Below, piece after piece: positions 1 through 35,002 of a DNA stretch of 35,002 bases. The stretch is from Gammaproteobacteria bacterium (GTDB lineage Bacteria > Pseudomonadota > Gammaproteobacteria > DRLM01). Position numbers and translations under genes: made by a program. The notes beneath the pieces were generated by a model. It saw only the letters and a list, made by a program, of their open reading frames with translations. It ran no database searches and was not told the origin of the DNA. The stretch covers positions 1 to 35,002 of the forward strand of contig DRLM01000075.1 of the NCBI GenBank assembly GCA_011375345.1, in the 5' to 3' direction. Within the stretch, counting starts at the first letter, position 1. Every line of letters begins with the position of its first letter.

Positions 1-904
1 CCCGCCGTTGTTGGAAGACACGCCGGCGCTGTTCCAGTATCGCCAGGGTGTCCGGCTCGAACGCCGCCAGGGCGGCGTGCTGCGCCGGTGTCGGGGCGGC
101 CAAGAATAAGTTTTGCGCCAGACGCTCCAGGCAGGGGATGTAAGCGGGCGGGGCCACCAGCCAGCCCAGGCGCCAGCCGGTCATGCCGAAATATTTGGAA
201 AAGCTGTTTACCACGAACAGTTCATCGGACACGGCCAGGGCGCTGGACGGCGCGATACCGTACACCAGCGCGTGGTAAACCTCATCCACCACCACCCGGC
301 CCCCGGCGCGGTGCACAACATCAACAATCGTCCGCAACCGTTCGGCCGGCATCAAGGTGCCCGTGGGGTTGGCAGGCGAGGCCAGCAGCAAGGCGGCACT
401 GCGCGCCGACCAGGCGGACTGCACGGCCGCCACGGTGGGTTGAAAGCCGTCTTCCGCGCGCACCGGCAAACTCTCCACCTCCCCTTCCACCAGGCGCACC
501 AAATGGCGGTTGCAGGGATAGCCGGGGTCGGCCATGAGCACCTGCGCGCCCGCTTCCACCAGCGCGGCCACCGCCAGTTGCAGAGCCCCCGAGGCACCAG
601 GCGTAACAACAATGCGCGCCGGCGCGATGCTCAAATCATAACGCTGCTGATAGAACGCGCTGATGGCCTCGCGCAGGGCTGGCAGCCCGGTGGCGGGAGT
701 GTAACGGGTCAGGCCGCCGCGCAGGGCACGTACCCCGGCCTCAACGATGGGCGCGGGGGTGGGAAAATCCGGCTCGCCCACTTCCATGTGGACGATGTCG
801 CGCCCCGCCGCTTCCAGGGCCCGGGCCCGGGCCAGGAGTTCCATCACGTAAAAGGGCTGAATCGCCGCCGCGCGCCGGGCCAGGGGGCGGGGTTCAAGCG
901 CCAT
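1..904 (-). CDS. PLP-dependent aminotransferase, class I/II (C-terminus cut by window edge)
   Basis: Reading the minus strand from an ATG at 904 gives an open frame of about 301 codons that runs off the left edge. It has the fold-type I aminotransferase pattern: an N-terminal VGEPDFPTP substrate-arm motif, TRYTPATGLPALREA, a glycine-rich TPGASGALQLA cofactor-phosphate loop, ASPANPTGT, and SFSKYFGMTGWRLGW. The lysine in the last motif (about residue 237) should form the Schiff base with PLP. The family transfers amino groups between amino acids such as aspartate or alanine and 2-oxo acids in the cytoplasm. The exact substrate cannot be read from sequence. The start overlaps the end of the HAD phosphatase gene by 11 bp, so the two are probably co-transcribed and translationally coupled. 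Roughly 90 C-terminal residues are missing, judging by the usual length of about 390. Confidence 0.9.
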   Translation of the reverse strand, partial: MALEPRPLARRAAAIQPFYVMELLARARALEAAGRDIVHMEVGEPDFPTPAPIVEAGVRALRGGLTRYTPATGLPALREAISAFYQQRYDLSIAPARIVVTPGASGALQLAVAALVEAGAQVLMADPGYPCNRHLVRLVEGEVESLPVRAEDGFQPTVAAVQSAWSARSAALLLASPANPTGTLMPAERLRTIVDVVHRAGGRVVVDEVYHALVYGIAPSSALAVSDELFVVNSFSKYFGMTGWRLGWLVAPPAYIPCLERLAQNLFLAAPTPAQHAALAAFEPDTLAILEQRRRVFQQRR

Positions 905-1694
905 GCAACACCTGCTGCCCACCCACGGCCCTGGCATGCAGTTTGCGCAGCAAGGCCAGATCCACCCAGCGATGACCGCAGGCATCCCCCCCCAGCACGG
1001 TCATGGGCCGGTCCGGCTCCCCCAGCTGATCCACCACCAGCACCGCACCGCTGAAGTCCTCGCCCCGGCTGTAGTCACTCACCGTCACCACAGTGGGAAT
1101 ACCGGCGCCGACGGCGGATTGCACGCCGTTGGCGGTGTCTTCCAGGGCCAGACATGCCTGGGCACACAGCCCCAGTTCATCCAGCACATAGTGATAAATG
1201 TCCGGCGCGGGTTTTTTGTGCGGCACAACGTCGCCGGCGCCGACCACGTCGAACCACGCCGCGACGTCGGGGCCGAAGGAATGCGTCAACAAGGCATCAA
1301 CGTTTTCCGGTGACGTCGTGGTGGCAATGGCCAGCCGCAGCCCCCCCGCCTGCGCTTCCTTCATCAGGCGCACCACACCCGGGCGCGGCGGCAGCTCACC
1401 CCGGGCCATGGCCGCGGCGTAGTGGCGGTTCTTCGCCTGGTGCAGACGCGGTATCACATCCGCCACCTCCCCCATGGCGGGGGGGAGCACGGCCCCGTGA
1501 TCACGCAGGTAGCGGGTGATGCGTTCCTTGCCACCGCCCACTTTCAACAGCTCGCCGTAGAGGGCCTCGCTCCAGCGCCATTCCAGACCCGCCTCAGCGA
1601 AGGCGCGGTTAAAAGCCGGCAGGTGACCCAGGCGTTCGGTTTCCGCCAGGGTGCCATCCACGTCAAAAATCAAAGCCTCAAGTTTTCGCGTCAT
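894..1694 (-). CDS. cbbY: HAD-superfamily phosphatase, CbbY-like
   Basis: A 266-residue cytoplasmic HAD hydrolase. Motif I is FDVDGTLAETE, with the nucleophile Asp11 and acid/base Asp13. Motif II lies in the IATTTS segment, a KKPAPDIY lysine motif follows, and motif III is LEDTANGVQSA. The cap segment with LLKVGGGKERI matches CbbY proteins of autotrophic proteobacteria, which dephosphorylate xylulose-1,5-bisphosphate, a misfire product that inhibits RuBisCO. No RuBisCO gene is in this window, so that role rests on family resemblance only. Another sugar-phosphate phosphatase such as a beta-phosphoglucomutase-like enzyme is possible. It is divergent from dksA and overlaps the downstream aminotransferase by 11 bp. 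Confidence 0.82.
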   Translation of the reverse strand: MTRKLEALIFDVDGTLAETERLGHLPAFNRAFAEAGLEWRWSEALYGELLKVGGGKERITRYLRDHGAVLPPAMGEVADVIPRLHQAKNRHYAAAMARGELPPRPGVVRLMKEAQAGGLRLAIATTTSPENVDALLTHSFGPDVAAWFDVVGAGDVVPHKKPAPDIYHYVLDELGLCAQACLALEDTANGVQSAVGAGIPTVVTVSDYSRGEDFSGAVLVVDQLGEPDRPMTVLGGDACGHRWVDLALLRKLHARAVGGQQVLHGA

Positions 1695-1785
1695 GGATCC
1701 GAATGTTAGGAATTTGGAGGCGCCATGCTACCATAGCGCCCCGCCGGGGGTCGCCTTGGCCAACAGCGCACGAAAGAGCCGGTTC

Positions 1786-1814
1786 TTGCTTACCGATTCC
1801 CGATTTGGTATAGA
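1786..1814 (+). promoter_or_regulatory. Sigma-70-like promoter of dksA
   Basis: A -35 box TTGCTT (1786-1791) is followed, after a 17-nt spacer, by a -10 box TATAGA (1809-1814). The dksA ATG is about 30 nt further on, preceded by a Shine-Dalgarno AGGAG at 1832-1836 with a 9-nt gap. The spacing and position are ideal for a housekeeping promoter. It was found by inspection only. Confidence 0.6.
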
Positions 1815-1845
1815 GGTCAGCTTCGCTTTGCAGGAGACTTAAGTA

Positions 1846-2316
1846 ATGCCCGCAGCCAAAACATCCAGCGGCGCTCAGAAGAAGAAAAAAGCAACGGCGC
1901 TTCAAGGCTTTAAGGACTTCACGCCCTATAAACCGAAAAAGGGCGAAGCCTATATGAATGACCGGCAGAAGGACCATTTCCGCGCCCTTCTGAATGCCTG
2001 GAAAAAAGAACTCATGGAAGAGGTGGACCGCACCATGCATTACATGCAGGACGAGGCGGCCAATTTCCCCGACCCCAATGACCGCGCCAGCCAGGAATCG
2101 GATTTCACCCTGGAACTGCGCGCCCGCGACCGGGAACGCAAACTGATCAAGAAGATCGAGCAGACCCTGATCCGCATCGACAACGACGACTACGGTTACT
2201 GCGACAGCTGCGGCGTCGAAATCGGCATCCGCCGCCTGGAAGCCCGCCCCACCGCCACGCTCTGCATAGACTGCAAGACCCTGGACGAAATCCGCGAGAA
2301 GCAGCTGCGCGACTGA
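1846..2316 (+). CDS. dksA: RNA polymerase-binding transcription factor DksA
   Basis: A 156-residue homologue of DksA, which enters the secondary channel of RNA polymerase and, with ppGpp, represses stable-RNA promoters and activates amino-acid promoters. The coiled-coil domain carries the tip motif NFPDPNDRASQES, with the two acidic residues Asp76 and Asp79. The globular domain has a four-cysteine zinc finger (CDSC at 119-122, CIDC at 140-143), so this is the zinc-binding and not the Cys-poor DksA2 type. The N-terminus is about five residues longer than in E. coli and lysine-rich. It is a single gene with its own promoter and RBS. The tRNA-fMet promoter elsewhere in this window has the GC-rich discriminator expected of a DksA target. 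Confidence 0.97.
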   Translation: MPAAKTSSGAQKKKKATALQGFKDFTPYKPKKGEAYMNDRQKDHFRALLNAWKKELMEEVDRTMHYMQDEAANFPDPNDRASQESDFTLELRARDRERKLIKKIEQTLIRIDNDDYGYCDSCGVEIGIRRLEARPTATLCIDCKTLDEIREKQLRD

Positions 2317-2368
2317 ACCGGCTTGAACAGGGTCGGCCTCTCAGGACTGACCCGGGATCTGGCGTTTT

Positions 2369-2641
2369 TTATTCGTCACGCATCCGCAAGCCGTTGGAAC
2401 GTGCGAAGGCCAGTATATGATCAAAGGCCACCGGGTCGTCCCGCTCCAGAGAGCGATCCACCACCAGGCACTTCTCCCCATTGAGCACTTGCGGCCGCAC
2501 CGTACGCGCATAGTGCAAACGGTGGTCCGGCCCGAACTGGGCCCAGGTGGCCGACAGGCGCTCGATCCAGTCACTGGGGCGGAACCGCCTGCCGTCTTCC
2601 ACCACGCTCTCAATCACCAGTCGCGAAATGCTTGTGGTCAT
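2369..2641 (-). CDS. DUF3579 domain protein
   Basis: A 90-residue protein starting MTTSISRLVIESV and containing SDWIERLSATWAQFG and a C-terminal AFDHILAFARSNGLR. This matches the small DUF3579 family of beta- and gammaproteobacteria, whose function is not known. No signal peptide, membrane segment or metal motif is visible, so it is probably cytoplasmic. The ATG at 2641 is chosen because family resemblance begins there; a longer frame to 2710 is low-complexity and atypical. The RBS is weak (GGTGA). It is convergent with dksA, with about 50 bp between, and divergent from acs. Confidence 0.75.
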   Translation of the reverse strand: MTTSISRLVIESVVEDGRRFRPSDWIERLSATWAQFGPDHRLHYARTVRPQVLNGEKCLVVDRSLERDDPVAFDHILAFARSNGLRMRDE

Positions 2642-2678
2642 CGTGTTGTCACCCGCTGTTGAAACCCGCTCTCCTCCA

Positions 2679-2708
2679 GGCGGGGCTGCTGCCACGCAGC
2701 ACCCCGCC
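2679..2708. other. Hairpin in the DUF3579-acs divergent spacer
   Basis: The arms 2679-2690 and 2698-2708 pair over 11 bp with a single-base bulge around a 7-nt loop. It lies in the 234-bp spacer between the divergent DUF3579 and acs genes. There is no T-tract on either side, so it is not an obvious intrinsic terminator. It could be an operator or part of an acs leader. Nothing else firm was found in this spacer. Confidence 0.35.
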
Positions 2709-2875
2709 AACCATCCTCGGTATCGGACAGGCCTCCGTGCCGCTTAACCGTGAGGGCAAGTATTTTTCCGCGTTGTGATCCATGCCTCAAAGCGCGCCCG
2801 CCCTGTCCGGGTGATGCACCAGGCAGCGTGTCTTGCTACCATGACGCAGCATGGGAGAACCACCCGGGAGGACAC

Positions 2876-4840
2876 ATGGAACAGGAAAAAATAGAATCGA
2901 TATTGCAGGAAAAACGCCAGTTTGCACCCCCCCCCTCGTTTGCCGAACAGGCCCGGATCAAGCCGGCGGACATGCAGCTCATGCGGCGCCGCGCCGATGG
3001 TGACAATCCCGGATTTTGGGCGAAACTCGCCCGCCAGGAACTCCGCTGGCACACCCCCTTCACCAAAATCCTGGATGAAGAAAATGCCCCCCACTATCGC
3101 TGGTTTTCCGACGGGATATTAAACGTGTCCTACAACTGCCTGGACCGGCATCTGGAACACAAGGCCAACAAAACGGCCATCGTCTTCGAAGGCGAACAGG
3201 GCGATGTACGCCGCCTCAGCTATGGTGAACTGCACGCCGAGGTGTGCCGCTTCGCCAACGCCTTGAAAACCCAGGGCGCCCAGGCCGGCGACCGCGTCGT
3301 CATCTACATGCCCATGGTACCGGAAGCGGTGATCGCCATGCAGGCCTGCGCCCGCATCGGCGCCATTCATTCAGTGGTGTTCGGCGGTTTCTCGGCCGAG
3401 TCCCTCAAAGACCGCATCGAAGACGCGGGAGCCCGTTTTCTCATCACCGCCGACGGCGGCCACCGGGGCGGCAAGATTGTCGAGCTGAAACGCGCCGCCG
3501 ACACTGCCCTGGCCAAAGGCTGCGCCAGCATCGAAAAAGTCATCGTCCTAAAACGCAGCGGCCAGGACATTGCAATGGAAAAAGGCCGCGACATCTGGTG
3601 GGACGAGGTCATGGCGGGCGCGAGCAGCGATTGTGAGCCGGAATGGGTCAACGCCGAGCACCCTCTGTTCCTGCTCTACACCTCCGGCTCCACCGGCAAA
3701 CCCAAAGGCATCCAGCATGCCAGCGCCGGCTACCTGCTGTGCACCATCACTACCATGAAGTGGGTGTTCGACATTCGCGACAACGATCTCTTTTGGTGCA
3801 CCGCCGATGTAGGCTGGATCACCGGCCACAGCTATGTCACCTACGGCCCCCTCGCCTGCGGCGCCACCATGCTGATGTACGAAGGCGCCCCCACAGTGCC
3901 CGACGCCGGCCGCTTCTGGAAGATCTGCCAGGATCACAAGGTCACCATCTTCTACACCGCGCCCACCGCCATCCGGGCCCTGATGAAATCCGGTGACGAT
4001 GTGCCCGGCCGCTATGATCTGTCCAGCCTGCGCCTGCTCGGCACGGTGGGTGAACCCATCAATCCGGAAGCATGGATGTGGTACCACCGGGTGATCGGCA
4101 AACAACGCTGCCCCATTGTGGACACCTGGTGGCAGACCGAAACCGGCGCCCACATGATTGCGCCCATACCGGGGGCAATGCCCACCAAGCCGGGCTCCTG
4201 CACCCTGCCCCTGCCCGGTATCGAGGCCGACGTGGTGGACGAGGCCGGCAACAGCGTCACCGAACCCGACCGCGGTGGCTATCTGGTAATCAAAAAGCCC
4301 TGGCCCTCCATGCTGCGCACCGTGTGGGGAGACGACGCGCGCTACCGGAAAACATATTGGGGCAAGTTCGGCGGCAAATACTACTTGGCCGGCGACAGCG
4401 CCCGCAAGGACAGGGACGGTTATTTCTGGATCATGGGGCGCATTGACGATGTACTCAACGTCTCCGGCCACCGCCTGGGAACGATGGAAATCGAATCGGC
4501 CCTGGTGGCCCACCCGCGGGTGGCCGAGGCCGCCGTGGTGGGCCATCCTGACGAAATCAAGGGTGAAGCCATCGCCGCCTTTGTGGTCCTGAAAGGCCAG
4601 CGTCCGGCCGGCGGGGTGGATGAAGCGCTCACCCAGGAACTGCGCCAATGGGTGGCCGAAGAGATCGGCCCCATCGCCCGGCCCGATGACATCCGCTATG
4701 CGGACAACCTCCCCAAAACCCGCTCAGGGAAAATCATGCGCCGCTTGCTGCGCGCCATCGCCCGTGGTGAGGAAATCACCCAAGACACCTCCACCCTGGA
4801 AAACGAGGGCATACTGGCCCAACTTCAGGGCAGGGAATGA
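2876..4840 (+). CDS. acs: Acetyl-CoA synthetase (AMP-forming)
   Basis: A 654-residue ANL-family ligase, the normal Acs length (652 in E. coli). It makes acetyl-CoA from acetate, ATP and CoA through acetyl-AMP in the cytoplasm. Visible motifs are the phosphate loop [13 protein letters not shown], the YEGAP motif, the core [10 protein letters not shown] (whose Trp closes the acetate pocket and argues against a long-chain acyl substrate), the hinge region [13 protein letters not shown], and a C-terminal [10 protein letters not shown]. The Lys at about 619 in the last motif is the residue acetylated and inactivated by Pat-type enzymes in relatives. The start at 2876 has a GGGAGG RBS directly upstream; a longer frame from 2750 has no family resemblance. 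A propionyl-CoA synthetase is a less likely alternative. The gene stands alone between oppositely oriented neighbours. Confidence 0.95.
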
Positions 4841-4859
4841 CATACTCAGGCGGGCAGAG

Positions 4860-4920
4860 GGCCTCTGTCTTGCTATTAAGAGAGGCCGCGCGCCCCTGCC
4901 CCCCTTGGGGCAGGAGCGCG
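4860..4920. terminator. Two hairpins between convergent acs and hsp20 genes
   Basis: A 7-bp stem (4860-4866 with 4881-4887) is followed by a strong GC hairpin. In the latter an 8-bp stem (4895-4902 with 4907-4914) around a 4-nt loop is extended by five more pairs after one mismatch, giving 4889-4920. The location between two convergent stop codons fits a bidirectional terminator. Neither strand has a clear T-tract, so the call is tentative. Confidence 0.4.
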
Positions 4921-4943
4921 GGACGGTGCTGTCTTGATCTTGA

Positions 4944-5447
4944 TCAATCAACGCGGACCTCAACACGCCGACTGCGTGCCCGCGCGCTCTTGGGTAATGT
5001 CACGGTGAGCACGCCCCGACGGTAGCGGGCCCGGGCCTGGCTGTCGTCCACTTCAACCGGCAGGGGCACTGCCCGCTGGAACCGGCCGTACGCCCGCTCC
5101 ATGGTGTAGAACTGATCATTGCGCCGCTCTCGGGAAAAATGTTTCTCACCGCTGACCACCAGCAGACCGTCCACCACCTGGATATCGAAATCCTCCGGCT
5201 CCATGCCCGGCACTTCCAGCTTGACAATGACATCCTGGTCCGTCGCACTCACATCCGCCGCCAGCACCGCCCACGGCGAGGCGTAACGTAACACTTGTTG
5301 CTCCGCCGACTCCAGCCCGCCTTCGGCCTGCTTGTGAGTAAAACGCGTCAACGCCTGCGCCGCCCGCTGCCGCAACTGATGCCAGGCATCCGACAACGAA
5401 GACCATGCCCGTTCGAGACCTTCCCTGACAGGTTGCAGATTCGCCAT
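4944..5447 (-). CDS. Small heat-shock protein, Hsp20/alpha-crystallin family (second of pair)
   Basis: A 167-residue protein with an N-terminal, helix-rich extension of about 57 residues and an alpha-crystallin domain from about residue 58 (WAVLAADVSATDQ) to the diagnostic RRGVLTVTLPK near the C-terminus. These proteins bind unfolding clients without ATP and pass them to DnaK/ClpB. It lacks a clear C-terminal IXI/V tail beyond VEVRVD, which may alter oligomer assembly. The gene has its own GGGAGG RBS and starts 26 nt after the stop of the first hsp20, so the two form an operon. The long N-terminal region differs strongly from that of the neighbour, which suggests mixed oligomers or distinct clients rather than a recent duplication. 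Confidence 0.92.
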   Translation of the reverse strand: MANLQPVREGLERAWSSLSDAWHQLRQRAAQALTRFTHKQAEGGLESAEQQVLRYASPWAVLAADVSATDQDVIVKLEVPGMEPEDFDIQVVDGLLVVSGEKHFSRERRNDQFYTMERAYGRFQRAVPLPVEVDDSQARARYRRGVLTVTLPKSARARSRRVEVRVD

Positions 5448-5473
5448 ACGATCACCTCCCGGACAAAATCGGA

Positions 5474-5905
5474 TCAGCTCTCCACCTTAATGCGCCGGGC
5501 CTGTGCCTGACGCCGCTTGGGGATGTTGATTTCCAATACACCGTTTTTCCCTTGGGCCGTAACACCCTCGGCATCCGCGGTATCCGGCAAGACAAAGCGG
5601 CGATAGAAACTGCCCATGGGGCGTTCCCGCCGTTTGAAGCCGTTCCCTGATTCCTCCCGGTTGCCGCGAATTGCAAGAACACCGTTTTCCATGGTGATCT
5701 CCACCTGGGACGGATCGACGCCGGGAATGTCCGCGCTGATGACAAAGGCTTCATCCTTTTCACGAATGTCCACCAGGGGCACCCAGTCACTGGTGACCGC
5801 AACGCCCTGGGCCCGGGCCTCCGGCTGGCGCGCGTCAAACAGGCGGTTGACTTCCTGTTGCAACTGCTCCATCAACGAAAAGGGGTCATAAGATGAATAA
5901 GCCAT
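5474..5905 (-). CDS. Small heat-shock protein, Hsp20/alpha-crystallin family (first of pair)
   Basis: A 143-residue Hsp20. A short N-terminal region (SSYDPFSLMEQLQQEVNRLF) typical of class A bacterial sHsps precedes an alpha-crystallin domain from about residue 41 (WVPLVDIREKDEAFV) through NGVLEINIPK, followed by a tail ending ARRIKVES. It is an ATP-independent holdase in the cytoplasm. The ATG at 5905 has a perfect AGGAGG RBS (5915-5920) with a 9-nt gap. Upstream lie a palindrome-rich leader and a sigma-32-like promoter (6149-6177), so heat induction is likely. It is co-transcribed with the second hsp20. Confidence 0.94.
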   Translation of the reverse strand: MAYSSYDPFSLMEQLQQEVNRLFDARQPEARAQGVAVTSDWVPLVDIREKDEAFVISADIPGVDPSQVEITMENGVLAIRGNREESGNGFKRRERPMGSFYRRFVLPDTADAEGVTAQGKNGVLEINIPKRRQAQARRIKVES

Positions 5906-5947
5906 GGTGTGTTGCCTCCTGAATTGCTCTGCTGCCCTATGAATACT

Positions 5948-6013
5948 CCACCGGCTAAAGCCGGTGGTTTCGGGTTACGGCTGGAAGCCGGATTGGTCGG
6001 CCATTCGGCCGAC
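5948..6013. repeat. Cluster of three palindromes, left part of an IS200/IS605- or REP-like element
   Basis: Three hairpins lie in a row. A perfect 9-bp stem with a 2-nt loop occupies 5948-5967 and contains the core CCGGCTAAAGCCGG. A 5-bp stem with a 3-nt loop occupies 5978-5990. A 7-bp stem with a 4-nt loop occupies 5996-6013. Such subterminal hairpins with a CCGGCTAAAGCCGG core resemble ends of IS200/IS605-family elements and REP sequences mobilised by RAYT transposases. No transposase gene is present, so this would be a non-autonomous copy or relic. The resemblance is from memory, not from a search. Confidence 0.5.
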
Positions 6014-6056
6014 TGAAAAAAACCACGAACTGCAACCAATGCGCAATCCGCGTGAA

Positions 6057-6125
6057 TCGGCATATAACTGCGAACCGGTGTTGCTTCGCAACAGCTCATA
6101 TGCCGGCTAAAGCCGGGGGATTTAC
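6057..6125. repeat. Nested palindromes, right part of the same element
   Basis: An outer pair of 8-bp arms (CGGCATAT and its complement) encloses an inner 6-bp stem with a 3-nt loop (TGTTGCTTCGCAACA). Immediately after comes a second copy, in the same orientation, of the CCGGCTAAAGCCGG core followed by GGGGATTT. Together with 5948-6013 it gives a roughly 180-bp unit bounded by direct copies of the same palindrome. The whole 5906-6262 gap contains no plausible gene. Confidence 0.5.
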
Positions 6126-6148
6126 AGATCCCCTATTTGTGACTTTAA

Positions 6149-6177
6149 ATTTGGGACCGCAGCGACAATTTCAAGGG
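6149..6177 (-). promoter_or_regulatory. Sigma-32 (RpoH)-like promoter of the hsp20 operon
   Basis: On the minus strand CCCTTGAA (6177-6170) is followed by a 13-nt spacer and TCCCAAAT (6156-6149). This matches the heat-shock promoter layout known from groE in E. coli (CTTGAA, 13 nt, CCCCATTT) in spacing and in 6 of 8 bases of the -10 box. It lies downstream of the pnp terminator and upstream of hsp20, and implies a leader of about 235 nt that includes the palindrome cluster. Confidence 0.6.
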
Positions 6178-6212
6178 CTCGCGGACCTTTGCCCACACGG
6201 TGGCGCAGGAAC

Positions 6213-6238
6213 AAAAAAAGGGGCCCCCGGCCCCCCTT
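6213..6238 (-). terminator. Rho-independent terminator of pnp
   Basis: Minus-strand reading gives a GC-rich hairpin made of GGGG and CCCC arms around CCGGG, followed directly by seven T residues. It begins about 25 nt after the pnp stop codon and should end the long rimP-to-pnp transcript before the hsp20 promoter. Confidence 0.8.
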
Positions 6239-6262
6239 GACTGCGGCGATACGTGCCGCCGT

Positions 6263-8344
6263 CTATTGATCCACTGCCTTGATACTCAGCCGCACCCGGC
6301 CCTGCTTGTCGATTTCCAGGACTTTGACTTTGACAATATCTCCCTCCCTGAGCTTGTCGGACACACTCTGCACCCGTTCCTCGGAAATCTGGGAAATATG
6401 AACCAAGCCGTCCTTGCCCGGCAAAATAGTAACAAAGGCGCCGAAATCCATGATCTTGCTCACTTTGCCCTCATAGACCTTGCCCACTTCCACATCGGCG
6501 GTAATCTCTTCAATGCGGCGGCGCGCCTCCATGGCCGCGGCCTTGTCCACAGACGCTATTTTGATGGTGCCATCGTCAGTGATGTCGATTTCGGTCCCGG
6601 TCTCCTCGGTGATGGAGCGGATGGTGGCGCCGCCCTTGCCGATCACGTCGCGGATACGCTCGGGGTTGATTTTCATGGTGACGTAGCGCGGCGCGTATTC
6701 GGACAACTCTTCGCGGGGCTTGTCGATGACCTTGGCCATCTCACCCAGAATGTGCTGGCGCCCCGCCTTGGCCTGCTCCAGGGCCACATCCATGATTTCA
6801 CGGGTGATCCCCTTGATTTTGATGTCCATCTGCAGGGCCGTAATGCCCCCGGCCGTCCCCGCCACTTTGAAATCCATGTCGCCCAGGTGGTCCTCATCTC
6901 CCAGGATGTCGCTCAGCACCTGGAACTGATCTCCTTCTTTGATCAGGCCCATGGCAATACCCGCCACCGGCGCTTTCAGGGGAACACCGGCATCCATCAT
7001 GGACAAACTGGAACCGCATACCGATGCCATGGAGCTGGACCCGTTGGACTCGGTGATCTCCGACACCACCCTTACCGTATAGGGATACTCGTCCATATCA
7101 GGCATCACCGCCATCACGCCCCGCTTGGCCAGGCGGCCATGGCCTATTTCGCGCCGCTTGGGACTGCCCACAAAGCCAGCCTCGCCGACGCTGTAGGGCG
7201 GAAAATTGTAGTGCAGCATAAAGGGTTCGCGGTATTCGCCCTCGATGGCATCAATCACCTGGGCGTCGCGCGCCGTGCCCAATGTGGTCACCACCAGGGC
7301 CTGGGTTTCACCGCGGGTGAACAGGGCCGAACCATGCGTGCGCGGCAATACGCCCACCCGGATGGAAATGGGACGCACGGTTTTGGTGTCACGCCCGTCG
7401 ATGCGGGGATGGCCGGCGAGGATCCGGCTGCGCACTGTGTTCTTTTCCAAGGCACCAAAGGCATCGCGGACCTGTTCCGCATCCCACAGCGAGTCTTCAC
7501 CGGCCAGCTCAGCCAGGGCGGCCTGGCGGATCTCCGCCACTTTCTGCTGACGGGTCTGCTTCTCGGCAATCTGATAGGCCTCAGCCAGGGCCGCGGCGCA
7601 GCGTTCAGCCACGGCTTGCTGCAGTGCCTCATCCACGGGCGGCGGCTGCCAGTCCCAGGCCGGTTTGCCCGCAACCGCGGCCAGTTCTTCAATGGCCTGG
7701 ATAGCCGTTTGCATTTGCTCATGGCCGAACATCACCGCACCCAGCATGACCGACTCCGGCAACTGGCGGGCTTCGGATTCCACCATCAATACCGCATCTG
7801 CGGTCCCGGCCACCACCAAGTCCAGCTCGGACTCTTTGAGCGCGGTCAGCGTGGGATTGAGCACATATTCGCCATTTTTGTAGCCCACCCGGGCGGCACC
7901 TATGGGGCCGTCAAACGGCAGACCGGACAAGGCCAGGGCGGCGGACGCGCCCAGCATGGCGGGAACGTCTGGGTCGATGTCCTTGTCAATGGACATGACC
8001 GTGGCGATCACCTGGACTTCGTTGGTAAAGCCCTTGGGAAACAAAGGGCGCAGTGGCCGGTCGATCAGCCTTGAGGTCAGCGTTTCCTTTTCGGTGGGAC
8101 GCCCTTCGCGCTTGAAAAAACCGCCTGGAATCTTGCCCCCCGCGTAAGTGCGTTCCATGTAATTGACGGTAAGCGGAAAGAAGTCGCGCCCCTCCACCGC
8201 TTCGCTCACACCAACGGCCGTCACCAGCACGACCGTGTCGCCCATGCTGATCAACACCGCACCAGAGGCCTGGCGGGCGATTTCATTGGTCTCAATGGTT
8301 ACGGTGTGCTCGCCGTACTGGAAAACTTTTTTTTGCGGTGTCAC
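6263..8344 (-). CDS. pnp: Polyribonucleotide nucleotidyltransferase (PNPase)
   Basis: A 693-residue phosphorolytic 3'-to-5' exoribonuclease and degradosome component. Order of domains: the first RNase PH fold (from [15 protein letters not shown], about 1-140), an all-helical linker, the second, catalytic RNase PH fold ([63 protein letters not shown]), a KH domain with the loop IGKGG, and a C-terminal S1 domain ([15 protein letters not shown]). The start is the GTG at 8344 because homology begins with [10 protein letters not shown] and a good AAGGA RBS precedes it; the frame continues further upstream without homology. It is last in the nusA-infB-rpsO operon. A hairpin between rpsO and pnp may allow RNase III/PNPase autoregulation as in E. 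coli. Confidence 0.97.
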
Positions 8345-8403
8345 GAGTGATTCCTTACGCAAGAGAAGTATAAGAGGTGGTACGAGGGCCCCGCCCGGGC
8401 CGC

Positions 8404-8457
8404 GGCGCTGTCCGCACGGGCAGAAGCACACGCTGCGGAAACGCTTTGCTCAGCGCC
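8404..8457 (-). other. Hairpin between rpsO and pnp (possible RNase III processing site)
   Basis: Arms 8404-8410 and 8451-8457 pair over 7 bp. Directly inside, 8411-8416 and 8434-8439 pair over 6 bp, so the left arm is continuous over 13 bases and the right arm has an 11-nt bulge. The structure covers the rpsO stop codon. In E. coli the matching position carries the RNase III site that drives pnp autoregulation; the same role here is inference. Confidence 0.45.
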
Positions 8458-8719
8458 GCAATCCCAGGCGAGAAATCAGGCTACGATAGCGTTCCAAATC
8501 GGCTTTCTTAAGGTAGTCCAACAACTTGCGCCGTTGGCTCACCATTTTCAACAGCCCCTGGCGCGAATGGTGATCGTGGGCATGATCCTTGAAATGCTCG
8601 GACAACTGGTTAATGCGCGCCGACAACAGGGCCACCTGCACTTCGGGCGAACCCGTATCGCCGGTGCTGCGCTGATATTGCTCGATGATCTGCTGCGTGG
8701 CTTCGCTGCTCAATGCCAT
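8450..8719 (-). CDS. rpsO: 30S ribosomal protein S15
   Basis: An 89-residue protein, the exact usual length. It shows the S15 pattern throughout: [39 protein letters not shown], read here as [11 protein letters not shown] near residue 22, [15 protein letters not shown] near 50, and a C-terminal [13 protein letters not shown]15 binds the central domain of 16S rRNA early in 30S assembly. In E. coli it also represses its own translation through a leader pseudoknot; I did not identify one here. It sits between truB and pnp as in E. coli and has its own upstream promoter. Confidence 0.98.
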
Positions 8720-8761
8720 GGACGCGGTACTCCAACTGGTTGGGAACTGATAAAAGCGCGT

Positions 8762-8791
8762 ATTTTACCTGCCATTGACAAATACGCACAA
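8762..8791 (-). promoter_or_regulatory. Sigma-70-like promoter of rpsO-pnp
   Basis: On the minus strand TTGTGC (8791-8786), an 18-nt spacer and TAAAAT (8767-8762) lie in the 112-bp gap between truB and rpsO, about 43 nt before the rpsO ATG. It would give rpsO-pnp transcription independent of the upstream operon, as known in E. coli. Confidence 0.5.
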
Positions 8792-8831
8792 GAAAAACTC
8801 AGCAAATATTCAGGAAAAACGGACGCGGCGC

Positions 8832-9749
8832 TCATCCCGTGGAACCCAGTAAACGCTTGGGCGCAACGCGGCCGTCGGCCAGGACACAACCCACGCCCAG
8901 AAAACGCTGGCGGGCGTCGCGCAACTTCACCCAGCCGCTGGTGGGCGCGCGAGGCACGAACACCGCCTGCCCCTGGCGCATGTAATAGGCCATGTCTTCC
9001 GAAAGGCACACATCGGGCCACGCGGCCAAGGCCGATTCCATAGGTAACAATAGCTCACTCAGACGCTGATGGTTTTCTTCGGCCAATGTTTCCACCGCTT
9101 CCAGGGTCACCGACTGAGTGTCGGCAAACGGCCCGACGCCGGTGCGGCGCAAAGCGGCCACGTGAGCGACGGTACCGAGGGCCACACCAATGTCTTCCGC
9201 CAGTGTGCGCACATAAGTCCCCTTGGAACAGGCCACTTCCAATTCCAGGGTCTCACCCTCGTTGCGAAGCAGGCGCAACTCGTCGATGCGCACTGTGCGG
9301 GCCTGGCGCTCGATTTCGATACCGCGATGAGCGAGCTTGTAAAGAGGCTGCCCCTTGTGTTTGATGGCGGAGTGCATGGGCGGCACCTGCTGAATGGCGC
9401 CGTGAAAAAACATCAGCACCTCGTCGACACGCTCATCACTGAACCCTGCCACCTCCTGGTGTTCGACCAGGTCACCTTCAGCATCTCCCGTGGTGGTTTT
9501 GATTCCCAGGCGCACGGTCACGAGATAACGTTTGTCCGATTCCAGCAAAAAGGGCGACAACTTGGTGGCCGCACCCAGACAAATGGGTAACAGGCCACTG
9601 GCCAGGGGATCCAGGCTGCCGGTGTGACCGGCCTTGCGCGCCCTGAAGGCCCGCTTCACGGCCTGCAGCGCGGCATTGGAGGTCATGCCTACCGGCTTGT
9701 CCAGCAGCACGATGCCATCGATAATTCTTCCTCTGCTACGGCGTACCAC
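8832..9749 (-). CDS. truB: tRNA pseudouridine-55 synthase
   Basis: A 305-residue TruB that isomerises U55 in the T-loop of tRNAs. The catalytic motif GHTGSLDPLASGLLP near residue 42 contains the essential Asp. N-terminal DGIVLLDKPVGMTSN and internal KRYLVTVRLG, VPPMHSAIKHKGQPLYKLA and CSKGTYVRTLAEDIG are all family hallmarks. A C-terminal PUA-like region follows. The start codon is GTG at 9749, 6 nt after the rbfA stop. The gene is in the conserved rbfA-truB-rpsO order. Confidence 0.97.
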   Translation of the reverse strand: MVRRSRGRIIDGIVLLDKPVGMTSNAALQAVKRAFRARKAGHTGSLDPLASGLLPICLGAATKLSPFLLESDKRYLVTVRLGIKTTTGDAEGDLVEHQEVAGFSDERVDEVLMFFHGAIQQVPPMHSAIKHKGQPLYKLAHRGIEIERQARTVRIDELRLLRNEGETLELEVACSKGTYVRTLAEDIGVALGTVAHVAALRRTGVGPFADTQSVTLEAVETLAEENHQRLSELLLPMESALAAWPDVCLSEDMAYYMRQGQAVFVPRAPTSGWVKLRDARQRFLGVGCVLADGRVAPKRLLGSTG

Positions 9750-9755
9750 TTCAAC

Positions 9756-10124
9756 TCACTCTTTGTCGTTTGGCTGTCCGGCTTTCAGGCCCTCGATCAG
9801 GGCTGCCACCCGGTTGCCTTGTTCCATTGAATCGTCATAAATGAACTGCAAATCCGGCACTATGCGGGTGACAATCCGGCGCCCCAACTGACGGCGCAAA
9901 TAAGCCGCGGCATGATTGAGCGCGCGCACGACCTCATTCACCTCCCCGCTCTGCGCCAACATGGAAACGTAGACCTTGGCATGAGCCAGATCCCGGCTTA
10001 AGGAGACGTGGGAAACAGTGACAAACCGAAGCCGGGGGTCGCGGATTCCGGACTGCAGCAAAACGGCCAGCTCCTTTTGGATCTGGCCGCCCAAACGTTC
10101 CGCGCGGCTGAATTCTTTCGCCAT
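9756..10124 (-). CDS. rbfA: Ribosome-binding factor A
   Basis: A 122-residue single KH-fold protein that binds 30S precursors for late 16S rRNA 5'-end maturation and cold adaptation. It starts MAKEFSRAERLGGQIQKEL and contains DPRLRFVTVSHVSLSRDL, AKVYVS and a C-terminal VPDLQFIYDDSMEQGNRV, the family signature. The acidic tail is short. It lies 28 nt after infB and 6 nt before truB, as in other gammaproteobacteria. Confidence 0.97.
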   Translation of the reverse strand: MAKEFSRAERLGGQIQKELAVLLQSGIRDPRLRFVTVSHVSLSRDLAHAKVYVSMLAQSGEVNEVVRALNHAAAYLRRQLGRRIVTRIVPDLQFIYDDSMEQGNRVAALIEGLKAGQPNDKE

Positions 10125-10152
10125 GGGACGGGTGCCGGAATGCTATGCCGCT

Positions 10153-12708
10153 TCAGATTTCCCGCGCCACTTCGACGCGTTCGTACACCTCGATCTGGTC
10201 GCCGGGCTTGACGTCATTGTAATCCTTCACACCGATGCCGCATTCCGTACCCGCCCGCACTTCATTGACGTCGTCCTTGAAACGCCGCAGGGATTCGAGG
10301 CGACCCTCGTAAATCACCACGTTGTCCCGCAGCACGCGGATGGGGTTGTCGCGTTTGACCGTGCCCTCCACCACCAGGCAGCCGGCGATGGCGCCCAGCT
10401 TGGGCGAGCGAAACACATCCCGCACTTCGGCCAGACCGACGATCTGCTCTTTGATTTCCGGTGACAGCATGCCGGACAGGGCCTGGCGCACATCTTCAAT
10501 CACATCGTAAATGACGCTGTAATAGCGCACTTCCACGCCGCGTTCCTCAGCCACCCGGCGGGCGGAACCGTCGGCGCGGACGTTAAAGCCCACCACCACG
10601 GCCTGGGAAGTGAGTGCCAGATTGACATCAGACTCGGTGATACCACCGACCCCGCTGCCCACCAGCTTCACCTGCACTTCATCGGTGCCCAGTTTGATCA
10701 GGGATTCGCGCAAGGCTTCCAAAGAACCCTGCACGTCAGCTTTTACCACCAGATTCAGGGTATTGACCTCGCCCTGCCCCATCTGAGAGAACATCTCGTC
10801 CAGCTTGGCGCCTTGCTGGCGCGCCAGCGCCACATCGCGGAACTTGCCCTGCCGGAACAGCGCGATTTCACGGGCTTTCTTTTCATCAGCCAGCACCACG
10901 GCCGCATCACCCGCGTTGGGTGTACCCGACAGGCCCAGAACCTGCACCGGCGTGGAAGGGGGGGCCTCGTCCACGGAATGACCGTTTTCATCAAACATGG
11001 CGCGAACCCGGCCGTATTCATGGCCGGTCAGCAACACATCGCCTTTGCGCAGGGTGCCGGATTGCACCAGAATCGTGGCCACCGGCCCGCGCCCTTTTTC
11101 CAGGGTGGACTCCACCACCACGCCGTGGGCGGGAGCCTCTTTCACTGCCTTCAAGTCCATCAGTTCGGCTTGCAGCAACAAGGCCTCGAGCAGATCATCC
11201 ACCCCCTGGCCGGTCTTGGCGGAAACCGGAACGAACATGACATCGCCGCCCCACTCTTCGGGCACCACTTCCTGGGCCACCAGTTCCTGTTTGACCCGCT
11301 CTGGATCCGCATCCGGCTTGTCGATTTTATTGACCGCGACCACCAGCGGCACACCTGCTGCCCTGGCATGCTGGATGGCTTCCATAGTTTGAGGCATCAC
11401 GCCGTCGTCCGCCGCCACCACCAATATCACGATGTCCGTCACCTGGGCACCACGGGCCCGCATGGCGGTAAACGCGGCGTGCCCCGGAGTATCGAGGAAG
11501 GTGATCATGCCGCGCCCGGTCTGCACGTGGTAGGCGCCGATATGCTGGGTGATACCACCGGCCTCGCCGGCGGCCACGCGGCTACGGCGAATGTAGTCCA
11601 GCAGCGAGGTTTTGCCGTGGTCAACGTGCCCCATGATGGTCACCACCGGCGCGCGGGGCAGGGCTTCACCCTGCGCTTTGCCGGCATCCGCGGCCTCCAG
11701 CTCCATTTCCACATCTTGCAGCGGCTTGGCCACATGCCCCATTTCCTCCACCACCAGGGTGGCCGTTTCCTGGTCCAACACTTGGTTGATGGTCGCCATG
11801 GTGCCCAGGCTCATCATGAACTTGATGACTTCAGTGGCCTTGACCGACATTTTTTGCGCCAGCTCGGCCACGGTGATGGTTTCGGGAATGCTCACCTCGC
11901 GCACAATGGGCGCGGTGGGCCGGGCGAAACCATGCTTGCCTCCCCCCACCGCGACACCGCCCTTGGCGCGGCTTTGCTTGCCTTTGCGACGGCCGGTTTT
12001 GCCAGCGGTGAGATGCAGTTCCTTGCGCCCGTATTTGGTGGCACGGGCATCGGCAGCTTCTTTTTCCTTCTCTTTTTTGGCTGGCCGGCGCTTTTCTTTT
12101 TTCTCCGGCGCAGCAGGGGCGGCACGACGCGCCCCTTCTTCGCCGGCTTTGCGGGCCCGGCTGGCGGCCTCCTCTTCGGCGCGGCGCCTGGCAGCTTCTT
12201 CCTCCGCCCGCTGCTTTGCCTCTTCCGCGGCTTTGCGGCGGCGCTCTTCTTCCTGACGCGCGGCTTCCTCCGCCTGGCGCCGTGCCTCTTCCTCGCGCCG
12301 GCGCGCCTCTTCACGCTGCTGGCGTTCCAGGGCTTCCTGCCGCTCGCGCTCCGCCAACTGGCTTTCAATGCGCGCCGCCTCATCCGCCATGGCCACGCTG
12401 CGTTTGACGTAGGTGCGGCGCTTGCGCACCTCCACGTTGACCGTTTTGCTCTTGCCCTGCGGCCCGGACTGGCGCAGCTCGCTGACGGTACGCCTTTTCA
12501 AGGTGATCTTCTGGGGCTCGCCCACTGCCGACACCTCAGCCGCACCGTGAGAGCGGCGCAGATAGCTCAGCAATTCCACCTTCTCTTTGTCGGAGATGGT
12601 CTGCTCCGGCGAAGTGATGGAGGAACCCGCCTGTTCGAGCTGAACCAACAGCCGGTCCACCGGGATACCGACCACTTCCGCAAACTGCTTTACTGTCACT
12701 TCAGCCAT
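10153..12708 (-). CDS. infB: Translation initiation factor IF-2
   Basis: An 851-residue GTPase that places fMet-tRNA in the P site. An N-terminal IF2_N module ([18 protein letters not shown], about 1-50) is followed by a long charged segment rich in Glu, Arg, Ala and Lys (about 100-215, likely a single helix) and a second IF2_N module ([20 protein letters not shown]). The G domain then carries GHVDHGKT (G1), [10 protein letters not shown] (G2), DTPGH (G3), NKIDKPDAD (G4) and SAKTG (G5), followed by domains II-IV. The start at 12708 is favoured over the ATG 6 nt upstream because its spacing to the GAGAG RBS is better. Internal starts giving shorter IF2 forms, known in E. coli, were not checked. 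Confidence 0.97.
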
Positions 12709-12726
12709 GTGCACTCTCTCGTTCCG

Positions 12727-14226
12727 CTAGCCCTGCTGCTCTTCCGCAAACCAGGGGGCCCGCGCTGTCATGATTAGTTCGCTTGCTTTGCGCTCGTCTA
12801 TCCCTTCGATATCGAGCAACTCATCCACCGACTGCTCCGCCAAATCCTCCCGCGTGACCACGCCGTGCTCCGCCAGGCGAAAGGCCAGCGCCCGGTCCAT
12901 GCCCTCCATCTCCAGCAGGTCCTGGGCCGGTTCCGGCGTTTGCTCCTCGGTGGCGATAGCGCGGGTCAGCAAGACATCCCGCGCGCGGTTACGCAGCTCT
13001 TCGACAATATCACTGTCAAATTCCTCGATGGCCTCCAGCTCCTGCACAGGCACGTAAGCGATCTCTTCTATGCTGGAAAAGCCCTCCTGCACCAGCACCG
13101 CCGCCACATCTTCATCCACATCGAGCTGCTCCATGAACGCCTTTTGCAGGGCAATGGTTTCCGCTTCGCTTTTTTCAACCGCCTCGTCCTCGGTCATGAC
13201 GTTCAGCTCCCAACCCGTGAGCTGACTGGCCAGACGTACATTCTGCCCACCCCGGCCAATGGCCTGGGACAGGCTTTCTTCCGCCACGGCCACGTCCATG
13301 CTGTGGGTGTCTTCATCCACCACAATGGATTTCACTTCCGCCGGCGACATGGCGTTGATGACGAATTGAGCCGGGTTTTCATCCCAGGGAATAATGTCGA
13401 TGCGTTCGCCCGCCAGTTCATTGGACACTGCCTGCACCCGGGAACCGCGCATGCCCACACAAGCGCCCACGGGATCAATACGGGGGTCATTGGAACGCAC
13501 CGCAATCTTGGCCCGCGATCCAGGGTCGCGCGCGGCGCCCAGGATGTCAATCAAGCCCTCCCCCACTTCCGGCACTTCGAGCTTGAACAATTCAATAATC
13601 AGCTGCGGTGCGGTGCGGCTGACAAACAACTGCGGCCCGCGCGACTCGGCCCGCACTTCGCGCAAATAGCCGCGCAAACGGTCACCACTGCGCACCTGTT
13701 CACGGGGAATCAAATCTTCCCGGGAAATGAAGGCTTCGGCGTTCCCCCCCAGATCCAGCGTCACACTGCCACGGTCAGCCCGCTTGACCACACCGGAGAC
13801 CAACTGCCCCACTTTGTCCTGGTAGGCCTCCACCACCTGGGCGCGCTCGGCATCGCGCACTTTCTGCACGATGACTTGTTTGGCGGTCTGCGCCGCTATA
13901 CGGCCGAAGGCGATGGATTCCATGGGCTCCTCGATGAAGTCACCGACCTGCGCGGCTGGATCGCGCTCCCGGGCTACGCTAAGACGCACTTGGCGCTCGG
14001 GGGATTCCCACCCGTCCTCATCATCATCCGCCACCACTTCCCACCGGCGAAAGGTTTCGTAATCGCCGGTTTCCCGGTCTATGGCCACGCGCACGTCGAT
14101 CTCTCCGCCGTGACGCTTTTTGGTCGCCGTCGCCAAAGCCGCCTCGATAGCGTCAAAGATAATTTCCTTGTCGACGCCCTTCTCATTGGAGACCGCATCG
14201 ACGACCAACAAAATCTCTTTGTTCAT
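12727..14226 (-). CDS. nusA: Transcription termination/antitermination factor NusA
   Basis: A 499-residue NusA (495 in E. coli). The N-terminal RNA polymerase-binding domain begins [19 protein letters not shown]. An S1 domain follows around [21 protein letters not shown], then two KH domains ([18 protein letters not shown] and [19 protein letters not shown]). Two C-terminal acidic repeats, each with the EGF/EGI-type helix-hairpin pattern, end [24 protein letters not shown] when read in two pieces. It controls pausing, termination and rRNA antitermination. It lies between rimP and infB. Two intrinsic terminators upstream of rimP may let NusA adjust its own synthesis. Confidence 0.98.
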
Positions 14227-14292
14227 GCTTTCGCCTCACCTCAAGCCCCGGCGGCATGGCCGCCGGCGGACAGGCTTGCTCATCACTACGTG

Positions 14293-14751
14293 TCAATACT
14301 CGGGCACCAGCCGCGCCCGTTCGACTTCTCCCAACGGCACGCAAAGCTCACCGTCGTCCAATTTCATCGCCACATCGCCCCCCCGCATGCCCAGCAACAC
14401 GCCGGTAAACTGGCGGCGGCCGTCGCGCGCACGGGTCAGACGCAATTTCACTTTTGCACCGGCAAAACGGTTGAAATGCTCCGCTGTAAACAAGGGCCGG
14501 TCCAGGCCCGGCGAAGACACTTCCAATATGTACTGCCCCTTGATGGGGTCTTCCACATCGAGCACGCCGCTGATCTGATGGCTGGCCCGCTCGCAATCGT
14601 CCAGGGTGATGCCCGCCGGCGCATCAATGTACACCCGCACCACGGAATGGCGCCCCTGGGGCAGGCATTCAACACCCACCAGTTCGTAACCCAGGGCCGC
14701 CACCGCGGAGGCGATGGGCTGTTCGACCTTGTCCGGCGCTCTCGTTGTCAT
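14293..14751 (-). CDS. rimP: Ribosome maturation factor RimP
   Basis: A 152-residue protein needed for 30S assembly. It shows ALGYELVGVECLPQGRHSVVRV in the N-terminal domain, then IDAPAGITLDDCERASHQIS, YILEVSSPGLDRPL (the family signature), and a C-terminal SH3-like domain. The ATG at 14751 has GGAAG six bases upstream. A longer frame to 14796 would start inside the attenuator-like hairpin and lacks homology. It is the first protein gene of the nusA-infB operon, downstream of tRNA-fMet. Confidence 0.95.
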   Translation of the reverse strand: MTTRAPDKVEQPIASAVAALGYELVGVECLPQGRHSVVRVYIDAPAGITLDDCERASHQISGVLDVEDPIKGQYILEVSSPGLDRPLFTAEHFNRFAGAKVKLRLTRARDGRRQFTGVLLGMRGGDVAMKLDDGELCVPLGEVERARLVPEY

Positions 14752-14780
14752 CCCCGGCTTCCGAAATAGTACGGCCGAAA

Positions 14781-14804
14781 TAAAAAATGGGCCCATGGCC
14801 CACT
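14781..14804 (-). terminator. Attenuator-like intrinsic terminator just before rimP
   Basis: On the minus strand a perfect 6-bp stem TGGGCC/GGCCCA with a 3-nt loop (14802-14788) is followed by six T residues, an A and more T. It ends about 30 nt before the rimP start, so it can only act on transcripts entering the operon from upstream. That makes it an attenuator and not an end-of-gene terminator. Confidence 0.65.
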
Positions 14805-14905
14805 GTCTCGTTCAAATGCGAAACCAGCACCTGAGGCGCTCGTTCCGAGCGGCTCTGGGGCCTCCGGCTGCGCTCGCCGCAGACCTTCTCCACCCGTTCA
14901 GGTAA

Positions 14906-14932
14906 CAAAAAGCCCCGCGCGCGGGGCTTTGT
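14906..14932 (-). terminator. Rho-independent terminator after tRNA-fMet
   Basis: The 22-base palindrome at 14909-14930 (AAAGCCCCGCG paired with CGCGGGGCTTT) is followed on the minus strand by a run of five T residues, about 10 nt after the tRNA CCA end. It should release the tRNA precursor; read-through would enter rimP-nusA-infB. Confidence 0.8.
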
Positions 14933-14939
14933 TGTTATG

Positions 14940-15016
14940 TGGTAGCGGGGGCAGGATTTGAACCTGCGACCTTCGGGTTATGAGCCCGACGAGCTGCCAG
15001 ACTGCTCCACCCCGCA
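14940..15016 (-). tRNA. metY: Initiator tRNA-Met (fMet), anticodon CAU
   Basis: The minus strand folds as a complete cloverleaf with encoded CCA. The acceptor arm is TGCGGGG/CCCCGCT, the D stem GAGC/GCTC, the anticodon stem TCGGG/CCCGA with loop CTCATAA, and the T stem GCAGG/CCTGC. Initiator traits are present: three G-C pairs next to the anticodon loop, an A11-U24 pair, and no Watson-Crick pair at 1-72. The mismatch is U1-U72 where E. coli has C1-A72. The gene sits upstream of rimP-nusA-infB exactly as metY does in E. coli. Confidence 0.97.
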
Positions 15017-15020
15017 GCAC

Positions 15021-15058
15021 CGGGCGCAATGTTAACAAACGTGTGCCAGCACTTTCAA
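15021..15058 (-). promoter_or_regulatory. Sigma-70-like promoter of tRNA-fMet with GC-rich discriminator
   Basis: On the minus strand TTGAAA (15058-15053), an 18-nt spacer and TAACAT (15034-15029) precede the tRNA, with a GC-rich stretch (15028-15021) between the -10 box and the likely start. A GC-rich discriminator is typical of stable-RNA promoters controlled by ppGpp and DksA. Confidence 0.6.
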
Positions 15059-15082
15059 GCAATTGGCCCGCTTTGTTCTCGT

Positions 15083-15826
15083 TTATCTTGCCGCGGCACG
15101 CGCGCCCCGCAGCAAGCGCTTCATTTCCCGCACGGCATTTTGCAAGCCGGAAAACACCGCGCGGGCGATAATGGCGTGGCCGATATTGAGCTCGCGCACA
15201 GCCGCCAGGGCGGCGATGGCTTCCACATTGTGGTAGTGCAGACCATGGCCGGCGTTGACCTGCATGCCCAAGCTGGCGGCATGGTCCGCGGCGCGGACGA
15301 TTTTTTCATATTCCCGCTGCCGCGCGGCGGCGCCCCCGGCATCCGCATAGCAGCCGGTGTGGATTTCCACCACCGGTGCCCCCGCCGCAGCGGCGGCATC
15401 CACTTGGCGTGGGTCGGGATCAATGAACAGGGACACACGGCAGCCGGCGGCGGCCAGCCGTTCACACGCCTCCTTCACTCTGCTGCCCAAACCGGCCACG
15501 TCCAGCCCCCCCTCGGTGGTCAGTTCCTCACGCCGTTCAGGCACCAGGCAGCAGTCTTCGGGCTGAATGCGCTCAGCGAAGGCCAGCATGCCTTCGGTAA
15601 CGGCCATCTCCAGATTCATGCGCACCGTCAACATGCCCTTGAGCAGCTCCACGTCCCGCTCCTGGATATGGCGGCGGTCTTCCCGCAAGTGCAGAGTGAT
15701 GCCGTCCGCGCCGGCCTGCTCCGCCTCCAGGGCGGCGTGCACCGGGTCGGGATAGCGGGTCAGGCGCGCCTGGCGCAAGGTGGCAACGTGGTCGATGTTG
15801 ACCCCCAGTAAAATATCCTGATCCAT
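15083..15826 (-). CDS. pdxJ: Pyridoxine 5'-phosphate synthase
   Basis: A 247-residue TIM-barrel enzyme that condenses 3-amino-2-oxopropyl phosphate with 1-deoxy-xylulose 5-phosphate to make pyridoxine 5'-phosphate. It shows [16 protein letters not shown] at the N-terminus, [43 protein letters not shown] and [11 protein letters not shown], all catalytic-loop hallmarks. The ATG at 15826 matches family N-termini; an ATG two codons upstream (15832) is an alternative. It follows recO with about 125 bp between. The acpS gene that follows pdxJ in E. coli is absent; tRNA-fMet comes next. Confidence 0.96.
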
Positions 15827-15950
15827 GAGCATTTCTCTCGTCTCGGTACCTCGGAAGTTGCGCACGACTTCACGGCCGCGCCCCGACACGCTGGGGCGAC
15901 GCTGTGACGGACCCGGGCTTTTTGATCGGCCCCGCAACGGGGTTTCTCCT

Positions 15951-16694
15951 TCAGCTTTCTGGCCGGGCCGCAAACAGCCGTCGGCTGGTGAGCGGACGCG
16001 CCCCCAGATGCGGGGCCAGCGCGGCACGGAGCACCCGCTTGGCGTCGCGCAGGCTTTGTGGGTCGCTCAAGGTTCCCCGGCGGAGCTGGAGCAGACTGCG
16101 GCCGCTGACCCGCACTCCACCGCAGCCTGCGCCTTTATCTTCCAGGGGACCACGTTGCGGGTCAATGATGTAGTGGCGATCGGGCTCCAGCGGCCGGCCG
16201 CTGCCGTCCTTGCCGTCCAACGGCAGGCCATAGCCGATTTCACGCAACAAACGCAGCTCAAAGCCCCGCAGCACCCGCTCGAGCTCATCCCGTGCCCCCG
16301 CGGTGGAACCCAGACCGGCCAGCCGCTGCAGCGTGTCCACATAACAGGCGTATAGCTCCGGATGGGGGTCGTGACGGTGCAGCAGGCGGGTCAGCAATTC
16401 GTTGAGATAGAAACCGCAAAGCAGCGCCTCCCCCGTCAAGGCCAGGGCCGCACCGGCGGGCTCCGCCGCGGTCAGGGTCACCAGGTCGCGCGTGCCCTGC
16501 CACGACAACAACAGGGGCTGGAACGGCTGCAGGGTCGCAGCACTCAGGCTGCCTTTCTTCCCCCGGCGCAGACCGCGGCCCACCAGCGCCATCCGGCCAT
16601 GGCTGGCCGTGAACGCGTCCAGCAACACGCTGGTTTCCCGATAGGGACGGCGGTGCAACAGGCAGGCGGCTTGCAACGGCGTGTGAGGGTTCAT
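15951..16694 (-). CDS. recO: DNA repair protein RecO
   Basis: A 247-residue RecO, which anneals single strands and loads RecA on SSB-coated DNA with RecR. The N-terminal OB fold has the signature [18 protein letters not shown] and [15 protein letters not shown] helical domain follows with [15 protein letters not shown] and [15 protein letters not shown]. No four-cysteine zinc motif is visible, as in enterobacterial RecO. It overlaps the end of era by 4 nt (ATGA), so translation is coupled. Confidence 0.95.
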
Positions 16695-17599
16695 CCCTCG
16701 TCAGTGTAACCCAAACTGCGCAACAGCCGCTGGTCCTCAGGCCAGTTTTTTTTCACCCCCACCCAGAGCTTGAGGAAGACTTTGCGTTGGAACAAACGCT
16801 CCATCTCTTCCCGGGCCGCCTGGCCCACGGCCTTGAGCACGGCACCACCGGAACCGATGACGATGGCCTTTTGGCTGTCCCGCTCCACCCAGATGGCGGC
16901 GGCAATCGTCACCAGCCGCCCTTCGTCCTTGAATTGTTCCACGTCCACTGTAAGGGCGTAGGGCAGTTCTTGTCCCAGCCGGCGCGTCAGTTTTTCCCGC
17001 ACCAGCTCGGCGGCGAGAAAGCGCTCGCTGCGGTCAGTCACCTGATCTTCCGGAAAGAACGGTGGTCCGGGGGGCAAACGCGCCGTCACTTCGGCCTCCA
17101 GACGGTCCACGTTGTCCCCTTTCAGTGCAGAAACGGGAACGAGGGCAGCAAATTCACGGGCCCGGGCCAGCCGGGCGATAAACGGCAGCAGGGCCTCTTT
17201 GTCCGTCACCCGGTCGACTTTGTTCAGAGCCACCAGCACCGGTGCCGAGACGCCCTTCAACAAGGCGAGGATCTCATCCTCTTGCCTGCCCCACTGCAAT
17301 GCCTCAAGCACGAAGACGATGACGTCGACATCGTGCACCGCGTTTTTGGCGGTACGGTTCATGTAGCGGTTCAGGGCCCGCTTTTGTTCCCGGTGCACTC
17401 CTGGCGTGTCCACGTAGACGGCCTGAGCAGCAGCGCTGGTTTTGATACCCAGGATGCGGTGCCGGGTGGTTTGGGGCCGGCGCGAGGTGATGGCAATCTT
17501 TTGCCCCAACAGACAATTCAACAGGGACGATTTGCCCACGTTGGGCCGCCCGATGAGGGCCACATAACCGCAACGTTCCGGCACAGATTTTTCGGACAT
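16691..17599 (-). CDS. era: GTPase Era
   Basis: A 302-residue GTPase that binds the 3' end of 16S rRNA during 30S assembly. G motifs are GRPNVGKSS (G1, about residue 16), TTRHRILGI (G2), DTPGVH (G3), NKVDRV (G4) and VSALKGDNV (G5). The C-terminal KH domain contains EEMERLFQRKVFLKLWVGVK. The ATG at 17599 fits family N-termini (a short tail before GYVALIGRPNVG). It lies downstream of rnc as in most bacteria, but with an unusually long, hairpin-rich 191-bp spacer, and overlaps recO by 4 nt. Confidence 0.96.
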   Translation of the reverse strand: MSEKSVPERCGYVALIGRPNVGKSSLLNCLLGQKIAITSRRPQTTRHRILGIKTSAAAQAVYVDTPGVHREQKRALNRYMNRTAKNAVHDVDVIVFVLEALQWGRQEDEILALLKGVSAPVLVALNKVDRVTDKEALLPFIARLARAREFAALVPVSALKGDNVDRLEAEVTARLPPGPPFFPEDQVTDRSERFLAAELVREKLTRRLGQELPYALTVDVEQFKDEGRLVTIAAAIWVERDSQKAIVIGSGGAVLKAVGQAAREEMERLFQRKVFLKLWVGVKKNWPEDQRLLRSLGYTDEG

Positions 17600-17635
17600 G
17601 TACGACAATCCAGCAATAAAGCCTGACTTGGCAGT

Positions 17636-17662
17636 TTGTTGAAAAACTCCGTTTTCCAACAA
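17636..17662 (-). repeat. Inverted repeat upstream of era
   Basis: A 12-bp stem (17636-17647 with 17651-17662), interrupted only by one G-U pair when read on the minus strand, closes a 3-nt loop. It lies about 37 nt before the era start. There is no T-tract after it in the direction of transcription, so it is not an intrinsic terminator. It may be a mobile repeat or an RNA processing signal. Confidence 0.55.
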
Positions 17663-17754
17663 GCTGTATGCGGTGTATGGAGGCACCGTCGTGGCAATGG
17701 CAACAGGTCATTGAAAACGGAGGCAGCCGCAAACCGCGTAGGCGGCGGCCGGCG

Positions 17755-17783
17755 TTGACAAAGGCCAGGAAGGCCTTTGTCAA
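17755..17783 (-). other. Perfect 12-bp hairpin just after rnc (possible RNase III site)
   Basis: The arms 17755-17766 (TTGACAAAGGCC) and 17772-17783 are perfect complements around a 5-nt loop. The structure starts 7 nt after the rnc stop codon. No T-run follows, so it is unlikely to be an intrinsic terminator. A perfect duplex in the rnc-era transcript is a natural substrate for the RNase III encoded next to it. Confidence 0.6.
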
Positions 17784-17790
17784 TATCCTG

Positions 17791-18459
17791 TCAGGACGCG
17801 CCGGTCAACAGATCCAGCGTTTTGCAAGCCGCCTGTTGCTCTGCGGCACGGCGGCTGCGGCCCCGGCCGATCACCTCTTCCTCCAGGCCCACGACTTTGC
17901 AGCTCACCGTAAAACGCTGATTATGCGCTTCGCCCTCGGTGGCCACCAGGCGGTATTCCGGCAAAGCCTGCCCCCGGCCCTGAAGATACTCCTGCAAGCG
18001 GGTTTTGGGATCTTTGAGCACGTCGTCCGGGTTCAGGCCGTTGATGCGGTCCGCGTATAGCGCCGTCACCCAGCGCTGCACCGCGATGAAACCGCCGTCC
18101 AGATACATGGCGCCAATCACTGCTTCCAATGCCCCGGCGAGTATGGAATCGCGCCGGTGACCGCCGCTTTTCCGCTCACCGGAACCAAGGCTCAAACAGC
18201 CGCCCAGCTCCAGTTGCCGCGCCAGTTCCGCCAGAATTGTGCCGTTGACAAGATTGGCGCGCAGACGGCTGAGCTGGCCTTCCGTGGCCGCGGGGAAGCG
18301 CTCGAAAAGCAGGTGGGCGACCAGCAGATTCAACACGCCGTCACCCAAGAATTCCAGACGCTCGTTATTGCGCTTTCCCGCACTGCGGTGGGTCAGCGCC
18401 ATCTCCAGCAAGGCGGGACGTTTGAAATCGTAGGCCAGTTTGCTTTGCAGGGAGTTCAA
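17791..18459 (-). CDS. rnc: Ribonuclease III
   Basis: A 222-residue double-strand-specific endoribonuclease that processes rRNA and some mRNAs. The nuclease domain carries the signature NERLEFLGDGVLNLL and the acidic residues of LAGALEAVIGAMYLD. The C-terminal dsRNA-binding domain has DPKTRLQEYLQGRG, GEAHNQRFTVSC and RRAAEQQAACKTLDLL. There is no ATG or GTG at the expected start. The TTG at 18459 gives a family-like N-terminus. A CTG at 18471 would overlap the preceding gene's stop as CTGA, has GGAG 11 nt upstream and would read NPVLNSLQSKL, resembling E. coli. A TTG at 18528 would overlap the previous gene by about 60 nt. Start is therefore uncertain; identity is not. Confidence 0.95.
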   Translation of the reverse strand: MNSLQSKLAYDFKRPALLEMALTHRSAGKRNNERLEFLGDGVLNLLVAHLLFERFPAATEGQLSRLRANLVNGTILAELARQLELGGCLSLGSGERKSGGHRRDSILAGALEAVIGAMYLDGGFIAVQRWVTALYADRINGLNPDDVLKDPKTRLQEYLQGRGQALPEYRLVATEGEAHNQRFTVSCKVVGLEEEVIGRGRSRRAAEQQAACKTLDLLTGAS

Positions 18460-18467
18460 AACAGGGT

Positions 18468-18854
18468 TCAGCGCCGGGTCAGCTCCACTTGGTTGCCGGG
18501 GAAATGGACGACAACATCGATGTTCCAAAACAGGGGAACCTGGGCGGAGTAGTCCACAGTGACCACGGTCTTGCCGCGCTGTTGATCAATGGTGATCGCT
18601 TTGCCATCCACGCTGTCAATGTCATCGATATCAAAACGCCTGAGTATGCGCTTTTTGAGTTCACGGGCGGACAAGCCCATGCTCTCCTCGTCGTCCTGCA
18701 AGGACTGCAACACCGACTTCACTTTGAAGTTTTCCAGATACAAGGGCCCTACTTTGACCAGCACGATCCCGAAAAAGGCGACCACGAGAAAGATGATCAA
18801 CATCCCGATATAGGTCATGCCCGCTTGGCGATGACGGCCGCTTGAGTGGGACAT
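18468..18854 (-). CDS. DUF4845 single-pass membrane protein
   Basis: A 128-residue protein with a short basic N-terminus (about 1-12), one strong transmembrane helix (MTYIGMLIIFLVVAFFGIVL, about 13-32) and a soluble domain of about 95 residues containing LKKRILRRFDIDDID and VDYSAQVPLFWNIDVVV. The N-terminal arrangement looks like a type IV pilin-like or Tad-type membrane anchor but lacks a convincing GFTLIE prepilin motif. It matches the DUF4845 family commonly found between lepB and rnc in Chromatiales and pseudomonads. Its function is not known. The location suggests a link to signal peptidase or the ribosome-maturation genes, but that is only context. Confidence 0.85.
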   Translation of the reverse strand: MSHSSGRHRQAGMTYIGMLIIFLVVAFFGIVLVKVGPLYLENFKVKSVLQSLQDDEESMGLSARELKKRILRRFDIDDIDSVDGKAITIDQQRGKTVVTVDYSAQVPLFWNIDVVVHFPGNQVELTRR

Positions 18855-18886
18855 TGCTTAACTCCTCGATGCAGTGAATTTGAGCT

Positions 18887-19714
18887 TTACTGGATACTGT
18901 CCCCGAGGCGGTTCCAGGTGATGCCGCCGGTGTCAGAATTCCAGTTCATCCAGATAAAAAACGCCTTGCCAACCAGATTCTCTTCCGGCACGAACCCCCA
19001 GGCGCGGCTGTCATTGCTGTTGTCACGGTTGTCCCCCATGGCGAAATACTGCCCTTCCGGCACATCCCATTCCCCGAAATCCAACGGCCCGCGATAACCG
19101 GGATGCACCACCAGCTTGTGCTCGCGCCCGTCGATCACTTCCTTTTTCAACTTCGCCGGCCACGGAATACCGGTACTCACATCCGTGTAGGGCCCCAGAT
19201 ACTCCTGCGGAAGGGGCTTGCCATTGACATACACCGTTTTGTCGCGGTAGGCGATATGATCACCCGGCAGGCCAATCACCCGCTTGATGTAGTCCACGGA
19301 AGGGTCGGAGGGGTATCGAAACACAATCACATCGCCACGCTGGGGTTCGCCAATGGAAACAAACTTCGTATCTACAATCGGCAACCGCAGACCATAACTG
19401 AACTTGTTCACCAGAATAAAATCGCCCACCCACAAGGTCGGAATCATGGAACCGGAGGGGATGCGAAAGGGCTCGACCAAAAACGAGCGCAACAGCAGCA
19501 CTGCCAGAATAACGGGAAAAAATGATTTGGCGTATTCCACCAGCGTGGGTTCTTTGCTGAGGCGGGCCCGGGTATCCTCATCCAGCCCGCCCCGCGCCGC
19601 TTCTCCGGCGGCAGCCACAGCCGCCTGACGGCGCGGCGCCCACCAGCGCGCGTCCACGACCCAAACCGCCCCACAGGCCAGCAGGGCCAATACCATTATT
19701 GTTTCGAAATCCAT
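18887..19714 (-). CDS. lepB: Signal peptidase I
   Basis: A 275-residue inner-membrane protease that removes signal peptides of exported proteins. There are two N-terminal transmembrane segments (about 5-20 and 63-78) with a cytoplasmic loop between. The catalytic domain holds RIPSGSMIPTLWVGD with nucleophile Ser88, YIKRVIGLPGD with general base Lys143, and MGDNRDNSNDSRAWG (box E). Positions match E. coli Ser90 and Lys145. The gene begins 1 nt after the lepA stop codon, so the two are translationally coupled as in E. coli. Confidence 0.97.
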   Translation of the reverse strand: MDFETIMVLALLACGAVWVVDARWWAPRRQAAVAAAGEAARGGLDEDTRARLSKEPTLVEYAKSFFPVILAVLLLRSFLVEPFRIPSGSMIPTLWVGDFILVNKFSYGLRLPIVDTKFVSIGEPQRGDVIVFRYPSDPSVDYIKRVIGLPGDHIAYRDKTVYVNGKPLPQEYLGPYTDVSTGIPWPAKLKKEVIDGREHKLVVHPGYRGPLDFGEWDVPEGQYFAMGDNRDNSNDSRAWGFVPEENLVGKAFFIWMNWNSDTGGITWNRLGDSIQ

Positions 19715-19715
19715 C

Positions 19716-21509
19716 TCATTTTTTTCCTACATGCAAAACCGCCATAAAAGCTTCCTGGGGGATTTCCACCGAGCCGAGCTGTTTCATGCGTTTTTTCCCT
19801 TCTTTTTGTTTTTCCAGCAACTTGCGCTTGCGCGTGATATCACCGCCATAGCATTTGGCGGTGACGTTCTTGCGCAAGGCCTTCACCGTCTCCCGGGCGA
19901 TAATTTTGGCGCCGATGGCGGCCTGAATGGCCACATCGAACATCTGCCGCGGAATCACCTGCCGCAGTTTCTCCGTCAATTCGCGGCCCCGGTAAAAACT
20001 GTTTTCGCGATGGGCAATAATGGACAGGGCATCCACTTTTTCACCGTTGATCAAGACGTCCAGCTTGACCAGGTCCGCCGCCTGAAAACGTTCGAACTGA
20101 TAGTCCATGGAGGCATAACCGCGGCTGACAGATTTGAGGCGGTCATAAAAGTCCATGACCACCTCAGCCATGGGCAGCTCGTAAGTCAGCGCCACCTGAT
20201 TGCCGTGAAACTGCATTGTTTTCTGCACGCCGCGCCGCTCTTCACACAGGCCGATGACAGCGCCCAGATGACTTTGGGGCACGAGCATATGTGCGGAGAT
20301 GATGGGCTCACGCATCTCTTCCATATCCCCGACAGCGGGCAGCTTGGCGGGATTGTCCACGTACAAGGTCTCACCCTGCCTGGTCAGCACTTCGTAGACC
20401 ACCGTGGGGGCGGTAATGATAAGATTGAGGTTGTATTCCCGCTCCAGACGTTCCTGCACGATTTCCATGTGCAACATGCCGAGAAAACCACAGCGGAAAC
20501 CGAAACCCAGAGCCTGGGAGGTTTCCGGCTCATAGAACAGGGCGGCATCGTTCAGACGCAGTTTGGCCAGGGCTTCGCGCAGATCTTCATACTCGTCGGC
20601 GGACGCCGGGAACAGTCCCGCGAACACCTGCGGCTGCACTTTCTTGAAGCCGGCCAGGGGCGCGGCCGCGGGCCTCGCCGTATGGGTGAGGGTGTCACCC
20701 ACCGGGGCACCGTCAATATCTTTGATGCCGGCGACAACGAAGCCCACCTCCCCGGCGCTGAGTCGCTCTTTGTCGTGACGCTTGGGGGTGAAAATACCAA
20801 CCTTGTCCACTTGGTAGCTGCGCCCGGTGGACATGACAGTGACTTTGTCCTTGGCCGCCAGCTCGCCGTCGATGACACGCACCAACGACACCACACCGAG
20901 ATAATTGTCGAACCAGGAGTCAACAATCAGCGCCTTGAGCGGCGCATCCGCATCACCGCGGGGCGGGGGAATGCGTTGCACGAGGCTTTCGAGCAAATCC
21001 CGCACCCCCAGGCCCGTTTTGGCGCTCACGGGTACGGCATCCCCGGCCTCGATGCCGATGATGTCCTCAATTTCCCCCTTCACCCGCTCGGGCTCGGCGG
21101 TGGGCAAATCGATTTTGTTCAGCACCGGCACCACTTCCAGGCCCTGTTCGATGGCGGTATAGCAGTTGGCCAGGGTCTGGGCTTCCACGCCTTGCGAGGC
21201 GTCGACCACCAGCAAAGCCCCCTCGCAGGCCGCCAGGGAGCGGGAGACTTCATAGGAAAAATCCACATGCCCCGGGGTGTCGATAAAATTGAGGAGATAA
21301 GTCTCCCCGCCCGGAGAGTGATACTCCAGCGAGACGCTTTGGGCTTTGATGGTGATGCCCCGCTCGCGCTCCAAATCCATGGAGTCCAGCACCTGGGCCG
21401 CCATTTCACGATCCGTCAAACCACCGCAAAACTGGATAAACCGATCCGCCAGGGTCGATTTGCCATGGTCAATATGGGCAATAATGGAAAAATTACGTAT
21501 GTGATTCAT
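19716..21509 (-). CDS. lepA: Elongation factor 4 (LepA), ribosome GTPase
   Basis: A 597-residue translational GTPase (599 in E. coli) that acts on stalled or maturing ribosomes. The G domain has [13 protein letters not shown] (G1), [10 protein letters not shown] (G2), DTPGHVDF (G3), NKIDLP (G4) and SAKTG (G5). Domains II, III and V ([20 protein letters not shown]) follow, then the LepA-specific C-terminal domain with [17 protein letters not shown] and [18 protein letters not shown]. The ATG at 21509 matches the family start [16 protein letters not shown]. No clear Shine-Dalgarno sequence precedes it. It forms an operon with lepB downstream. Confidence 0.97.
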
Positions 21510-21780
21510 CTGGAAAGAAAACTGGGAAAGCCGGACACACTGGCGGCAAAACGCGCAGTGTAACTGATTTTCCCGTTTTCCAGGTAGTGGCTGGCGGCGC
21601 TCGCCGGGTTTCGCCCAGGCCCCCATTCCTCACCAGATGCACGTGCCCCCGCCTGTTCTTTGGATTCACGGAGGATTTTCTCCATTCGGAAATACAACGC
21701 GTGTATTCCGCAATTTTAAAAATCCCCTATGAATCACAAGCCCTGCGCGATCAGCCCGCCCCCTGGTGGGAAATCGCAGG

Positions 21781-23229
21781 CTAACCGTCCTCGTCCCCCA
21801 GTTTCAACGCCAGGAACATCGGCCCGTCACCCCGCTGGATCAACATGGGGACGGAGCGGTCAGCGGGCAAGGCATCAATCAGCTTCCGAAACTGTTCGAC
21901 CCCTTCGACATCCACCCCGTTGATCTTCAGGATGATATCGCCATCGCGCAAGCCAGCCGCGCGCGCGGCACCGCCTTTTACATCCTTGACCACCACGCCG
22001 CCGCGCTTGCCGTCCAGACTTTTGCGTTGCTCATCGTTCAGCTCCGCAACCACGGCACCGAGGCGGTCTTCGCTGAAGCTTTTCTCACCCCGGCTGGCCA
22101 GCTTCAACTCTTCATCTTCCGGCAGTTCGCCGATCTTGACCCTGATTTCTTTGCGCTTGCCGTCCCGAACCACTTCCACGGGAACCGTCTCACCGGCCAT
22201 GGTCCGGCCGACAATGGGCGGCAGCGAAGCGGAATCGGGAATATGGCGGCCGCCAAACTTGACGATCACGTCCCCCACCCGTAAGCCGGATTTCTCCGCC
22301 GGGCTGTCGGGCAGAACCTGGGAAACCAGTGCACCTTCGGGCCGGTCCATCCCGAAAGACTCGGCCAAGTCACGGGTCACATCCTGTATCAACACACCCA
22401 ACCAGCCTCGGCTGACTTTACCCTTGTCCTTGAGCTGGTCCACCACTTCCATGGCCAGGTCGATGGGGATGGCGAACGATAGACCCATGAAGCCACCGGT
22501 GCGGCTGTAAATCTGGGCATTGATGCCCACCACCTCGCCATCCATATTGAACAAGGGACCGCCGGAGTTGCCCGGATTGATGGCGACGTCAGTCTGAATG
22601 AACGGCACGTAGTTTTCATTGGGCAGGCTGCGGCCCAGGGCGCTGACGATACCGGCGGTCACCGTATGATCAAAATCGAAGGGGGAACCGATGGCCAGCA
22701 CCCACTCGCCGACTTCCAGGCGGCTGGATTGACCGATATCCACGGTCGGCAGACCCTCGGCATCGATCTTCAACAAGGCGACGTCGCTGCGCGGGTCACT
22801 GCCCACCAGCTCGGCCACCAGCTGGCGCCGATCACTCAAACGCACCACGATCTCATCGGCCCCCTTGATGACATGGTGATTGGTCAGCACATATCCGTCT
22901 TTGGAAATGACAAAGCCGGAACCCAGAGATTCGGTATTGTATTCCTCGAGTTCATCGCCCTGCTCGCCGAAGAAACGGCGGAACCACTCACCAAAGGGTG
23001 AACCCTCGGGGAACTCCGGCATCCGGCCGTGGGGGAAAGGGCTGCGCCGCTGAGTGATTTTTTGCGTCGTACTGATATTCACAACAGCGGCACTGTTGCC
23101 CTTGACGATGTCTGTGAAATCAGGCAGCGAACCTGCCTCAACCCGCACCGTGGCAAGAAAGGCCAATAAAGCGAACAACGCCAAATGCCACGTGCAGCGA
23201 ATATACCCTTGCTCAATTCTGATGTTCAT
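21781..23229 (-). CDS. mucD: Periplasmic serine protease, DegP/MucD type
   Basis: A 482-residue HtrA-family protease and chaperone. A signal peptide (about 1-32, core LALFALLAFLATV, likely cut after VEA) directs it to the periplasm. The trypsin-like domain has the triad His119 (LTNHHV), Asp149 (RSDVAL) and Ser222 (NPGNSGGP). Two PDZ domains follow: around 280-370 (GWLGVLIQDV, SPAEKSGLRVGDVI) and around 395-480 (RGGVVVKDV, AAGLRDGDIILKING). The ATG at 23229 has an excellent GGAGA RBS; the upstream frame extension is not protein-like. Placement after rpoE-rseABC matches algU-mucABCD of Pseudomonas. It probably removes misfolded envelope proteins and damps RpoE signalling. Confidence 0.96.
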   Translation of the reverse strand: MNIRIEQGYIRCTWHLALFALLAFLATVRVEAGSLPDFTDIVKGNSAAVVNISTTQKITQRRSPFPHGRMPEFPEGSPFGEWFRRFFGEQGDELEEYNTESLGSGFVISKDGYVLTNHHVIKGADEIVVRLSDRRQLVAELVGSDPRSDVALLKIDAEGLPTVDIGQSSRLEVGEWVLAIGSPFDFDHTVTAGIVSALGRSLPNENYVPFIQTDVAINPGNSGGPLFNMDGEVVGINAQIYSRTGGFMGLSFAIPIDLAMEVVDQLKDKGKVSRGWLGVLIQDVTRDLAESFGMDRPEGALVSQVLPDSPAEKSGLRVGDVIVKFGGRHIPDSASLPPIVGRTMAGETVPVEVVRDGKRKEIRVKIGELPEDEELKLASRGEKSFSEDRLGAVVAELNDEQRKSLDGKRGGVVVKDVKGGAARAAGLRDGDIILKINGVDVEGVEQFRKLIDALPADRSVPMLIQRGDGPMFLALKLGDEDG

Positions 23230-23353
23230 GCGTTCTCCTGAACGAGAGACTGTTGACGGCTGTACGACTTCAATGCTTATTGCTTTCAAAGTCACTGGTA
23301 TCTTAAAGAAAGAGACGGTCCCCGCCCGAGTGGTGTCACCCAAAAATGTAATT

Positions 23354-23824
23354 TTAACGGCACGCAGCCTTTGTGCGGCCCGAAGCAAACACCCTCAACA
23401 CTACAGGCTGGTAACGGGGATCCCGGCGGAGGCGATGGCTGTGACGCCGCAGCCAGGCGAAGCCCAGCATCAGTCCCAGCAGGCCCGCCAGCGCGCTCCA
23501 GCCGTCGGAAAAGCCCAGGGGTCTTCCCAGAAACTCCCCGGCCAGGGCGAAAACAAGAAGGAAAACCAAGGGCATAAAATAAGCCGCGAAGGAAGCACGC
23601 AGCAGGGCTTGCTCGTCAATGCCTATAACCACTTCATCGCCCACCTTGGCACGAAGCCGGTTTACCACACGCAGACGTGGTGATTTAATGCGCAAGGCTT
23701 TGGAAAACAAGCCGGCGCCGCAAGCTTTGTTCGCTGAACACGCGCCGCACGCGCGCTCCCGCCCGGTTTCCACCCAGGCCAGATCCTCTTCCAACGCTAT
23801 CACAACCGCGCCCTGCTCTATCAT
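23354..23824 (-). CDS. rseC: RseC/MucC family regulator of sigma-E and SoxR reduction
   Basis: A 156-residue inner-membrane protein. An N-terminal cytoplasmic domain carries the RseC cysteine cluster (CGACSANKACG, about residues 26-36) and VVNRLRAKVGDEVVIGI. Two transmembrane segments follow (about 78-97 AAYFMPLVFLLVFALAGE and 107-125). In E. coli RseC modulates sigma-E weakly and helps reduce SoxR. The ATG overlaps the rseB stop as ATGA. The gap to mucD is 124 bp. Confidence 0.92.
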   Translation of the reverse strand: MIEQGAVVIALEEDLAWVETGRERACGACSANKACGAGLFSKALRIKSPRLRVVNRLRAKVGDEVVIGIDEQALLRASFAAYFMPLVFLLVFALAGEFLGRPLGFSDGWSALAGLLGLMLGFAWLRRHSHRLRRDPRYQPVVLRVFASGRTKAACR

Positions 23825-24987
23825 TGCGCCCCCTCAACGGGTTTCACCGCGCGACCGATGAGCCGCACCGTCTCGGCGGGAACCTCGCCCACGACGGTAA
23901 GCTGGTAATTCCGGAGCACGGCGCCAAAGGCGTGCACCGCTCCCATATGCGACAACCCCACGAAGGGCTCGTCGTCGGCCGCCAAAGGCTCCAGAAACAC
24001 CGACACCGACGCCACGCCGTCAGACAGCACCATCTGCTCCAAACCGGCCCGGCCACTGCGGTCACTGTGACGATAGCTTTCGGCCAGGGAGAACCCGGCG
24101 GGCAAGCCACTCAGGCGCCAGGGCAAGTCGTTCACCGGGCGCGGACCGGGCTGGCTCTCGCGCAGCAAGGCGCGGCTGTCCTCGTCCAGGGTGACGGCTT
24201 CCAGCATGGCAGATGTGGGTTTGTCCACCACGTTCATCCGGGTGAACATCATCTGCTCAATAGCCTCGCCGTTCTCGTCCACCAGGTCCGACTGCAACAG
24301 CAGGCCGGTCTGCTCGTCGGCCCAGATGCGATAACCATAGCGGTAGCGGTCGCGGGGCTCGATCAGAATCAGACGCGCGTCCCGGCCGGCCACACGCTGA
24401 CCGCCGCGCACAGAAAAATGATAGTAGTCGTCAAAGGCGTCGATTTTGGAAAAGGGTCCACCGGCAATGGGCTTGCCAAAACCACCGGTGCTGACGGTAC
24501 GGCGCTTGTGACCCGGCAGCAGACAAACCACCCCTTCTTTGCTGCGGACCAGCACCCGCTTGTCCCCACTGAGAGACACCAGGCGCTCGCGTTCACCTTC
24601 TTTGTCCGCCACATGAATGACGTCCATGGCCATGACCTGGTCGCCGCGCCGGTAAATAAAAGTACCTTGGTAACTGTTGGACTGGGCTGCCTTGACCACC
24701 TTGTCCAGCCACGTGCGCGCCTCGGCGACCACATCATTGGCGTAAAGGTCGTGAAGGCCGAACAGGGCCAGGCAAAACACACTGCAAACGGACCAATCCC
24801 ACCGTCTCGCCGCTACACGCCGCTCCCGGGCGACCAGAATTGAGATCCTGCGATCACCCCTCCGCCACAGCCAGCGCCCCGCGCTCACCACGGCAGCAAA
24901 GGGATAACGGCCGCAAGCCACACCCACGCCCAAACCGCTCACTATCCCGCCCCCATCTCGCCACGCCTCAGGAAAGAACCGTCTCAA
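23821..24987 (-). CDS. rseB: Sigma-E regulatory protein RseB/MucB
   Basis: A 388-residue frame. The mature periplasmic part begins after a signal-like segment (core CSVFCLALFGLHDLYA, about 68-83). It contains SNSYQGTFIYRRGDQV and GYRIWADEQTGLLLQSDLVDENG of the large LolA-like domain, then the small C-terminal domain with AVHAFGAVLRNYQLTVVGEVP. RseB senses mislocalised lipopolysaccharide or proteins and shields RseA from proteolysis. The most upstream start is a TTG overlapping the rseA stop (TTGA). That leaves about 67 residues before the signal core, which is unusually long. Internal GTG codons (for example at 24942, 24891 and 24888) are alternatives. Start uncertain, family assignment firm. 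Confidence 0.9.
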   Translation of the reverse strand: MRRFFPEAWRDGGGIVSGLGVGVACGRYPFAAVVSAGRWLWRRGDRRISILVARERRVAARRWDWSVCSVFCLALFGLHDLYANDVVAEARTWLDKVVKAAQSNSYQGTFIYRRGDQVMAMDVIHVADKEGERERLVSLSGDKRVLVRSKEGVVCLLPGHKRRTVSTGGFGKPIAGGPFSKIDAFDDYYHFSVRGGQRVAGRDARLILIEPRDRYRYGYRIWADEQTGLLLQSDLVDENGEAIEQMMFTRMNVVDKPTSAMLEAVTLDEDSRALLRESQPGPRPVNDLPWRLSGLPAGFSLAESYRHSDRSGRAGLEQMVLSDGVASVSVFLEPLAADDEPFVGLSHMGAVHAFGAVLRNYQLTVVGEVPAETVRLIGRAVKPVEGAQ

Positions 24988-25649
24988 CGTCCGGCTTGGT
25001 GGTCATCGCGGCTGCCATAGCCGACGATCCGAATATACGGCAACACATCCGGACGCACGCCCGAGACCGGCGAGAACACATCATGATTGGCGAGGTAATC
25101 GTTGAGTTTGGAGGCCACCGCGGGCTTGTCCACATTCCATTGTTTCCCCAGGGCGGGGGGCGCCTGTTCCATGTCCAATACCAACGACTCCACCGGCCTG
25201 GCCTGCACCGGCAACGGCACAGAGGGCGGCAAGGGCGCCTTCGCCGAGGATGTCGCCGTGGCCACTGTTACCGGTGGCACGGTGCTGCCCACCGGCGCAT
25301 CGTCCCACCCCACGCCAACATAAACCGCTGCCGCCACCGAGGCCGCCACCGCGAACCCCATGGCAGGGCGGAGAAAGGAAGGGAAGGGCGAAGCTTGCCG
25401 GCCGATGGCGGAAGGGGGGGGGGCATGAGGTGCCTCGTCGGCCAGGGCGAGGGAAACACGGGAAAGCAGTTGATCGGAGGGGATGTCGGGCAGGTTGTTG
25501 CGGAGCGCATCACTGATGAGATGGTAGTGACACCAGCTACATTGTTTGTCCCGCTCTCGTTCCAGGGCATCCAAAACATCGCCGATCTGCTTGGCCGACA
25601 ACTCACCATCAACCAAGGCTGATATCTGTTCGTTCATACTCACTGCCAT
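24984..25649 (-). CDS. rseA: Anti-sigma-E factor RseA/MucA
   Basis: A 221-residue single-pass anti-sigma factor. The N-terminal cytoplasmic domain (MNEQISALVDGELSAKQIGDVLDAL, then CHYHLISDALRNNLP) binds RpoE. A transmembrane helix lies at about 95-112 (MGFAVAASVAAAVYVGVG). The periplasmic domain ends with LNDYLANHDVFSP and VLPYIRIVGYG, which match MucA-type proteins. Envelope stress leads to DegS/RseP-type cleavage and release of RpoE. The ATG at 25649 has a GGGGAAG RBS; the Met four codons later is an alternative. An unusual QCSWCHYH pair of cysteines lies in the sigma-binding region. Next to rpoE (39-nt gap) and overlapping rseB. Confidence 0.93.
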   Translation of the reverse strand: MAVSMNEQISALVDGELSAKQIGDVLDALERERDKQCSWCHYHLISDALRNNLPDIPSDQLLSRVSLALADEAPHAPPPSAIGRQASPFPSFLRPAMGFAVAASVAAAVYVGVGWDDAPVGSTVPPVTVATATSSAKAPLPPSVPLPVQARPVESLVLDMEQAPPALGKQWNVDKPAVASKLNDYLANHDVFSPVSGVRPDVLPYIRIVGYGSRDDHQAGR

Positions 25650-25688
25650 ACGTCTTCCCCGCGGCTAATCCCTTGACATGCTAGCGGT

Positions 25689-26264
25689 CTAGCCCAGCAA
25701 GGGCTTGAGTTTGTTTTGAATCGCTTCCCGCGCCCGGAAAATCCGAGACCGCACCGTGCCGATGGGGCAGCCCATGGCCTGAGCGATCTCCTCATAACTG
25801 AGACCCTCCAGCTCCCGGAGCGTAATGGCGGTACGAAGATCTTCGGGCAATTGTTCAATGACCTCAAAAACGGTTCGTTCTATCTCATCCTTGAGCAGCA
25901 TGCGCTCGGGGGTCGCATTCTCCCGCAGCTCCGCCGCGCCGTCGAATTGCTCAGCCACCTCGGCTTCCACATCGGTGGCTGGCGGGCGCCGCCCCTGGGC
26001 CACCAGATAGTTTTTCGCCGTATTGATCGCAATCCGGTAGAGCCAAGTGTAAAACGCGCTGTCACCCCGAAATTTGGGCAGGGCCCGGTAAGCCTTGATG
26101 AACGCGTCCTGCGCCACGTCCATGGATTCGGACGGGTCGTGGATATAACGCGAGATCAATTTGATGATTTTGTGCTGATATTTAGCTACAAGAACATCGA
26201 ATGCCTGTTTGTCTCCTCGCTGCACCCGCTCGACCAGGCGTTGGTCAACACTCTGCTCGCCCAT
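25689..26264 (-). CDS. rpoE: RNA polymerase sigma factor RpoE (AlgU)
   Basis: A 191-residue group IV (ECF) sigma factor, the same length as E. coli RpoE. Region 2 contains DQRLVERVQRGDKQAFDVLV, SESMDVAQDAFIKAYRAL and FYTWLYRIAINTAKNYLV. Region 4 has RELEGLSYEEIAQAMGCPIGTVRSRIFRARE, the -35-recognition helix-turn-helix (cited here in one family motif shorter in practice: GLSYEEIAQAMG, then GTVRSRIFRARE). It directs envelope-stress genes and is held by RseA. A sigma-E-like promoter upstream (26312-26338) points to autoregulation. Divergent from nadB, as in E. coli. Confidence 0.97.
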   Translation of the reverse strand: MGEQSVDQRLVERVQRGDKQAFDVLVAKYQHKIIKLISRYIHDPSESMDVAQDAFIKAYRALPKFRGDSAFYTWLYRIAINTAKNYLVAQGRRPPATDVEAEVAEQFDGAAELRENATPERMLLKDEIERTVFEVIEQLPEDLRTAITLRELEGLSYEEIAQAMGCPIGTVRSRIFRAREAIQNKLKPLLG

Positions 26265-26311
26265 TCGGGCAATCCCCTTCTCCTGAGGAGCAAATCCCTT
26301 TACTCATAGCC

Positions 26312-26338
26312 CTAGACAATACCGGTTATAGTTAGTTC
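26312..26338 (-). promoter_or_regulatory. Sigma-E-like autoregulatory promoter of rpoE
   Basis: On the minus strand GAACTA (26338-26333), a 16-nt spacer and TCTAG (26316-26312) resemble the sigma-E consensus GGAACTT, 16 nt, TCTGA. The expected start would be near 26305, about 40 nt before the rpoE ATG. It lies in the 188-bp divergent spacer with nadB. Assigned by eye from the known consensus. Confidence 0.6.
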
Positions 26339-26452
26339 GGCAACGGTTAAAATTGTGCAAACCAGACCCGGGACACGCCGCAAGCGCCGGACAGGCAATA
26401 AATTCCGGATTATGACGGCTAAACGACCACAAGCCAACCTTGACGGAAACCC

Positions 26453-28093
26453 ATGCACCAGAATCACTATGATGTCATCCTGATCGGCGGCGGTGCGGCC
26501 GGGCTGACCCTGGCCCTGAACCTGGCCGGCGCGGCGCGGGTCGCCCTGGTCACCAAGGGCCCGCTGAAGGAAGGCGCCACCTACTATGCCCAAGGTGGGG
26601 TGTCCGCCGTGTGGGACGCGCAGGATTCGGTGGCCTCCCACATCCAGGACACCCTGAACGTAGGCGCCGGCCTGTGTGACGAGGCCGTGGTCCGCTTTAC
26701 CGTGGAACGGGGCCGGACCGCAGTGCAGTGGCTGATGGACCAGGGGGTGCCCTTTACCCGCGAGACCCGCCCCGACGGCACCACCGGCTACCACCTCACC
26801 CGCGAGGGGGGGCACAGCCACCGGCGGGTGCTGCACGCCGCCGACGCCACCGGCCAGGCCATTGAAACCACTCTGGAACAACGCCTGCGCGAGCATCCCG
26901 GTGTCCACATCTTTGAAAACCATCTCGCCGTCGATCTGATCACTGCCAGAAAGCTCGGCGGGGCAGAGGACCGATGCCTGGGTACCTACGTCCTGGACAA
27001 ACAGCGGGGCTCGGTCTTACCCTTGCGCGGCAAATGCGTAGTGCTGGCCACCGGCGGGGCCGGCAAAGCCTACCTGTATTCCAGCAACCCCGATGTGGCC
27101 ACCGGAGACGGCATCGCCATGGCCTGGCGGGCGGGCTGCCGGGTGGCCAACATGGAATTCGTCCAGTTTCATCCCACCTGTCTTTACCATCCCCAGGCCA
27201 AGTCCTTTCTCATCACCGAGGCCGTGCGGGGCGAGGGTGGGCGCCTGCTGCTGCCAGACGGCAGCCCCTTTCTGCACCGCTTCGACACCCGCGCCGAGCT
27301 GGCACCCCGTGACATCGTCGCCCGCGCCATCGACCATGAGATGAAGCGCCTGGGGCTCGAATGCGTCTATCTGGACATCAGCCACAAGCCTGCCGCTTTT
27401 GTCAGGGAACATTTCCCGGCGGTTTATCAGCGCTGCCTGGAGTTCGGCTTTGACATGACCCGGGAGCCCCTGCCCGTGGTGCCGGCGGCCCACTACACCT
27501 GCGGCGGTGTGATCACCAGCCTGGCGGGCCGCACCGACCTGCCCGGACTCTACGCCGTGGGCGAAACGGCCTACACCGGCCTGCACGGCGCCAACCGCAT
27601 GGCCAGCAACTCGCTGCTGGAGTGCCTGGTGCTCGCCCAGGCCGCGGCCGAAGACATCCAAACCCGCCTGCCCGCCCTGCCCGCCCCGCCGCCGGTGCCA
27701 CCCTGGGACGAGAGCCGGGTGACAGACTCCGACGAGGAGGTGGTGGTGGCCCACAACTGGGACGAACTCAGGCGCTTCATGTGGGACTATGTGGGCATCG
27801 TGCGCACCGACAAACGCCTGCAACGGGCCAGACGGCGGGCGGAGCTGCTCAAACAGGAGATCGCGGAGTACTACGGCCATTTCCGCGTCACCAACGACCT
27901 CATCGAACTGCGCAACCTGGCGCTGGTGGCGGAACTCATCATTCATTCGGCCCTGGCACGCAAAGAGAGCCGCGGCCTGCATTACACCTTGGACTACCCC
28001 GGGCCGGACAACCGCCGCCCCCCCGCCAATACCGTCCTGCTGCCACCTGATTTCAAGGTGGCGGCGCCGGCGCCTGGCTCCGCGCCAGCCTGA
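26453..28093 (+). CDS. nadB: L-aspartate oxidase
   Basis: A 546-residue FAD enzyme that oxidises L-aspartate to iminoaspartate, the first step of de novo NAD synthesis, with NadA. The Rossmann motif [16 protein letters not shown] begins at residue 7. [14 protein letters not shown] follows; it lacks the His to which SdhA attaches FAD, so the cofactor is non-covalent. [42 protein letters not shown] and [14 protein letters not shown] are typical of NadB. The C-terminal helical domain contains [12 protein letters not shown]. The start has a modest GGAAA RBS. The last 41 nt overlap the 3' end of ygfX on the other strand. Confidence 0.96.
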
Positions 28094-28511
28094 GCCGCAC
28101 CCGCAGGCGGCGCGCCCCGTCTTCGTCGAGCCCGTCCCGGGGCAGCACCACGTTGATGCGCCGGCCGCCGGCCGTGACAAAGCGCAGCACCGTGAGCAGG
28201 GGATGAACGAAGCAGTCCAGCCGCAACACCGCCGCTTCCTCCCGGCCGTCACCAAAAACCAGCACCCAGCCACCCTCGGCGCGCCACACCAGTTTCGTCA
28301 CCGCCCCCGCCCCGCCGGGGCAGGCCTGGCGGCGCCAGCCCTGCACCATGGCGCCCAGCACCGCCCCCGCCAGCGCCAGTTTGCCCCACCCCGGCAGACT
28401 CAGCGGCCCCAATGCCAATAACGCGCTGACATGGCTCAGCAGAATAAGCCCGGCCAGGACAGGGGAGGCCCGGCGCTCAAGATACAGCGGCGCGGACAGC
28501 GGCGACGACAC
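28053..28511 (-). CDS. ygfX: YgfX family membrane protein
   Basis: A 152-residue protein with two N-terminal transmembrane helices (about 17-37 [20 protein letters not shown] and 42-58 [18 protein letters not shown]) and a cytoplasmic beta-rich domain. This is the YgfX layout, and the gene follows sdhE exactly as in E. coli. In E. coli YgfX was described as the toxin CptA of a YgfYX pair acting on cytoskeleton proteins, a role that later work on SdhE made doubtful. The start is a GTG at 28511 inside sdhE (35-nt overlap). Its 3' end overlaps nadB tail-to-tail by 41 nt. Sequence conservation in this family is low, so the call relies partly on context. Confidence 0.78.
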
Positions 28512-28719
28512 GGGCCAGGGCCGGATCGGCGGGCACCGCCCGCCCCATGAGGTATTCCAGCAGAACAGGGTCGGGATAGGCCAGCAAGGCCTCGAACTGC
28601 GCCTGGCTGGCGGCGTCGAGCCGGGAATAGCCGCGTTCCAAAAAACCTTGCAACAGCAGATCCAGCTCCAACATTCCCCGGCGGCACTGCCAGGCCAGGC
28701 GTTGCGGCAAGAAAGTCAT
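28477..28719 (-). CDS. sdhE: FAD assembly factor SdhE
   Basis: An 80-residue protein with the diagnostic motif RRGMLELDLLL (RGxxE, about residues 14-18), then FLERGYSRLD, FEALLAYPDPVLLEYLMG. SdhE binds SdhA and promotes covalent FAD attachment in the cytoplasm. Its ATG at 28719 overlaps the sdhB stop (ATGA), so it is made together with its target enzyme. It overlaps ygfX by 35 nt. In E. coli sdhE is far from sdhCDAB; here the two are one transcription unit. Confidence 0.93.
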   Translation of the reverse strand: MTFLPQRLAWQCRRGMLELDLLLQGFLERGYSRLDAASQAQFEALLAYPDPVLLEYLMGRAVPADPALARVVAAVRAAVS

Positions 28720-29411
28720 AAGAGGTGTTTGAGCATCAGCTCCTTGATGCCACCGATGGCTTTGGTGGGGTTGAGGCCCTTGGGACAGACCTCCCCACAA
28801 TTCATGATGGTATGACAACGGAACAGGCGATAGGGCCCGTCCAGCTCTTCCAGGCGCTCGGCAGTGGCCTGGTCGCGGCTGTCGGCGAGAAAACGGTAGG
28901 CCTGCAAGAGAGCGGCGGGACCGCGGAATTTGTCAGGGTTCCACCAAAAAGAAGGACAGGCGGTGGAGCAGCAGGCGCACAGAATGCACTCGTACAAACC
29001 GTCCAGCTTGTCCCGCTCCTGCGGGGTTTGCGCATACTCCACTTCCGACTCCGGCTCGTGTACGGTGAGCCACGGTTTGACGGAGCGATACTGATGATAG
29101 AACTGACTCAAGTCCACCACCAGATCGCGGATCACCGGCATACCCGGCAAGGGCCGCAGCTCCACCGGCTCTTGCAGATCTTTGAGCGGGGTGATGCAGG
29201 ACAGGCCGTTGCGGCCGTTGATGTTCATGCCGTCGGAGCCGCACACCCCTTCGCCGCAGGAATGGCGAAAACTCAAACTTTCGTCCTGGGCTTTGAGGGC
29301 CAGCAAGGCATCCAGCAACATCATGTCCGGACGCGCCTCGGGCAGTTCATAGTCCTGCATGCGGGGGGCATCGTCGGTCTCGGGATTGTAGCGATAGATG
29401 GAAAAACGCAT
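28716..29411 (-). CDS. sdhB: Succinate dehydrogenase iron-sulfur subunit
   Basis: A 231-residue electron-transfer subunit of complex II. The N-terminal ferredoxin domain has CGEGVCGSDGMNINGRNGLSC for the 2Fe-2S cluster (two pieces: SCGEGVCGSDGMNI and GLSC). The C-terminal domain has ECILCACCSTACPSFWWN and FRCHTIMNCGEVCPKGLNP for the 4Fe-4S and 3Fe-4S clusters. The ATG at 29411 fits the family N-terminus MRFSIYRYNPE; a TTG at 29426 that would overlap the sdhA stop is an alternative. Located in sdhCDAB-sdhE. Confidence 0.96.
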   Translation of the reverse strand: MRFSIYRYNPETDDAPRMQDYELPEARPDMMLLDALLALKAQDESLSFRHSCGEGVCGSDGMNINGRNGLSCITPLKDLQEPVELRPLPGMPVIRDLVVDLSQFYHQYRSVKPWLTVHEPESEVEYAQTPQERDKLDGLYECILCACCSTACPSFWWNPDKFRGPAALLQAYRFLADSRDQATAERLEELDGPYRLFRCHTIMNCGEVCPKGLNPTKAIGGIKELMLKHLL

Positions 29412-29422
29412 GGCGGCCCCGT

Positions 29423-31183
29423 TCAATACACACGTTCCTTGGGCGGAAAGCTTTCCACCGTTAACGGCTGCATCCGCACGGGTTTATACTCCAGCCGCCC
29501 ATCGCTGAAATACAAGCTGTGCCTGAGCCAGTGCCCGTCGTCCCGCCGGGGATAGTCGATGCGGGAATGGGCGCCGCGGCTTTCCTTGCGGGCCAGGGCC
29601 GCAGTGACCGTGGCCAGACCCAGTGCCACCAGGTTTTCCAGCTCCAAAGCTTCGATGCGGGCGGTGTTGAACACTTTGCTGTGATCTTTGAGCCGGGCAT
29701 CTTCCAGCCGCGCGGCGATGGCCCGCACTTTTTCCACCCCTTCGGCCAGCACTTCCTCGCGCCGGAACACGCCGCAGTAGTGCTCCATGGCGGCTTGCAA
29801 CTCGGCCTTGAGGGCGCTGACCGACTCACCCTCACCGTCCCGCTCCCAGCGGGCCAGGCGCGCCAGGGCCCGCTCCACACTGCTCTCATCCAGGGGACGG
29901 TGATAACGGTGACTGCGCAGATAATCGATGATGCAGTTGCCCGCGGCCCGGCCGAACACCACAATGTCCAGCAGCGAATTGCCACCCAGGCGGTTGGCCC
30001 CGTGCACCGACACGCAGGCACATTCCCCCACCGCGTACAAACCGGGCACGGGATCCTCGTTGCTGTCGCCGTTTGCGTGCACCACTTCACCGAAGCGGTT
30101 GGTGGGTATGCCACCCATGGTGTAGTGGGCGGTGGGAAACACCGGGATGGGGGCCACGGCCGGATCGGTGTGCAAAAAGGTCATCACCATGTCGCGGATG
30201 CCCGGCAGGCGTTTTTTTACCACTTCCTCACCCAGATGGTCCAGTTTGAGCAAAACGTAATCGCCCCGCTCGCCGCAACCGCGGCCCTCGCGCACCTCGG
30301 TGGCAATGGCGCGGCTGACCACGTCGCGGCTGGCAAGGTCTTTGGCGTGGGGGGCGTAGCGTTCCATGAACCGCTCGCCGTCTTTGTTGACGAGATAGCC
30401 CCCTTCGCCCCGCGCACCCTCGGTGATGAGCATACCCTTGCCGGCAATGCCGGTGGGGTGAAACTGGAAAAATTCCATGTCCTGCACCGGGATGCCGGCG
30501 CGCAGGGCCATGGCCATGCCGTCGCCGGTATTGATGCGGGCGTTGGTATTGGTGCGAAAGAGCTGGCCCACGCCACCGGTGGCCAGCAGGGTGGTTTTCG
30601 CTTCGATCACCAAGGGCTCGCCGGTGGCGATTTCCAGCACCACCGCACCCAGCACGACGCCGTCGCTGTCCTTGACCAGATCCAGGGCGAAGTACTCGTC
30701 GAAGAAATGGGTCTGGGCGCGGATGTTTTGCTGGTACAGCGCATGGAGAATCGCATGGCCGGTGCGGTCCGCCGCAGCGCAGGTGCGGGCGGCCTGCTCG
30801 CCGCCGAAGTTCTGGCTTTGACCACCGAAAGGCCGCTGATAGATTTTGCCGCTCTCGAGCCGGGAAAAGGGCACGCCGGAATGCTCCAGTTCCACCACCA
30901 GGCGCGAGGCGGCGCGGCACATGTATTCGATGGCGTCCTGATCCCCCAGATAATCGCTGCCTTTGACGGTGTCGTACATGTGCCAGTGCCAGTTGTCGGG
31001 CAGCACATTGCCCAAGGCGGCGTTCATACCGCCTTGGGCGGCGACGGTGTGCGAACGGGTGGGAAAGACTTTGGAGACGACCGCCACATTGGCTTCCGCC
31101 CGGGACAACTGCAAAGCGGCGCGCAGCCCGCCGCCGCCGGCGCCGATCACCAGCGTGTCGAAACGACGCACGGGCAGTTTCAC
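29423..31183 (-). CDS. sdhA: Succinate dehydrogenase flavoprotein subunit
   Basis: A 586-residue catalytic subunit of complex II that oxidises succinate to fumarate and feeds ubiquinone. The FAD-binding Rossmann motif is VIGAGGGGLRAAL. FPTRSHTVAAQGG contains His45, the residue bound covalently to FAD (same number in E. coli). MEFFQFHPTGI and LITEGARGEGG are substrate-site motifs, and the AHYTMGGIPT and HGANRLGGNSLLD segments complete it. The start is a GTG at 31183 that shares its first base with the sdhD stop (TAGTG). A longer frame lacks homology. Flavinylation should be aided by the sdhE gene in the same operon. Confidence 0.96.
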   Translation of the reverse strand: MKLPVRRFDTLVIGAGGGGLRAALQLSRAEANVAVVSKVFPTRSHTVAAQGGMNAALGNVLPDNWHWHMYDTVKGSDYLGDQDAIEYMCRAASRLVVELEHSGVPFSRLESGKIYQRPFGGQSQNFGGEQAARTCAAADRTGHAILHALYQQNIRAQTHFFDEYFALDLVKDSDGVVLGAVVLEIATGEPLVIEAKTTLLATGGVGQLFRTNTNARINTGDGMAMALRAGIPVQDMEFFQFHPTGIAGKGMLITEGARGEGGYLVNKDGERFMERYAPHAKDLASRDVVSRAIATEVREGRGCGERGDYVLLKLDHLGEEVVKKRLPGIRDMVMTFLHTDPAVAPIPVFPTAHYTMGGIPTNRFGEVVHANGDSNEDPVPGLYAVGECACVSVHGANRLGGNSLLDIVVFGRAAGNCIIDYLRSHRYHRPLDESSVERALARLARWERDGEGESVSALKAELQAAMEHYCGVFRREEVLAEGVEKVRAIAARLEDARLKDHSKVFNTARIEALELENLVALGLATVTAALARKESRGAHSRIDYPRRDDGHWLRHSLYFSDGRLEYKPVRMQPLTVESFPPKERVY

Positions 31184-31524
31184 TATCGCAATCCCCCCGC
31201 CAGCAACACCAGCGCAGCCCATATTCCCATGGCCAGCAAGGCCGCCGCCACGGTGATCAACACCACGAAACGAAAGAAGAAGGCATGGACATAGTCCATC
31301 ACCACATCGCGGACACCCACCCAGGCATGCCCCAGCAGCAGGGCAAACAACAGCAGCGTGGCCACGCTCATGGCGGGCGCCGCAACAAACTCCCGCCAGG
31401 CGCTGTAGCCCACGGGAGGTTCCCAGGCAAAGGACAACAGAAAAAACACCATGTACAAGGCCATGTACACCGCGCTCAAACGCTGCAACAGCCAGGCCCT
31501 GATGCCGCTGCCGCGAGTGTTCAC
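31183..31524 (-). CDS. sdhD: Succinate dehydrogenase membrane anchor subunit SdhD
   Basis: A 113-residue protein with three transmembrane helices (about 14-33, 46-67 and 84-108). The motif LLLGHAWVGVRDVVMDYVHA contains the likely haem b ligand His and the Asp-Tyr pair of the ubiquinone site, as in HAWIGMWQVLTDYV of E. coli. The start is a GTG at 31524 that overlaps the sdhC stop (GTGA) and has GGAG eight bases upstream. A longer upstream frame overlaps sdhC and is not homologous. Confidence 0.92.
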   Translation of the reverse strand: MNTRGSGIRAWLLQRLSAVYMALYMVFFLLSFAWEPPVGYSAWREFVAAPAMSVATLLLFALLLGHAWVGVRDVVMDYVHAFFFRFVVLITVAAALLAMGIWAALVLLAGGLR

Positions 31525-31925
31525 CGTATCACTCCGATCCACACCAGCAGCGCGCCCAGCACTGCGGCGATATTCACCAGCCAGGCAGAGCGGCGCGCCG
31601 CCGCGCGCTCCAGACCGACGGCGAAATCCAGCACCAGGAACCTGAGCCCGGCGAAAAGATGATGGAAAAATGCCCACAGCACCAGGACCAGCAACAGCTT
31701 TACCCCGCCATGGTCAAAAACAGCGCTTGCGCGCGCGTAGCCGGCCTCATCGGCGAGAGAAAGCTGCAACAGGTAGATCAGAAAAGGCAGCACCAACACC
31801 ATCACCACGCCGGCGACGCGGTGGCCAATGGATAACAGCGCCGTCACTGGCAGGCGGATCCGGGCAAGATCGAGAAAAACAGGAGCTGGTCGGGGCTTTG
31901 GCATAGAATACCCATTCGTCGCCAT
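31521..31925 (-). CDS. sdhC: Succinate dehydrogenase cytochrome b556 subunit SdhC
   Basis: A 134-residue anchor subunit with three transmembrane helices (about 36-58, 72-92 and 112-132). LLSIGHRVAGVVM carries the Ser/Arg of the quinone site. FFHHLFAGLRFLVLD contains the haem-ligand His; the second His of the usual HxxxGxRH pattern is Phe here. The ATG at 31925 has GAGGA eight bases upstream; the ATG seven codons later (31904) is an alternative. It is the first gene of the operon, with a promoter about 20-45 nt upstream that overlaps a 16-bp palindrome. Confidence 0.92.
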   Translation of the reverse strand: MATNGYSMPKPRPAPVFLDLARIRLPVTALLSIGHRVAGVVMVLVLPFLIYLLQLSLADEAGYARASAVFDHGGVKLLLVLVLWAFFHHLFAGLRFLVLDFAVGLERAAARRSAWLVNIAAVLGALLVWIGVIR

Positions 31926-31942
31926 CCTCGGCTTCCTCGTTT

Positions 31943-31971
31943 AGTATCAGCGGTGGCAGGACGATTTGCAA
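31943..31971 (-). promoter_or_regulatory. Sigma-70-like promoter of sdhCDAB-sdhE-ygfX
   Basis: On the minus strand TTGCAA (31971-31966), a 17-nt spacer and GATACT (31948-31943) lie just upstream of sdhC. The predicted start is near 31936, giving a leader of about 11 nt. The -35 box is the centre of a perfect palindrome (31961-31976). Confidence 0.55.
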
Positions 31972-31976
31972 ATCGT
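31961..31976. promoter_or_regulatory. Perfect 16-bp palindrome, likely operator in the sdhC-ygfZ divergent region
   Basis: ACGATTTGCAAATCGT is a perfect inverted repeat with no spacer. It covers the -35 box of the predicted sdh promoter and lies about 50 bp before ygfZ on the other strand. The symmetry suggests binding of a dimeric regulator. It does not match Fur, FNR or CRP half-site patterns that I know. Confidence 0.5.
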
Positions 31977-32028
31977 TCATACTGACACGATCCGGCAGCA
32001 ATGCGGCCATCACTCGGAGGACGTGCTT

Positions 32029-33078
32029 ATGAACCCGGCATGGCAACAGTATTTGCGCGATCACGCCGGAGCGGAGTTTGCCGACGAACACGTTGTTCAT
32101 TACGGCAATGCGGCAAGAGAACTGCGGGTCGCAAGCTCTGGAGCGATCATCAGCGACCTGTCCCACCTCGCCCTCCTTCGCGCCCGTGGCCCCGATGCCG
32201 CAACGTTTCTGCAAGGGCAGCTTACCCATGACATTCACGCCGCCACGGCCACCCACAGCCCCCTCGCCGCCCATTGTTCACCCCAGGGCCGGGTGCTGGC
32301 GCTGCTGCGCATCCTGGCGCGCGAAGACGGCTACGGACTGCTGCTGCCCCGGGCCTTGCTGGAAGACACCCTGGCCCGTCTCAGAACGTACGTCCTGATG
32401 GCCAAGGTCAGCCTGGAGCCGGATCCGGAGACGGTCCTCATCGGCTACGCCGCAGCCACGGCCGAGGCAACGCTCACCGGGCTGTTGGGCGGCTGCCCCA
32501 CAGAAGACCATGGCACCTTGAGCACCGCCGCTTACACCACCGTGCGCCTGCCCGGCCCCCACCCCCGGTTTGTCATCTCAGGGAGCGCCGCGGACATCCA
32601 GACCCTGTGGCAAAAACTGGATGTGAACGCCGCCCCCGTCGGCGCCGCCCCCTGGCGTCTGCTGGACATCCTGGCGGGAATGCCGCAAGTCACCCCCGAG
32701 ACCGCGGACCGATTCGTCCCCCAGATGCTCAACCTGGATGTGCTGGGTGCCATCAATTTCCAAAAAGGCTGTTACACCGGCCAGGAAGTGGTGGCCCGCA
32801 TGCGTTATCTGGGCAAGCTGAAGCGGCGCATGTTTTTGCTGCACTGCGACGCCGATACACCGCCCGGGCCCGGCGCAGCCCTGTACAGCCCGGCGCTGCG
32901 CAGCGACGAGGCCGCGGGCACAGTGGTAAGCGCCGCGCCCCACCCTGACGGCGGCTCCCGCCTGCTGGCCGTGCTGCGTCTGGAAGCACAAGATGCCGCG
33001 TGGCGGCTGGGCGGCATCAACGGCCCCGCTTGTCAGCGCGGCACACTGCCTTATTCTTGGGAGAAGGCGGCACACTGA
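32029..33078 (+). CDS. ygfZ: Folate-binding protein YgfZ (Fe-S cluster repair/assembly)
   Basis: A 349-residue GcvT-like protein. It contains the family signature KGCYTGQEVVARMRYLGK, with the essential Cys, preceded by NLDVLGAINFQ. The N-terminal part shows FLQGQLTHDI and SPQGRVLALLRI. YgfZ uses tetrahydrofolate and supports certain Fe-S enzymes such as MiaB and, in mitochondrial homologues, complex II. The ATG at 32029 has a GGAGG RBS with a 9-nt gap. It is divergent from sdhCDAB; in E. coli ygfZ is divergent from sdhE-ygfX, so the sdh genes appear inserted into that arrangement here. Confidence 0.93.
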   Translation: MNPAWQQYLRDHAGAEFADEHVVHYGNAARELRVASSGAIISDLSHLALLRARGPDAATFLQGQLTHDIHAATATHSPLAAHCSPQGRVLALLRILAREDGYGLLLPRALLEDTLARLRTYVLMAKVSLEPDPETVLIGYAAATAEATLTGLLGGCPTEDHGTLSTAAYTTVRLPGPHPRFVISGSAADIQTLWQKLDVNAAPVGAAPWRLLDILAGMPQVTPETADRFVPQMLNLDVLGAINFQKGCYTGQEVVARMRYLGKLKRRMFLLHCDADTPPGPGAALYSPALRSDEAAGTVVSAAPHPDGGSRLLAVLRLEAQDAAWRLGGINGPACQRGTLPYSWEKAAH

Positions 33079-33174
33079 CCCTCACGACCCTCGGGGAACC
33101 GGCCGTTTAGAAATCCACCATGGCGCCGACAAGAGTTTGGAGTTCTTTGCTTGGCGAGGCGACTGCTTTCGGCC

Positions 33175-34020
33175 ATGGACGTGGAAAAACGCTTTCTCTC
33201 AGGCTTTATCGACGATCTCAACGCCAATCGCGTGACCCTGCCCTCGCTGCCCGAGGTGGCGATGCGGGTCCGCAATATCATTGAAGATCCCAAGGTCACC
33301 CCGGCCAAAATCGAAATCGCCGTCAGCGCCGATCCGGCACTGACGGCGCGCCTGCTGAAAGTGGTCAACAGCCCGGCGTACCGCGGCGCGACGGAAATCA
33401 CCCATTTGCGCATGGCCATCACCCGCCTGGGGCCCATGGCTTTGCGCAACCTTACCCTCAGCCTGGCCATGGAACAGCTCTACCAGGCCCGGGGCGCCCA
33501 CCCCAGCCTCAGGCAACACTTGCATGAGGTGTGGCAGCACAGCGTCCAGGTGGCCACCTTGAGCCACGCCTTCGCCCGCAAGTTCACCACCCTGGCCCCC
33601 GACCAGGCCCTGCTGGCCGGCCTGGTCCACGACATCGGCAAGCTGCCTGTGTTGAGCCGGGCCGAGCTGGAACCGGAATTGCTGGAAGATGAAGAAGTGC
33701 TGAAACGGGTGGCGCGCCGCCTCCACACCACCATCGGGCCCACGGTGTTGGACGAGTGGCACTTCCCCAAGGAGCTGGTCGCCGTCACCGCCGAACACGA
33801 AGCCGTGCAGTCCTCCCGCACCGGGCCGGTGGACTACGTGGATGTGGTGATCGTGGCCAATCTGCACAGCTATCTGGGCAACCCACAAAGGCTCACCGAA
33901 GTAGACTGGAACCAGATTCCCGCCTTCGGCAGGCTGGGGCTGACGCCCGGTGAAAGCGTCGCGGCCATGGAAGAGGCACGGGAGGAATTGAAAGAAATCC
34001 AGGCCCTGTTCGGAATGTAG
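33175..34020 (+). CDS. HDOD-domain signalling protein
   Basis: A 281-residue protein that is almost entirely an HDOD domain (LPSLPEVAMRVRNII at about 22-36, SADPALTARLLKVVNSPAYRG, then LLAGLVHDIGKLPVL). It retains one His-Asp pair, but the other metal ligands of true HD phosphodiesterases are not evident. HDOD proteins are regulatory, linked to c-di-GMP, chemotaxis or stress signalling; no partner domain (EAL, receiver) is attached here. The ATG at 33175 has no near RBS. A TTG at 33151 has GGAG eight bases upstream and may be the true start. It follows ygfZ after about 100 bp and ends 6 bp from the convergent lysS. Confidence 0.85.
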   Translation: MDVEKRFLSGFIDDLNANRVTLPSLPEVAMRVRNIIEDPKVTPAKIEIAVSADPALTARLLKVVNSPAYRGATEITHLRMAITRLGPMALRNLTLSLAMEQLYQARGAHPSLRQHLHEVWQHSVQVATLSHAFARKFTTLAPDQALLAGLVHDIGKLPVLSRAELEPELLEDEEVLKRVARRLHTTIGPTVLDEWHFPKELVAVTAEHEAVQSSRTGPVDYVDVVIVANLHSYLGNPQRLTEVDWNQIPAFGRLGLTPGESVAAMEEAREELKEIQALFGM

Positions 34021-34026
34021 CGGCCC

Positions 34027-35002
34027 TCACCTGGCCCGCATGTGCGGAAACAACAACACATCCCGTATCGACGGCGAATCGGTCAACAACATCACCAGCC
34101 GGTCTATACCTATCCCCTCCCCCGCGGTGGGCGGCAGGCCGTGTTCCAGAGCGGTGATGTAGTCTTCGTCGAAGTGCATGGCCTCTTCGTCACCCGCCTC
34201 CCGCTCGGCCAGCTGGCGGCGGAAACGTTCAGCCTGGTCCTCGGCGTCGTTGAGTTCGGTGAAGCCGTTGGCGATCTCGCGCCCACCCACGAAAAATTCG
34301 AAGCGGTCGGTGACCGAAGGATCGTCATCGCTGCGCCGGGCCAGGGGCGAGACTTCGGTGGGATAGGCAGTGATGAAGGTGGGATCTTTGAGCTGGTGTT
34401 CCACGGTTTTCTCGAAGATTTCGATTTGCACCTTGCCCAGTCCCCATTGCGCCTTGAGCGGTATCCCCAAGCCCTTGGCCACGGCCCTGGCGCGGTCCGG
34501 ATTTTCGATCTCAGCCACGCCTATGCCCGGGTTGAAGCGGAGGATGGCTTCTTTGACGCTCAGGCGCCGGAACGGCCGGCCAAAATCATACACCTCACCC
34601 TGATAGGGCACTTCTGTCGTGCCCAGCAAAGCCGCACTCATCTCTCGTAACATGGCTTCGGTGAGATCCATCAAATCCCGATAGTCTGCATAGGCCTCGT
34701 AGAACTCCAGCATGGTGAATTCGGGATTGTGGCGGGTGGAGAGACCCTCGTTGCGGAAATTGCGGTTGATTTCATATACCCGCTCGAACCCCCCCACCAC
34801 CAGGCGCTTGAGATACAACTCCGGCGCGATACGCAAAAACAACTCCATGTCCAGAGCATTGTGGAACGTGACGAAAGGCCGCGCCGCCGCCCCGCCGGGC
34901 AGCACCTGCATCATCGGTGTTTCCACTTCCAGGAACCCCCGCCGGTTCAAATAGTCGCGAATAAAATTGATGATGGCCGTGCGCATGCGAAACGTGTGGC
35001 GC
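34027..35002 (-). CDS. lysS: Lysyl-tRNA synthetase, class II (C-terminal part; cut by window edge)
   Basis: About 325 residues of the catalytic domain; the N-terminal anticodon-binding OB fold (about 170 residues) lies beyond the right edge. Class II motif 1 is near [15 protein letters not shown], motif 2 is [13 protein letters not shown] followed by [14 protein letters not shown], and motif 3 is [29 protein letters not shown]-type residues ([11 protein letters not shown]) and [16 protein letters not shown] are typical of bacterial LysS. It charges tRNA-Lys in the cytoplasm. The first ATG inside the window (34986) is internal: the frame reads through it to the edge. Confidence 0.96.

Follow-up and report, generated by a model that had tools for sequence, protein, structure and literature searches.

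Full-length elements of the IS200 group (IS200/IS605, with a Y1/HuH TnpA) carry subterminal hairpins at both ends and insert 3' of a fixed target, a short conserved sequence that flanks the left end (PMC6006769). In Salmonella, IS200 contains a Rho-independent terminator by which incoming transcription is stopped, and transcripts that enter it seem to give rise to short RNAs (PMC2515195). Miniature elements (MITEs) derived from IS200/IS605, such as the PATEs of haloarchaea, consist of ends only, have no transposase and are present in multiple copies. MITEs of other types, NEMIS/Correia and ERIC, are transcribed within mRNAs, where their hairpins can affect processing or transcript level (PMC10969869, PMC2229807). 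The leaders of small heat-shock genes such as ibpA and hsp20 are the classic site of ROSE-type RNA thermometers (PMC3669281).

We analyzed a window of 35,002 nucleotides from a gammaproteobacterial draft genome (GCA_011375345.1, contig DRLM01000075.1), in which a palindrome-rich leader of approximately 237 nt separates the promoter of an hsp20 gene from its ATG. We consider it probable that an IS200/IS605-type MITE inserted behind the intact hsp20 promoter, and that it now makes up most of the leader, where it may attenuate expression. With full-length IS200-group elements it shares the subterminal hairpins of both ends and insertion 3' of a short target, but it is only 206 bp long and has no tnpA. 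It resembles the PATEs, but its subfamily is bacterial and has a distinct interior. A terminator-like hairpin is found in both the element and the Salmonella IS200; here the hairpin is internal to the subfamily and need not derive from the IS200 left end. As in NEMIS/Correia and ERIC, the MITE would be transcribed within an mRNA, but those elements are not IS200-type, and the described ERIC effect is exerted through 3' parts of mRNAs whereas the hsp20 element lies in a 5' leader. The ROSE-type thermometers likewise lie in structured 5' leaders of small heat-shock genes; the hsp20 element differs from them in that it neither masks the Shine-Dalgarno (SD) sequence nor matches Rfam. We found no published description of this element subfamily in the literature searched. 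The features of the locus are collected in Table 1.

Table 1. Features of the hsp20 leader region (all on the minus strand; positions are those of the window).
Feature	Position	Strand	Evidence
pnp intrinsic terminator, 5' of hsp20 promoter	6216..6238	-	terminator scan
Sigma-32-type (heat-shock) promoter	6149..6177	-	12/14 match; motif at orthologous place in 21/23 relatives
TTTAA, inferred target pentamer	6145..6149	-	TTTA(A/G) at left end of most of 23 sites
Probable non-autonomous IS200/IS605-type element (MITE), 206 bp, no transposase frame	5939..6144	-	near-identical copies, shared ends
Left-end hairpins GGGGATCTGTAAATCCCC and CCGGCTTTAGCCGG	6103..6134	-	folds of -8.4 and -7.8 kcal/mol; family-conserved
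Long internal hairpin of 206-bp subfamily	6058..6105	-	fold of -21.7 kcal/mol
Intrinsic-terminator-like hairpin, then GTTTTTTT	6016..6054	-	11 pairs and U tract; -13.0 kcal/mol
Right-end hairpins 6015-5995, 5991-5978, 5967-5948	5948..6015	-	as in full-length IS200-type elements
Native leader end, Shine-Dalgarno AGGAGG at 5920-5915	5906..5938	-	outside shared element
hsp20, first small heat-shock protein gene	5474..5905	-	PF00011, E 8.7e-24
Second hsp20 gene	4944..5447	-	PF00011, E 6.2e-21

The promoter consists of a -35 box CCCTTGAA (CTTGAAA; 6177-6170, minus strand) and a -10 box TCCCAAAT (CCCAAAT; 6156-6149, minus strand) separated by a 13-nt spacer, and conforms to the arrangement CTTGAAA, 13–14 nt, CCCCATNT 5' of a heat-shock gene. 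Its score of 12/14 against the Escherichia coli sigma-32 consensus was reached by only five alignments on both strands of the whole window, three of which are this same promoter with shifted spacers, so that by sequence it is essentially the best sigma-32 site of the window. The first-pass annotation had placed a sigma-32-like promoter just after the pnp terminator, and comparison with relatives supports this assignment. A search of 95 genomes yielded hsp20 relatives in 45. We inspected 23 of their upstream regions, and in 21 of these a CTTGAAA-like motif is followed, after 13–14 nt, by a CCCCATNT-like -10 box; in the two exceptions, L053 and L054, the best alignments were weak, scoring just 10/14 with the boxes 15 nt apart. 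The distance from the end of the -10 box to the ATG is 32–81 nt in the 21 relatives and 243 nt in the window, where the ATG of the first hsp20 gene lies at 5905 (minus strand) and the extra length is due to the 206 inserted bp. From the position of the shared motif close to the ATG in the relatives, we conclude that the promoter is old and that the palindromes have been added. The second hsp20 gene is probably part of the same operon.

The three genomes of the same family (G003–G005), in which the first hsp20 is 67–71% identical, all have the promoter and an hsp20 leader without the element. The pnp-hsp20 neighborhood is kept in G003 and G005, hsp20 adjoining pnp in these two; in G005, pnp and its terminator are followed by TCTTGAAA, the -10 box and a leader of approximately 60 nt, and G004 likewise has a short hsp20 leader. 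These genomes belong to other genera and therefore do not provide a strict empty site. A separate observation concerns hsp20 in many other gammaproteobacteria. In loci L039–L041, L043–L050, L053, L056 and L063, hsp20 and a ribonucleotide reductase-like gene, the product of which begins with ...DIWDKKYRLKxKDG...DDTYKRVARALA, are arranged head to head. The two genes are separated by one or two CACAANATNTTGTG palindromes, which we take to resemble NrdR boxes. The window contains neither the ribonucleotide reductase-like gene nor the CACAANATNTTGTG palindromes.

The first-pass annotation had proposed that a repeat element became part of the hsp20 leader. The comparison with relatives supports an insertion, and we were able to go further by setting exact borders at 6144 and 5939 and identifying the element, from its sequence, as an IS200-type miniature element. 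At the left border TTTAA is followed by AGTCAC, the first bases of the element, which ends in TATTCAT; the expected halves of the empty site at hsp20 are TCCCAAATTTAA and AGGGCAGCAGAGC. The borders are fixed by copies whose flanks are unrelated to one another. One copy (L099/L068, a single locus of a gammaproteobacterial MAG) is 99.0% identical over 207 nt, and two are found in Sedimenticola sp. HyVt-446, of which L098 is 98.6% identical and L097 is 94% identical over 180 nt and has lost the right end. These three copies with the same interior came from a scan of the genome collection with a 20-base core and from a sample of 369 gammaproteobacterial genomes; a fourth match to the core (L096) was discarded as a chance match within a coding gene. 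The near-identity of copies in other gammaproteobacteria points to recent spread. We note that L097, from which the right-end hairpin and the 3' border have been deleted naturally, lies just 5' of a gene start and is probably no longer transposable. Plasmids yielded one distant match only (Nitrobacter hamburgensis, with no annotated gene beneath it), and no matches to the element were found among phages and viral contigs.

The ends of the element assign it to a family. Among 23 sites whose flanks were collected by BLAST, most have TTTA(A/G) directly next to the left end; farther out the bases are random. This fits the IS200/IS605 elements, in which a short target flanks the left end. We found no target duplication, the right flanks being different and no TTTAA following the right end. 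Subterminal hairpins are present at both ends of the 206-bp element, within which no open frame for a transposase was found. Genome G106 contains full-length elements (L084, L093) with both ends and a gene for a protein of approximately 140 amino acids, and the same kind of protein is encoded between matching ends in G215 (L067) and G315 (L066), where the contigs start at the left end. The L067 protein matches NCBIfam transpos_IS200 at 146.7 bits (cut-off 55) and also Pfam Y1_Tnp. Both ends of the 206-bp element are thus homologous to the ends of elements with an IS200 TnpA, and on this basis we class it as non-autonomous and of the IS200 kind. The right end was found in 22 other genomes among the 369 gammaproteobacterial genomes sampled. 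In G095, one family copy (L094) appears to be interrupted near its right end by an insert of approximately 150 bp. The element's own genome has nine further family sites, in which a right end of approximately 75 nt is 77–89% identical and most of which also have the left end; their middle is different and unrelated, with CCCTCTCC...GGGAGAGGG repeats. Most of these nine diverged members (L002–L010) also contain a second palindromic repeat, CCCTCTCCCCTTGAGGGGAGAGGG...CCCTCTCCCGGTCTTGGGAGAGGG, in the middle.

An intact cognate transposase was not found in the element's own genome, and since this is a draft of 162 contigs the gene may simply be missing from the assembly. What the genome does contain is a distant IS200 TnpA fragment at a contig end (41% identity over 56 amino acids) and a RAYT-like protein, the latter raising the alternative that the element is a REP/BIME-type palindrome spread by RAYT rather than an IS200-type MITE. 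The RAYT-like Y1 protein (L034, C62:24507-24839) has an open frame of up to 298 amino acids, with an RNA methyltransferase-like gene on one side and a thrS-like gene on the other, and is flanked by AAAGGGGTCAGAGCCC / AAAGGGCTCTGACCCC repeats. The right hairpin of the element also resembles short palindromic repeats, matching the psRNA14 stem at 20 bits, where the gathering score is 60. Against this alternative, the repeated unit is 206 bp long with distinct left and right ends, true IS200 TnpA genes of other genomes are bounded by these ends, and no repeats of this kind are located beside the RAYT gene; we therefore regard a REP/BIME origin as highly improbable. An origin from IscB/HEARO was also considered, the right border of the element being similar to HEARO insertion sites, and was rejected: there was no HEARO covariance match and no RRXRR protein, a weak absence given that the control was also unmatched.

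The leader is highly structured. It folds better than all of 200 dinucleotide shuffles (z = -3.9), and where the first-pass annotation had counted at least five stem-loops we find at least six hairpins that fold independently (6134-6116, 6105-6058, 6054-6024, 6015-5995, 5991-5978 and 5967-5948). The two palindromes with the same core that it had reported are exactly placed: CCGGCTAAAGCCGG, as read on the plus strand, is found at 5951-5964 and 6103-6116 with zero mismatches, a near-match count equalled in none of 100 shuffles. At 6116-6103 the palindrome CCGGCTTTAGCCGG can form in place of part of the hairpins at 6134-6116 and 6105-6058. The final 33 nt before the hsp20 ATG, including the Shine-Dalgarno sequence, are native and not part of the element, and by sequence the leader would measure about 31 nt without it.

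These features suggest the following history. An element that had kept both ends and lost its transposase gene would have inserted immediately 3' of the TTTAA at the edge of the -10 box. Because the first T of TTTAA doubles as the final base of this box, the -35 box, spacer and -10 box were left untouched, and for the same reason transcription should start inside the element, with a predicted start near 6142 among its first bases. Transcription upon heat shock would cross every hairpin of the element on its way to the original Shine-Dalgarno sequence, and the hairpin and U7 in mid-element would end part of the transcripts, yielding a short leader RNA. The output of hsp20 would thereby be lowered while heat induction was kept and ribosome access was little changed.

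The effect of the element on hsp20 is a matter on which several readings compete. The hairpin and U7 at 6052-6016 form a G+C-rich stem-loop followed, after a single G, by seven T, with a predicted energy of -13.0 kcal/mol compared with -13.6 for the pnp terminator. In a 400-base region where 0.5 terminator-like matches were expected, four were found, namely this hairpin and three versions of the pnp terminator. The sister copies L099 and L098 retain the hairpin with U7–U8, and the truncated L097 with U5. Taken with the Salmonella IS200 precedent, this makes partial termination with readthrough, and hence partial attenuation of hsp20, the most likely single effect and the one we prefer, although our confidence in it falls somewhat short of even. 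A partial terminator had been among the roles first suggested for the leader; the structure itself is present and the role plausible, termination being our inference from it. The terminator may be weak, as only five of the 11 pairs are G-C, several are G-U, and one base precedes the U tract. These same G-U pairs, and the intact state of the promoter, the Shine-Dalgarno sequence and the 33 nt before the ATG, are compatible with a near-neutral insertion in which transcription reads through a leader that is merely longer and expression is set by the promoter alone. A hairpin plus U7 nevertheless has the form of a terminator, and stability is often altered by structured untranslated RNA such as these 237 nt; neutrality, a distinctly possible outcome, ranks close behind attenuation.

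The transcribed element might instead act mainly upon mRNA stability, its 5' structure blocking decay or serving as an RNase III substrate as in NEMIS and ERIC. The long hairpin at 6105-6058 (-21.7 kcal/mol) and the precedents for MITE RNA in mRNA processing (PMC10969869, PMC2229807) are in keeping with this, but the sequence singles out no cleavage site, and we consider such a principal effect unlikely. A more specific role proposed at first was that of an RNA thermometer, masking the hsp20 ribosome-binding site at low temperature, for which the high degree of structure and the small heat-shock gene would be a fitting context. Folding at 25–50°C did not reveal masking of the Shine-Dalgarno sequence at low temperature or its release at high temperature: with the element present, the mean unpaired probability of this site changed only from approximately 0.43 at 25°C to approximately 0.55 at 50°C. 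The element's hairpins leave AGGAGG uncovered, and the weak local pairing of this sequence persists when the element is lifted out, so that by this model the element does not gate the ribosome-binding site. Rfam searches at gathering and relaxed thresholds produced nothing convincing, with no ROSE or other thermometer family matching the leader, and the element itself is a mobile repeat that also occurs in unrelated surroundings. A thermometer is thus not supported by the modeling, and we judge it very unlikely. Temperature might act upon the terminator hairpin instead, whose predicted folding energy weakens from -16.3 kcal/mol at 25°C to -9.4 kcal/mol at 50°C. That the element is a working attenuator which weakens with heat, giving temperature-dependent readthrough behind a sigma-32 promoter, seems improbable; if true, a mobile repeat would have added a temperature-dependent readthrough switch to a heat-shock operon.

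If the effect of the element upon hsp20 is small, the locus would represent a harmless insertion only. By the insertion that we infer, mobile DNA would have been turned into the leader of a heat-shock mRNA. The locus would provide a clean natural example in which an IS200-type miniature element separates a stress gene from its promoter and leaves the promoter unharmed, and may offer a simple with/without comparison for how transposon hairpins tune stress genes.
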